This document shows, piece after piece, positions 1-64,000 of a stretch of 64,000 nt of DNA (its first letter is position 1; each line of letters begins with the position of its first letter). Source of the DNA: Herbidospora cretacea. Its GTDB lineage: Bacteria > Actinomycetota > Actinomycetes > Streptosporangiales > Streptosporangiaceae. The notes beneath the pieces were generated by a model. That model was not told where the DNA came from and did no database searches. It saw nothing but the letters and a program-made list of their open reading frames with translations. The stretch lies in NCBI RefSeq assembly GCF_001570605.1, contig NZ_BBXG01000003.1, positions 1 through 64,000 on the forward strand, given 5' to 3'. Position numbers and translations under genes: made by a program.

Positions 1-935
1 ACGATCTCTCCGCGCAGCTCGGGGAACACCCGGGAGACCTTGCCGAGCAGGTAGTCGCCGTAGGTGCCGGAGAAGGCCCGCAGGTCCTGCCCGTCCCACC
101 GCCGGAAGCCCTTGGCGGTGGGCGGCAGCGGCGGCAGCTCGCTGTCCCAGCCGGGGTCGAGGAAGAACGGGAACGACAGCCGGTCGCGCCCGCTGGAGTT
201 GAACACCCGGTGCGGCGTCGACCGGTAGTGCCCGCCGGTGAGCCGGTCGAGCATGTCCCCGATGTTGCACACGAACGTGCCCGGGATCGGCGGCGCGTCC
301 GTCCATCCCCGCGAGGTGCGCACCTGGAGCCCCTCGTTGGCGTCCTGGAGCAGCAGCGTCAGCAGCCCGTAGTCGGTGTGCTCGCCGACGCCCCACGAGT
401 CGTCGACGCCGGGCGGATAGTGGAAGATCCGGAACAGCACGGTCGGGTCGGCCGTCGAGCCCGCCGAGAAGTGGTCACGGGGCAGCCCGAGGCTGAGGGC
501 CACCCCGCCCAAGACGGCCTGCGCCGCCTCCTCGACCGCGTCGAGATAGCGCAGCACGACGCCGCGCATCTCCGGGATCTCCTCGGGGAACAGGTTCCGC
601 CCGTGCAGGGGCCGTCCGTCGGGCTCGCGCTCCGCGCCGAAGTAGACGCCCTCCTTGAGGTCGGGCCGGCCCGAGGTCAGCTCGCCGCCGACGGGGAAGA
701 ACCCGCGCCAGGCCCGGCCGCCGCGCGACATGGCGATCCTGAGCTTGGACTCCTCGGGCAGCGCGAAGAACCGCCGCGCGCAGTCGTCGAGCTCGGCCAC
801 CAACTCGGCCGGGACGCCGTGCCCGGTGACGTAGAAGAACCCGCTGTCCACACAGGCGGCCTCGATCTCGGCGGCGACCCGGTCGGCGGGGCCGCCGGAC
901 AGCAGTGGGCTCACGTCGATGACTGGAAGTGCCAT
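1..935 (-). CDS. Isopenicillin N synthase-like 2-oxoglutarate/Fe(II) oxygenase, 3' end outside window
   Basis: Cytosolic non-haem iron oxygenase of the isopenicillin N synthase/2OG-Fe(II) superfamily, which normally couples 2-oxoglutarate and O2 to oxidation of a small molecule. The protein begins [12 protein letters not shown], the usual N-terminal strand of the family, and carries an H-T-D-Y-G motif near residue 185 (two iron ligands), P-H-R-V near 241 (third ligand) and R-L-S near 249 (co-substrate carboxylate binding). About 311 residues are visible and the gene runs off the left edge without a stop, so only the extreme C-terminus should be missing. The ATG at 935 is chosen because the conserved N-terminal motif starts there. 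A 17-bp motif found twice more in the window lies just upstream (944-960). The substrate cannot be deduced. Family assignment is firm; gibberellin- or ethylene-type names would be over-interpretation. Confidence 0.9.
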
Positions 936-943
936 AACCCCAT

Positions 944-960
944 TTTCTCCGTTACGGCTC
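944..960 (-). repeat. Copy 1 of a recurrent intergenic motif (GAGCCGTAACGGAGAAA)
   Basis: Read on the minus strand, this 17-mer is identical to positions 37517-37533 and shares its core GAGCCGTAACGGA with 12592-12604. Here it lies 9 bases upstream of the oxygenase start codon, so it could be a promoter or operator element. Function is unknown. Confidence 0.5.
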
Positions 961-1065
961 TGCCTGCCCCGCCCCCGCCCGCCCTCCCCGGGACCGTCCG
1001 CACCCGGCGCGCACCGGCCGCGCCAGCCTCCCGCCGCGACGGCGGAAGGCCTGGCCGCGGGTGGG

Positions 1066-1827
1066 TCAGTCGGTCTTGCCGCTCCGGCGTCCGGCGACCA
1101 GCGTGTCGCCCGGCTCTCCGCCCTTGACGACGGGTTCGCTCCGGCTCTCGGTGGTCGTGTCGCGGCGGGTCGGCTTGCGGGGGGCCGGCTTCGGCTTGGG
1201 ATGGGGCGCGGTCGACTCCTCCGGCTGGTTCGGGAAGGTGACCGGGCCCTTGTGCGGTTCCGTCTTCTCGGTCTCCGGCGCGGGCTTCGACTGGGCCGGC
1301 TTGGGCTGGGCGGGCTTCGGCTGGACCGGTTCGCCCCGGGCCGGTTCGCGCAGCGAGTTGATGACGTCGTCGGCCGCCAGGTCGGCCGCCATCTCGTCGG
1401 CCGCCTCGGCGTCGCGCCGCTTGATGATGACCATCTGGTCGACCGAAAGCCGCCCGGCGCCGTTCACCGACAGCAGCACCGACGCCGCGCCCAGGGCCAC
1501 CACGAGCTGCACACTGCCGCCCGTGAGGGGAAGGCCGGGGTCCCCGGCGGCGAGGATGAACACCGCGAGCGCCTCGGCGAACAGCAGCACGCCGACGACC
1601 TTCACGGCCGCTCCGGCGATGAGCAGGGCGCCGCCGAGCAGCTCGATGAGCATCGTGGCGGCCGCCCAGAACTCCGGGATCGGCGCGTCGAGCTGGAGGA
1701 ACTGGGTCTCGGTGGCGTCCAGGCCGGCCCGCAGCTTGGCCCAGCCGTTGGCGAAGAAGATCCCGCCGACGCCTATGCGGGCCGCGAGCGTGGCGAGGTC
1801 GTGGAAGGTTTTCTTCACGTGACTCAT
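1066..1827 (-). CDS. DoxX family membrane protein with Pro/Lys-rich tail
   Basis: Integral membrane protein of the DoxX family (253 aa). Residues about 8-130 carry the family pattern: an N-terminal helix with R-I-x-V-G-G-I-F-F-x-N-G-x-x-K and three further hydrophobic segments. The last ~110 residues are a low-complexity, probably disordered tail of repeated K-P-A-P/Q-P-K-P motifs with charged blocks, predicted to be cytoplasmic. In mycobacteria DoxX has been linked to a membrane oxidoreductase complex with SseA and SodA; no such partners are visible here, so function is open. The ATG at 1827 has no clear Shine-Dalgarno; a nested inverted repeat (1834-1873) lies directly upstream and may control it. 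The gene follows the MFS exporter on the same strand with 57 bp between, so co-transcription is possible. Confidence 0.85.
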
Positions 1828-1833
1828 TCTGAG

Positions 1834-1873
1834 GGGTTATGGGTTGGCTTTCGAGGCAATTGCCCCATAACCC
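1834..1873. promoter_or_regulatory. Nested inverted repeat between MFS gene and doxX-like gene
   Basis: Perfect 10-bp arms GGGTTATGGG (1834-1843) and CCCATAACCC (1864-1873) flank a 20-base loop that itself contains a perfect palindrome, GGCAATTGCC (1855-1864). It lies after the exporter stop and 7 bases before the DoxX start. It could be a terminator, though it lacks a T-run, or a repressor site. Confidence 0.45.
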
Positions 1874-1884
1874 ACGCTCCTATG

Positions 1885-3408
1885 TCAGACGGAGAGACGT
1901 TCCTTTTCGGCCCGCCGTTCGCGTGCGGGCACCAGCACTCCGACCAGGAGCGCGTTGGCCAGCAGCAACACCACACTCACCCCGACGGCGGCGTGCAGCC
2001 CGGACACGAACGCCCACCGGGCCGCTTCGGACAGGGCCGCTCCGGCCGTGCCGCCCAGCTCGTCGGCCACGTGGGCGGCCGCCGCGAGCGACCCCTCGGC
2101 CTTCGCGAGCAGGTCGGCGGGCACCCCGGCGACACCGGCGATCGCGGGGGCGTACACGAGGGTGGTGACCGTGCCCAAAACGGCGATGCCCAGGCCCGCG
2201 CCCAGCTCGTAGGCGGTCTCCTCGACGGCGGCGGCGCCGCCGGCCCGCTCCTGCGGCGCGGCCGACATGATGGCGTCGGAGGCGGCCAGCAGGGCGACCT
2301 CGATGCCGAAGCCGATCCCGGCGAAACAGAGCGTCAGCGCGACCGGGTGGTCCTCGACGCCCCAGCCCAGCGTGGGCAGCAGCGACAGCGCGGTCAGTGC
2401 GAGCCCGCCGCTCATGGTGGCCCGCAGCCCGATCCGGTGGAGCACGTGGGCCGCCGCGAGCCCGCCGCAGGTCGCCGCGACCATCAGCGGCAGCATCCGC
2501 AGCGCCGCGTGCAGCGGCGAGAGCCCGAGCACGAGCTGGAGGTACTGCGCCAGCACCAGCTCCAGCCCCACCAGCGCGAACACCGCGAACAGCACACACG
2601 CCACCCCGGTCGCGAACGCCCGGTCGGCGAACAGCCCGAGGTCGAGCAGCGGCGAGGACAGGGCGCGCTGCCGGGCGACGAACCACGCCAGCACCGCCAC
2701 CCCGCCGGCCAGGATCAGCACCGCCGCGCCCCGCCCGACCGTGTGGCCGTATCCGGCCTCCTTGAGCCCGAACGCGACGGCGAGCACACCCGCCACCGAC
2801 AGCAGCGCGCTCAGCCCGTCCCACGAATGGCCGTGCGACTCGGTCACGTCGGGGATCAGCCGGGCGGCCAGCGGCAGCGCGACGACCAGCGGCGGCACGT
2901 TGATCAGGAAGACCGCGCCCCACCAGAAGTGCTCCACGAGCACCCCTCCGAGCACCGGCCCGACCGCCGCGCCCCCGGCCGCCACCGCGCTCCAGACGCC
3001 CAGCGCGATCGCCCGCTCCCGCCGGTCGGTGAAGACCTGCCGGATGATCGAGAGCGTCGCGGGCATGATCATCGCCCCGCCGACGCCCAGGAACACCCGC
3101 GCCGCGATCAGCGCCTCGGGCGTGGCCGCGAACGCCGCGGCCAGAGACGCGATCCCGAACACGACGTAGCCGAGCAGCACCAGCCGGCGCCGCCCGTAGC
3201 GGTCGCCGAGCGTCCCGAAGGTGACCAGCAGCGGCGCGACCACGAGCGAGTAGACGTCGATGATCCACAGCAGTTGCACGCCCGTCGGTTCGAGGGCGGC
3301 GGTCAGCGCCGGGACGGCGATGTGGAGCACTGTCGCGTCGACGGCGATCAGGAGCAGGCTGAAGCACAGCAGCGCGAGGATCGCCCACCGGTCGGCCCTC
3401 GGGGACAT
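1885..3408 (-). CDS. MFS drug-export type transporter, DHA2 (14-TM) family
   Basis: Proton-coupled multidrug exporter of the EmrB/QacA (DHA2) group in the cytoplasmic membrane. The 507-residue product has the family's 14 hydrophobic segments, motif A (G-D-R-Y-G-R-R-R) in the loop after helix 2 and a motif C-like glycine-rich stretch (G-V-W-S-A-V-A-A-G-G-A-A-V-G-P) in helix 5, typical of antiporters. Helix 1 begins R-W-A-I-L-A-L-L. The ATG at 3408 is chosen because it puts the usual ~10 residues before helix 1; an in-frame GTG at 3441 would add 11 residues. The C-terminal 15 residues are charged and cytoplasmic. No local TetR or MarR repressor is adjacent. Substrate unknown. Confidence 0.92.
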   Translation of the reverse strand: MSPRADRWAILALLCFSLLLIAVDATVLHIAVPALTAALEPTGVQLLWIIDVYSLVVAPLLVTFGTLGDRYGRRRLVLLGYVVFGIASLAAAFAATPEALIAARVFLGVGGAMIMPATLSIIRQVFTDRRERAIALGVWSAVAAGGAAVGPVLGGVLVEHFWWGAVFLINVPPLVVALPLAARLIPDVTESHGHSWDGLSALLSVAGVLAVAFGLKEAGYGHTVGRGAAVLILAGGVAVLAWFVARQRALSSPLLDLGLFADRAFATGVACVLFAVFALVGLELVLAQYLQLVLGLSPLHAALRMLPLMVAATCGGLAAAHVLHRIGLRATMSGGLALTALSLLPTLGWGVEDHPVALTLCFAGIGFGIEVALLAASDAIMSAAPQERAGGAAAVEETAYELGAGLGIAVLGTVTTLVYAPAIAGVAGVPADLLAKAEGSLAAAAHVADELGGTAGAALSEAARWAFVSGLHAAVGVSVVLLLANALLVGVLVPARERRAEKERLSV

Positions 3409-3550
3409 GGGCCGCAGCCTAGGCGATCGATCGAAGATCACTCAGGCGGTTGCGAAGACTGGCCTCTCACCGGATATCGCCTCAAAGGTCCCGGCATCGC
3501 CGTCGTCACACGCCGCCGAGCACAACTGTGAGGGACTTCGGGCCTCGTCA

Positions 3551-3564
3551 TAGTGTGAGAGGCA
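3551..3564 (+). promoter_or_regulatory. Putative -10 element of a leaderless promoter for the esterase
   Basis: TAGTGT (3551-3556) matches the TANNNT form of actinobacterial -10 boxes and lies 7 bases before the ATG at 3564, the spacing expected for a leaderless transcript. No convincing -35 is visible. Inference only. Confidence 0.35.
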
Positions 3565-4595
3565 TGCTGCCCTGGAACGCGGAAATGTCCGGACGCGTCG
3601 ACGAGGTGACCGTGGTCAGCGACGTCCTGCGCGACAACCCTCTCGGCGACCCCCATGAGCGCCCGCTGTGGGTCTACCTCCCGCCCGGCTACGACGACGG
3701 CGCCGCCGCCTACCCGACGATCTATGTCATCCAGGGCTATTCGGGCCAGGTCGTCATGTGGGGGAACCGCCGTCCGTGGCGGCGCACCTACCCCGAGCTG
3801 CTCGACCGCCTCTTCGCCGACGGCGAGGCCCCGCCCGCGATCGTCGTCTTCGCCGACGCCTGGACCCGCCTCGGCGGCAGCCAGTTCGTCGACTCCCACG
3901 GGCACGGCGCCTACCACTCCTACCTCTGCGACGAGGTCGTCCCGTTCGTCGACGAGCACTACCGCACGCTCCCCGCCCCCGAGCACCGCGCGATCACCGG
4001 CAAGTCCAGCGGCGGCTACGGCGCCATGATCACCCCGATGCTCCGCCCCGGCCTGTTCGGCGCGCTGGCCACCCACGCGGGCGACGCCCTGTTCGAGGTG
4101 CTCTATCCCCGCGAGTTCGTCGCCGCCGCCCGCGTCCTGCGCGAGGAGTACGACGGCTCCTGGCCGAGGTTCCTCGACCGCTTCCACGCCACCGGCGGCC
4201 GCTGCCCCGGCTCCGACCTCATCCTCCTGTACGGCAACGCCGCCTCCTACTCCGCCAACCCCGACGGCTCGGTTGACATGCCGTTCGATTCCGTCGGCAG
4301 ATTGGTTCCGGACGTGTGGTCGAGGTGGCTGGAATATGACCCCGTCGTCATGGCCCGCGGCCGGGCCGAGGCGCTCCGGGACCTGCACAGCATCTGGATC
4401 GACGCCGGGAGGAGCGACGAACACTACCTGGACATGGGCGCCGTGGCCTTCCGCGACGAGGTGGAGCGGGCCGGGGTGCCCGCTGAGAACGTGTTCTTCG
4501 AACTGTTCGAGGGCACCCATTCCGACCTTGAACACCGCTACGTGATGGCCGTCAAGTGGCTGTCGCCGCGCTTGACTCCGGGGCGACCTCTCTAG
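3564..4595 (+). CDS. Alpha/beta-hydrolase, esterase D/enterochelin esterase-like
   Basis: Predicted cytosolic esterase (343 aa) of the putative-esterase family that includes esterase D, Fes-like and mycolyltransferase-like hydrolases. The nucleophile elbow is G-K-S-S-G-G-Y-G with Ser148 as probable nucleophile. An early segment, L-W-V-Y-L-P-P-G-Y, is the usual entry strand of the family, and a late E-G-T-H-S-D carries the probable catalytic His. There is no signal peptide, which argues against a secreted lipase. The ATG at 3564 is preferred: a TANNNT box 7 bases upstream suits leaderless initiation, and GAGAGG is too close to serve as a normal ribosome site. The frame is open upstream, but that sequence is Arg-rich and unlike the family. 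The gene diverges from the MFS exporter. Substrate unknown. Confidence 0.85.
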   Translation: MLPWNAEMSGRVDEVTVVSDVLRDNPLGDPHERPLWVYLPPGYDDGAAAYPTIYVIQGYSGQVVMWGNRRPWRRTYPELLDRLFADGEAPPAIVVFADAWTRLGGSQFVDSHGHGAYHSYLCDEVVPFVDEHYRTLPAPEHRAITGKSSGGYGAMITPMLRPGLFGALATHAGDALFEVLYPREFVAAARVLREEYDGSWPRFLDRFHATGGRCPGSDLILLYGNAASYSANPDGSVDMPFDSVGRLVPDVWSRWLEYDPVVMARGRAEALRDLHSIWIDAGRSDEHYLDMGAVAFRDEVERAGVPAENVFFELFEGTHSDLEHRYVMAVKWLSPRLTPGRPL

Positions 4596-4655
4596 AGAGA
4601 TAGAGGTGTATTCCAGGGCCTAGCCACGCCGGTCCGGCCACCAGATCATTCGGGG

Positions 4656-6443
4656 GTGGGGAGCGATGCCCAGGATCACGCGCCCGAGGTGCCGCTCCCG
4701 AGCGACCGCGCCGATCCGCGGGCCTGGTGCGGGGTCGCGGCGGCACGACTGCGCCGCGACCGGCCCGAGGAGGCGCTGGAGGCCGCTCGTCAGGCGGTCG
4801 ACCGTGATCCGCACGGCGAGTGGGGGCATCGCCTGGCGAGCCTCTCCCTGGAACGTCTCGGCCGCGACTCCGAGGCGGTCGCGTCGGCCCAGGAGGCCGT
4901 CCGGCTCGCGCCGGGCTCCTGGGCCGCGCGGCTCCGGCTGGCCGGGGCGCTGCGCCGCCACCCGGCCCGCTGGCGGGAGGCCGTGGAGGAGGTCCGGCTG
5001 GCCGTCCGCTACGCCCCCGAGCAGGCCGGACCGCACGCCCTGGCCGGAGACCTGGCGCTGATCCGGGGCGACCACGAGTCGGCCGCCGCCGGTTACCGCG
5101 CCGCCCTGAGGCGAGATCCGGCCCAGCCCGGGGCCCGCGTCAACCTGGGCCTGACCCACCTGCGGTGGGACCGCCACCGCGACCACCACGACCCGGCCTG
5201 GGAGGCCGACCCGCGCGAGACCGGCCGGGCCCGCCGCGCGCTGGAGGTCTGGTCGCGGCGGATCCGGCTGCTGCTGGCGGTCGCGCTGGTGGCCGTGTCG
5301 GTCGCCGGGCTCGGCTTCGCCCTTCACGACGAGGCCAGGATCGCCGGGTACGCCGTCCTCGGCGCGGTCGCGCTGATCACCGTCCGGCAGGCCGCGAAGG
5401 TCACCGTGTGGCCGCTGGTCCCGGCCATGCTCGGGCGCGACCTGTGGCTGAGCGTCTCGGTGACCGTGGCGGTGATGACGATCGCCGCCTATGTCATCGG
5501 GGTGGCCGGGATGCCCGCGCTGGAGATCCACCTGGCAGGGTCGTTCCTGGCCCCGGCCGCCGGGGGAGAGTGGGCGGGGGCGCTCGGGTTCGTGCTGTTC
5601 AACGCGCCCGCCGTGCTCGTTTTGCGGCTGCTGGTGGAGGCGTGGCGGGGGCGGCCGGTGAAGGCGCTCGCGCAGTTCGCCCGGGTGCCGGGCGACGCCG
5701 TCGCCTGGCGGGACACCGACGTGACGCTGTGGGTGATCGCCGGGCGCGCGTGGTGGGTGACCCTCGCGTCCGGGCTCACGCCCGGTCTCCTGGCCTGGCC
5801 CCACTTGGGGATCGCCGTGCTGGCGGTGCCGATCGGGCTGGTCCTGGCCGGGCGGCGCACCCGGCCGGGGCGGGTGCTGCGGCGCGACCGGTGGCTGGCC
5901 GCCGCCTTCACGCTGCTGGTGGCCGCCGCCGTCTGCTTCGCCGCCGCCGGGTTCAGCCCCGGTCTGACCCGGGCGTGGCAGGGCGGCTGGGCCGCCCTCG
6001 GCGGGGTGGCCGTCGCCTTCGCGGTCAGGGGCGCGCTGGCCTGGTGGCGCGGCGCACCCGGGCCGACCCGGTCCTCCCTGGTGCCGCGCGACCACCCGCC
6101 CGCCGACCTCGGCCCGTCGTCGGGCCTCAGCGACGAGGTGCGGCACGCCGCCACGTTCTCCCGGAGCGTCGTGCTCTCCTACGCCGGCCCGGCGGGCCCC
6201 CGCTCGGTCGCGGTCAGCGCGGTGACGTCGGTCAGCCCGTCGGGCGAGATGCGGGTCATCGCCGGCGACGAGGCGTGGGAGGCCGTCGAGCGCGATCCGC
6301 GCGTGTCGGTGTTCGTCGGCGACCCCCGGTTCTGGGCCGAGGTGCGCGGCGTCGCCATCGCCGACAACGACGTTCTGAGGATCACCCCGCGTGAGGTTCT
6401 GGTCCGGGAATATCCCGGCCGCCACCAGGCTCGCACGCGCTAG
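4656..6443 (+). CDS. TPR / polytopic membrane / split-barrel flavin-type fusion protein
   Basis: Unusual three-part protein (595 aa). Residues about 20-170 form four or five TPR-like helical repeats (A-x-R-L-x-x-x-x-x-x-E-A-L-E-A-A spacing). Residues about 200-480 contain eight or nine hydrophobic segments. Residues about 490-590 resemble the pyridoxamine 5'-phosphate oxidase/FMN split-barrel fold (S-V-V-L-S-Y-x-G, then V-A-V-S-A-V and V-F-V-G-D-P-R-F-W-A-E-V-R-G-V-A). TPRs suggest protein docking; the split barrel suggests binding of FMN, F420 or haem; both are family inferences. It starts at GTG 4656. The tandem AAA+ gene follows 55 bp downstream, but a good -10 box in that gap suggests the latter also has its own promoter. 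Confidence 0.75.
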   Translation: MGSDAQDHAPEVPLPSDRADPRAWCGVAAARLRRDRPEEALEAARQAVDRDPHGEWGHRLASLSLERLGRDSEAVASAQEAVRLAPGSWAARLRLAGALRRHPARWREAVEEVRLAVRYAPEQAGPHALAGDLALIRGDHESAAAGYRAALRRDPAQPGARVNLGLTHLRWDRHRDHHDPAWEADPRETGRARRALEVWSRRIRLLLAVALVAVSVAGLGFALHDEARIAGYAVLGAVALITVRQAAKVTVWPLVPAMLGRDLWLSVSVTVAVMTIAAYVIGVAGMPALEIHLAGSFLAPAAGGEWAGALGFVLFNAPAVLVLRLLVEAWRGRPVKALAQFARVPGDAVAWRDTDVTLWVIAGRAWWVTLASGLTPGLLAWPHLGIAVLAVPIGLVLAGRRTRPGRVLRRDRWLAAAFTLLVAAAVCFAAAGFSPGLTRAWQGGWAALGGVAVAFAVRGALAWWRGAPGPTRSSLVPRDHPPADLGPSSGLSDEVRHAATFSRSVVLSYAGPAGPRSVAVSAVTSVSPSGEMRVIAGDEAWEAVERDPRVSVFVGDPRFWAEVRGVAIADNDVLRITPREVLVREYPGRHQARTR

Positions 6444-6470
6444 GTCCACCCATTCGCCTTTCCCGTGCGG

Positions 6471-6476
6471 TATAAC
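6471..6476 (+). promoter_or_regulatory. Putative -10 box (TATAAC) upstream of tandem AAA+ gene
   Basis: TATAAC differs from consensus TATAAT at one position and is 22 bases before the ATG at 6499, leaving room for a short leader with GGGAGG (6488-6493). No good -35 at 17-18 bases. Confidence 0.4.
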
Positions 6477-6498
6477 CGGTGCGGACCGGGGAGGCAGG

Positions 6499-8844
6499 AT
6501 GCGGGAGGACGGCCGAGCCCGCCCCACGGGGCGAGTGGCTGCGAGAAACGCTTTCGAACAGGTGCGACAGCGCTATTTCGCCCTTCCCGCGGTCGCGCGG
6601 AGAGTCATTTTCGGCGTGTTACTGGTCGCCTCGATAGCGCTGGGCGCGGGGTTCGGCTGGGATCTGCTGAATACCTTTTTCGTATCGCTGACAGTCCTGG
6701 CATTCACGGTTCTGGCGCTGCATTTCCCCCGGGCCGCGGCGACGATGATCGTGGTGGCCGTGTGGACGCCGGTCTCGACGTTCACCCTCCAGATGGCCAA
6801 CAGCCAGTCCGTCGGGACCTTGCTGCTCATCCCCATGTGGCTGCTGGGCTTCATCGTGGCGGCCGTCGCCCATCTCATCCGCTGGGTCCCGCCCTGGCTG
6901 ACCACCGCCCTGGCCCTCACCGCGGCGGCCGTGGCGGGGATGCTGCTGCGGCTCGCCGGTGACCCGGCCGCGCTCTACGGCGCCTACGCCGCCGCCGCCG
7001 TCGTGCTGATCTGGCGGTTCGTGCTGGCCCGGCAGGCCAAGGCCCGGCAGGCCCCGCCCGAGGTGCCGGCCCAGCAGCGGGTGCGGGCGGGCGGTCCGCC
7101 GCCCCATCCCCACGTCCAGGGAGAGCAGAACCGTCCTCCGCAGATCACCGTCGAGCAGGCCCTGGCCCAGCTCGAAGGCATGATCGGCCTCGAACCCGTC
7201 AAGGAGCAGGTGCGCTCGATAGCGGCCTCCATCGAGGCGGCCCGGCTCCGCCGCGAGGCCGGCCTGACCTCCGACGCGCCGATGCGCCACTTCGTCTTCG
7301 TCGGCCCGCCCGGCACCGGCAAGACCAGCGTGGCCCGCAGCCTCGCCTCGATCTTCTACGCCTTCGGCCTGCTGGAGACCCCCTACGTCGTCGAGGCCCA
7401 GCGCGCCGACCTGGTCGGCGAGTTCCTCGGCGCGACCGCCATCAAGACCAACGAGCTCATCGACCGCGCCCTCGGCGGGGTGCTGTTCATCGACGAGGCC
7501 TACGCGCTCATCAACTCCGGCGACGGCCAGACCGACCGGTTCGGCCACGAGGCCGTGCAGACCCTCCTGAAGAGGGCGGAGGACGACCGCGAACGCCTGA
7601 TCATCATCCTCGCCGGATACGAGAAGGAGATGGGCGCCTTCCTGGCCTCCAACCCGGGCCTGTCCAGCCGGTTCTCCACCCGGGTCCGCTTCCCCAGCTA
7701 CCAGCCCGCCGAGCTGCTGGAGATCACCGAGGCGCTCCAGGCCAAGCGCGGCGACCGGCTCGACCCGGCCGCCCGGCCGGTGCTGCTGGGCCTGTTCGAC
7801 GACGTCCACCGGCGCGGCCTGGTCGACGAACTGGGCAACGCCCGCTTCGCGCGCAGCGTCGTGGAGGCCGCCGCGCAGGCGCGGGACGTGCGGGTGATCA
7901 GCGTCGGGGGAGCGCCCCGGGGCGAAGACCTGGTGACGACGACGGCGTCCGACGTCTCCAAGGCGTTCAGCGAGATCACCGCGCGGTTCCGCGGCTACCA
8001 GGCGACCCCGACGCTGGCCGACGCGCTGGCCGACCTCGACAGGATGGCCGGGCTCGAACCGGTGAAACGGCAGGTCAAGGCCATCACCGCGCAACTGCGG
8101 GTGGCCCGGATGCGCGAGGAGCAGGGGCTCCCGGTCCAGTCGGGGACCCGCCACTTCGTGTTCGTCGGGCCGCCCGGCACCGGCAAGACGAGCGTGGCCC
8201 GGATCCTCGGGCGGATCTTCTCCGCGCTGGGGTTGCTGGCCCGGCCCGACGTGGTCGAGGCGTCCCGGCCCGATCTCGTGGGGCAGCACCTCGGCGCGAC
8301 CGCGATCAAGACCAACGAGCTGGTCGACCGGGCCCTCGGCGGGGTGCTGTTCATCGACGAGGCCTACGGCCTGATCAACTCGGGCTACTCGGGCGGCGAC
8401 GCGTTCGGGGCGGAAGCCGTACAGACACTCTTGAAGAGGGCCGAGGACGACCGCGACCGGCTCGTCATCATCCTGGCGGGCTACGAGCGGGAGATGGACA
8501 CCCTGCTGGCCACCAACCCCGGCCTGGCCAGCCGGTTCAACAGCCGGGTGGTGTTCCCGAGCTACTCTCCCGGCGAGCTCGCCGAGATCGCCGAGACCCA
8601 CGCCGCCGACGCCGGAGACCGGTTCGACGCCGCCGCCCGGCGTGACCTGGGCGACGTGTTCGGCTACGTCTGCCAGGAGCGCCTCATCGACGGCCTCGGC
8701 AACGGCCGCTTCGCCCGCTCCCTCTACGAGCGGGCCGCCATGCGGCGCGACGTGCGGCTGGCCGCGCTGGGCAGCGCGAGCGCGACCGAGCTCACCACCA
8801 TCACCAGCGAAGACGTGCAGTCGGCGGTGGACGAACTGTCCTGA
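6499..8844 (+). CDS. Membrane-anchored tandem AAA+ ATPase, CbxX/CfxQ (EccA-like) family
   Basis: Large AAA+ protein (781 aa). Residues about 25-180 hold five hydrophobic segments, so the protein is probably membrane-anchored with cytoplasmic ATPase modules. Two CbxX/CfxQ-type AAA+ domains follow. The first has Walker A G-P-P-G-T-G-K-T at about residue 269 and Walker B V-L-F-I-D-E-A-Y near 327; the second has Walker A near 557 and Walker B near 615. Both share the E-G/R-M-x-G-L-E-P-V-K entry helix and S-R-F sensor, so they look like an internal duplication. Relatives include the Rubisco activase CbbX and the EccA ATPases of type VII secretion; no Rubisco or ESX genes are nearby. ATG 6499 has GGGAGG 5 bases upstream. 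A role as unfoldase or assembly motor at the membrane is inferred. Confidence 0.85.
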   Translation: MREDGRARPTGRVAARNAFEQVRQRYFALPAVARRVIFGVLLVASIALGAGFGWDLLNTFFVSLTVLAFTVLALHFPRAAATMIVVAVWTPVSTFTLQMANSQSVGTLLLIPMWLLGFIVAAVAHLIRWVPPWLTTALALTAAAVAGMLLRLAGDPAALYGAYAAAAVVLIWRFVLARQAKARQAPPEVPAQQRVRAGGPPPHPHVQGEQNRPPQITVEQALAQLEGMIGLEPVKEQVRSIAASIEAARLRREAGLTSDAPMRHFVFVGPPGTGKTSVARSLASIFYAFGLLETPYVVEAQRADLVGEFLGATAIKTNELIDRALGGVLFIDEAYALINSGDGQTDRFGHEAVQTLLKRAEDDRERLIIILAGYEKEMGAFLASNPGLSSRFSTRVRFPSYQPAELLEITEALQAKRGDRLDPAARPVLLGLFDDVHRRGLVDELGNARFARSVVEAAAQARDVRVISVGGAPRGEDLVTTTASDVSKAFSEITARFRGYQATPTLADALADLDRMAGLEPVKRQVKAITAQLRVARMREEQGLPVQSGTRHFVFVGPPGTGKTSVARILGRIFSALGLLARPDVVEASRPDLVGQHLGATAIKTNELVDRALGGVLFIDEAYGLINSGYSGGDAFGAEAVQTLLKRAEDDRDRLVIILAGYEREMDTLLATNPGLASRFNSRVVFPSYSPGELAEIAETHAADAGDRFDAAARRDLGDVFGYVCQERLIDGLGNGRFARSLYERAAMRRDVRLAALGSASATELTTITSEDVQSAVDELS

Positions 8845-8903
8845 CCGACACCTGGCAGTGGTTTTGCGGGTCCATCGGTGGCGTGATCGCATGATGGTGG
8901 ACC

Positions 8904-10661
8904 ATGAGGAAACGCGCCGGTCTGCTGGTCCCGGCCCTCGCCATGGTCCTGTCCGGCGTCGCGGGCGCCTGCGGGGGCGGTGCGACGACGGCCACCGGGA
9001 GCGGCCCCCAGAAGGGCGGCATGCTCAGGGTCGTCGGCTCCGGCGACGTCGACCACCTCGACCCGTCGTCGTCCTACACGGTCATCGCCTACAACCTCGG
9101 CCGCACCTGGACCCGGCAGCTCGTCACCTACCCGGCCGGGGGCGGCATCTCGGTCGCCGGTGAGGTGGTGCCCGACGTGGCCGCCGCGCTGCCGAAGGTC
9201 AGCGACGACGGGAAGACCTACACCTTCACGCTCCGCCCCGACGTCATGTGGAACACCAGCCCGCCGCGCCCGATCGTGGCCGCCGACTTCGAACGCGGGC
9301 TGAAACGGCTGGCCAACCCGGTGCAGCCGTCGGGCGGGATCTCCTATTACACGCAGACCATCGACGGTTTCCAGGAGTTCTTCACCGCGTTCCAGAAGCA
9401 GCCGAAGACGGCCGCCGGGATGGCGAAGTTCATGAACTCCACGCCTATCAGGGGCGTGCAGGCGGTGAATCCGACGACGCTGCGGATCCAGCTCACCGCA
9501 CCGGCCAGCGATTTCCTCAACATCATGGCGCTCGGCTTCGCGTCGGCCGCGCCGGTCGAATACGAGAAATACGTCCCCGACGGGCCGGACTTCCGGCAGA
9601 ACACCATTTCCGGTGGGCCGTACCAGATCACCACCTATTTCGCCGGGCGGCAGATCATGCTGGAGCACAACCCGGTGTGGAAGCAGTCCAGCGACCCGGT
9701 GCGCCACCGGTGGGTCGACCGCATCCTGGTCACCCTCGGCCAGGACAGCCCCGACGTCGTGCAGCAGCAGCTCGAAGCGGGCGTGGCCGACCTGTCGTGG
9801 GACCAGCCGGTGCCGACCTCGGCCATCCCGCGCCTGACGGGGAACCCGGCCTACAAGGTCTACGAGGGGTCGACGCTCAACCCGTTCCTGGCCTTCAACA
9901 TGCAGAGCCCCAACAACAACCGCGCCCTGGCGAACGTGAAGGTCCGGCAGGCGATCAACTACGTCGTCAACAAGGCGGCCATCGCCCAGATCTACGGCGG
10001 CCCGAAGATCAACTCTGTGCTCGACGGGGCGATCCCGCCCGGCTCGATCGGCTACGACGCGGCGGTCCGCCCCTACGCCACGCCCGGCGGCCGGGGCGAC
10101 GTGAACCGCTGCAAGGCGCTGCTGGCCGAGGCCGGGGTGACCAACCTGAGCCTCCAGTTCCCCTACCGCACCAACGGCAACCACCCGAAGGTCGCCCAGT
10201 CGATCGCCGGCGACCTGACCAAGTGCGGCATCACCTCGCAGCTCATCCCGACCGCGCCGGACGACTTCTACGGCCGCTACCTGTCAAGCGTCCAGAAGAG
10301 CCGCGAGGGGAAATGGGACATCGGCGCGCCCGGGTGGATCCCCGACTGGTACGGCAACAACGCCCGCTCGATCGTGGTGCCGCTGTTCGACGGCCGCAAC
10401 TACACCGAGGGCTCGACCAACTACGGCGCCTACAACGACCCCGCGGTGAACGACCTCATCACCCGCGCGCTGACCGCTCCCGACGCGAAAGCCGCCGAGG
10501 GACTGTGGCGGCAGACCAACGCGCGCATCATGGCCGACGCCCCGATCGTGCCGCTGACCTCGCAGAACGTGCCGATTTTCCATTCGGAGCGGGTGCGGAA
10601 CACGATCTACACGCCGCTCACCCAGCAGTTCGACTACACGCAGCTCTGGCTGGCCTCATGA
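8904..10661 (+). CDS. ABC importer substrate-binding lipoprotein, family 5 (peptide/opine type)
   Basis: Extracytoplasmic lipoprotein (585 aa) that captures substrate for the importer encoded by the next four genes. The N-terminus is a lipoprotein signal: M-R-K-R, hydrophobic core, then V-A-G-A-C with Cys23 as lipidated residue. The mature part follows the bacterial SBP family 5 pattern (G-G-x-L-R-V near residue 35, a late [11 protein letters not shown]). The family binds oligopeptides, dipeptides, nickel complexes, opines and some sugars; sequence alone does not say which. Its stop overlaps the ATPase start (ATGA), showing tight translational coupling. This is the first gene of importer A (SBP, ATPase D, ATPase F, permease C, permease B). 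Confidence 0.93.
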
Positions 10662-11587
10662 GCCTTCTCGAAGTATCGGGGCTGCGGGTGACCTTCGCCA
10701 CGCCCGACGGGGACCTGCAGGCGGTGCGCGGGGTGTCGTTCGAGGTCGAGGCCGGGCAGACGCTCGGCGTCGTCGGCGAGTCGGGGTCGGGCAAGAGCGT
10801 CAGCGTCCAGGCGCTGCTGGGGCTGGTCCCGGGCGCCCGCGTGGAGGGCTCGGCGCTGTTCGACGGGGAGCAGCTGATCGGGATGCCGGCCGAGCGGCTG
10901 CGGCGCATCCGCGGCGCGCGGATCGGGATGGTCTTCCAGGACCCGCTGTCGAGCCTCCACCCGATGTACTCGGTCGGGCGGCAGATCGCCGAGGCGGTGC
11001 TGGTCCACCGGAAGGTCAGCAAGGACCAGGCCTGGTCGGTGGCGCGGGAGCGGCTGGAGCAGGTCGGGATCCCGGCCGTGCGGGTGCGGGACTATCCGCA
11101 CCAGTTCTCCGGCGGCATGCGGCAGCGCGTGATGATCGCCATGGCGATGGCGCTCGACCCGGAGCTGATCATCGCCGACGAGCCCACGACGGCCCTGGAC
11201 GCGACGGTCCGGGCCCAGATCCTCGAACTGCTCGGGCGGCTGGGCTGCGCGCTGATCATCATCACCCACGACCTGGGGGTCATCGCCGACATGGCCGACG
11301 AGGTCATGGTCATGTACGCCGGCAAGCCCGTCGAGAAGGCCGGTCGCCGGGACCTGTTCCGCGACCCCCGCCATCCCTACACGCGCGGCCTGCTCAACTC
11401 GCTGCCCCACGGCAAGGAGCGCCTGCAGCCCATCACCGGCCGCCCGCCGAGCCTGCTGAGCCCGCCCTCGGGCTGTTCGTTCCATCCGCGCTGCCCGGTG
11501 CGGATTCCCCGCTGCCCGATCGAGGAGCCGCCGATGCTCGGCCCCGACGACCATCCCGACGCCTGCTGGCTGGAGGTGGGGCGGTGA
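10658..11587 (+). CDS. Peptide-type ABC importer ATPase, DppD/OppD class (importer A)
   Basis: Cytoplasmic nucleotide-binding subunit (309 aa), one of two ATPases powering importer A. Walker A is G-E-S-G-S-G-K-S, the signature S-G-G-M-R-Q-R and Walker [13 protein letters not shown]. The C-terminal oligopeptide-type extension ends with the Cys-containing H-P-R-C-P segment typical of DppD/OppD proteins. The ATG at 10658 overlaps the upstream stop by the ATGA arrangement, and its own stop overlaps the next gene as GTGA. The open frame extends far upstream, but that sequence is antisense-like Arg/Gly-rich material within the SBP gene. Confidence 0.94.
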
Positions 11588-12546
11588 GCCTGCTGGAGGT
11601 CTCCGACGTGCGGAAGTACTTCCCGATCAAGAGCGGGATCTTCTTCCAGCGCGAGGTCGGCCGGGTGCACGCCGTCGACGGGGTCAGCCTGTCGGTCGAG
11701 GCGGGCGAGACGCTCGGCGTGGTGGGGGAGTCGGGCTGCGGCAAGTCGACGCTGGCGCGGTGCATGACCGGGCTGCACGAGGTCACGTCCGGGACCATCG
11801 CCTTCGACGGGGACGTGCGGCGGGACGTGCAGATGGTCTTCCAGGACCCCTACGGGTCGCTGAACCCGCGCCGCCGGATCGGGTCGATCATCGCCGACCC
11901 GCTGGTGATCCACCGCGAGGGCACCCCGTCGTCGCGGCGCGGCCGGGTGCGCGACCTGATGGCCCTGGTCGGGCTCAACCCCGAGCACTACAACCGCTTC
12001 CCCGCCGAGTTCTCCGGCGGCCAGCGGCAGCGGGTGGGGATCGCGCGGGCGCTGGCGCTCAACCCCCGGCTGGTCGTCTGCGACGAGCCCGTCTCCGCGC
12101 TGGACGTCTCCATCCAGGCCCAGGTCGTCAACCTGCTCAAGGACCTGCAGACCGAGCTCGGCCTCACCTACGTCTTCATCGCCCACGACCTCTCGGTGGT
12201 CCGCTACGTCAGCGACCGGGTGGCCGTCATGTACCTCGGCAAGATCGTCGAGATCGCCCCGGGCGAGGAGCTCTACGAGCGCCCCCGGCACCCCTACACG
12301 GCGGCGCTGCTGTCGGCCGCCTCGGTCGCCGACCCCGACCGGCCGAGGGACCGCGTCGTGCTGCGCGGCGACGTCCCGTCCCCGATCTCCCCGCCCTCGG
12401 GCTGCCGGTTCCATCCGCGCTGCCCGAAGGCCCAGGAGCGGTGCCGGGTCGAGGAGCCGCTGCTGCTCGGCGACGGCCACAAGTGGGCCTGCCACTTCCC
12501 CCTGGAACCCGGCGAGCGGTTGCGGAGCGCGGAGGTGGGCCGGTGA
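11584..12546 (+). CDS. Peptide-type ABC importer ATPase, DppF/OppF class (importer A)
   Basis: Second nucleotide-binding subunit of importer A (320 aa). Opening residues [12 protein letters not shown] and the K-S-G-I-F-F-Q-R insertion before the Walker A (G-E-S-G-C-G-K-S) are hallmarks of the DppF/OppF class. Signature S-G-G-Q-R-Q-R and Walker [13 protein letters not shown] are intact, and an oligopeptide-type C-terminal domain with H-P-R-C-P follows. It starts at GTG 11584 within the previous stop. A 117-bp gap then separates it from the permease genes, the only real break inside importer A. Confidence 0.94.
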
Positions 12547-12554
12547 GAACCGCC

Positions 12555-12566
12555 CATGACGTCATG
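12555..12566. promoter_or_regulatory. Perfect 12-bp palindrome CATGACGTCATG
   Basis: Sits 8 bases after the DppF-class stop in the 117-bp gap before the permease genes. Could be an operator; a palindrome of this length can also arise by chance. Confidence 0.25.
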
Positions 12567-12587
12567 AGCCGGTCGGGTGGCCGGCCA

Positions 12588-12604
12588 GGCGGAGCCGTAA
12601 CGGA
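12588..12604 (+). repeat. Copy 2 of the recurrent intergenic motif (GGCGGAGCCGTAACGGA)
   Basis: This 17-mer is identical to 37513-37529, and its last 13 bases occur again on the minus strand at 948-960. It sits about 60 bases upstream of the permease C start, in the only gap inside importer A, so it may be an internal promoter or regulator site. Confidence 0.5.
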
Positions 12605-12663
12605 AGAGAAATCTTTCCAGCGCACCGAGGCGCGCCGTCGCGCGGCGACGAGGGGTGGTCGGC

Positions 12664-13584
12664 GTGAGTCTCACTGATGCGGCTTTCGAGGCCGAGCCCG
12701 TCCATGCCGAGGTCGTGCACGGCAAGGGGCCCTGGCAGCTGGCCTGGGAGCGGTTGCGGCGGGACAAGGCCGCGGTGATCTCCATGGCGGTGATCGTGCT
12801 GGTCGCGCTGCTGGCGCTGCTCGCGCCGCTGTTCGCGCTGATCACCGGGCACGACCCGCTGACGCAGTATCCGGAGACCGCGCTCACGCCCGAGGGGCTC
12901 CCCGTCGGGCCGGGCGCCGACTTCTGGCTCGGGGCCGACAGCCTCGGGCGGGACCTGTTCGTGCGGCTCGCCTACGGGGCGCGGATCTCGCTGCTCGTCG
13001 GGCTGAGCGCGACCCTGCTCGCCACCGTGTTCGGGGTGGTCGTCGGGCTGCTGGCCGGTTACTACGGCGGCTGGGTCGACGGGGTGCTCGCGCGGGTGCT
13101 CGACGTCGTGCTCAGCTTCCCCTACCTGCTGGTCGCGATCGTGCTGGTCGCCGCCGTGGGGGCCTCGGTGGCGCTGACCATCTTCGTGATCGCGTTCTTC
13201 TCGTTCGCGGCGATGGCCCGGGTCGTGCGAGGGCAGACGATCGGCTACCGGGAGCGGGAGTTCACCGAGGCGGTCAGGTCGCTGGGCGCCTCGCCGCTGC
13301 GGATCATGGTCATCGACGTGCTGCCCAACCTGGTCGCGCCGGTCACCGTGCTCGCCTCGCTGCTCATCCCGACCTCGATCGTCTTCGAGGCCACGCTCAG
13401 CTTCCTGGGGCTCGGCGTCGATCCCCGCACGCCCAGCTGGGGCGCGATCCTGGCCGACTCGACCGACTTCTACCGGGTGGCGCCCGGCCTGCTGGTCTTC
13501 CCGGCCGTGCTGCTGCTGCTCACCACGCTCGCGTTCAACCTCCTCGGGGACGGCATCCGCGACGCGCTCGACCCCAAGAGGTGA
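12664..13584 (+). CDS. Peptide-type ABC importer permease, DppC/OppC class (importer A)
   Basis: Inner-membrane permease (306 aa) of the binding-protein-dependent transport family. An N-terminal cytoplasmic stretch and helix (A-A-V-I-S-M-A-V-I-V-L) precede the five-helix permease core. The L-G-A-D-S-L-G-R-D-L-F-V-R motif after helix 1 and the EAA loop (E-F-T-E-A-V-R-S-L-G-A-S) that docks with the ATPases are present. The GTG at 12664 is preferred over GTG 12655 because GAGGGG (12650-12655) is then 8 bases away. DppC-type subunits pair with the DppB-type permease encoded next. Confidence 0.93.
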   Translation: MSLTDAAFEAEPVHAEVVHGKGPWQLAWERLRRDKAAVISMAVIVLVALLALLAPLFALITGHDPLTQYPETALTPEGLPVGPGADFWLGADSLGRDLFVRLAYGARISLLVGLSATLLATVFGVVVGLLAGYYGGWVDGVLARVLDVVLSFPYLLVAIVLVAAVGASVALTIFVIAFFSFAAMARVVRGQTIGYREREFTEAVRSLGASPLRIMVIDVLPNLVAPVTVLASLLIPTSIVFEATLSFLGLGVDPRTPSWGAILADSTDFYRVAPGLLVFPAVLLLLTTLAFNLLGDGIRDALDPKR

Positions 13585-13587
13585 CCT

Positions 13588-14541
13588 GTGTGGCGCTTTC
13601 TCATCCGGCGGATCGTCTTCGGCGTCGTCGTGCTGTGGCTGGTGGCGACGACCGTGTTCCTGCTGTTCTTCGCCGGTCCGGCCGACAACGTGGCGCGCCG
13701 CCTGGCCGGGCCGCGCGCGCCGATCGAGGTCGTCGAGCAGATCAAGGACACGCTCGGCCTCGACCGGCCGCTGTTCACGCAGTACCTCGGCTTCCTGGGC
13801 GACCTGCTGCGGGGTGACCTCGGGACCTCGTTCATCAGCCAGACGCCGGTCTCCACGCTGATCCTGCAGAGCCTCCCGGGCACGTTGTGGCTGGTCTTCG
13901 GGGCGGCCGTGCTGTGGATGCTCATGGGGGTCGGCGGGGGAGTGCTGTCGGCGACCAAGCCGCGCAGCCTGCGCGACCGCACGCTCACCGTGCTGGTGCT
14001 GGCCGGGATCTCGCTGCCGACGTTCGTGCTGGGCATCCTGATGATCTATCTGGCGCTGTCGGTGTTCCCGGGGACCGGGCTCCAGCCGGGCCCGTACATC
14101 TCCCCGTTCATCGACGTCGGGGCCTTCCTGTCGACCATGGTCATGCCGTGGATCTGCCTGGCGGTGGTCCAGGCGGCGGTGTACGTGCGGCTGACCCGGG
14201 GCTCGATGCTCGACACGATGGGCGAGGACTACATCCGCACGGCGCGGGCCAAAGGGGTGCCCGAGCGGTCGGTCACCTACCGGCACGGGCTGCGGGCCGC
14301 GCTGACGCCCGTCATCACCCAGTTCGGGGTGGATGTCGGGACGCTCCTCGGCGGCGTGGTCGTCACCGAATCGGTCTTCGGGCTCCAGGGCATCGGGCAG
14401 CTCATGATCCGGTCGGTCCGGGACGGTGACCTGCCCGTCATCATCGGCGCGGCGATCCTGGCCGCCGCGTTCATCGTGCTCGCGAACATTCTCGTCGACG
14501 TGGCGTATTCGTTCCTCGATCCACGCGTACGGCTCGCCTGA
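13588..14541 (+). CDS. Peptide-type ABC importer permease, DppB/OppB class (importer A)
   Basis: Partner permease (317 aa), beginning M-W-R-F-L-I-R-R-I-V-F-G, the classic DppB N-terminus, with six predicted helices. The periplasmic loop has the D-T-L-G-L-D-R-P motif and the EAA loop reads D-Y-I-R-T-A-R-A-K-G-V. GTG 13588 lies 3 bases after the DppC stop. The ATPase genes precede both permeases, an order less common than B-C-D-F. The operon ends here; 50 bp separate it from importer B. Confidence 0.93.
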   Translation: MWRFLIRRIVFGVVVLWLVATTVFLLFFAGPADNVARRLAGPRAPIEVVEQIKDTLGLDRPLFTQYLGFLGDLLRGDLGTSFISQTPVSTLILQSLPGTLWLVFGAAVLWMLMGVGGGVLSATKPRSLRDRTLTVLVLAGISLPTFVLGILMIYLALSVFPGTGLQPGPYISPFIDVGAFLSTMVMPWICLAVVQAAVYVRLTRGSMLDTMGEDYIRTARAKGVPERSVTYRHGLRAALTPVITQFGVDVGTLLGGVVVTESVFGLQGIGQLMIRSVRDGDLPVIIGAAILAAAFIVLANILVDVAYSFLDPRVRLA

Positions 14542-14591
14542 TTTGATCACGCTCTGCCATTACTCTGTGACGCGAGGTGGTGGGGGGAATC

Positions 14592-15536
14592 ATGGTGCGA
14601 CTGGTGAACTACGCGGCGTTGATCGTCGTCGCCTCCAGCCTGGCGTGGCTGCTGGCCGCCGTGACCCTCGATCCACGGGCCAACTACGCCGGCCGCACCC
14701 CCGCGCCGGCGGTCGCCGTGGTCGACGCGGCCCTGTCCGAGGCCAACCTCAACGACAAGGACCCGCTGCTCGACCGCTACCTGACCTGGGTCTCCGGGAT
14801 GGCGCGCGGTGACTTCGGCCGCACCTGGGACGGCGCGGGCGTCGGCGCCGACCTGGCCGAACGCGCCGGGGTGACGCTCCGGCTCGTCACGGCCGGCCTG
14901 GCGGTGGGGGCGCTGCTGGGGGTCGCCGTCGGCACCCTCGCCGCGGTCGGCCACCGGGGCTGGTTCGACCGGCTGTCGGGCGGGGTGGTGTTCCTGCTGC
15001 TGGCGGTGCCGGCGGTCGTGCTGGCCAACGTCCTGATCATCGGCGCGGTCTGGTTCAACGACACGACCGGCACCCGGTTCCTCATGGTCAGCGGCGAGTT
15101 CACCGACGGCGGGCCGCTCGACCGGCTCCGGCATGTCGTGCTGCCCGCGCTGACCCTCGCGCTGCCGCTGGCCGCGATCGTCAGCCGCTACCACCGCAGC
15201 GCCATGCTCGACGTGCTGAACGCCGACTACGTCCGCACCGCACGCGCCAAGGGCCTGTCCCGGCGGAAGGTCGTCGTCCGGCACGCCCTGCGGACCGCGC
15301 TCATCCCCACGACCACCTACCTGACCTTCACCTTCGGCGCGCTGCTGGTCGGCGCGACCATCACCGAGACCGTCTTCGGCTGGCACGGCCTCGGCCAGCG
15401 ACTCATCAGCGCGATCGTCACCAGCGACGTCAACACCGTCGCCGGGATCACCGCCATCGCGGCCGTCGCGCTGGTGCTGTGCGCGGCCGTGGCCGAGGTG
15501 CTCCAGCGGATGCTCAACCCCGGGAGGCCCCGATGA
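14592..15536 (+). CDS. Peptide-type ABC importer permease, DppB/OppB class (importer B)
   Basis: First gene of a second complete importer (314 aa). It carries the DppB-type layout: N-terminal helix, a periplasmic domain with D-R-Y-L-T-W-V-S-G-M, permease core and EAA loop D-Y-V-R-T-A-R-A-K-G-L. It diverges strongly from importer A's DppB subunit, so the two importers are not a recent duplication. ATG 14592 is preceded by a run of six G (14582-14587). Its stop overlaps the next start as ATGA. Confidence 0.9.
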   Translation: MVRLVNYAALIVVASSLAWLLAAVTLDPRANYAGRTPAPAVAVVDAALSEANLNDKDPLLDRYLTWVSGMARGDFGRTWDGAGVGADLAERAGVTLRLVTAGLAVGALLGVAVGTLAAVGHRGWFDRLSGGVVFLLLAVPAVVLANVLIIGAVWFNDTTGTRFLMVSGEFTDGGPLDRLRHVVLPALTLALPLAAIVSRYHRSAMLDVLNADYVRTARAKGLSRRKVVVRHALRTALIPTTTYLTFTFGALLVGATITETVFGWHGLGQRLISAIVTSDVNTVAGITAIAAVALVLCAAVAEVLQRMLNPGRPR

Positions 15537-16404
15537 GCGCGACGCTCCCCGACGTCTCCGCCCCCGCCGGCGTGCCCCCGGCCGAGCCGCCGCCGAGGAT
15601 GTTCTCGGCGACCGGCATCGCCGGGCTCGCGCTGCTCAGCTTCCTCGGCGCGCTCGCCGTCCTCGGCCCGATCCTGATCCCCTGGACGGCCTCCGACCGC
15701 GACTTCGAGGCCTTCCTCCAGCCGCCCTCGGCGAACCATCCCTTCGGCACGACCGCCTCCGGCGCCGACATCCTCGTCCTCACCCTGCTGGGCCTGCGCA
15801 AGTCGCTGGTCATCGGGCTCGTGGTGGCCGTGGCGGCGACGGCGGTGGCCGCGCTCGTCGGGGCGTTCGCGGGCTACTTCCTCGGCTGGGTCGACCGCAC
15901 GCTCATGTGGGTCACCGATCTGCTGCTGGTCATCCCGGCGTTCCTCGTCGTCGCCGTCGTGTCCTCGGGGCAGGACCGGTGGATCGCGCTGGTCGTGCTG
16001 CTGGCGGCGTTCATGTGGATGGTGACCGCGAAGGCGGTGCGCGGGGTCACCATCGCGATGCGCGACCGCGAATACGTCAGGGCGGCCCGGTTCATGGGCG
16101 TGCCCGCCCACCGGATCGTGCTGCGCCACGTCATCCCGAACCTGGCCTCGCTGCTCGTCGCCGACGCGACGGTGAACGTGAGCGCGGCGATCCTGGCCGA
16201 GACGACGCTGTCCTACTTCGGCTTCGGGGTCGTGCCGCCCGACGTGTCGCTCGGCTCGCTGATCGCCGACGGCGCGCCGACCGCGCTCTACGCCCCCTGG
16301 ACCTTCTGGTGGGCGGCCGGGCTGCTCATCGCCCTGATCATCGCGGTCAACCTGGTCGGCGACGACCTGCGCGACCGCTTCGACCCGGCCCTGCGAGCGC
16401 CCCA

Positions 16405-16408
<4 letters not shown>
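15533..16408 (+). CDS. Peptide-type ABC importer permease, DppC/OppC class (importer B)
   Basis: Second permease of importer B (291 aa). The N-terminal ~25 residues are Pro/Ala-rich and cytoplasmic, then helix 1 and the family core follow. The F-G-T-T-A-S-G-A-D-I-L-V motif and EAA loop (E-Y-V-R-A-A-R-F-M-G-V) are intact. ATG 15533 overlaps the preceding stop, and its own stop overlaps the fused ATPase start (GTGA), so all four genes of the operon are translationally coupled. Confidence 0.92.
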
Positions 16409-18080
<1,672 letters not shown>

Positions 18081-18084
<4 letters not shown>

Positions 18085-19754
18085 AACGCGCGTACGCCCT
18101 GCTACTGGCCCTGACGACCGCCGCCTGCGCCGCCCAACCGGGTGAATCGGGCCGGCCGGCGGCCGAGGTCACCGCGGCCGACCTCAACCTGACCCCGCGC
18201 GCCCAGATCAAGACCGGCGGCACCCTCCGCTGGGGCCTGACCGAATATCCGGCCCAGTGGAACCAGAACCACATCGACGGCAACCTGGCCAACGTCAAGA
18301 CCGTCATGGACGCCCTGATGCCGCGCCCCTTCCGCGCCGACGAACACGGCGCCCTCACGCTCGACTCCGACTACGTGACCTCGGCCGACGTGACGAAGAC
18401 GACGCCCAAGCAGGTCGTGACGTACACCCTGAACCCCAAGGCGCGCTGGTCGACCGGCGAGCCGATCACCTGGGCCGACTACGCCGCCCAGTGGAAGGCG
18501 CTGCGGGGCGCCGACCCGGCCTTCCACGTCGCCAACGTCACCGGATACCAGGACATCGCCTCGGTGGCCAAGGGCGCGAACGACCACCAGGTCGTGGTCA
18601 CCTTCACCCGGCCGTTCGGCGACTGGCGCTCCCTGTTCGCGCCGCTCTACCCGAGGAGCGCCAACTCCTCGCCGCAGGCGTTCAACGCCGGCTGGGTCGG
18701 CAAGATCCCGGCCACGGCGGGCCCGTTCCGGTTCGGCGGCTTCGACACCCGCGCCAAGACGCTCACCCTGGCCCGCGACGCCAAGTGGTGGAGCGACCCC
18801 GCCAAGCTCGACTCGATCGTGTTCCGGGGCCTGGAGTCCGACGCCCGCGTCGCCGCCTTCGCCAACGGCGAGCTCGACGTGTTCGACATCGGCCCGTCGG
18901 CGGCCGACCTGTCCCGCGCCAGGTCGGCGTCTGGCGCGGTGGTCCGCCAGGCGGCCGGGCCCGACTTCCGCCACTTCACCTTCAACGGCGAGAGCCCGAT
19001 CCTCACGGACGTCCGGGTCCGCCAGGCCGTCGCCCTCGGCATCGACCGGGCGGTCATCGCCAAGAGCGACCTCAAGGGCCTGAACTGGCCGGTCACCCTG
19101 CTCGACAACCACTTCCTGATGAACAGCCAGCAGGGCTACCGCCCCAACGCCGACGAACTCGCCGGCCCCGACCTGACCCGAGCCGGGGCACTGCTCGACG
19201 CGGCCGGCTGGCGGCTGAGCGGCAAGGTCCGCGCCAAGGGCGGCAAGCAGCTCGACCTGCGCTTCGTCATCCCGTCGGGCCTCCAGCTCGCCCGCTCGGA
19301 GGGCGAGATCACCCAGGCCATGCTGGCCAAACTGGGCGTCAAGCTGACGATCGAGACCGTCCCGAGCAACGACTTCTTCACCAAGTACGTCATCCCCGGC
19401 AACTACGACATCGCGCCCTTCTCGTACGTGGGGACGCCGTTCCCCGTCTCCGCCTCCTACGGCACGTACGCCAACGGCGTCCGGGCGCAGGGCGACGAGA
19501 TCGTGTGGAACGCCAACCTGGGCCGCAGCGGCAACGCCGAGATCGACGCCAAGCTCAAGGCGGCCATGGCCGAGCTCGACCCCGAGAAGGCCGTCAAACT
19601 GATCAACGAGGCCGACCGGCTCGTGTGGCGCGAGGTCAACGTCCTGCCCCTCTACCAGCGGCCCCAGACCGTCGCGGTCAACGCGGGCCTGGCCAACGTC
19701 GGGGCGCGCGGCTTCCGCGACCTCGACTACGCCGACATCGGCTTCAAGTCATAG
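18081..19754 (+). CDS. ABC importer substrate-binding lipoprotein, family 5 (importer B)
   Basis: Solute receptor of importer B (557 aa), last gene of its operon. M-K-R-A-Y then a short hydrophobic core and L-T-T-A-A-C give a lipoprotein signal with Cys16. The mature region fits SBP family 5 (G-G-T-L-R-W near 52; V-R-V-R-Q-A-V-A-L-G-I-D-R near 313). It begins at GTG 18081, overlapping the ATPase stop. The sequence departs from importer A's receptor beyond the family motifs, implying a different ligand. Some relatives in actinomycetes carry peptide or sugar-like ligands; nothing here decides. Confidence 0.93.
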
Positions 19755-19780
19755 CCGTCGGGACTGTCGTAGGTCTCGGC

Positions 19781-19793
19781 TAGCGTGCGGCCA
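19781..19793 (+). promoter_or_regulatory. Putative leaderless promoter -10 (TAGCGT)
   Basis: TAGCGT (19781-19786), of TANNNT type, ends 6 bases before the ATG of the winged-helix gene, the spacing of leaderless actinobacterial transcripts. No Shine-Dalgarno and no clear -35. Confidence 0.35.
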
Positions 19794-20866
19794 TGGACCT
19801 GACGTGGCCGCAAGTGCTGGCGTGGCGGCTCGGCCGTCAGTTCGTGACCGCCCCGGGGCCCGGCGCGGTCGCCGTGGCCGAGCGGCTCTGCGGGGTGCAG
19901 GCGCAGGTCGCCTCCTCGGCCGAGCTGGCGGTCTCCCTCCGGCTCGGCCGCCCCGCCGGGCCGGAGATCGAGCAGGCGCTCTGGACCGACCGGACCCTGC
20001 TCAGGACCTGGTCGATCCGGGGCACCCTCCACCTGCTGCCGACCGCGTCGTGGCCGGTCTACCGCGCGGTGCTGGGCACTCTCCGCTACTGGGACAAACC
20101 CTCCTGGCACCGGGGCAGCGGGGTGTCGGCGGCGGAGCTCGACGCCATCATCGGGGCCGTCCCCGAGGCCCTCGGCGACGCCGAGCTGACCAGGGAGGAA
20201 CTGGTCGACGCGGTGATCGCGGTGACCGGCGACGAACACCTGCGCCCGCTGCTGGCCTCCGGCTGGGGGCAGCTCTTCAAGCCCTTGAGCTTCCTCGGCG
20301 AGCTCTGCCACGGCGTGCCGCGCGCCGGGAAGGTGACCTTCACCGCGCCGCCCCGCGTGGGGGAGATGTCCGCCGAGGAGGGCGGGGTCGCGCTGCTGCG
20401 CGCCTTCCTGGGCGCCCACGGCCCGGCGAGCACGGCCGCCTTCGACGGGTGGCTGTTCCGGGGGCTGACCCGGCGGGCCGTCCTGCGTCAGTGGTTCGCC
20501 GACCTGGCCCCCGCGACCGTCACCGTCGAGGGGGAGGACCTGTTCGTCCTGCCCGAACACGTCGACGAACTGCGGGCGACCCGGCCGTCCGAGGAGACGT
20601 ACCTGCTGGCCGGGTTCGACCAATACGTCATGGGCGCCCCCCGCGACCTCGAACCGCTGCTCCCCGCGGCGGCCAAGGCGGCGGTCAGCCGGGCGGCGGG
20701 CTGGATCTCCCCGGTGGTCGTCCACCGGGGCCGCGTGGTCGGCACCTGGGACGCCCGCGACGGCACCCTGACCGCGACCCTGCTGGAACCTGCCCCCGGC
20801 GTGGAGGCGGCGGCCGAGAAGGTGCTCGCCCTGATGGGCAGGGACCTGAAAGTGGTGGTCGCCTGA
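19793..20866 (+). CDS. Winged-helix DNA-binding domain-containing protein (HTH_42/AlkX-YcaQ type)
   Basis: Protein of 357 aa from the winged-helix family that includes YcaQ/AlkX and AlkZ DNA glycosylases. Diagnostic residues are the N-terminal L-T-W-x-Q-V-L-A-W-R-L, the V-Q-A-Q-V-A-S-S-A segment and L-L-R-T-W-S-I-R-G-T-L-H-L, the analogue of the family's T-W-x-x-R-G-T-L-H motif. YcaQ and AlkZ members unhook crosslinked or bulky lesions through a Q-x-Q/Q-x-D type pair; here V-Q-A-Q is at the equivalent place, but whether this branch is a glycosylase is not established. Starts at the ATG 6 bases after a TANNNT box. It converges on the AfsR-like gene with only 7 bases between stops. Confidence 0.8.
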   Translation: MDLTWPQVLAWRLGRQFVTAPGPGAVAVAERLCGVQAQVASSAELAVSLRLGRPAGPEIEQALWTDRTLLRTWSIRGTLHLLPTASWPVYRAVLGTLRYWDKPSWHRGSGVSAAELDAIIGAVPEALGDAELTREELVDAVIAVTGDEHLRPLLASGWGQLFKPLSFLGELCHGVPRAGKVTFTAPPRVGEMSAEEGGVALLRAFLGAHGPASTAAFDGWLFRGLTRRAVLRQWFADLAPATVTVEGEDLFVLPEHVDELRATRPSEETYLLAGFDQYVMGAPRDLEPLLPAAAKAAVSRAAGWISPVVVHRGRVVGTWDARDGTLTATLLEPAPGVEAAAEKVLALMGRDLKVVVA

Positions 20867-20873
20867 CCTTCGC

Positions 20874-28639: not shown

Positions 28640-30202
28640 CTAGACGGGCGGCTCGTCGGGGATGTCGGCGATGTCGTCGAGCGCGGCGGCGAGCTCGTCG
28701 GGGTGGTCGCCGATGCGCTCGGCGATCTCGATCAGCACGTGGAGCACGTCGTGGCGGTCGTGGCCGAGGTCGATCAGGCGCTGCGCGGCCTCCCACATCT
28801 GGGGCGGGTCGCCGTCCCAGAGACGTTTGGCGATCTCCTCGTGCCAGGCCAGGTGCTCGGCGAAGTCGGGCCGGGACAGCTCGCCCGCGTGGTCCATCTC
28901 CAGCAGGATCCGCCGGTCGGCCTCGTCGGCCGGGTTGAGCCGGTCGAGCTCGACGTCGCCGTAGGTGCCCTGGAGGACCGGGAACACGAACGCCCGCCGC
29001 GCCAGCGCCGACAGGTCGCCGTCGGGCAGCAGCCGCTCCACCAACTCCCGGTCGAGCCCGAACGACGTCGGGTCGCGGTAGGCCACGCCGAACCGGCCGG
29101 TCGCCTCCCAGACCGCGTCGAGGGTGGCCCGGATCGCCTGGTCGGGCAGGCCGATGCGCTGCCCGGCGAACCTCACCCAGGCCGCCAGCACGTGGGGCAT
29201 GGCGTCCTGCTGCGCGGGGGTCAGCATGATCTTGCGGGGCAGCCAGTCGAGCAGGAACGTCTCACACTTGGCCGGGCTGACCCGGTGGGGCCGGCCGAAG
29301 TCGCGGTCGCAGCCGTAGTCGATGATGTGGTCGGCGCACCGCGAGGCCGCCGAGGGGTCGGACAGGTTCTCCGCCGCGTCGCTGGCCAGGAACTCGGCCG
29401 CGAGCATGGCCCGCCGCTCCCTCGTGTACGGAGCCTCGGAGTGGGCCGGGGCCGGCCGCTTTCGCCCGGGGGGCAGCGCCTTGATCCGCGACCGGGCGAA
29501 GGCGTGGTAGGCGGAGTAGCTGTCGCTGACGACCTTGGGCGCCTTGCGGTCGTAGGCCTCCTCGCGGGCCGCCTTCATGGCGAACTCCAGCAGCGCCCGC
29601 GCCTGCTGCGGCTCGATCTCCTCGAACCGCAGCATCGGGTTGCCCGCGGCCTCCAGACCGGCCTGCTCCAGCAGCTTGTCGACCTGGGTGGAGACCCAGG
29701 CGTCGCGGGCCATGCCGCGCATGTTGTAGTCGACGACGAGCACCAGCGCGTGGACGTCGTCGCCGTTGTAGGCGAACGTGCTGACCACCGTGTCCTGGTC
29801 GCCGTAGATGTCGCGGGAGACATAGCAGCCCTGCGGTTTGACCGCCCCGACCCGGTCGGCCCAGCCGGGGCGCGCGACGTCGGACTCCATGAGGGCCAGC
29901 GCGGCCCCCTCGGCCTTGGCGGCCTGCCGGGCGGTGCCGAGGTAGGCCACCGAGATGAGCAGCGTGAGCGCGGCGGGGGTGCCCGCCTTGGCGGCGTAGT
30001 CGACGAGGCCCTCACCGAGGATCTGCTCGACGTCGCCGCCGCGCAGCCGCTTCCCCCACCAGGCGCCCAGCATGTCGGACACCATGAGCTCGGCGTCCAG
30101 CGGGCTCCGGACCGCGAGCAGCTCGCGGGCCGCGAGAAGCATCTCCGCGAAGACGTCGTCCGGCGGATTCTCCCGGGGATCTCGTCTCCGTCTTCGACTC
30201 AC
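28640..30202 (-). CDS. Conserved actinobacterial protein of unknown function
   Basis: Predicted cytosolic protein (520 aa) without signal peptide or membrane helices and without a catalytic motif I can name. Features seen: a basic N-terminus (S-R-R-R-R-R-D-P-R), an early helix-rich region (F-A-E-M-L-L-A-A-R-E-L-L), a beta-rich stretch with V-S-T-F-A-Y-N-G-D-D-V-H-A-L-V-L-V-V-D-Y-N, a basic linker (P-P-G-R-K-R-P-A-P) and an acidic helical C-terminus (E-E-I-A-K-R-L-W-D-G). GTG 30202 is preferred because GAAGGTGG lies 5 bases upstream; the frame is open to 30238. Ten bases separate it from pxpA, suggesting one transcript, but a link to 5-oxoproline is only positional. Confidence 0.7.
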   Translation of the reverse strand: MSRRRRRDPRENPPDDVFAEMLLAARELLAVRSPLDAELMVSDMLGAWWGKRLRGGDVEQILGEGLVDYAAKAGTPAALTLLISVAYLGTARQAAKAEGAALALMESDVARPGWADRVGAVKPQGCYVSRDIYGDQDTVVSTFAYNGDDVHALVLVVDYNMRGMARDAWVSTQVDKLLEQAGLEAAGNPMLRFEEIEPQQARALLEFAMKAAREEAYDRKAPKVVSDSYSAYHAFARSRIKALPPGRKRPAPAHSEAPYTRERRAMLAAEFLASDAAENLSDPSAASRCADHIIDYGCDRDFGRPHRVSPAKCETFLLDWLPRKIMLTPAQQDAMPHVLAAWVRFAGQRIGLPDQAIRATLDAVWEATGRFGVAYRDPTSFGLDRELVERLLPDGDLSALARRAFVFPVLQGTYGDVELDRLNPADEADRRILLEMDHAGELSRPDFAEHLAWHEEIAKRLWDGDPPQMWEAAQRLIDLGHDRHDVLHVLIEIAERIGDHPDELAAALDDIADIPDEPPV

Positions 30203-30268
30203 TGTTCCACCTTCTCGCATTACGACGCCAAAAGGCACCGTAACGCGGCCCGGTGACTAGCCCGTTAT

Positions 30269-30523
30269 TTATCTCCTGCCGGGCGGAGCGGAGTTGACCA
30301 GGGCGAGAAGGTGTTCCCGTGCGATGCGCTCGATGCTCACGGGAGTGACGTCGACACCGAGGTGCTCCGTGCACGCCCAGACGTCGTCGACGCAGCGTTC
30401 GACGGTGACCAGGGGAACGGTGATGAATTCCTCGGTGAGCCGGGCGGTGACGGCCTCACGTGTTCCAGCGCGTGTTCCTGCGGCTGTGGAGCTCGTGGCG
30501 AGTGTAGGCATAGAGGTAGGCAT
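30269..30523 (-). CDS. Small helical protein, possible three-helix dimerization domain
   Basis: Short protein (84 aa if it starts at ATG 30523; ATG 30511 is an alternative). After a low-complexity Thr/Ala N-terminus, residues about 25-80 form a compact helical segment (E-A-V-T-A-R-L-T-E-E-F, T-V-E-R-C-V-D-D-V-W, I-E-R-I-A-R-E-H-L-L-A-L-V) resembling the three-helix-bundle dimerization domain of many small actinobacterial proteins. The resemblance is from pattern memory. It lies upstream of the 520-aa gene on the same strand, 66 bp away. Function unknown. Confidence 0.5.
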   Translation of the reverse strand: MPTSMPTLATSSTAAGTRAGTREAVTARLTEEFITVPLVTVERCVDDVWACTEHLGVDVTPVSIERIAREHLLALVNSAPPGRR

Positions 30524-30681
30524 CCTCGCTGAATGTGGGAATTCCGGTGCTCGGTGGGGCACCGGTTGTCGGGCGAAAGTGCCGTCTCTCATTCCATAAC
30601 TTTCCGCGCTGGTGTCAACCCTCCGCGTGGTTTTGTTACATGAGCCAAACACACCAGGGTGACGCGTGCGAAGCTGGAAAC

Positions 30682-31248
30682 ATGTACATCCGGCTAACAC
30701 AGCGTCCCGAGGCCGACGAGCTTCTCGGCCGCAGTGGCCTGGCGCTGCTCGTGGGCATGCTGCTCGATCAGCAGATCCCCATGGAGTGGGCCTTCCAGGG
30801 GCCGTACACGATCTCCGAGCGGCTGGGCCACGATCTCGACGCCCACGAGATCGCCGCGATGGACCCGGAAGCCTTCGCCGCGATACTTTCGGCGAAACCG
30901 GCCGTGCACCGTTATCCGGGCTCCATGGCCGGGCGGATCAGGCAACTGGCGGCCCATCTGGCAGACCACTACGATGGCGACGCCAAGCGGGTCTGGGCCG
31001 ACGCGGGCAGCGGAGCCGAGTTGCTGCGCCGCCTCACGGACCTTCCCGGGTTCGGCAAGCAGAAGGCGCAGATCTTCCTGGCGCTGCTGGGCAAACAGCT
31101 CGGCGTGCAGCCGCCGGGCTGGCGCGAGGCCGCGGGGGCTTACGGCGAGGAGGGGTCGTTCCGGTCGGTCGCCGACGTGGTCGACGCCGGCAGCCTCGCC
31201 AAAGTGCGGGCGACCAAGCAGGAAGCGAAGAGGGCCGCCAAAAAGTAA
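30682..31248 (+). CDS. HhH-GPD family base-excision-type DNA repair protein
   Basis: Small DNA-glycosylase-superfamily protein (188 aa). It has L-L-D-Q-Q-I-P-M-E-W-A-F, the helix that in DNA-3-methyladenine glycosylase/EndoIII relatives lines the base pocket, and a helix-hairpin-helix L-T-D-L-P-G-F-G-K-Q-K-A-Q-I-F near residue 120. There is no C-terminal iron-sulphur cluster, and it ends in a basic tail (R-A-T-K-Q-E-A-K-R-A-A-K-K) suited to DNA contact. The ATG 30682 is preferred; an in-frame ATG at 30640 would add 14 residues. Single gene with short flanks. The substrate lesion is unknown. Confidence 0.82.
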   Translation: MYIRLTQRPEADELLGRSGLALLVGMLLDQQIPMEWAFQGPYTISERLGHDLDAHEIAAMDPEAFAAILSAKPAVHRYPGSMAGRIRQLAAHLADHYDGDAKRVWADAGSGAELLRRLTDLPGFGKQKAQIFLALLGKQLGVQPPGWREAAGAYGEEGSFRSVADVVDAGSLAKVRATKQEAKRAAKK

Positions 31249-31425
31249 GTCTTATCTTGCTGCGCGAGGTGGCGCTTTTTTGACAGGATGCGTTGACCGC
31301 ATGCCGGGCGGGGCTTCCGTCCATGCGTGCCCATCGCCGATGATGTAGGGCAGAACTGCGCTACTCAATACAGTTATGGAGATGTGCCTCGTGGGAGACC
31401 CTGGCACGCGACGGAGGTGCCGACC

Positions 31426-33519
31426 ATGAGCGCCGAAACCTCCGTGCCCCGTCCCCGGGAGTCGGGTTTGGACATCTCAGACTCTGCCCTGTTCAAGGGC
31501 CTCATGGCGGAGGCTCCCTACGCCTTCGCGTTCTTTGACGTCTCTGGCCGTTTTGTCCGTGTCAACTCGACCTTTACCGAGCTGACCGGGATGCCTGTCG
31601 ACCGGCATATCGACCGCTTCCCCGCCGACATCCTGTCGGCCGACCTGGCCAACGTGATCGACTCCGCCCTGCGCAGGATCGGCGACGACCGTCTTCCCGT
31701 CACCGACCAGCGGCTTCGCACCCGCGCCGAGAACGGCGACACCCGCCACTGGACCATCTCGTTCTTCCCGCTCCACGACGACGAGGGCGCCGCGATCGGC
31801 ACCTCCCTGTTCGGCGTCGACCTCACCGAACGCCAGAACACCGAAGACGACCTGCGCCGCAGCGAGGAGCGCTACCGCTCGCTCGTCCAGTCGCAGCAGC
31901 AGCTCGTCTGGATCACCTCGCCCAGCGGCGCGGTCATGGAGGACGCGCCCGAATGGCGCGCCATCACCGGCCAGGGGCTGGAGGAGTACCTCGCCCACGG
32001 CTGGCTCGACGCCGTCCACCCCGACGACCGCGCCGCCGCCGAGGAGGCCTGGCGCGAGGCACTGCGCGGCCGGACCATGTTCGAGTGGTCCTACCGCGTT
32101 CGCACCCGCGCCAGCGGCTACCGCGACTTCGAGGTCCGGGCCGTCCCGATCATCCGCCACGGCCGCGTGATCGAGTGGGTGGGCGCCAACTCCGACGTCA
32201 CCGCCCAGCGTGAGGCCGAGGAGATGCGCGGCCGTCTCACCGACCAGCTCGGCGCCGCCGCCCTGCGCACCGCCCGCCTCCAGGGCGCGACCGCGATCCT
32301 GGCCGAGGCCCTCACGGTCGAGCAGGTCGTCCAGGTCATCATCGACGTCGGCCGCACCGCCCTGGCCGCCGACCACTCCGCCGTCGCGCTGCTCGACCCC
32401 GACCGCGGCACCCTCAAGGTGATCAACTCCGGCGCGATCCCCGACGCCGGCGGCGCGCCCGGCGAGGACATCTCCCTGTCGCGCTCCAGCGTCATGACCA
32501 TGGCCGTGAACAGCCGCCGCCCGGTCTTCGCCGAGTCGCCCGAGAGCCTGCGCGCCCAGCTCGCCGACGCGGGCGGCGAGACCGACCAGATCAACGGCTT
32601 CCTCGCCCACACCCAGGAGCGGGCCTGGGTGGGCCTCCCGCTGCTCGCCGCCGGGCGGGCGCTGGGAGCGCTCCGGTTCTCCTTCACCCGCCCCCAGAAG
32701 ATCTCCCAGGAAGACGGGGTGTTCCTGGAGGCCCTGGCCGGTCAGTGCGCGCTGGCCGTCGAGCGGGCCACCCTGTTCGAGCGCGAGCACCGCACCGCCG
32801 AAACGCTCCAGCGCAGCCTGCTCCCCGAGCGGCTGCCGGTCGTCCGCGGCCTCGTGCTGGCCCAGCGCTTCCGCTCGGGCTCGCGCCACGTCCAGGTCGG
32901 CGGCGACTGGTACGACGCCTTCGTCCTCCAGGACGGCCGCGTGGCCGCCGTGGTGGGCGACGTCATGGGCAAGGGCGTCAAGGCCGCCGCCGGGATGGGC
33001 CGCATCCGCAACGCGATGCGCGCCCTCGCGCTGACCAACCCGCCGCCCGCGGCCGTGCTCACCGGCCTCGACCGCGTCTTCGAGGCGACCGAGGAGGAAG
33101 AGCAGGTCACGACGCTGGCCTACATGGTCGTCGAGCCCACCACCGGCGAGGGCACCCTCGCGCTGGCCGGTCACCCGCCGCCCCTGCTGGTCTCCCCGCA
33201 GGGCACCGCCATCCTCCAGGAGTGCGAGCCCGGCACCCCGCTCGGCTGGGCCACCAGCCGCAAGCAGTTCCGTTTCTCTGTGCCGCCCGGCCACACGGCG
33301 GTGCTCTACTCCGACGGTCTCGTCGAAAACCGCAAGCGGGGCCTGGACGCCGGCCTGCGGGAGCTCTCCGCCGTCGTCGCGGAGGCGCCTGAGGAGATCT
33401 TGACAAGTCCCCATATGTTGCTTGATTTCCTGGTGGACCGGATGTTGTCCGGGTATGAACAGGATGATGACGTCACGGTGCTTGCGGTCCATGTCCCCGC
33501 TGCCACGAAGAGTGACTGA
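31426..33519 (+). CDS. PAS-PAS-GAF-SpoIIE (PP2C) serine phosphatase
   Basis: Signalling phosphatase (697 aa) of the RsbU/RsbP type that would dephosphorylate a phospho anti-anti-sigma protein and so free an alternative sigma factor. Domain order: PAS (about 20-140; A-P-Y-A-F-A-F-F-D-V-S-G-R-F), PAS (about 150-270; S-E-E-R-Y-R-S-L-V and a P-D-D-R turn), GAF (about 290-440), SpoIIE phosphatase (about 455-690). The phosphatase keeps metal-binding residues in V-G-G-D-W-Y-D-A, G-D-V-M-G-K-G and Y-S-D-G-L-V-E, then E-Q-D-D-D-V-T-V-L-A near the end. ATG 31426 has GGAGG 8 bases upstream. No anti-sigma or STAS gene is adjacent. Soluble, so its PAS/GAF inputs are likely intracellular small molecules or redox. 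Confidence 0.93.
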   Translation: MSAETSVPRPRESGLDISDSALFKGLMAEAPYAFAFFDVSGRFVRVNSTFTELTGMPVDRHIDRFPADILSADLANVIDSALRRIGDDRLPVTDQRLRTRAENGDTRHWTISFFPLHDDEGAAIGTSLFGVDLTERQNTEDDLRRSEERYRSLVQSQQQLVWITSPSGAVMEDAPEWRAITGQGLEEYLAHGWLDAVHPDDRAAAEEAWREALRGRTMFEWSYRVRTRASGYRDFEVRAVPIIRHGRVIEWVGANSDVTAQREAEEMRGRLTDQLGAAALRTARLQGATAILAEALTVEQVVQVIIDVGRTALAADHSAVALLDPDRGTLKVINSGAIPDAGGAPGEDISLSRSSVMTMAVNSRRPVFAESPESLRAQLADAGGETDQINGFLAHTQERAWVGLPLLAAGRALGALRFSFTRPQKISQEDGVFLEALAGQCALAVERATLFEREHRTAETLQRSLLPERLPVVRGLVLAQRFRSGSRHVQVGGDWYDAFVLQDGRVAAVVGDVMGKGVKAAAGMGRIRNAMRALALTNPPPAAVLTGLDRVFEATEEEEQVTTLAYMVVEPTTGEGTLALAGHPPPLLVSPQGTAILQECEPGTPLGWATSRKQFRFSVPPGHTAVLYSDGLVENRKRGLDAGLRELSAVVAEAPEEILTSPHMLLDFLVDRMLSGYEQDDDVTVLAVHVPAATKSD

Positions 33520-33737
33520 ATGAATCAGTCATAACGGTTGCTTTCGGGTATCGGTGACTGGCTTCCGTACGCACCAGTCCTTCGGTCGGCCTAGGGTGGA
33601 GGGCAACCGGCCGGAGGCGGCCGTACGGGGTTTGGCGGCGTGTCAGAATGGCATGTCGCCCACCGCGCGGCCTCGCCATCGGAGAAGAAGCAACCACCTG
33701 GGTCCATTCTCGCCATGCGTTCGTTCGAGAGGTGTTC

Positions 33738-35405
33738 GTGTCGCCTGCAAGTTCGACTCGCTCGAAGCCGTCGGAGCTGAACGAGCCAGTGATTCAGCAG
33801 CTCCTCGAGCGTGGGCGCTCGCAGGGTTTCCTCGAAGCCGAGGATGTCCGCCGGGCCGTCGAGGAAGCGGACATCCCGGTGCCGCAAGTCGCCGGAATCC
33901 TGCGCAGCCTCAGCAAAGAGGGCATCATCGTGAGGCTCACCGCCGAGGACTCCGCGGGGCCCAAGAAAGCCAAGCCCCCCGCGAAGACCCGTGCCAAGGC
34001 CGCGCCCGTCAAGAAGACGTCCACCAAGGCCGCCGCCGCCAAGGAGTCGCAGCCCGAGACCGTCACCGCCGTGGTGACCGATCCGGCGCCCGCTCCGGCC
34101 GCGAAGAAGCCGGCCGCGAAGAAGGCCGCCCCGGCCGCGAAGCCCACCGCGGCCGCGAAGAAGACCGCCCCCGGCGCCAAGGGCGCTGACGCGCCGACCA
34201 CGGGTCCCGCCGTCCCCGGCGCCAAGGCCGACGCGAAGCCCAAGTCGGCCGACCCGTCCGGTGAAGACGACGACGACATCGAAGACGTCGACATCGAAGA
34301 CTTCGACATCGAGGACATCGAAGAGGTCGAGGTCGAGGTCGAGAGCGAAGAGGCCGAGACCGAGGGCGACTCCGAAGAGGAGACGACCGACGAGCCCAAG
34401 GGCGCCGAGGTCGTGGCCAAGGTCGAAGAAGAGGTCCTGATCCTCACCGACGACGACGACGACGCCCCCGTGGCGCAGGTCGCCGCCGCCGGCGCCACCG
34501 CCGACCCGGTGAAGGACTACCTGAAGCAGATCGGCAAGGTCCCGCTGCTCAACGCCGAGCAGGAGGTCGAGCTCGCCAAGCGCATCGAGGCCGGCCTGTT
34601 CGCCGAGGAGCAGCTGGGCACCGACGGTGACCAGCTCCCGGTCGACGTCCGCGCCGAGCTCGAGTGGATCGCCGAAGACGGCCGCCGGGCCAAGAACCAC
34701 CTGCTGGAGGCCAACCTCCGCCTCGTGGTCTCGCTGGCCAAGCGCTACACCGGCCGCGGCATGCTGTTCCTGGACCTGATCCAGGAGGGCAACCTCGGTC
34801 TCATCCGCGCCGTCGAGAAGTTCGACTACACCAAGGGCTACAAGTTCTCGACCTACGCCACGTGGTGGATCCGGCAGGCGATCACCCGGGCCATGGCCGA
34901 CCAGGCGCGGACCATCCGCATCCCGGTCCACATGGTCGAAGTGATCAACAAGCTGGCCCGCGTGCAGCGGCAGATGCTCCAGGACCTGGGCCGCGAGCCC
35001 ACCCCGGAGGAGCTGGCCCGCGAGCTCGACATGACCCCCGAGAAGGTCATCGAGGTCCAGAAGTACGGCCGCGAGCCGATCTCGCTCCACACCCCCCTCG
35101 GCGAGGAGGGCGACAGCGAGTTCGGTGACCTGATCGAAGACTCCGAGGCCATCGTCCCGGCCGACGCCGTCAGCTTCACGCTGCTCCAGGAGCAGCTCCA
35201 CAGCGTTCTGGACACCCTGTCCGAGCGCGAGGCGGGCGTCGTCTCGATGCGGTTCGGTCTCACCGACGGTCAGCCGAAGACCCTCGACGAGATCGGCAAG
35301 GTCTACGGCGTGACGCGCGAGCGCATCCGCCAGATCGAGTCGAAGACCATGTCGAAGCTGCGTCACCCGTCGCGTTCGCAGGTTCTGCGCGACTACCTCG
35401 ACTAA
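33738..35405 (+). CDS. rpoD: Principal RNA polymerase sigma factor, RpoD/HrdB/SigA type
   Basis: Primary sigma factor (555 aa). N-terminal region 1.1 (residues about 5-70), an Ala/Lys-rich linker (about 75-170), then a strongly acidic linker (about 174-245, with runs of D and E), region 1.2 ([11 protein letters not shown]), region 2 ([27 protein letters not shown]), region 3, and region 4 with [12 protein letters not shown] recognising -35 boxes. GTG 33738 is chosen: GAGAGG lies 5 bases upstream and the protein then starts like other actinobacterial HrdB proteins; GTG 33732 and an upstream ATG 33648 are in frame. A strong terminator follows. In many actinomycetes this gene neighbours a DUF7455 gene and parE, as here. 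Confidence 0.97.
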
Positions 35406-35422
35406 GGGATATCCGTAAACGA

Positions 35423-35458
35423 GACTCGGCGCGCAATATTGCGTGCCGAGTCCGTTTT
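35423..35458 (+). terminator. Rho-independent terminator of the principal sigma gene
   Basis: A 15-bp stem (arms 35423-35437 and 35438-35452, one G-U pair, hairpin tip in the central AATATT) is followed by CGTTTTAC. It begins 17 bases after the stop. The hairpin is exceptionally long and stable, and is the best terminator in the window. Confidence 0.9.
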
Positions 35459-35530
35459 ACGTTGGGGTTTTACTCGGGCGTAACACGAAAGTAGCGCCTG
35501 TCCCATCGGTGGCTTCTATGCTGCCGCCCC

Positions 35531-36508
35531 ATGGGAGTAATCGAAGTGGATCGAGCACGTGCTCGGGGGCCACGAGTGATCCCGGACCGCCCATGGGCGG
35601 ACATCATGCTGGACGACGCGGTTCTGGCCGTTCAGCGCCGTAATCTCGAGGCGGCCGCCCCTCTGCTGGCCGCCACCAGGGGCGATCCGGAAGTGCGGGC
35701 TCTGCGGATCGAAGCCCTCTCGCGCGCGGCCATGGGGATGAGCCGCGGCATCGAAAGCCTGATCGCCCGGGATCAGGCCAATCCTGATCTCTGGCTGTGG
35801 CTGGGCCGCACCAGGATCGAGGAGGCCTGGGACATCAAGCCCGAGGTGAAGGCGCGGGCCGTCCAGGCCCAGCGGCTGGAGGCTTACCACGCGGCCATGG
35901 AGAGCGCCCGGCAGCCTCTGGTCACGGCGGCCGGCTTGATGCCCGCCGACCCCGTTCCGTGGGAGTCGATGCTCTGGCTGGCTCTCGGTCTCGAACGGCC
36001 CCGGGTCGACAAGGATTCGGTCTGGTACGAATGCGCCCGGCGCTGGCCGACCCTCTATTCGGCCAATGTGGCCCGATTAATCACTCTTTCTCCCGGTTGG
36101 GGAGGAACCGCGACCGAAATGCTGGAATTCGCCCGCACGGTCGCCTCCCACGCCCCTGAGGGAAGCCCTCTTCCTGCACTCGTCCCGCTGGCCCACTTCG
36201 AGGTCGCCGCCGCGCAGCGCACTCCCATGTCCCGCGGGGCCTGGTTCGGTTTCGACGCGCAGCGGGAGATCGTCGCCGCGGCGGGCCAGTGGTCGCAGCG
36301 CCGCATCGGCCCCGCCCATCCCCGCTCCATAGAGGGCCACAACGCCTTCGGAGCGGCCTTCTACCTGTCCGACCTGCGACGTCCGGCGAGGGGACATCTG
36401 ACGCGGACAGGTGGCCGGTTCAGCCGGTTGCCGTGGTCCCACCTCGGCGGAGAGCCGGAGAACCAGTTCCAGCGGGCCTGCGGCAAACTCAACGTCATCA
36501 CGAACTGA
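35531..36508 (+). CDS. TPR-like helical protein of unknown function
   Basis: Cytosolic protein (325 aa) with no signal, membrane helix or catalytic motif. The first 200 residues look like paired amphipathic helices with W/L spacing (R-R-N-L-E-A-A-A-P-L-L-A, W-L-W-L-G-R-T-R-I-E-E-A-W, L-E-A-Y-H-A-A-M-E-S-A-R-Q) of TPR or DUF4034-like proteins. The C-terminus has N-A-F-G-A-A-F-Y-L-S-D. ATG 35531; shorter starts are possible. The 3' end overlaps the oppositely oriented yaaA-like gene by 11 bases, so their transcripts overlap at the ends. No named family recognised. Confidence 0.65.
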   Translation: MGVIEVDRARARGPRVIPDRPWADIMLDDAVLAVQRRNLEAAAPLLAATRGDPEVRALRIEALSRAAMGMSRGIESLIARDQANPDLWLWLGRTRIEEAWDIKPEVKARAVQAQRLEAYHAAMESARQPLVTAAGLMPADPVPWESMLWLALGLERPRVDKDSVWYECARRWPTLYSANVARLITLSPGWGGTATEMLEFARTVASHAPEGSPLPALVPLAHFEVAAAQRTPMSRGAWFGFDAQREIVAAAGQWSQRRIGPAHPRSIEGHNAFGAAFYLSDLRRPARGHLTRTGGRFSRLPWSHLGGEPENQFQRACGKLNVITN

Positions 36509-37229
36509 GCACCACGTCGAGCCTGCCCGGGTGGAGCTCGACGGCGTGACCCAGCCTGGTCAGCAGGTGGGCGAGCTCCCCGGCGTCCTTCGCCGTGGCG
36601 GGGCTCTCCACCAGCGACCGGGCGATCAGCCCCCGGGTGTGCTTGGCCATGTGGCTGACGACGGTCCGGTCCTTGGTGAGCACCCTGACCGCGACCGTCT
36701 CCCTCCTGGGCTTCCAGGCCGCCGCGTAGGTGGCCGACCTCAGGTCGACCACGAGCCCACCGGCCTGGTCGAGGAGCGGGCCCAGGCTCGGCTTCCAGAA
36801 CGCGGCCAGCCCGCCGACCGGCGGAAGCCGCACCCCCATCGACAGCCGGTAGGGCGGAACCCGGTCGCCCAGCCTCAGCGCGCCCCAGAGGCCCGAGAAG
36901 ACGACGACCCTCTTCGTGGCGCGCGCCTTGGCCTTGGCGTCGAGCGTGGCGAGGCTGAGGGCGTCGTAGAGCACCCCCGTGTAGAGCTCGGAGACCTTGA
37001 CGGTCCGGGCGGTGCGCAGCCCCCGGTTGCGGCTGATCTCCCCAGCGAGCCCCGGAGGCAGGCCGAGGACCTGGTGGGCCTGCTCGGGGCTGTGACAGAG
37101 CTCGACGAGCGCGTCGAGGACCTTCTCGCGGGGCGAGGTGAGCTCGGGGAAGCTCAGGGACTCCAGATCGACGGGACGACCCCGGCCCGAGGCCGCCTTG
37201 CCCTCGGAGGGCGGCAGGAGGATCAGCAC
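36498..37229 (-). CDS. yaaA: YaaA/DUF328 family peroxide stress protein
   Basis: Family member of normal length (243 aa). Characteristic residues are M-L-I-L-L-P-P-S-E-G-K at the N-terminus, Y-T-G-V-L-Y-D-A-L near 82, F-S-G-L-W-G-A-L-R-L near 114, D-R-V-P-P-Y-R-L-S-M and W-K-P near 144. In E. coli YaaA lowers free intracellular iron during hydrogen peroxide stress and the fold binds DNA; that this holds in actinomycetes is inference. It overlaps the 3' end of the convergent helical-repeat gene by 11 bp. No OxyR-type box is recognisable upstream. Confidence 0.88.
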   Translation of the reverse strand: MLILLPPSEGKAASGRGRPVDLESLSFPELTSPREKVLDALVELCHSPEQAHQVLGLPPGLAGEISRNRGLRTARTVKVSELYTGVLYDALSLATLDAKAKARATKRVVVFSGLWGALRLGDRVPPYRLSMGVRLPPVGGLAAFWKPSLGPLLDQAGGLVVDLRSATYAAAWKPRRETVAVRVLTKDRTVVSHMAKHTRGLIARSLVESPATAKDAGELAHLLTRLGHAVELHPGRLDVVLSS

Positions 37230-37512
37230 CTCCCCAGCCTAGGGCGAAACCCCAGGCCAACAGCACGCCGTCACCGGGGCCACAGGAGCACACGGCCAGC
37301 GTAGGTTCCAGTCCGTTGCGGATCGGCGGCGCGGGCCTGATTCCACATCAGGGACAATCTGCGGCCGTCGGGGAGGTTGGTCGGCGGCGTTCGCGGACGT
37401 TTCAGGTCAGCGGCGGGTCTATGGCTGAGCTGACGGCGTTGCGGGGCGGGGCAGGAGCGGGTGGTTGGCGCTGGTTGCGGGCGGCGCGGGGGCGGTGGTC
37501 AGGGCCGGGGTG
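37230..37512. other. Non-coding stretch, nothing recognised
   Basis: Between the yaaA-like start and the third copy of the recurrent motif. Short open frames exist but encode Arg/Gly-rich sequence typical of non-coding high-G+C DNA, and none has a ribosome site. No tRNA or hairpin with a T-run found. Confidence 0.5.
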
Positions 37513-37533
37513 GGCGGAGCCGTAACGGAGAAA
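37513..37533 (+). repeat. Copy 3 of the recurrent intergenic motif
   Basis: Bases 37513-37529 are identical to 12588-12604, and 37517-37533 are identical to the minus strand of 944-960. This copy abuts the hairpin that follows the DUF7455 gene, so it could be part of an extended terminator or a promoter reading antisense into that gene. Confidence 0.5.
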
Positions 37534-37537
37534 TGAG

Positions 37538-37572
37538 AACGGCGTGATCAGGGGATGCCTGATCACGCCGTT
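37538..37572 (-). terminator. Terminator hairpin downstream of the DUF7455 gene
   Basis: Perfect 15-bp inverted repeat (arms 37538-37552 and 37558-37572, 5-base loop) placed 20 bases past the stop. On the minus strand it is followed by CTCATTTCTCC, a moderately T-rich tract. Confidence 0.75.
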
Positions 37573-37591
37573 GTCGGTGTCGGTGGCCGGA

Positions 37592-37822
37592 TCACCGCTC
37601 GTCGGGAGCGGCGGATGCGGATGTCGAACTGAGTCGGGCTGATTCGTCCTGGATCTCAGCGCCCTTGTCGCGCAATGCGGCCACGTGCTGTCGGCCATGG
37701 TGTGCGCAGAACAGGAGTTCAGCGCCTACCGGAAGAATCGCGCGAATATAGGCCTGAGCGCCGCATCGGTCGCAGCGGTCTAGGGCGGTCAGCGGCTTGG
37801 TGGGGGCGAGAGCTCCAGTCAC
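37592..37822 (-). CDS. DUF7455-type small zinc-binding protein
   Basis: Small protein (76 aa) conserved next to parE/rpoD in many actinomycetes. The core reads D-R-C-D-R-C-G-A-Q-A-Y and L-L-F-C-A-H-H-G-R-Q-H, giving a C-x2-C ... C-x-H-H zinc ribbon-like site. The last ~25 residues are a Ser/Ala-rich tail. It starts at GTG 37822 with AAAGGCG a few bases upstream. Role unknown; the size and ribbon suggest a nucleic-acid or polymerase accessory protein, which is inference. Confidence 0.85.
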   Translation of the reverse strand: MTGALAPTKPLTALDRCDRCGAQAYIRAILPVGAELLFCAHHGRQHVAALRDKGAEIQDESARLSSTSASAAPDER

Positions 37823-38003
37823 GTATCGCCTTTCGGGTCACCCCGTTGACCGGGGATGTTGGCGTCACAGTCACTTGGGACAACATCTAACCGGATGAGG
37901 GCGTTCCCAATCACCTCCTGACTACGCCGAGAGCGGAATGTTCCGAAAGGTGACGTGGATCACACCGCAGGTAACGAGAAGCCCTCGACAGCTGGCAAGC
38001 TGG

Positions 38004-38033
38004 TAGGCGTAAAACCACGCCTAGCGCTAAGCT
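38004..38033 (+). promoter_or_regulatory. Inverted repeat plus -10-like box upstream of parE
   Basis: TAGGCGT-N6-ACGCCTA (38004-38023) is a perfect 7-bp inverted repeat, directly followed by TAAGCT (38028-38033), a TANNNT -10 candidate. With initiation near 38040 the leader would be about 30 bases. The repeat would then cover the -35 and spacer, as an operator would. Confidence 0.4.
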
Positions 38034-38070
38034 GCGTACGCGTGTTCGACTGTTGAGCGTGGGAGCTGGA

Positions 38071-40137
38071 GTGACGGTAGCGGAGACGGGTTACACGGCT
38101 CGTCATCTGTCGGTTCTTGAGGGTCTCGAAGCCGTCCGCAAGCGCCCAGGCATGTACATCGGGTCGACCGACAGCCGCGGGCTCATGCACTGCCTGTGGG
38201 AGATCGTCGACAACTGCGTCGACGAGGCGCTGGCCGGATACTGCTCCCTGATCGAGGTCGAGCTCCATCCCGACGGTTCGGTCGAGGTGCGCGACGACGG
38301 GCGGGGCATCCCGGTCGACGTCGAGCCCAAGAGCGGGCTCGCGGGTGTCGAGCTGGTCTACACCAAGCTCCACGCCGGCGGGAAGTTCGGCGGCGGGTCC
38401 TACGGTGCCTCCGGCGGTCTCCACGGCGTGGGCGCCTCGGTGGTCAACGCGCTGTCGTCCCGGCTCGACGTCGAGGTCGACCGCGACGGGCGGGTCCACG
38501 AGATCAGTTTCCGGCGCGGGGTGCCCGGCGTCTTCGAGGGCGAGGGGCCCTCGGCCAAGTTCAAGAAGAAGTCCGGCCTGCGCGACGGCGGCCCGCTCGG
38601 GGCCCGGGTCACGGGCACGCGGGTGCGGTTCTGGGCCGACCGCCAGATCTTCCTGCCCGAGGCGGAGGTCTCGCTCGACGAGATCCACGTGCGGCTGCGG
38701 CAGACCGCCTTCCTGGTGCCCGGCCTGACCCTGTCGGTGCGCGACAGCCGCACCGAGGAGGTCTCCGAGGAGACCTTCCGGTTCGACGGCGGCATCAGCG
38801 AGTTCACCGAGTTCCTGGCGCGCGACGAGGCCGTCTGCGACGTGCTGCGCATGCAGGGGCAGGGCCACTTCCACGAGACCGTGCCGGTGCTCGACGAGCA
38901 GGGCCACATGACGCCGACCAAGGTCGAGCGCGAGATGGTCGTCGACGTCGCGGTGCGCTGGGGCAAGGGCTACGACTCGACCGTCCGGTCGTTCGTCAAC
39001 GTGATCGCCACGCCCAAGGGCGGCACCCACGTGCTCGGGTTCGAGCGCGCGCTGGTGCGGACGATGAACGAATTACTGCGTGAGTCCCGGCTGCTCAGGG
39101 CCAACGACGACGGCGTGACCAAAGAGGACATCCTCGAGGGTCTCACCGGCGTGGTGACCGTGCGCGTGGCCGAACCGCAGTTCGAGGGGCAGACCAAGGA
39201 GGTGCTCGGCACCTCCGCGGCGACCCGCATCGTCTCGACGGTCGTCTCGCGGGACCTCCGCGAGATCTTCACCAACCCGCCGCGCGGGGCCAAGCAGCAG
39301 CTCAGGGCCGTTCTCGAGAAGATCGTCGCGGCGGCCAAGGCGCGCATCGCGGCCCGCGAGCACCGCGACAACCAGCGGCGCAAGACCGCGCTGGAGAGCT
39401 CGGCGCTGCCGGCCAAGCTGGTCGACTGCCGCAGCGACGGCGTCGACCGCAGCGAGCTGTTCATCGTCGAGGGTGACTCGGCGCTGGGCACCGCCAAGCT
39501 GGCCCGCGACTCCGAGTTCCAGGCGCTGCTGCCCATCCGGGGCAAGATCCTCAACGTGCAGAAGGCGTCCGTGAGCGACATGCTCAAGAACACCGAGTGC
39601 GCGGCGATCATCCAGGTCGTGGGGGCGGGCTCGGGCCGGACGTTCGACATCGAGCAGGCGCGCTACGGGAAGATCATTCTCATGGCCGACGCCGACGTCG
39701 ACGGGGCGCACATCCGGTGTCTGCTGCTGACGCTGTTCCACCGCTACATGCGTCCGATGGTCGAGGCCGGGCGGGTCTTCGCCGCCGTGCCGCCGCTCCA
39801 CCGGGTCGAGCTGACCAATCCCGGGCGGGGGCAGGAGAAGTACATCTACTGCTACTCCGACGCCGAGCTCCACAAGGTGCTGGCGGGGCTCCGCAAGCGG
39901 AACAAGAAGTGGAAGGAACCGCCCCAGCGCTACAAGGGCCTGGGCGAGATGGACGCCGACCAGCTGGCCGAGACGACCATGGACCCCCGCCACCGCGTGC
40001 TGCGCCGCATCAGGATCGAGGACGTGGAAGAGGGCGAGCGGATCTTCGACCTGCTCATGGGGAGCGACGTGGCGCCGCGCCGGGAGTTCATCGTGAGCTC
40101 GGCCTCGGACATCGACCGCGACGCCATCGACGCCTGA
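38071..40137 (+). CDS. parE: Type IIA topoisomerase subunit B (topoisomerase IV ParE type)
   Basis: ATPase subunit (688 aa) of a decatenating type II topoisomerase; pairs with the ParC-type subunit encoded at 44745-47195. GHKL ATPase: W-E-I-V-D-N-C-V-D-E-A with Asn49 as Mg ligand, D-D-G-R-G-I-P, and G-G-L-H-G-V-G-A-S-V-V-N-A-L. TOPRIM: V-E-G-D-S-A-L-G and A-D-A-D-V-D-G-A-H-I. C-terminal docking motif R-Y-K-G-L-G-E-M-D. Length and the separate location from replication-origin genes favour ParE over GyrB. GTG 38071 is chosen because GGGAGCTGGA lies just upstream; an in-frame TTG at 38053 is less likely. No terminator is visible after the stop; a 62-bp repeat array begins about 100 bases on. Confidence 0.93.
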   Translation: MTVAETGYTARHLSVLEGLEAVRKRPGMYIGSTDSRGLMHCLWEIVDNCVDEALAGYCSLIEVELHPDGSVEVRDDGRGIPVDVEPKSGLAGVELVYTKLHAGGKFGGGSYGASGGLHGVGASVVNALSSRLDVEVDRDGRVHEISFRRGVPGVFEGEGPSAKFKKKSGLRDGGPLGARVTGTRVRFWADRQIFLPEAEVSLDEIHVRLRQTAFLVPGLTLSVRDSRTEEVSEETFRFDGGISEFTEFLARDEAVCDVLRMQGQGHFHETVPVLDEQGHMTPTKVEREMVVDVAVRWGKGYDSTVRSFVNVIATPKGGTHVLGFERALVRTMNELLRESRLLRANDDGVTKEDILEGLTGVVTVRVAEPQFEGQTKEVLGTSAATRIVSTVVSRDLREIFTNPPRGAKQQLRAVLEKIVAAAKARIAAREHRDNQRRKTALESSALPAKLVDCRSDGVDRSELFIVEGDSALGTAKLARDSEFQALLPIRGKILNVQKASVSDMLKNTECAAIIQVVGAGSGRTFDIEQARYGKIILMADADVDGAHIRCLLLTLFHRYMRPMVEAGRVFAAVPPLHRVELTNPGRGQEKYIYCYSDAELHKVLAGLRKRNKKWKEPPQRYKGLGEMDADQLAETTMDPRHRVLRRIRIEDVEEGERIFDLLMGSDVAPRREFIVSSASDIDRDAIDA

Positions 40138-40235
40138 CGGGGGTTTCGCCCGCTGACGGGGTTGTTTGGGGCCCTGAGATGGGCTCGGCGGCTTGTGGAC
40201 GGGTTGAGGCTGCCTGGGGCGTTTGGAATTTCTCA

Positions 40236-41130
40236 GTGGCGGCCTCGGCCAGCTGGGAGCGCGCCTGGTGGGCAGTGCGATCGAACCTCATGCCGGCCTG
40301 GCCCGTGATCGGCCGGACGGTGTCCGGGCAGCCTCATCGCACGTCGTGACGCTCCGGCCCACGATCGGATGGATCGGGCAGCGCGATCGACGCCATGCCG
40401 CCTCGGCCTGGAGGACCGGCTGGACCGTGCCTGGTGGCGGACGGCGTGACCGACATCACGCGGTGCAGTCCCGCTATTGGATGGATCGTGCTGGCGCATG
40501 GACATGATGCGGCCATGGCCCGCGGTCGGGTAGACCGCGTCCGATAGTGGGCGGGGTGACCGACGTCATGCCGCCTCGGCTCGGGGAATGGCCTGGACCG
40601 CGTCTAGCGGCGGGTAGCGCGATGGACGTGATGCCGCCTTGGCCCGTGATCGGCTGAATCGTGCCTGGTGGTGGGCAGGCGCGATGGACGTGATGCCGCC
40701 TTGGCCCGTGATCGGCTGAATCGTGCCTGGTGGTGGGCAGGCGCGATGGACGTGATGCCGCCTTGGCCCGTGATCGGCTGGGCCGTGTCTGGTGGCGGGG
40801 GTGATCGACGTCATGCGCCTGGCTCGGGACCGCGTTGGTGGCGGGTAGCGCGACGGGCATGTGCCGCTCTGGGCCCGTGATCGGCTGGACCGCCTCTGAT
40901 GGTGGGCGGGGTGACCGACGTGACGCCGCCTCGGCTCGGGGGATCGGCTGGACCCCATCTGGTGGCGAGTAGTGCGACGGACATGATGCCGCCCTGGCCC
41001 GTGGTCGGCTGGACCATGCCTGGTGGCGGGTGATGTGACTGACATCATGCCCCTCGGCCCGGGGATCGGCTGGACCGGGCCAGGTGATGGGCGGCGCGAC
41101 CGACATGTCGGTCCGGCCCGTGATCGGCTT
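40236..41130. repeat. Degenerate ~62-bp minisatellite, about 15 units, two alternating unit types
   Basis: About 0.9 kb of tandem units recognised by the anchor (A)TGCCGCC followed by GGCCCGTGATCGGCTGGA. Anchors fall near 40290, 40347, 40395, 40458, 40507, 40568, 40631, 40693, 40755, 40813, 40859, 40922, 40986, 41047 and 41105, mostly 58-64 bases apart with a few short units (46-49). Bases 40621-40682 and 40683-40744 are identical; other units diverge. Units with GGCCCGTGATCGGCTG tend to alternate with units having CTCGGCTCGGGG, giving a ~124-bp higher-order period. Because 62 is not divisible by 3, long open frames across it on both strands shift their reading every unit and are not credible genes. 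It lies in the 1.37-kb gap between parE and the GNAT gene. Confidence 0.9.
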
Positions 41131-41455
41131 CAGCCGGGTTTGGCAGACGACCGGCGGTTGGTGCCCGCCGGTATCCCGATGTCCCGTAGCGCTGACCGCG
41201 CACAGGGCCTTGCTGCGCGGTGCCACGTCGGCGGCGGCACTCTATCGACAGCGCTGGCGGCTGCTTGCTGGAGGCCTGGCTGGGGGCCGCTTCGGGTTAT
41301 GGCTGATCGCGATCACCATGCAGCGATCTGAGTGTTGTCGTGCCCATGGGATTGCATGTCGGTGGCGGCAGGCAGTTCATGGGGTGGCGTCGTCCGTGCC
41401 TCGGGCTTGCTGGTCGCGGCCACGGCCGTGATGGGGTCGGCCGGTTGGTTCGGCC
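41131..41455. other. Non-coding stretch, nothing recognised
   Basis: Follows the minisatellite without its repeat pattern. Open frames here give Arg/Trp/Gly-rich sequence with no family match I can see and no ribosome sites. It might contain a decayed gene, but no motif supports this. Confidence 0.4.
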
Positions 41456-41499
41456 AGGGGCGCGCCGTGTCACGAAATTTCGGGACACGGCGCGCCCCT
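41456..41499 (-). terminator. Long hairpin downstream of the GNAT gene
   Basis: Perfect 16-bp arms (41456-41471 and 41484-41499) enclose a 12-base loop that is largely itself palindromic (CGAAATTTCG). It starts 10 bases past the stop of the minus-strand acetyltransferase gene. No T-run follows, so it may work as a T-less actinobacterial terminator or mRNA stabiliser. Confidence 0.7.
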
Positions 41500-41508
41500 C
41501 CCTCAGGG

Positions 41509-42258
41509 TCAGGAGAACTTGCGGAAGTGGTTGGTCTGGCCGATGGGGGTGAAGCCCTGGCGGGCGTAGAAGTCCTTGGGCCAGTCGTTCTGGTCGGCCT
41601 CCAGGAAGAGGGTCAGGTCGCCGGCCCGGTGGATCGCCTCGGTCACGACCGCGCGGGCGTGGCCTTTCCGCTGGTGGGACGGGTCGGTGATCAGGTCGTC
41701 GAACTGGGCCATGCCGGAGGCCCGGTGGACGTAGAGGTCGCCGTGGCAGACGATCGTCTTCCCGTCGCGGACCGCCAGGAAGGTGATGTCGTAGCCCTCC
41801 TGGACGAGGGTGGCCCGGCGATCGGTGAGCTGGTCGAGCTCCTCGGCGGTGAGTTGCGGGTATTCGGCGGCCCAGGCGGCCCGTACGACCTCGTGGAGGT
41901 CCTCCATGGTCACGGCCACCACCTGGGGTGCGGGAGGCGGGACAGGGCCCTGGTGGAGCATCAGCACGTTGGTCTCGTGGCCGTAGCCCGCCTCGGTCAG
42001 CGCCGCCGCGGCGGCTTTCGCGGTCGGCTCGTGGTCGATCTCCACCAGGCGGTGGCCGACGTCGCCCAGCGCCCGGTCGGCCAGGGCGAGGATGTCGCGC
42101 GGGTCGGCCGGGCCGGTGATCACGACCTTGTTGTGGTGGTGTGATGAGGCGTACCGGAAATTGCGCACGGTGAACCCGAAAGGGTGCTCCTGGACGTCGT
42201 CGGCCTGGGAGCGGATGTAGTCCTCCTTGAAGCGGAGGACGCGGGCGAGTTCGCTCAT
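41509..42258 (-). CDS. GNAT-family N-acetyltransferase with N-terminal extra domain
   Basis: Protein of 249 aa. The C-terminal half is a GNAT domain: V-A-V-T-M-E-D-L-H-E-V-V, F-L-A-V-R-D-G-K, F-D-D-L-I-T-D-P-S-H-Q-R-K-G-H-A (acetyl-CoA P-loop of form Q-R-K-G-H-A) and F-Y-A-R-Q-G-F-T-P-I. The N-terminal ~120 residues are a divergent second domain, giving the double-GNAT-like size seen in many actinomycete proteins. ATG 42258 overlaps the carbonic anhydrase stop (ATGA), so both are made from one mRNA. Substrate unknown. Confidence 0.85.
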   Translation of the reverse strand: MSELARVLRFKEDYIRSQADDVQEHPFGFTVRNFRYASSHHHNKVVITGPADPRDILALADRALGDVGHRLVEIDHEPTAKAAAAALTEAGYGHETNVLMLHQGPVPPPAPQVVAVTMEDLHEVVRAAWAAEYPQLTAEELDQLTDRRATLVQEGYDITFLAVRDGKTIVCHGDLYVHRASGMAQFDDLITDPSHQRKGHARAVVTEAIHRAGDLTLFLEADQNDWPKDFYARQGFTPIGQTNHFRKFS

Positions 42259-42773
42259 GCGGCGGCGTTCCGGCGGAGTTCCTCTATCGGCGTGAGCTTG
42301 CCGGACCGCACGTCGTAGATCGCGCCGCCGACGGAGACCACGCCGTCGAGGAACGGGCTGGTGCGGATCCGGATGAGGTCGTGCCGGAGGGCGGCGTCCT
42401 GGTCGGGGACGGTGTGGAAGTCGAGGCTGCGGGTGTCGACCCCCTGCGCCCTCGCCAGGTCGTGGATGTCGTCGTCGGTGACCTTCGTCATGCCGCAGTC
42501 GGTGTGGGGCATCACCAGGACGCGGTTGACGCCGAGGACGAACACGGCGACGACGAGCGTGCGCAGCACGTCGTCGGTCACGCGGGCCCCCGCGTTGCGG
42601 AGGATCTTGGCGTCGCCGGGTTTGAGGCCCAGCAGGCCGAGAGGGTCGATGCGGGAGTCCATACACGTGACGACGGCCAGGCCCCGGGCGGCCGTGCCGG
42701 TCAGGCCGGAACCCGTGAACGTGGCGGAATAGGCCTCATTGGCGGCCAGGAGGTCATCGAAGGCACCGTTCAT
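42255..42773 (-). CDS. Beta-class carbonic anhydrase
   Basis: Cytosolic zinc enzyme interconverting CO2 and bicarbonate (172 aa, normal for the short beta class). Zinc ligands and active-site pair are visible: Cys37-x-Asp39-x-Arg41 (T-C-M-D-S-R) and His90-x2-Cys93 (M-P-H-T-D-C-G). R-N-A-G-A at 59-63 is the usual following motif. ATG 42773. First gene of a two-gene operon with a GNAT acetyltransferase. Supply of bicarbonate for carboxylases is the likely role; some short actinobacterial members have never been assayed. Confidence 0.92.
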   Translation of the reverse strand: MNGAFDDLLAANEAYSATFTGSGLTGTAARGLAVVTCMDSRIDPLGLLGLKPGDAKILRNAGARVTDDVLRTLVVAVFVLGVNRVLVMPHTDCGMTKVTDDDIHDLARAQGVDTRSLDFHTVPDQDAALRHDLIRIRTSPFLDGVVSVGGAIYDVRSGKLTPIEELRRNAAA

Positions 42774-42876
42774 GTACCGAATGTTCCCGCAAACCGCTTT
42801 CGTGACCTTTCCCGGGGTCTACCAATGCGGTGAACCACCTCCGAACTCGTGTCACCCTAGGTAATTATCCGTGACG

Positions 42877-42882
42877 TAAAGT
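42877..42882 (+). promoter_or_regulatory. Putative -10 box (TAAAGT)
   Basis: TANNNT-type box 28 bases upstream of the ATG at 42911, leaving a leader with GAGGAG. The -35 region is not convincing. Confidence 0.3.
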
Positions 42883-42910
42883 CGCCGACCGTTTGAGGAG
42901 ACCCGAGAAC

Positions 42911-43198
42911 ATGAGCACCACCGCGCCCCTCTCCGACCATCTGCGCGCCCACGCCCGCCGTCGCCTCGACCGCGTGGAGCCGTCGGACGAGGGCCGCAAC
43001 GCCCGCCTGGCCCTCGCCCTGATCGACGCGGCCTGCTACGTGGACACGCTGCCGGAGGACGATCCGGTGATCGTCGCGCTGCGTGAGACGGGGATGCTGA
43101 AGCCCGACGGCTTCGAGCCGGGCGACCGGGAGGCCCAGCTGCTGGCGGAGTGGTCCGGGGGAGACCCGGCCCAGTTGCTGGCCGCGCTGGCGCGATAG
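42911..43198 (+). CDS. Small conserved acidic protein of unknown function
   Basis: Protein of 95 aa, helical, without membrane segment. Sequence features: H-A-R-R-R-L-D-R-V near 15, A-L-A-L-I-D-A-A-C-Y-V-D-T-L near 35, and an acidic C-terminal half with E-P-G-D-R-E-A-Q-L-L-A-E-W. ATG 42911 is supported by GAGGAG about 10 bases upstream. It diverges from the carbonic anhydrase operon. No family recognised; the codon pattern and clean ribosome site argue it is real. Confidence 0.6.
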   Translation: MSTTAPLSDHLRAHARRRLDRVEPSDEGRNARLALALIDAACYVDTLPEDDPVIVALRETGMLKPDGFEPGDREAQLLAEWSGGDPAQLLAALAR

Positions 43199-43249
43199 GA
43201 CGCGGGCGGGCGGGGCAGGTCGGGGGATATTGCCTGGATTATCCAGCGA

Positions 43250-43273
43250 CACCGGTATAACGTCTTCACCGGT
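43250..43273 (+). promoter_or_regulatory. Putative promoter: TATAAC box between direct CACCGGT repeats
   Basis: CACCGGT occurs at 43250-43256 and 43267-43273, 17 bases apart, flanking TATAAC (43256-43261). TTGCCT (43230-43235) could be a -35 but the 20-base spacer is long. It would serve the VOC gene at 43303. Confidence 0.35.
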
Positions 43274-43302
43274 TACCTCATACGGGAAAGTGAGTGACGT
43301 CC

Positions 43303-43665
43303 ATGGCCATCGCCACCCTCCATTCGTTCGTGTTCGACTGCCCCGACCCCCGCGCCCTCGCCGAGTTCTACAAGGAGCTCCTCGGCTGGGAGATCGTGCG
43401 CGACGACACCGACTGGGTCGTGATCGGCGACGGCGGCCCGGTGCAGATGGCGTTCCAGTACGCCGCCGACTACGTGCCCCCCGTCTGGCCGCAGCCCGAC
43501 CACCCCCAGCAGGCCCACCTCGACGTCACCGTCGCCGACCTCGCCGAGGCGGGGGAGCGGGTCACGGCGCTGGGGGCGGTCAAGCACCACCACCAGCCGG
43601 GCGACGAGAAGGGCTTCGTCGTCTATCTCGACCCGGCGGGCCACCCGTTCTGCCTCTGCGATTGA
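43303..43665 (+). CDS. VOC family protein (glyoxalase/bleomycin-resistance fold)
   Basis: Single-domain metal-dependent-fold protein (120 aa). It begins T-L-H-S-F-V-F-D-C-P-D-P-R-A-L-A-E-F-Y, the standard VOC opening with a metal-ligand His, and ends with G-F-V-V-Y-L-D-P-A-G-H-P-F-C-L-C, the typical final strand. Dimers of this type often bind small hydrophobic compounds or metals; no substrate can be named. ATG 43303 is chosen; GTG 43294 in frame would add three residues and lies nearer to GGGAAAG. It ends 32 bases before the ArsR-type gene, so it may share its surroundings but probably not its promoter. Confidence 0.85.
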   Translation: MAIATLHSFVFDCPDPRALAEFYKELLGWEIVRDDTDWVVIGDGGPVQMAFQYAADYVPPVWPQPDHPQQAHLDVTVADLAEAGERVTALGAVKHHHQPGDEKGFVVYLDPAGHPFCLCD

Positions 43666-43698
43666 CAGCGCATATTCCTTAAGGGGAATATAGCGAGG
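43662..43698 (+). promoter_or_regulatory. TTGACA promoter with overlapping palindromic operator, leaderless
   Basis: TTGACA (43662-43667) is a perfect -35; GAATAT (43686-43691) lies 18 bases on as -10. Initiation about 7 bases later falls on the GTG start codon at 43698, so the mRNA is predicted leaderless. ATATTCC-N6-GGAATAT (43672-43691), a perfect inverted repeat, covers spacer and -10, an ideal position for repression by the ArsR-type protein it precedes. The -35 overlaps the VOC gene's stop codon. Confidence 0.7.
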
Positions 43699-44000
43699 TG
43701 GACGTGTTCGTCGTGCTCGCGGAGCCGACCCGGCGCCGCATCCTCGACCGGTTGCGCCGGTCGGAGAGCAGCGTCGGGGAGCTCGTGCGGGAGCTGTCGA
43801 TGGGCCAGCCGGCCGTCTCGAAGCATCTCAAGGTGCTCCGGGAGGCCGGGCTGGTCTCCTCGCGCACGGCCGCGCAGCAGCGCATCTACCGCATCGAGCC
43901 CCGTCCGCTGGCGGCACTCGACGAGTGGCTGGCGCCCTACCGCCGCCTGTGGGACGACCGTCTCGACGCCCTCGAAGCCCACCTCGACCAGCAGGAGTAG
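43698..44000 (+). CDS. ArsR-family winged-helix repressor
   Basis: DNA-binding protein of 100 aa, M-D-V-F-V-V-L-A-E-P-T-R-R-R-I-L-D-R-L at the N-terminus and recognition region S-M-G-Q-P-A-V-S-K-H-L-K-V-L-R-E-A-G-L. There are no Cys metal ligands (no C-V-C motif), so it belongs to the metal-independent ArsR group commonly coupled to an SRPBCC partner. GTG 43698 sits at the predicted transcription start. The ATG of the SRPBCC gene is 3 bases after its stop. It probably represses its own operon through the palindrome at 43672-43691. Confidence 0.92.
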   Translation: MDVFVVLAEPTRRRILDRLRRSESSVGELVRELSMGQPAVSKHLKVLREAGLVSSRTAAQQRIYRIEPRPLAALDEWLAPYRRLWDDRLDALEAHLDQQE

Positions 44001-44003
44001 GCC

Positions 44004-44495
44004 ATGGAACTCGCAGACGTGTCGGCTCATCCGGCAGGCGACGGCCGCTGGACCCTCGTGTTCACCCGCGACCTGTCCCACCCGCCGGAGAAGGTCTGGG
44101 ACGCCCTCACCGAACCGGGCCGACTCAAGGAGTGGGCCCCGTTCGAGCCCAGCCGCGACCTCGGCGAGCCGGGCGAGGCGACCCTGGTCATGGACGGCGC
44201 CGGCACCGACGAGACCGTCACCAAGGCCGACCGTCCCCATCTGCTCGAATACACGTGGGGCGGCGATCTCCTGCGCTGGGAGCTGGAGCCCACGGAGACC
44301 GGCACCCGCCTCCGCCTCTCCCACACCATGCCGGGCCCGGAGTGGGCGGCCCGCAACGCGGCCGGCTGGCACGTCTGCCTCGACACCGCCGACCTGCTCC
44401 TCGCGGGCACCCCACAGGGCCGTGTCGTGGGCGAGGACGCCCTGAAGCACGACTGGCAGGACCTCCGCGACGCCTACACGGCCAAGCTTTCCTGA
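44004..44495 (+). CDS. SRPBCC (AHSA1-like) ligand-binding domain protein
   Basis: Protein of 163 aa with the START/Bet v1-like fold of the AHSA1 group: F-T-R-D-L-S-H-P-P-E-K-V-W-D-A-L-T-E-P-G-R at the N-terminus, E-Y-T-W-G-G-D-L-L-R-W-E-L near 80 and W-H-V-C-L-D-T-A-D near the C-terminal helix. These proteins bind hydrophobic small molecules; when coupled to an ArsR repressor they may act as sensor or detoxifier. ATG 44004, 3 bases after the repressor stop, so translation is coupled. The downstream 80 bases lack features before the 26-bp repeat. Confidence 0.88.
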   Translation: MELADVSAHPAGDGRWTLVFTRDLSHPPEKVWDALTEPGRLKEWAPFEPSRDLGEPGEATLVMDGAGTDETVTKADRPHLLEYTWGGDLLRWELEPTETGTRLRLSHTMPGPEWAARNAAGWHVCLDTADLLLAGTPQGRVVGEDALKHDWQDLRDAYTAKLS

Positions 44496-44575
44496 CCAGA
44501 CGTCCACGGCGGCCCTTCCGAGGCCGGAACGGCTGTTCCGGCCCCAAAGGTCATGCGACCCGGCGCAGAGAGCCA

Positions 44576-44715
44576 GAGGCCCCGGTGTCGGCCTGAACCC
44601 GAGGCCCCGGTGTCGGCCTTGAACCCGAGGCCCCGGTGTCGGCCTTGAACCCGAGGCCCCGAAATCCGCCTTGAACCCGAGGCCCCGGTCGTCCGCCTGA
44701 ACCCGAGGCCCCGGT
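44576..44715. repeat. 26-bp tandem repeat, six units, each copying one terminator arm
   Basis: Units beginning GAGGCCCCGG start at 44576, 44601, 44627, 44653, 44679 and 44705, 25-26 bases apart, consensus GAGGCCCCGGTGTCGGCCTT plus GAACCC. Two units vary at the centre. The unit contains the left arm of the terminator at 44705-44739, so several alternative pairings with the single right arm are possible in RNA. Confidence 0.93.
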
Positions 44716-44739
44716 GTCCGACTAAGGGACCGGGGCCTC
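44705..44739 (-). terminator. Terminator hairpin downstream of parC
   Basis: Perfect 11-bp arms GAGGCCCCGGT (44705-44715) and ACCGGGGCCTC (44729-44739) with a 13-base loop, 5 bases past the parC stop on the minus strand. No T-run. The outer arm is repeated five further times in the flanking 26-bp array. Confidence 0.7.
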
Positions 44740-44744
44740 AGACG

Positions 44745-47195
44745 TTAGAGGGCGCCCCCGATGGCTGAGACCGTGTGGGTCAGCCTGACGCCCGAACCGT
44801 CGCGGCGGCCGATCTCGTCGGGGAGGGGCACCGGCTTGCCGACCGACGAGACCGCCTTGGCGGGGCTCGGCCCGGCCCAGGCCAGCAGGAGCACGTCTTC
44901 GCCCTTGAGGAACCGCTGGGCCCGGACGCCGCCCGTCGCGCGGCCCTTGGCGGGGAACTCGGCGTAGTCGGAGATCTTGCCGCCGCCGATCTGGGTGCCC
45001 GGGAGGGCGGTGGACGACCCGGCGATCGTCACCACGCACGACTCGCGGCCCGGGTCGATCGCGCCGAACCAGATGACCTTGGCCCCGGGCTCGACCCGGA
45101 TGCCGGCCATGCCGCCGGCCGGGCGGCCCTGCGGGCGGACGTTGGTCGCGGAGTAGCGCAGCAGCTGGGCGTCGGAGGTGATGAACACCAGGTCGTGGTC
45201 TTCGGAGGTGAGCTCCACGGCCCCGACCACGGTGTCGCCCTCGCGAAGGGTGATGACCTCGAACTCGTCGCGGTTGGCCGGATAGTCGGGCACGACCCGC
45301 TTCACCACGCCCTGTTCGGTGCCGAGCGCCAGGCCCGGCCCGTCGGGATCGAGCGAGCCGATGCCCACGACCGACTCGTCGGCCGCCAGCGAGACGTATT
45401 CGGCCACCGGGTGGCCGCCCGCCAGCGACGGCGGGTTGGCCGACGCGGGCAGGGTCGGCAGGTCGACGACCGACACCCGGATCATGCGGCCGAGCGAGGT
45501 CACCACCCCGACCTCGCCCCGGACCGTCGACCGCACCGCCGAGACCAGCACGTCGTGGACGGTCCGGTCGCCCGAGGCGGGCAGCGGGGAGGCGTCGGAG
45601 GTGCGGGCCAGCAGGCCGGTGGAGGAGAGCAGCACCAGGCACGGGTCGTCGGCGACCTCCAGCGGCACCGGGGCGAGCGTGGCCACCCCGCCCTCCAGCA
45701 GGAGGGTGCGCCGGGGGGTGCCGTAGGTCTTGGCGACCTGGGCCAGCTCGTCGGAGACGACCTTGCGGAGCTTCAGGTCGGAGCCGAGGATCTCGCTGAG
45801 CTCCGCGATCTCGCGGGTCAGGGTCTCCTTCTCCTTGTCGAGCTCCAGGTTGTCGTAGCGGGTCAGGCGGCGCAGGGGGGTGTCGAGGATGTAGTTGGCC
45901 TGGATCTCGCTCAGCGAGAAGGTCTCCATCAGGCCGGTGCGGGCCGCCGCCGAGTCTTCGGAGGTCCGGATGACCCGGATGACCTCGTCGATGTTGAGCA
46001 GGGCGACGATCAGGCCCTCGACCAGGTGGAGCCGCTCCTCGCGCTTGCGCCGCCGGTGCAGCGAGCGGCGGCGGACGACGTCGATGCGGTGGTCGACGTA
46101 CACCGAGAGGAGTTCGCGCAGACCCAGGGTGCGCGGCTGGCCGTCGACCAGAGCCACGTTGTTGATGCCGAACGTCTCCTCCATCGGGGTCAGCCGATAG
46201 AGCTCCTCCAGCACCGCCTCGGGGTTGAAGCCGTTCTTGATCTCGATGACCAGCTGGAGGCCCTTGTGCCGGTCGGTGAGGTCTTTCAGGTCGGCGATGC
46301 CGGTCAGCTTCTTGGACGTCACCAGTTCCTTGATCTTGGTGACCACCCGCTCGGGGCCGACGTTGTAGGGCAGCGCGGTGACGACCAGGCCCTTGCGGCG
46401 CGGCGTGACGTTCTCGACCGTCGCGGTGGCCCGCATCTTGAAGGTGCCCCGGCCGGTGCGGTAGGCGTCGTGGATGCCGCCCAGGCCGTTGATGTAGCCG
46501 CCGGTCGGCAGGTCGGGGCCCGGGATGAAGTTCATCAGGTCGTCGAGCGTCGCGTCGGGGTGCTTGAGCAGGTGCCGCGCGGCGGCCACGACCTCGACCA
46601 GGTTGTGGGGCGCCATGTTGGTCGCCATGCCGACCGCGATGCCGGTCGAGCCGTTGACCAGCAGGTTGGGGAACGCCGACCCCAGGACCGAGGGCTCGGT
46701 CTCCTGGCCGTCGTAGTTGGGCTTGAAGTCGACCGTGTCCTCGTCGATCGACTGCACCATCAGCATCGCCGCGTCGGACAGGCGGGCCTCGGTGTAGCGC
46801 ATGGCGGCCGGCAGGTCGTCGGGCGAACCGAAGTTGCCGTGGCCGTCGACCAGCGGCAGCCGCATCGAGAACGGCTGGGCCTGGCGGACCAGCGCGTCGT
46901 AGATCGCGCCGTCGCCGTGGGGGTGGAGCTTGCCCATGACCTCGCCCACGACGCGGGACGACTTCACGTGGCCCCGGTCGGGACGCAGCCCCATCTCGTT
47001 CATCGAGTAGAGGATGCGGCGCTGCACGGGCTTGAGCCCGTCGCGGGCGTCGGGGAGGGCGCGCTGGTAGATGACGCTGTAGGCGTATTCCAGGAAGCTG
47101 GTGCGCATCTCCGCGGACACGTCGATGTCGACGATCCGCTCCTCGAAGTCCTCGTCGGGCGGGGGGCTGGTCGTTCGTCGGGCCATGTCGAACAT
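44745..47195 (-). CDS. parC: Type IIA topoisomerase subunit A (topoisomerase IV ParC type)
   Basis: DNA-cleaving subunit (816 aa) partnering ParE. The winged-helix/tower core has [16 protein letters not shown] near 46, [10 protein letters not shown] at 91-100 and catalytic Tyr134 in [11 protein letters not shown]-terminal beta-pinwheel follows (blades from about 500) without a recognisable GyrA box (Q-R-R-G-G-K-G), favouring ParC over GyrA. At the position of E. coli GyrA Ser83 this protein has Gly96, while the Asp87 equivalent (Asp100) is kept. ATG 47195 is chosen as GGTGGGGA lies 8 bases upstream; ATG 47186 and GTG 47216 are alternatives. It converges with parE across seven other genes. Confidence 0.93.
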
Positions 47196-47223
47196 TTTGC
47201 CGGTCCCCACCGACACCCGCGAC

Positions 47224-47712
47224 TCAGACCGCCGTAACTTCCGTTTTGTAGAGGCGGAATCCCCTGGCCTCGTAGTTTCCGCGCGCCGCGGGGGAGTCGA
47301 GGGAGCAGGTGTGTACCCAGACCCGGTCGGTGGCGATCTTCCAGGCCCTTTCGACGCCGTAATGGAGGAGGTGCCCGCCGAGGCCCTTCCCGATCGCGAA
47401 GGGCATCAGCCCGAAATAGGCGATCTCCACCGAAGAACTCTGCGGTTCCAGGGCGATGTAGCCCGCCGGTGTGCCGCGCAGATAGGCCACCCAGGTCTCG
47501 ACCCCCAGGTCCAGCCACGACAGCCACTGCTCGTCGGTCCACGACCGGCGGTCGGTCCACTGCCAGCCGCCGCCCACGGCGCCGTAGAGGAACCGGTGGA
47601 AATCGGCCGACGGGATCTCGGCCCTGACGATGTCGACATCGTCGCGCGGCGGCCGGGCGGGGCGCAGATCGGAGGGGGAGGTCTGTTCGAGGTACCAGGT
47701 GGTGACGTCCAC
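47224..47712 (-). CDS. GNAT-family N-acetyltransferase
   Basis: Single-domain acetyltransferase (162 aa). Residues [20 protein letters not shown] form strands 4-5 and [10 protein letters not shown] is the acetyl-CoA loop. A late [10 protein letters not shown] matches the usual C-terminal motif. The Trp-rich region around residue 50 ([11 protein letters not shown]) resembles a GNAT subgroup annotated as small-molecule acetyltransferases. GTG 47712. It lies 28 bases before parC on the same strand, so it may be co-transcribed with it, and diverges from recQ with a 29-base gap. Confidence 0.85.
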
Positions 47713-47741
47713 ATGAGGAATTTACTGGTACTAAGGACACC

Positions 47742-49814
<2,073 letters not shown>

Positions 49815-49827
49815 GTATAGGGGAGGG

Positions 49828-51018
49828 GTGCTTCCCTCCCACCGCGTCGCGGACGCCCTCGTCACCGTCACCGCCGACCGAGCACCGGTCGCCGGGCAGG
49901 ACGTTCTCGTAAGGCAGACCGATCACGAGTTCCTCTTCGGCTGCACCGGCTTCGAACGTGACATCCCCTTGGCCGACCAGTGGTTCGGGCTGTTCAACTT
50001 CGCCACGCTGCCCTTCTACTGGGGCCAGTTCGAGGGCGAGGCGGGCAGCCCCCAGACGGAGAAGCTGATGGAGATGGCCCGGTTCTTCAAGGACCGGGGC
50101 TGCGTCGTCAAGGGCCACCCGCTGGCCTGGCACACCCTCGCCCCCGACTGGCTGCTCGAACGCAACAACGGCGAGATCGCCGCCGCCCAGGTCGAACGCG
50201 TCACCCGCGAGGTCGGCGACTTCGCCGGGGTGATCGACATGTGGGACGTCATCAACGAGGTCGTCATCATGCCGATCTTCGACAAGGAGGAGAACGGCAT
50301 CACCCGCCTGTGCCGCGACATCGGCCGCATCCCGATGATCCGCCTGGTGTTCGACGCCGCCCGCCACACCAACCCGGCCGCGACGCTGCTGCTCAACGAC
50401 TTCGACATGTCGGCCGCCTACGAGTGCCTCATCGAGGGCGTGCTGGAGGCGGGCGTCCGCATCGACGCGCTCGGCCTGCAGAGCCACATGCACCAGGGCT
50501 ACTGGGGTGAGGAGCACACCCTTTCGGTCCTCGACCGGTTCTCCCGGTACGGCCTGCCGATCCACTTCACCGAGACGACGATCGTGTCGGGGCACCTGAT
50601 GCCGCCGGAGATCGTCGACCTGAACGACTACCAGATCGACGACTGGCCGACCACGCCGGAGGGCGAGGAGCGCCAGGCCGACGAGATCGCCCGGCATTAC
50701 CGGACCCTCGTGGGCCATCCGGCGGTGCGGGGGATCACCTACTGGGGCCTCCAGGACGGCGCGTGGCTGGGCGCGCCCGGCGGGTTCGTCCGGGCCGACG
50801 GCAGCGCCAAGCCGTCCTACCACGCTCTGCAGAACCTCATCAGGGGCGAGTGGTGGCTGCCCGAGACCACCATGAGGACCGACGACGAGGGCCGGTTGCC
50901 GCTGCGGGGCTTCCGGGGGACGTACACGATCGAGGCCCTGGGCAGGACGGGCATGGTGACCCTCGGGAACGGTAGTACTTTGGGCGGATCTGCAATCGAG
51001 TGCGAACTCGTACCATGA
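49828..51018 (+). CDS. Endo-1,4-beta-xylanase-type glycoside hydrolase family 10
   Basis: GH10 (beta/alpha)8 retaining hydrolase (396 aa). The catalytic acid/base is Glu144 in D-M-W-D-V-I-N-E-V, the nucleophile Glu249 in I-H-F-T-E-T-T-I. Other GH10 residues are G-H-P-L-A-W-H near 97, L-N-D-F-D near 192 and Y-W-G-L-Q-D-G-A-W near 310. The first ~35 residues form a short beta segment before F-L-F-G-C-T-G-F. There is no signal peptide or carbohydrate-binding module, so it is predicted to act in the cytosol on imported oligosaccharides. Start at GTG 49828 is uncertain because GGGGAGG is only 1-2 bases away, but no other start fits. The kinase gene follows after 4 bases. Confidence 0.9.
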   Translation: MLPSHRVADALVTVTADRAPVAGQDVLVRQTDHEFLFGCTGFERDIPLADQWFGLFNFATLPFYWGQFEGEAGSPQTEKLMEMARFFKDRGCVVKGHPLAWHTLAPDWLLERNNGEIAAAQVERVTREVGDFAGVIDMWDVINEVVIMPIFDKEENGITRLCRDIGRIPMIRLVFDAARHTNPAATLLLNDFDMSAAYECLIEGVLEAGVRIDALGLQSHMHQGYWGEEHTLSVLDRFSRYGLPIHFTETTIVSGHLMPPEIVDLNDYQIDDWPTTPEGEERQADEIARHYRTLVGHPAVRGITYWGLQDGAWLGAPGGFVRADGSAKPSYHALQNLIRGEWWLPETTMRTDDEGRLPLRGFRGTYTIEALGRTGMVTLGNGSTLGGSAIECELVP

Positions 51019-51022
51019 CGGC

Positions 51023-52090
51023 GTGTGGAACGAGCCGCGTCCCCCCGGCGCGCCACGACGGGTCTGGCGCGACCATGCGCTGATCGGGCTGCTGGCCCCG
51101 GCCGCCGTGCTCGAAGGGGTGCTGCGGCCGGAGCTGCCCTGGCAGGTGGTGGCGCTGACGATCGCCCTGCTGCCGACCCTGTGGTGGCGGCGGTCGCATC
51201 CGCTGTGGGTGGTCGTGGCCGGGTTCGGGGCCACGCTCGTGGCGCGGCTGGTGCTGGGGGACGACCCCGACTCGTACACGGGCGTGTTCCTGCTGATCCT
51301 GCCGTACAGCCTGAGCCGGTGGGGGTCGGGGCGGGAGATCCTCGCGGGGGCGGCGGTCGTCCTGGTGAACGTCGCCCTGTCGATGGCGGGGCCGGCCGAC
51401 CTGGCCGGGGCCTTCGCGGTGGTCTCGATGGCGCTGCTCGCCGGGCTCGCCGTCAGGTTCCGGGCGCGGTTGCGGCAGCGGGAACGCGACCAGGTGAAGC
51501 TGCTGGAGCGCGAACGGCTGGCCCGCGACCTTCACGACACGGTGGCTCACCACGTGTCGGCGATGGCGATCCGGGCCCAGGCGGGGCTGGCCCGCGCCGG
51601 GAAGGACCCCGGGGCGGCGGTGGAGGCGCTCAAGGTCATCGAGGCCGAGGCGTCCCGCGCGCTGGCCGAGATGCGGACCATGGTCCGGGTGCTGCGGCAG
51701 CCCGCCGACCTCGACCCGGCGCGCGGCGTGGCCGACCTGGCCGAACTCCAGCGGGGCTCCGGGGTGCCGGTGGAGGTCGAGATCCGGGGCGACGTCGGGA
51801 ACCTCCAGCCGTCGACCGGCGCCGCGATCTTCCGGCTGGCCCAGGAGTCGGTCACCAACGCGCGGCGGCACGCCCGCCACGCCACCCGCATCAGGGTGGT
51901 CGTCGCGGCCTGCGGCGACGCGATCAGGCTGGAGGTCACCGACGACGGGGAGGCGACCGCGCCGGGCGCGACGGGTTATGGTCTGCTCGGCATGGCCGAA
52001 CGCGCCACCCTCCTCGGCGGCACCTGCGAGGCGGGGCCCAACCCCGGCCGTGGCTGGACCGTCACCGCCGTGCTCCCGAGGACCGCATGA
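51023..52090 (+). CDS. Sensor histidine kinase, NarL-type (HisKA_3)
   Basis: Membrane histidine kinase (355 aa). Four or five N-terminal helices (about 20-150) with almost no extracellular sequence, a coiled linker (L-R-Q-R-E-R-D-Q-V-K-L-L-E-R-E-R-L), then HisKA_3 R-D-L-H-D-T-V-A-H-H-V with His171. HATPase: R-L-A-Q-E-S-V-T-N-A-R-R-H-A and Y-G-L-L-G-M-A-E-R. The G1 box is weak (V-T-D-D-G-E-A), which is common in this class. GTG 51023. Stop overlaps the response regulator start (ATGA). The close link to the xylanase gene may be accidental or reflect read-through. Confidence 0.92.
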   Translation: MWNEPRPPGAPRRVWRDHALIGLLAPAAVLEGVLRPELPWQVVALTIALLPTLWWRRSHPLWVVVAGFGATLVARLVLGDDPDSYTGVFLLILPYSLSRWGSGREILAGAAVVLVNVALSMAGPADLAGAFAVVSMALLAGLAVRFRARLRQRERDQVKLLERERLARDLHDTVAHHVSAMAIRAQAGLARAGKDPGAAVEALKVIEAEASRALAEMRTMVRVLRQPADLDPARGVADLAELQRGSGVPVEVEIRGDVGNLQPSTGAAIFRLAQESVTNARRHARHATRIRVVVAACGDAIRLEVTDDGEATAPGATGYGLLGMAERATLLGGTCEAGPNPGRGWTVTAVLPRTA

Positions 52091-52725
52091 CCATTCGCGT
52101 GATCGTGGCCGACGACCAGGAGATCGTCCGGACCGGCCTGGTGATGATCCTGGAGGCCCAGGACGACATCGAGGTGGTCGGCGAGGCCGCCAACGGCGAA
52201 CGCGCCGTCGAACTGGCCCGCCGCCTCAGGCCCGACGTGTGCCTGCTCGACATCCGGATGCCGGGCATGAACGGCATCGAGGCCACCCGGAGGCTCTCCG
52301 GCGAGGTCGCCGTGGTGGTCATCACCACCTTCGACCTCGACGAGTACGTCTACGCGGCGCTGCGCGCCGGGGCCCGCGGCTTCCTGCTGAAGGACGCCGG
52401 CTCGGCGCTGCTCTCCCAGGCGATCAGGGCCGCCGCCGAGGGCGACGCGCTGATCGCGCCGAGCGTGACGGCCCGGCTGCTGCGCGCGTTCGCCGGGACC
52501 GCCGACCCCGTCCAGCCGGTCGAGGCGCTCACCGACCGCGAGGAGCAGATCCTCGCCGCCGTCGCCAGGGGCCGGACCAACCACGAGATCGGCGACGAGA
52601 TGCACATCTCGGTCAGCACGGTGAAGACCCACGTCGCCAGCCTGATGGGCAAGCTCGGCGCCCGGAACCGTGTCGAGATCGCGATGTGGGCCCACGACAC
52701 CGGCCGGATCAGGAACGCCGGATAG
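52087..52725 (+). CDS. LuxR/NarL-family response regulator
   Basis: Response regulator (212 aa) of the preceding kinase. Receiver: A-D-D-Q-E acidic patch near 8-11, phospho-acceptor Asp55 in L-L-D-I-R-M-P-G-M-N-G, V-I-T-T-F and L-L-K-D-A. The HTH reads L-T-D-R-E-E-Q-I-L-A-A-V-A-R-G-R-T-N then V-K-T-H-V-A-S-L-M-G-K-L. ATG 52087 within the kinase stop. The last 17 bases overlap the opposite-strand DUF2306 gene. A plausible but unproven target is that gene or its own operon. Confidence 0.95.
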   Translation: MTIRVIVADDQEIVRTGLVMILEAQDDIEVVGEAANGERAVELARRLRPDVCLLDIRMPGMNGIEATRRLSGEVAVVVITTFDLDEYVYAALRAGARGFLLKDAGSALLSQAIRAAAEGDALIAPSVTARLLRAFAGTADPVQPVEALTDREEQILAAVARGRTNHEIGDEMHISVSTVKTHVASLMGKLGARNRVEIAMWAHDTGRIRNAG

Positions 52726-53320
52726 CCCACTCGGCGACCGCGATGTTGATCGCCCACCCGGCGGCCATGGCGATCGTGCGCCCGGTCGCGTCGGGAGCGG
52801 CGCCGGTGACCGCGAAGGGCAGATGGGTGAAGGCCTGCGTTCCGGCGCCCATGGCGAGCGCGTAGGCCCGGATCATCCAGGCCCGGTGGGTGCGGAAGTC
52901 TCGCCGGCGGACCGCCAGGAACGCGTGCACGATCGCGAAGGCCATCACGCCGCCGACGGCCAGCCTCAGGACCGTGATCGGCGGATCGTCGTCGATGTCG
53001 GGCATGTCGTACCGGAGGGTCATCCAGATCCCGCTGAGCGCCACGACGAGTCCGGCGACGACCAGGACCCGCCCTGCCCGCCGATGCCACGGCCGGGACC
53101 GCAGCGAGGGGACGAACTGGAACGCCCCGAGCAGGCTGTAGATCACCGCGCCGAAGATGTGGGCGATCACCGGCAGCGGCATGTCGAAGAACCGGGCGTT
53201 CTCCGGCGTGACAGGGCCACCGGAGGAAAGGTCTTCGAGCCGGATCGCCCCGCCCAGCGTGGGGATCAGGGCGAGCAGGACGAGCCCGGTAGGGAGCGCC
53301 CATTGGCGCCTGACGGTCAT
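52709..53320 (-). CDS. DUF2306 family membrane protein
   Basis: Integral membrane protein (203 aa) with six predicted helices. Family traits: H-I-F-G-A-V-I-Y-S-L-L-G-A-F-Q-F near 53, W-H-R-R-A-G-R near 79 and H-R-A-W-M-I-R-A-Y-A near 145; these conserved His/Arg residues at helix ends suggest a cytochrome- or ferric-reductase-like fold, but the function of DUF2306 is unknown. ATG 53320. It converges with and overlaps the response regulator by 17 bases. Association of DUF2306 with NarL-type pairs is recalled from other actinomycetes. Confidence 0.85.
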   Translation of the reverse strand: MTVRRQWALPTGLVLLALIPTLGGAIRLEDLSSGGPVTPENARFFDMPLPVIAHIFGAVIYSLLGAFQFVPSLRSRPWHRRAGRVLVVAGLVVALSGIWMTLRYDMPDIDDDPPITVLRLAVGGVMAFAIVHAFLAVRRRDFRTHRAWMIRAYALAMGAGTQAFTHLPFAVTGAAPDATGRTIAMAAGWAINIAVAEWAIRRS

Positions 53321-53414
53321 GCCTCAGATCGTCGCGATCCAAGGCCCCTCGTCACATCGCGCCAACGGCTGCGGCCCGATCGTTCCAAGGGCCGGCAACC
53401 GGGCGTACTTTCGG

Positions 53415-54308
53415 CTAGAGGCGAGGCCGGGCGCCCAGGTTGACCAGGCACTTGGCGGCCAGCGCGTTGCCGGCGGCCAAGGCGTCGGCGGGCTGCTTGC
53501 CGTCGAGCCAGCTCGGCAGGAACCCGGCGGCGAACGCGTCGCCCGCGCCGGTGCCGTCGACGACCCGCTCGACCTGCTCGGCCGGGACCTTGACGGCGTC
53601 GGACCGGTTGTTGCTGTACCAGAGCGCGCCGTCGGCGTTGCACTTGATGACGACCTGGGGGAACCAGGCGGTCAGCACCTTGGCGGCGGCCTCGGGGTCG
53701 TCGCGGCCGGTCAGGACCTTGGCCTGGTCGGCGTTGGCGAACAGCAGCTTGGCGCCGTGGGTCCACTCGAGGAACGGCTCGGCGCCAGTGCGCTCGACCG
53801 GCGCGGAGGAGGCGCAGTCGACCGAGATCGACATGCCCGCCCGGCGGGCCAGGTCGAGGGCGGCGAGCGCCGCGTCGCGGGAGCCCTCGCAGATCAGGGT
53901 GTAACCCGACATGTGGAGGTGGCTGCCCTGTGTGAACAGGTCACGGGGCAGGTCTTCCGGCGACAGCGCGGCGTTGGCGCCCGGGTCGGAGAGCATCGTG
54001 CGCTCGCCCTTGTGGGTGACCAGGACCACGCAGGTGCCCGTGGGGCGCTCGGGGTCCATGACGAGCCGGGCGTCGACGCCGTAGCCCATCAGCTCCATGT
54101 CGCGGTTGCGGCCGGTGATGTCGGCGCCGCGCCGCCCGATGAAGGCGACCTCGGAGCCCTCCACGGCGAGCCAGGACGCGATGTTCGCCCCTGAACCACC
54201 GCCATGCATGGTCACCACGGCCGGGGTGTCGCTAGCCCGGGCGAGAGGGAACCTGGCGCGGGCGACCGCGTCGGTCATGAGATCGCCCACCACGACGACC
54301 CGCGTCAT
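53415..54308 (-). CDS. PfkB-family carbohydrate kinase
   Basis: Ribokinase-superfamily sugar or nucleoside kinase (297 aa). Starts M-T-R-V-V-V-V-G-D-L-M-T-D, has the di-glycine region M-H-G-G-G-S-G-A-N-I-A near 36 and the PfkB signature D-G-T-G-A-G-D-A-F-A-A-G-F near 250 with the catalytic Asp at about 255. The phosphorylated sugar is undetermined; a fructose- or ribose-type substrate or a nucleoside are all possible. ATG 54308 is supported by AAGGTGG about 8 bases upstream, so upstream open frame is excluded. It diverges from the PatA-like gene across 148 bp. Confidence 0.92.
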   Translation of the reverse strand: MTRVVVVGDLMTDAVARARFPLARASDTPAVVTMHGGGSGANIASWLAVEGSEVAFIGRRGADITGRNRDMELMGYGVDARLVMDPERPTGTCVVLVTHKGERTMLSDPGANAALSPEDLPRDLFTQGSHLHMSGYTLICEGSRDAALAALDLARRAGMSISVDCASSAPVERTGAEPFLEWTHGAKLLFANADQAKVLTGRDDPEAAAKVLTAWFPQVVIKCNADGALWYSNNRSDAVKVPAEQVERVVDGTGAGDAFAAGFLPSWLDGKQPADALAAGNALAAKCLVNLGARPRL

Positions 54309-54456
54309 GATGTCACCACCTTGCCCCTGCAAATCGACGCTGACCCCGCAAAACTTAACAGCTTCCGCAAGCTTCGTGGGGGGTGAGGCGGACACTCGTA
54401 CACAGTCGATGCACATCCGTTGCCCAACCACCGCGATTGTGCACAGATACCCTCGA

Positions 54457-57036
54457 ATGGTGGAAGCACCGTATCCCGCCCATTGGGAGGCTGACGTCGT
54501 CCTTTCCGACGGCGGCACCGCTCACCTGCGGCCCATCCGCCCCGACGACGCCGAAGCGCTGCGGACCTTCTACTCCCGTCTCTCCGACCAGTCCATCTAC
54601 TTTCGTTTCTTCGGCCCCCGACCCCGCTTGTCAGATCGGGAAGTGACGCGCTTCACAACGGTCGACTACAACGACAGGCTCGCCCTGATCGCCACCATCG
54701 GAACGGAAATGGTGGCGGTCGTTCGATATGACCGGGTCAAGCCCGCCGACCACGCCGAGGTCGCCTTTCTCGTCGAGGACGCCCACCAGGGGCGCGGCCT
54801 GGCCGCGGTGCTCCTCGAACACCTGCGCGCCGCCGCGCGGGAACGCGGCATCCGCACCTTCGTCGCCGAGGTGCTGCCGGCCAACCACCGCATGACGCAG
54901 ATGTTCCGGCAGGCCGGCTACACCGCGCAGAGCACGTTCGAGGACGGCGTCGTCCGGATGACGCTCGACCTGGCCAGCACCCCCGACTCGGTGGACGCGA
55001 TGACCGGCCGGGAGCACCGGGCCGAGGCGCGGTCGATCGAACGGCTGCTCAAGCCCGAGTCGGTCGTGGTCATCGGGGCCAGCAGGGAGCCGGGCGGGAT
55101 CGGGCAGACGGTGCTGCGGAACCTGCTGCGGGCCGAGTTCACCGGGCCGGTCTACCCGGTGCACCGGGAGGTGCGGGCGGTCGCGGGGGTGCGGGCGTAC
55201 AAGAGCGTGAGCGCGATCGACGGCGAGGTGGACCTCGCCGTCGTGGCCGTCCCCGCCGAGAGCGTGCTCGACGTCGTCGAGGAGTGCGCGGAGAAGGGCG
55301 TCAAGGGACTGGTCGTCGTCTCCAGCGGCTTCGCCGAGACGGGCGAGGAGGGGCTGCGGCGCGAGCAGGAGCTGGTGCGGATCTCCCGCGCCTACGGCAT
55401 GCGGGTCGTCGGGCCCAACTGCCTCGGCATCGCCAGCACCGACCGGTCGATCAGGCTCAACGCGACCCTGGCCGAACACCTGCCCGCGCGTGGCCGCATC
55501 GGCTTCTTCAGCCAGTCGGGCGCGCTGGGCACCGCACTGCTCCACCGCGTCGGCCAGCGCGGGCTCGGCATCTCCACCTTCGTCTCCGCCGGGAACCGGG
55601 CCGACGTGTCCGGCAACGACCTGCTCCAGTACTGGGAGGAGGACCCCGCGACCGAGGTCGTCCTCCTCTATCTGGAGTCGATGGGCAACCCGCGCAAGTT
55701 CACCCGGCTGGCCCGGCGGATCTCCCGCACCAAGCCGATCGTCGCGGTCAAGTCGCAGGCCGCCGAGCTCGGGCTGCCCGACAGCGCGGTGTCGTCGCTG
55801 TTCGAGCAGGCCGGAGTGGTCCGCGTCGACGACCTCACCCAGCTGTTCGACGTCGCCCAGCTCCTCGCCTGCCAGCCGCTCCCCGAGGGGCCGAGGGTCG
55901 GCATCGTGAGCAACTCCGACGCGCTGGCCCGGCTGGCCGCGCACGCCTGCGTCGACGCGGGCCTCGCCCCGACGACCGTCGACCTCGGCGCGCGCGCCGA
56001 CGCGGCCGCGTTCGGCCGGGCGCTGTCGTCGGTCGTCCCCGACGTGGACGCCGCCGTGGTCGTCTACATGCCGCCGGTGCCCGGCCCCGACGCCGAGGTC
56101 GCGGCCGAGCTGTTGCGGGTCGCGGGGGAGAGCGGCAAGCCGGTGCTGGCCACCTTCCGGGGGGAGGCCGGGGTCCCGGCCGCGCTGCGCGCGCCGGGAG
56201 AAGGTCCCGCGCGGGGTTCGATCCCGTCGTATCCCGCGCCCGAGGAGGCGGTCCGGGCCCTGGCCCTGGCCGTACGCCATGCGCAGTGGCGACGCCAGCC
56301 CGAGGGCGCCATCCCCGAGCTCGGCGGGATCGACGTGGTGGCCGCCCGGGAGATCGCCTGCCGGGCGGCCGACGACCCGGCCGAGATCGACGCCACCGGC
56401 CTGCTGGCCGCCTACGGCGTCGAGGTCTGGCCCAGTGAGGTGGTGGAGTCGCCGAGGGAGGCCGTCGTGGCGGCCGAACGGCTCGGCTACCCCGTCGTGG
56501 TCAAGTGGCACGGCACCGGTCGCGCCGGGACGGTCCGCCTCGCCCTGTCCGACGGGGGCGCGGTCGCCCGGGCGTACCGGGACCTGCGGGAACTCCTGGG
56601 ACCGGAAGCCCGGCTGGCGGTGCAGCGGATGGCCCCCCAGCCGGCCGTGGCGACGGTCGTCACCTCCGTCCAGGACCGCGACTTCGGGGCCGTGGTGTCG
56701 TTCGGGCTCGGCGAGGTGGCCGCGCGGCTGCTCGCCGACGACGCCTACCGGCTCGCTCCGCTCACAGCGGAAGACGCCGCCGCGCTGGTCCGCGCGCCCC
56801 GGGCCGCCCCGCTGCTGTTCGGGGAGCACGGCTATCCGCCGGTGGCCGTCGGCGCGCTGGAGGACCTGCTGTGCCGGATCGGCCGCCTGGCCGACGCGCA
56901 TCCGCAGGTCGCGACGCTGCGGCTCGATCCGGTCCTGGTGGGGGAGAACGGCGTGCACGTGCTCGGCGCGCGGGCGGTCCTGAAAGCGGTCACCGGACCC
57001 CGGCCCGACGTCGGTCCCCGGCGGCTCCCCTCCTGA
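54457..57036 (+). CDS. Protein lysine acetyltransferase PatA-like: GNAT fused to degenerate NDP-forming acyl-CoA synthetase
   Basis: Large fusion (859 aa). Residues about 15-170 are a GNAT domain (H-L-R-P-I-R-P-D-D, A-E-V-A-F-L-V-E-D-A-H-Q-G-R-G-L-A). From about 185 the protein follows ADP-forming acyl-CoA synthetases: CoA-binding (V-V-V-I-G-A-S-R-E-P-G-G-I-G), succinyl-CoA-ligase-like (G-P-N-C-L-G-I, F-S-Q-S-G-A-L-G-T-A) and ATP-grasp (G-Y-P-V-V-V-K-W-H). The S-H-T-G motif with the phospho-His expected near residue 435 is absent (A-E-L-G-L-P-D-S-A-V instead). Pat enzymes of Salmonella and Streptomyces lividans likewise have an inactive synthetase part that senses acyl-CoA while the GNAT modifies acyl-CoA synthetases. 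ATG 54457. GNAT-first order is the actinomycete arrangement. Confidence 0.9.
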   Translation: MVEAPYPAHWEADVVLSDGGTAHLRPIRPDDAEALRTFYSRLSDQSIYFRFFGPRPRLSDREVTRFTTVDYNDRLALIATIGTEMVAVVRYDRVKPADHAEVAFLVEDAHQGRGLAAVLLEHLRAAARERGIRTFVAEVLPANHRMTQMFRQAGYTAQSTFEDGVVRMTLDLASTPDSVDAMTGREHRAEARSIERLLKPESVVVIGASREPGGIGQTVLRNLLRAEFTGPVYPVHREVRAVAGVRAYKSVSAIDGEVDLAVVAVPAESVLDVVEECAEKGVKGLVVVSSGFAETGEEGLRREQELVRISRAYGMRVVGPNCLGIASTDRSIRLNATLAEHLPARGRIGFFSQSGALGTALLHRVGQRGLGISTFVSAGNRADVSGNDLLQYWEEDPATEVVLLYLESMGNPRKFTRLARRISRTKPIVAVKSQAAELGLPDSAVSSLFEQAGVVRVDDLTQLFDVAQLLACQPLPEGPRVGIVSNSDALARLAAHACVDAGLAPTTVDLGARADAAAFGRALSSVVPDVDAAVVVYMPPVPGPDAEVAAELLRVAGESGKPVLATFRGEAGVPAALRAPGEGPARGSIPSYPAPEEAVRALALAVRHAQWRRQPEGAIPELGGIDVVAAREIACRAADDPAEIDATGLLAAYGVEVWPSEVVESPREAVVAAERLGYPVVVKWHGTGRAGTVRLALSDGGAVARAYRDLRELLGPEARLAVQRMAPQPAVATVVTSVQDRDFGAVVSFGLGEVAARLLADDAYRLAPLTAEDAAALVRAPRAAPLLFGEHGYPPVAVGALEDLLCRIGRLADAHPQVATLRLDPVLVGENGVHVLGARAVLKAVTGPRPDVGPRRLPS

Positions 57037-57092
57037 ATGCCCGGTGCGTCAGCCCGGTGAAATCAGGGTGCTTGACAGGGCAGGATGGTCCC

Positions 57093-57677
57093 ATGAGGGA
57101 TACCCGAGTCTCGGCTGCAGGTCTGCGCGAGGCCATCGACCGAAGTGGCTACTACCCCGATCTGGTCGCCGACGCCGTCGATTCCGCTCTGGGGAAAGAG
57201 AGCGTCAGCGCCTACGTCGTCCACCATGAGGCCACCTTCGACCCGGCCATGGAGGTCCGCCGCCACGTCACGGTGCTGGTGCTGTCGCCCACCCGGCTGC
57301 TCGTCTGCCACACCGACGAACATCCGCCCGCCGAGGGAAACCCCGCCTCCCACGCCTCCACCACCACCGAGGCGGTCCGGCTGAGCCGGGTCCAGTCGGT
57401 GGCGCTCACCCGCCTGGTGCCCGACCCGGCCGCATACTCCCCCGGCGTCGCCCCGAGCGAGGTCACGCTCACCATCGGCTGGGGCGCGATCTCCCACGTC
57501 GACCTCGAACCCGCCACCTGCGGCGACGAGAACTGCGAGGCCGACCACGGCTACACCGGCTCGATCACCGCCGACGACCTGCAACTGCGGGTCAGCGAGG
57601 CCGCCGACGGCCCCGAGGCCGTGCGCCACGTCCTGGCCTTCGCCGGCGCCCTGTCGGAGGCGACGGCCCGCACGTGA
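57093..57677 (+). CDS. DUF5998 family protein
   Basis: Conserved actinobacterial protein (194 aa) with no catalytic motif I recognise. Visible features: G-L-R-E-A-I-D-R-S-G-Y-Y-P near the N-terminus, E-A-T-F-D near 46 to 52, H-V-T-V-L-V-L-S-P-T-R-L-L-V-C-H-T-D, and a possible metal site C-G-D-E-N-C-E-A-D-H near 145. No signal or membrane helix. ATG 57093; AGGATGG lies just upstream. Its stop overlaps the phosphatase start as GTGA, so three genes (this, phosphatase, rhodanese) form one coupled operon. Synteny with the phosphatase is common in actinomycetes; the function remains unknown. Confidence 0.82.
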   Translation: MRDTRVSAAGLREAIDRSGYYPDLVADAVDSALGKESVSAYVVHHEATFDPAMEVRRHVTVLVLSPTRLLVCHTDEHPPAEGNPASHASTTTEAVRLSRVQSVALTRLVPDPAAYSPGVAPSEVTLTIGWGAISHVDLEPATCGDENCEADHGYTGSITADDLQLRVSEAADGPEAVRHVLAFAGALSEATART

Positions 57678-58762
57678 CGGGCACCCTCGCCGACATCGCC
57701 GGTTCCGTCTACGCCACCTTCGACGGAACCGGCGGCGGCACTCTCGGGCTCCACCCGGCCGACAAGGTGTGCCTGTTCATCGTCGACGGCCTGGGGGCCG
57801 ACCTGCTGGCCGCCCACCCGTCCCGCGCGCCGTTCCTCTCCTCGGCGCTCGCCCGGGTCCTGACGGCCGGATTCCCGTCGTCGACCCCGATCAGCCTGGC
57901 GACCATCAGCACCGGCGTGCAGTCGGGCTACCACGGGATGCTGGGCATCCAGGTGGCCGTCCCCGGCGAGAACCGCCTCCTCAACTGCCTGCGCTGGACG
58001 ACCGAAGGCCCCCCGGTCGACCCCGCGAGCTGGCAGCCCCTCCAGACGGTGTTCCAGCGCCTCGCCCACCTCGACGTGGCCTGTTCCTACGTCGCGCCCG
58101 GCGCCTACGACGGGGCCGGGCTGACCCGGGCGGTCTACCGGGGCGTCCGCTACATCCCGGCCGACACCGTCGACGAACGCGTCGAGGGCGTCCACGCCGC
58201 CCTGCGGGCCACCCCCAAGGCCTACGTCACCTGCTACTACGGCGACCTCGACATGACCGGCCACATGATGGGCTGGGGGTCGCGCGAATGGCTCGACCAG
58301 CTCTCCCTCGTCGACGGCATGGCCGAACGGATCGCCGCCGCGCTGCCCCCCGGCGGCGTCCTCTATGTGACCGCCGACCACGGCATGGTCAACGCGACCG
58401 AGAAGATCGACCTCGACCTGGCCCCCGAACTGACCGAGGGCGTCGCGCTGGTCGGGGGAGAGCCCCGGGCCCGCCACCTCTACACCCACCCCGGCGCCGC
58501 CGACGGCGTCGCGCAGACGTGGCGCTCGGTCCTCGGCGACCGGGCGCTGGTCGCCACGCGGCCGGAAGCGGTCGGCTCCGGCTGGTTCGGCCCGGTGAAC
58601 CCCGCCCTGCTCGACCGGATCGGCGACGTGGTCGTGGTGGCCGCTGGCGGCAGCGTGATCGCGTCCGCCGAGGCGGAGCCGCAGGTGTGGTCGATGATGG
58701 GGTTCCACGGGTCCCTCACACCCGCCGAGCAGAACGTGCCCTTCCTGGAGATCCGACGATGA
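57674..58762 (+). CDS. Alkaline-phosphatase superfamily hydrolase (type I phosphodiesterase/nucleotide pyrophosphatase-like)
   Basis: Metal-dependent phosphoesterase-type protein (362 aa) without a signal peptide, so cytosolic. Metal-binding and nucleophile elements: F-I-V-D-G-L-G near 35, F-P-S-S-T-P near 67-72 with Thr71 as likely nucleophile, Y-Y-G-D-L-D-M-T-G-H near 192, V-T-A-D-H-G-M near 236 and M-G-F-H-G-S-L-T-P-A-E near 347. These match both zinc sites. Substrate (phosphodiester, pyrophosphate or sulphate) is unknown. GTG 57674 and stop both overlap neighbouring genes by 4 bases. Confidence 0.9.
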   Translation: MTGTLADIAGSVYATFDGTGGGTLGLHPADKVCLFIVDGLGADLLAAHPSRAPFLSSALARVLTAGFPSSTPISLATISTGVQSGYHGMLGIQVAVPGENRLLNCLRWTTEGPPVDPASWQPLQTVFQRLAHLDVACSYVAPGAYDGAGLTRAVYRGVRYIPADTVDERVEGVHAALRATPKAYVTCYYGDLDMTGHMMGWGSREWLDQLSLVDGMAERIAAALPPGGVLYVTADHGMVNATEKIDLDLAPELTEGVALVGGEPRARHLYTHPGAADGVAQTWRSVLGDRALVATRPEAVGSGWFGPVNPALLDRIGDVVVVAAGGSVIASAEAEPQVWSMMGFHGSLTPAEQNVPFLEIRR

Positions 58763-59565
58763 GCCCACTGATCACCGCGACCGACCTGGCCTCGACCCTG
58801 GGCGAGGTGACCCTCCTCGACGTCCGCTGGCGTCTCGGCGGCCCCTCCGGCCCGTCCGAGTTCGCCGCCGGGCACATCCCCGGGGCCGTCTACTGCGACC
58901 TCGACACCGCCCTCGCCGCTCCGGCCGGTGCGGGCGGCCGGCACCCGCTGCCCTCCGCCGAGGCCTTCGAGGCCTCGATGCGGGCGCTCGGCGTCTCCGA
59001 CGAGCGCCCTGTCGTCGTGTACGACGACTGGAACTCCCTGGCGGCGGCCCGCGCCTGGTGGTGCCTGCGGTACTTCGGGCACCGCGACGTCCGGGTGCTC
59101 GACGGCGGCCTGAGGGCCTGGACCGGAGAGCTCTCCAAAGACGCTTCTTCCGTCGCCCCCGGTGACTTCACGGCCCGGCCCGGCGGCATGCCGCTGATCG
59201 ACGCCGACCAGGCGGCGATCCTGGCCGAAGACGGCCTGCTGCTCGACGCCCGCGCGCCGGAGCGCTACCGCGGCGAGGTGGAGCCGGTCGACCCCGTGGC
59301 CGGCCACATCCCCGGCGCCGTCAACGCGCCCACGACCGAGAACCTGGAGCCCGGCGGGCGCTTCCACCAGCCGGAGTTCCTCCGGGAGCGGTTCAACACC
59401 CTGGGGGCCGTCGAGGGGATCCCGGTGGGGGCCTACTGCGGGAGCGGCGTGACGGCGGCCCATGAGGTGCTGGCGCTGGAGACGGCAGGCATCCGAGCCT
59501 CCCTGTACGCGGGCTCCTGGTCCGAGTGGATCACCAACCCTGCCCGTCCGGTGGAGAAGTCCTAA
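58759..59565 (+). CDS. Two-domain sulfurtransferase (thiosulfate/3-mercaptopyruvate type)
   Basis: Rhodanese tandem protein (268 aa). The N-terminal domain (L-L-D-V-R-W-R-L, G-H-I-P-G-A-V-Y) has lost the catalytic Cys (V-V-V-Y-D-D-W). The C-terminal domain (L-L-D-A-R-A-P-E-R-Y-R-G, G-H-I-P-G-A-V-N-A-P) bears Cys227 in Y-C-G-S-G-V-T-A. C-G-S-G-V-T matches the 3-mercaptopyruvate sulfurtransferase type (CGSGVT) rather than the CRKGVT-like thiosulfate rhodanese loop. It moves sulfane sulphur to an acceptor in the cytosol. ATG 58759 lies in the phosphatase stop (ATGA). Confidence 0.92.
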   Translation: MSPLITATDLASTLGEVTLLDVRWRLGGPSGPSEFAAGHIPGAVYCDLDTALAAPAGAGGRHPLPSAEAFEASMRALGVSDERPVVVYDDWNSLAAARAWWCLRYFGHRDVRVLDGGLRAWTGELSKDASSVAPGDFTARPGGMPLIDADQAAILAEDGLLLDARAPERYRGEVEPVDPVAGHIPGAVNAPTTENLEPGGRFHQPEFLRERFNTLGAVEGIPVGAYCGSGVTAAHEVLALETAGIRASLYAGSWSEWITNPARPVEKS

Positions 59566-59571
59566 GAGGTG

Positions 59572-60552
59572 ATGCCGACAGCGCCGAAGGCCCGGCGGCG
59601 GTGGGTGACCGTGGTGATCTGGGTGATCACTGCGGTGTTCGTCGGATGGACCGTGCTGCGGTTGATCCCCGCTGACGTGGGCTTCCTCTGGGTGCAACTG
59701 GTGGCGTTCACGCCCTATGTGGCTTCGCTGGCCTTCCTTCCGGTCGGGCTCGCGTTGCTGACCCGCCGGTGGGCGGCTGCTTCGGTCGCGCTGGTGGTGT
59801 GCCTCGTCCTGGCGGTGCTGGTCGTGCCGCGGATGCTCGGGGAGGGGGCGGCGTCCGGAGGCGGAGGGCCGCGTCTTCGGATTCTGTCGGTGAACCTGCT
59901 GGTCGGCGGGGTTCCGGGGGATGAGGTGGTGCGGCTGGTGCGGGAGGTGCGGGCCGATGTGGTGGCGTTCCAGGAGCTCACTCCGGCGGCCGTGGCGGCG
60001 ATGGAGCAGGCGGGCGTCGGCGCGCTGCTGCCCCACCAGGTGACCGAGGCCCGGCCGGGGACGGGTGGGTCCGGGATCTACTCCCGGTTTCCGGCGGCCA
60101 AGGTCGGCCTGCTCGATTTCGGCGGATTCGGCCAGCTCGTCGGCCGGTTGGAGGTGGAGGGGACGTCGGTGGAAGTGGTGTCCGTGCATCCGTGCGCCCC
60201 CTACGTGGCGACCTCCCACCGCTGCTGGGGCGACGGGCTCGACGCGCTGCCCCGCGCGGGCGGCACGACGAGGATCCTGGCGGGCGACTTCAACGCCACC
60301 CTCGACCACGCCAGAGTGCGGGACCTCCTCGACTCCGGCTACCGCGACGCGGCCGACCTGACCGGAGACGGCCTACGGACGACCTGGCCGGCCATCCCAC
60401 GCGAGTTCCAGGGCGTGCTCCCCATCCCGCCCGTGACCCTCGACCACGTCTTCGTCGACGACCGCACCGCGGTCCACGCCTTCGCGGTGCACCTCCTCCC
60501 GGACACCGACCACAAAGCCGTCTTCGCCGACGTGGAACTACCACCCGGCTAG
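59572..60552 (+). CDS. Membrane-anchored endonuclease/exonuclease/phosphatase-family hydrolase
   Basis: Protein of 326 aa. Three N-terminal helices (about 10-30, 38-62, 65-85) anchor an external EEP domain (about 100-320). Metal and catalytic residues: V-N-L-L-V-G near 108 (usual Asn), F-Q-E-L-T near 133 (Glu), V-H-P-C-A-P near 205 (His), A-G-D-F-N-A-T near 241 (Asp, Asn) and T-D-H-K-A-V near 315 (Asp-His). This fold cleaves phosphodiesters in DNA, lipids or inositol phosphates; extracellular position points to scavenging or lipid turnover. ATG 59572 or GTG 59569 may start it. It ends 4 bases from the convergent CHAT gene. Confidence 0.87.
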   Translation: MPTAPKARRRWVTVVIWVITAVFVGWTVLRLIPADVGFLWVQLVAFTPYVASLAFLPVGLALLTRRWAAASVALVVCLVLAVLVVPRMLGEGAASGGGGPRLRILSVNLLVGGVPGDEVVRLVREVRADVVAFQELTPAAVAAMEQAGVGALLPHQVTEARPGTGGSGIYSRFPAAKVGLLDFGGFGQLVGRLEVEGTSVEVVSVHPCAPYVATSHRCWGDGLDALPRAGGTTRILAGDFNATLDHARVRDLLDSGYRDAADLTGDGLRTTWPAIPREFQGVLPIPPVTLDHVFVDDRTAVHAFAVHLLPDTDHKAVFADVELPPG

Positions 60553-60556
60553 GCCT

Positions 60557-62974
60557 TCAGCCGGTGCCGAAGCAGGCGAAGCCCGGCACACTTGTGGCGA
60601 CCGCCGCGCCCGCCAGCGCCGCAGCGGGGCCCTGCCCCAGGGCCAGCAGGCGATGGAACTCCGCCATCAGTCTCGCCGCCTCGTCGTCCCTGACCGGGAC
60701 GATGCCCGCGACCACGGCCCGTGCGCCGCGATCGAGGAAGGCCCCGGCCAGCCCGAACGCCGCTCCGTCGGCGGGGGCCGAGGCCATGCCCGCGTCGCAG
60801 GCGGACAGGACCACCAACGGCGGCACCCGCGCCAGCCGGAAGAACTCGTGCACCAGGAGCGGGCCGTCGTCCAGCAGGATGCTCGACATCATCGGCCGCC
60901 GCCCGGAGAAGATGCCGTGGGCGGCGATGTGCACGACCCCGGCACGCCCCAGCGCCTCCAGGAGCGCGTCCCGCGTGGCGGGCACCCGCTCTCCTTTCTC
61001 GTGTACGCAGACCACCGCCGCCACCTCGTCTTCCGCATGGGCCAGATCGGGCCCGGCCAGAGCGATCACGGGCCCGTCGATCTCCCGGTCCACCACGGCC
61101 ATCGCGGCCGAGGGGGCCACCGAGACCGGCCGCCCGCACAGCGACGGCAGCAGCGACCAGGGCAGCGAGTGCAGGGCGGCCGTGGGCACCACGCTGACCG
61201 CTCTCCGCGGCAGGTCGAGGGGCCGGATCAGAACGTCGTCGAGGGTGGTCAGCTCCCGGAGCAGGCCGGGGGAGAGTCCTTCCTCGCCTTCGGGCCGGGT
61301 GTCGCGGAGGTTGCGCCGCCGCAGGTTGTAGCGGATCCGCACCATCGCCTCGGTGACCCACGACAGCGAACCCAGTCCATGGAGCGACACTCGATCACCG
61401 TGGGCGACGACGGCATGGAGGGCGTCTTGGCCGCGTACGAGCTCGACCAGCACCTCAGGCCGCGCCGCCACCGGCTCCGCACCGCTGACCAGCGCCCGCC
61501 ACCGCTCCGACCACAGCAGCACCTCCTCGGCACTCCCCGAGCCGACGGCCAACTCCAGCCCAAGCATCGCGATCTCCTCCGCCACCCGAGAAACCCGCCA
61601 CCGCTCATCAGCGAGCCGCCTCCCCACTGCTACAGCACCCTGACCTGCACGAGGAGAGGTGGTAACTGGCTGACCCGCTCGGGCCCCAGGCCTCGCTGTG
61701 GGCTGCTCAGCTTCGGCTCTGGGTGTCGGTGTGGGTTGGTCGGCTTCGGTCCAGGGCGTCGATATGGATTGGTGAGCTTCGGGCTGGGATGTCGATGTCG
61801 GCTTGCTGGCTTCGGCCTCGGGCCTCAACGTGGGCTGGTCGGCTTGGGGCTCGGGTGCGGATGTGAGCTGGTTGGCTTCGGTCCCGGGTGTCGAGGTGGG
61901 CTGGTCGGCTTGGGGCTCAGGTGTGGATGTGGGCTGGTTGGCTTCGGTCTCGGGCCTCGCTGTGGGCTGGTTGGCCTCGATCCTGGGTGTCGAAAGGGGT
62001 TGGTCGGCTCCCACCTTGGGCGTCGATGTCGGCTTGTCTTGGGAGAGGGCACTTGTATGGACGCCTATCCGTGCCTCCGCCGTGAGCCCGGCCCAAGCGT
62101 GAATCGGCTCTGCGGCGACGCTGTCGGGTCGGTCATCTCCGAAGAGCGGCATCACGGTTGGACATTCCGTGTCGAATGGCTCATGCGAGGGTTCCGCCTG
62201 TCGTTGGCCATCCGACTCGGAACCCGTCGAAGCTAAGCGCGACATTTCCTGAAGTGACGCGGAGAACCCCTGTTGGGCTACTTCGAGGGCTTCTGCGAGG
62301 TCGCCCCTAGCCCACCTCTCCAACGCCTCCGCATGGAGCCGCGACCCGGTGCACTCGGACCCGTTCCGAACCTGCTCCAGGATCGGCGCGACCTTCGCAA
62401 GGTCTACCGTCGCCTGCCTTCGGGCCGCAAGCAGATCAGCAGGTCCCCGGCCGGATCGGCGCACGACCGTCGACGCCACGAAGAGCCGCAGTTCGTCGGC
62501 CTCCGAGCGCCAGCCCGACCCCTCCAGCTCATCCGCCCCCGCCGCGCACTCGCCGAGGAGCACGTCGTCCGGCCTCGTCTCGGTCTGGGCCACCCGTGCC
62601 CGGAGCATAACGTCGAGGGCTCTCCGCTCCCACCCCGCGCGTCCCAGCCGCCGGAATTCCCTGAGGGCCGTCGACGCCGTGTCCTCGGCCCGGCGAACGT
62701 CGCCGGTCAGCAGTTCGACCGTCGCGAGCAGGAGCCGGGCGGATGCCGTCGGGCCGGGCGAGGTCAGGTCGGGCAGGGCGAGTTCCAGGAGCATCCGCGC
62801 CTCACCGGGCAGGCGTGCTCCGACGAGTGCCGAGGCGAAGGCGGCGCGGGTGAGGGCCAGACGGTCCGGGGAGTCGTACAGGCGATCCTCGGCCGCGAGA
62901 TGGACGTCGAACGCCGCCAGGATGTCGGCACGCCGGGCCGCGGCGAACGGGCCGTAGGGCTCAGGCGCGGACAC
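60557..62974 (-). CDS. CHAT-domain (caspase HetF-associated) protein with N-terminal helical repeats and an 11-residue repeat spacer
   Basis: Caspase-like protease candidate (805 aa). Residues about 15-245 are TPR-like helical repeats. Residues 311-442 are about twelve degenerate 11-residue repeats (E-A-D-Q-P-T-S-T-P type). The C-terminal CHAT domain (about 500-800) has the catalytic His686 in V-H-I-A-A-H-G and Cys726 in V-L-S-A-C-D-A-G, and ends F-A-C-F-G-T-G as usual for the family. It begins at GTG 62974, overlapping the preceding 153-aa gene by 14 bases, in an operon with an ECF-type sigma factor upstream. CHAT proteins act as proteases in separase-like, gasdermin and CRISPR type III-E systems; the actinobacterial sigma-linked group is uncharacterised to my knowledge. 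Confidence 0.9.
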   Translation of the reverse strand: MSAPEPYGPFAAARRADILAAFDVHLAAEDRLYDSPDRLALTRAAFASALVGARLPGEARMLLELALPDLTSPGPTASARLLLATVELLTGDVRRAEDTASTALREFRRLGRAGWERRALDVMLRARVAQTETRPDDVLLGECAAGADELEGSGWRSEADELRLFVASTVVRRSGRGPADLLAARRQATVDLAKVAPILEQVRNGSECTGSRLHAEALERWARGDLAEALEVAQQGFSASLQEMSRLASTGSESDGQRQAEPSHEPFDTECPTVMPLFGDDRPDSVAAEPIHAWAGLTAEARIGVHTSALSQDKPTSTPKVGADQPLSTPRIEANQPTARPETEANQPTSTPEPQADQPTSTPGTEANQLTSAPEPQADQPTLRPEAEASKPTSTSQPEAHQSISTPWTEADQPTPTPRAEAEQPTARPGARAGQPVTTSPRAGQGAVAVGRRLADERWRVSRVAEEIAMLGLELAVGSGSAEEVLLWSERWRALVSGAEPVAARPEVLVELVRGQDALHAVVAHGDRVSLHGLGSLSWVTEAMVRIRYNLRRRNLRDTRPEGEEGLSPGLLRELTTLDDVLIRPLDLPRRAVSVVPTAALHSLPWSLLPSLCGRPVSVAPSAAMAVVDREIDGPVIALAGPDLAHAEDEVAAVVCVHEKGERVPATRDALLEALGRAGVVHIAAHGIFSGRRPMMSSILLDDGPLLVHEFFRLARVPPLVVLSACDAGMASAPADGAAFGLAGAFLDRGARAVVAGIVPVRDDEAARLMAEFHRLLALGQGPAAALAGAAVATSVPGFACFGTG
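61649..62044. repeat. 33-bp in-frame repeat array in the CHAT gene
   Basis: About twelve degenerate 33-bp units encode 11-residue blocks such as E-A-N-Q-P-T-S-T-P-E-P and Q-A-D-Q-P-T-S-T-P-G-T (residues 311-442). The frame is kept throughout. It makes a Pro/Thr/Ser-rich flexible linker between sensor-like and protease domains. Confidence 0.93.
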
Positions 62975-63422
62975 GCAGCCAGCGGGTGACCACCGGGGGA
63001 TCGCTCGGCCGGTGGTAGGCCACGCTCACCCAGCCGGGCGGCAGGCCGGTCACCGCGAACTGGCCGTCTGAGGAGGGGACCCGGACCTTCGCCAGGTGGG
63101 GGGTGCGGATCTCGACGTAGGCGCTGGGAGCCGGTGGGGGACTGACCTGCCCGGCGATCTCCAGTAGGCCGTCGGTGACGGTCGTCTCGACGTCGAGGGT
63201 CGTCTCCCCGGCCGCGAAACGGTGCATCTGGGGCCTCCCATCAGCCCGGGCGCCGGAGGCCGCCGCCAGATCGGCCGGCGCCGCCACGACGCAGCCGGGC
63301 AGACGCATGGCCAGCGCGGCCATCGCGTCGGTCGCGAGCCGGCGGGGAGCCGGGTCGGCGTGTGCGGCCAGGCGCATCGAGGCCAGCAGATAGGTCTCCA
63401 GCGCGGTGTCGTCGGTGGTCAA
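62961..63422 (-). CDS. Small helical/beta-sandwich protein between sigma factor and CHAT genes
   Basis: Protein of 153 aa with two parts. Residues about 5-60 are helical (E-T-Y-L-L-A-S-M-R-L-A-A, A-T-D-A-M-A-A-L-A-M-R-L). Residues about 65-150 are beta-rich (T-L-D-V-E-T-T-V-T-D-G-L-L-E-I-A-G-Q-V, G-Q-F-A-V-T-G-L-P-P-G-W-V-S-V) like carboxypeptidase-regulatory or Ig-like sandwiches. No signal peptide. ATG 63422. It overlaps the CHAT start by 14 bases and lies 53 bases after the sigma gene, the sigma/small-protein/CHAT order seen repeatedly in actinomycetes. It may be a substrate, adaptor or anti-sigma-like partner; unproven. Confidence 0.75.
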   Translation of the reverse strand: MTTDDTALETYLLASMRLAAHADPAPRRLATDAMAALAMRLPGCVVAAPADLAAASGARADGRPQMHRFAAGETTLDVETTVTDGLLEIAGQVSPPPAPSAYVEIRTPHLAKVRVPSSDGQFAVTGLPPGWVSVAYHRPSDPPVVTRWLRVRA

Positions 63423-63475
63423 GGGGGATCCCCTCCCGTCATCGTTCCTGGCCGGCCGGACCTGCGTGGCTCGGG

Positions 63476-64000
63476 TCAGTGCTCAACGGGGTCCTCCGCG
63501 AGCAGGGTCCGGAGTTTGGCCGAACATCGTTTCTTGGTGGGGCCCACGCTGCCGACCGGAAGCTGCATCCGGGCTGCGACCTGGGCGTTCCGGGCGTCGG
63601 GGTTGAGGGCGAAGAGGCGGAGCATGGTCCGGCAGGGCTCGTCCAGGCGGGACACGCGGGACCACAGCGTGCGCCCGTAGTCGGCGTCGACGATCTCCGT
63701 CGTCGGGTCGGGCGTCAGAAACGTGGGGTGTTCGTACAGGTCAGGTGGGTCGGTGGGGAACTCCTGGCCGGCCTTGCGGCCGAGCCGGAGCGCCTCGCGG
63801 CGGGTGGTGGTCATCAGCCACGCGCCGATCGCCTGCGGGTCGCGGATGCGGTCGACGCTCTCGACCAGCCTCAGCCACGCTCCCTGTACGGCGTCCGCCG
63901 CGTCGGCCGTCCCCAGGCCCGCCGCCCGTGCCACGGCCCACATGCGGCTGTTGAAGCAGGCGACCAACTCGGACCACGCGTGGTCGTCGAGCAGATCGAG
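63476..64000 (-). CDS. ECF-type RNA polymerase sigma factor, 5' end outside window
   Basis: Sigma-70-family protein, 174 residues visible; the frame continues past the right edge. Region 2: W-A-V-A-R-A-A-G-L, A-D-A-V-Q-G-A-W-L-R-L and I-G-A-W-L-M-T-T-T-R-R-E-A (region 2.3-2.4 for -10 contact). Region 4: L-D-E-P-C-R-T-M-L-R-L-F, then V-A-A-R-M-Q-L-P-V-G-S-V-G-P-T-K-K-R-C, the region 4 helix-turn-helix with the G-S-V/I-G-P-T-R-x-R-C signature of this ECF group. It ends 53 bases before the small beta-domain gene in the CHAT operon. It may read promoters of this same operon; those lie outside the window. Confidence 0.9.
   Translation of the reverse strand, partial: LDLLDDHAWSELVACFNSRMWAVARAAGLGTADAADAVQGAWLRLVESVDRIRDPQAIGAWLMTTTRREALRLGRKAGQEFPTDPPDLYEHPTFLTPDPTTEIVDADYGRTLWSRVSRLDEPCRTMLRLFALNPDARNAQVAARMQLPVGSVGPTKKRCSAKLRTLLAEDPVEH

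Follow-up and report, generated by a model that had tools for sequence, protein, structure and literature searches.

A 62-bp tandem array between parE and a convergent GNAT gene

The window, as we call the whole 64,000-nucleotide stretch of DNA analysed, belongs to a high-G+C actinomycete genome in which the topoisomerase gene parE lies 5' of a tandem repeat array and a GNAT gene converges on it from the far side. The features of the locus are as follows.

38053-40137, + strand: parE, topoisomerase IV subunit B (Pfam DNA_gyraseB, Toprim and HATPase_c; start codon uncertain)
40138-41508, no strand: convergent non-coding gap of 1371 bp (codon-position G+C; congener comparison)
40275-41145, + strand: 62-bp minisatellite of ~15 direct units, types A and B (Tandem Repeats Finder (TRF), wrap-around alignment, unit identities)
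40617-40780, + strand: youngest part of the array, in which 102 bp agree fully at lag 62 (an identical pair of 62-bp units, then the greater part of another)
41456-41499, no strand: palindrome with 22-bp arms between the array and the GNAT gene, probable shared terminator (fold z -5.9 for 41440-41515)
41509-42264, - strand: GNAT acetyltransferase gene (Pfam; start uncertain; orthologue 74-78% identical in six congeners)
42255-42773, - strand: carbonic anhydrase gene (Pfam Pro_CA)

The last 199 aa of ParE are 98-99% identical in the six congeners. Identities of 85-87% to the ParE proteins from Nonomuraea, Streptosporangium, Microbispora and Sphaerisporangium make the Streptosporangiaceae the most likely family of the genome.

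TRF found periods of 61-62 bp at 40617-40799 (score 331) and 40827-41107 (score 236), together with longer periods of 107, 124 and 231 bp with a best score of 558; the top score among 500 dinucleotide shuffles of 40138-41508 was 72. Wrap-around profile alignment produced 22 rows, of which the 7 outside 40275-41145, apparently extended by chance, were discarded to leave 15 usable units for the count. This confirms an earlier note on this DNA, which had described ~15 units of ~62 bp over ~0.9 kb. The 62-bp array is real and is an ordinary repeat array, with head-to-tail units beyond chance and a unit length inside the ~10-100 bp range of minisatellites. At ~0.87 kb when joined, it is longer than any single TRF piece among the 49 arrays considered below, the largest of which comes from another genome and measures 381 bp. 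G+C by codon position is flat in the array (0.70/0.72/0.70, vs 0.69/0.44/0.95 in parE) and the unit of 62 bp is not a multiple of 3, indicating, as had been proposed, that this is not a coding repeat.

Units 40617-40678 and 40679-40740 are identical, the lag-62 identity running from 40617; this is the pair that the earlier note placed at 40621 and 40683, in another phase. The remaining unit pairs share 55-92% identity, and this graded divergence with one identical pair upholds the description of a non-coding minisatellite that is both old and recently active.

The column linkage underlying types A and B is greater than chance (P = 0.0075). The 11 units (of 15) from 40494 onward have the order A B A A A B A B A B A, which is strictly alternating once the three neighbouring A units are counted as a single recent triplication; the four units before them have the order A B B A, which does not alternate. 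A runs test for alternation gave P = 0.033 with the triplication collapsed to one unit and 0.099 uncollapsed. Identity of whole units was not greater at lag 2 than at lag 1 (P = 0.64 over the 15 units and 0.22 after collapsing), and the comparison of even with odd lags gave P = 0.34, or 0.03 collapsed. The proposed alternation of two types with a ~124-bp super-period is thus confined to the last 11 of the 15 units, and its statistical support is modest. We read the super-period as the spread of a dimer through part of the array, with later duplications of single units and of larger blocks (TRF period 231).

Distribution in the genome and in relatives

The array occurs at one place in the 8.28-Mb genome. 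Six weak matches at E <= 0.01 lie elsewhere in it (E 1.5e-4 to 0.0064), five of them inside 7-12-kb ORFs of a single contig and the sixth on contig 8. Four of those five ORFs show strong codon-position G+C (third position 0.96-0.97) and the fifth a weaker signal; two of the ORFs were checked and contain polyketide-synthase domains. Dispersed relatives of the unit in this genome were considered and rejected, the matches being weak and mostly in large ORFs.

All six sampled congeners lack the array and keep the gene order parE-GNAT-carbonic anhydrase; their parE-GNAT gap measures 145-316 bp vs 1371 bp here, and TRF reported nothing in it. Over 5 kb per congener TRF listed nothing beyond four short repeats, of period 9-15 and no more than 2.5 copies, which came from two of the genomes, and matches to the array, one or two per congener, reached at most 41.9 bits and all lay elsewhere. 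BLASTN of the six congener gaps against our gap aligned the gene ends (best E 1.6e-5), with no other match below E 0.04; derivation of the unit from the ancestral gap was rejected. In all four loci taken from a neighbouring genus (g28; L160-L163) the GNAT gene had no match, and only 9-19 bp separate the alignment of parE from that of carbonic anhydrase.

A DNA search in which at most 8 candidates per genome were scored found matches at E <= 0.001 (41.9-47.3 bits) in only 9 of 59 relatives; among these candidates, everything outside our locus, in this genome and in the 59 relatives, was weak. Related genomes had been named as the place to look for the consensus, downstream of parE and elsewhere: the array is absent 3' of parE in 6/6 congeners, and only weak matches turned up elsewhere. 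With one genome compared per species, the array appears from these sequences to be species-specific, present here and absent from the sampled close relatives.

Arrays in the family set are more frequent in convergent gaps

We counted arrays in a family set of 60 genomes, 20 kb around parE in each (two pieces were shorter), with genes called by a simple home-made codon-usage model trained on our own contig. Arrays were TRF hits of period at least 15, at least 2.5 copies and a score of at least 80 that lay mostly outside called genes, and gaps were at least 20 bp long. Treating related genomes as independent, arrays were present in 21/177 convergent, 16/363 tandem and 1/219 divergent gaps (Fisher P = 3e-7 for convergent vs divergent and 0.002 for convergent vs tandem). 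Smaller samples showed a bias in the same direction though weaker: our own contig (464 kb) had arrays in 2/43 convergent, 1/170 tandem (probably coding) and 1/70 divergent gaps, 400 kb of a congener in 2/26, 5/154 and 2/53, the two pooled in 4/69, 6/324 and 3/123, and a named-locus set without its parE gaps in 3/57, 8/233 and 2/68, respectively. By these counts our genome is not exceptionally rich in repeats. Units differ between genomes: 49 arrays, our own and the congener loci included, gave no more than two cross-genome similarities at E <= 1e-4.

A gene-free gap of 1.37 kb, for which the earlier note saw no other explanation, can be accounted for by its kind: convergent gaps of this family contain their own arrays fairly often. 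The pattern, rich in convergent and poor in divergent gaps, suggests where high-G+C actinomycete genomes tolerate repeat growth and offers a yardstick by which to judge such arrays, pending a count over annotated whole genomes.

Arrays behind parE and control genes

A first count gave arrays in 11/73 gaps behind parE and in 13/358 others. After merging and the removal of 3 duplicates, which left 137 distinct loci, 18/122 gaps 3' of parE carried arrays (convergent 11/56, tandem 7/66), compared with 39/767 other non-divergent gaps (convergent 16/189, tandem 23/578) and 3/282 divergent ones. The odds ratio of parE against other non-divergent gaps, stratified by orientation, was 2.7 (P = 0.0017), and the excess was kept in a regression with gap length and a locus bootstrap (log odds 1.0, 0.43-1.57). 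Within orientation it was not significant in the 60-locus set alone (P = 0.26, 0.42).

In 30 of the 60 genomes, arrays lay behind parE in 4/27, parC in 5/28, rho in 1/30, eno in 1/27, guaB in 0/22 and recA in 10/25 cases. These counts set aside gaps shorter than 20 bp (1 recA, 2 parC, 3 eno, 8 guaB), three parE loci without a called gap of 20 bp and four recA genes running off the locus, and they include six recA array cases and one parC case in which no next gene was called within the flank. The arrays flanking recA are likely to be uncalled coding DNA, since their periods are nearly all multiples of 3 and the next gene is uncalled in those six cases. Many of these genomes have parE within a few kb of parC, and no comparable array lies at either flank in any of the six congeners.

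One reading of these numbers is that, across actinomycetes, unrelated minisatellites arise again and again in the 3' flanks of the topoisomerase IV genes, parE and perhaps also parC, where convergent transcription might, for example, build supercoils or stall forks. We regard this as unlikely. The excess behind parE is modest and is common to parC and possibly recA; because the counts are so uneven, we do not claim a parE effect.

Other repeats in the window and in related genomes

A second non-coding array (44576-44718, 26 bp x 5.5) occupies the convergent gap behind parC and is absent in 6/6 congeners, whose 5-kb stretches reach the parC end. Its unit matches one arm of the apparent parC terminator hairpin, giving several arms for a single partner (fold z -3.3). 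As a general rule, seeding from a terminator arm was rejected: complementarity to the flank reached P <= 0.05 in 2/27 convergent, 1/21 tandem and 1/1 divergent arrays, and the two TRF pieces of the parE array gave P = 0.54 and 0.82.

Two further sets of repeats in the window are probably coding. The 33/66-bp array at 61685-62038, whose period is divisible by 3, lies in an 805-aa ORF (60557-62974, - strand), probably as a coding repeat ahead of its C-terminal CHAT domain; the codon-position signal there is weak, and the gene model left this ORF out. Repeats of 12, 51 and 96 bp, all multiples of 3, lie at 21440-21848 and 22382-22535 in an 817-aa BTAD/AAA ORF (20874-23327, - strand). Elsewhere in the same genome (G000), the stretches of contig 1 taken from ~170-262 kb (L035-L038) contain 7-12-kb ORFs, two of which were tested and have modular polyketide-synthase domains. 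In 4 of 30 genomes (G101, G146, G152 and G105; loci L246-L249), the match to the recA model stops after the initial 201-202 model positions, inside an open frame of 749-798 aa, which suggests a putative intein in recA.

A neutral minisatellite as the preferred explanation

The array is very probably a neutral, species-specific minisatellite that has grown where it does little harm. A ~62-bp stretch in the parE-GNAT gap would have been duplicated as a seed, then spread through part of the array as an A-B dimer of ~124 bp and later re-expanded by copying of single A units. The duplication history is recorded in the sequence; the seed event, the engine, which would be replication slippage or unequal recombination, and the neutrality we infer. 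The array may persist because a convergent gap consists of two gene ends and has no promoter at risk, so that a change in length would cost little, as array positions across the family suggest. Consistent with a neutral origin are the graded unit divergence, the single genomic site, the lack of an RNA-fold signal and the absence from 6/6 congeners; the ~2.7-fold over-representation behind parE, with orientation and gap length allowed for, is not predicted by plain neutrality. No function of its own is required for the array, and neutrality here means that no sign of a function was seen: nothing in the sequence points to topoisomerase binding or another special role.

Alternatively, parE transcripts might extend through the array and so carry a long 3' untranslated tail that tunes mRNA stability or termination. 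Read-through is plausible, as there is no strong hairpin just 3' of parE (fold z -1.05) and the strongest fold in the gap is the palindrome at 41456-41499, predicted to be probably a shared terminator. The earlier remark that no terminator separates parE from the array thus stands directly behind the gene and needs the addition of a very strong hairpin at the far end of the gap; U-tract terminators and sigma-70-type promoters were searched for in 40000-41700 and none was found. Against such a tail, RNA of the full array is no more stably folded than its shuffles (z +0.41, 20 shuffles), nor are three stretches of 122-124 nt on the + strand (z -0.88 to +0.81) or one of these on the - strand (-0.25), and six congeners have parE without the array. 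We therefore consider an untranslated tail distinctly improbable.

The earlier note had also raised, as speculation, a loading site for a topoisomerase or nucleoid protein working like the BIMEs of E. coli, a role that we would judge very improbable. The array is indeed extragenic, repeated and behind a topoisomerase gene, and it contains 14 GATC sites in 889 bp vs 6.3 per 889 bp windowwide, a surplus that follows from repeating one unit. Its units are direct and lack both a palindrome and alternating orientation: the longest exact hairpin arm of the consensus is 4 bp (93.5% of shuffles do as well, P = 0.935), there is no inverted copy of the whole unit, and besides the terminator palindrome only four inverted pairs of 13-14 nt were found. 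The array also sits at a single locus in one species with 6/6 congeners lacking it, and genes for topoisomerase subunits need not adjoin the sites that their products bind. These results leave the idea of a topoisomerase site unsupported. Strict G-quadruplex motifs are missing from both strands, and a search for DnaA-box, parS and FtsK-type motifs returned none.

Least probable of all, to the point of being nearly negligible, is an origin from a decayed gene, a mobile element or a CRISPR array: although a 250-aa ORF covers part of the array on the - strand and a 62-bp period is close to those of some CRISPRs, there is no codon-position G+C signal, the three tested ORFs of the gap have no Pfam match at E <= 0.001, 37000-45000 has no Rfam match at gathering threshold, the window has no tRNA, the flanks are syntenic, and conservation is even along the unit (28-bp sliding means 0.81-0.88) rather than divided into a conserved repeat and unrelated spacers.

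Comparison with known repeat systems

Our literature search found no paper on intergenic tandem repeats downstream of parE and none on tandem repeats in Streptosporangiaceae. The array belongs to a known kind, the non-coding minisatellite; taken alone it is one more of these, at most a typing marker. REPs, as described in PMC2817692, are imperfect palindromes usually present in more than 100 copies per genome, with alternating orientation within BIMEs, and BIME-2 strongly binds gyrase. The array resembles them in being an extragenic repeat and differs in the palindrome, alternating orientation and many-copy features, none of which it has. The tandem repeats of Borgs (PMC9879509) are a parallel only for fast and independent array birth. 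The MIRUs of Mycobacterium tuberculosis are minisatellites, mostly intergenic, that change at ~2.7e-3 per locus per year according to PMC3635867; our units are likewise direct, tandem and intergenic as in MIRU/VNTR loci, whereas MIRUs occupy many loci per genome and vary between strains, and the array here is a single locus compared in one genome per species. In the survey of prokaryotic satellites by Subirana and Messeguer (2019; PMC6749651), satellites are unique, unrelated and scattered, with 4.2 per Mb in Streptomyces coelicolor and 36 long-repeat satellites in M. ruminantium, at least half of them judged non-coding by unit length. The parts of that survey consulted contain no analysis by gene orientation; our array is likewise unique and unrelated to others.
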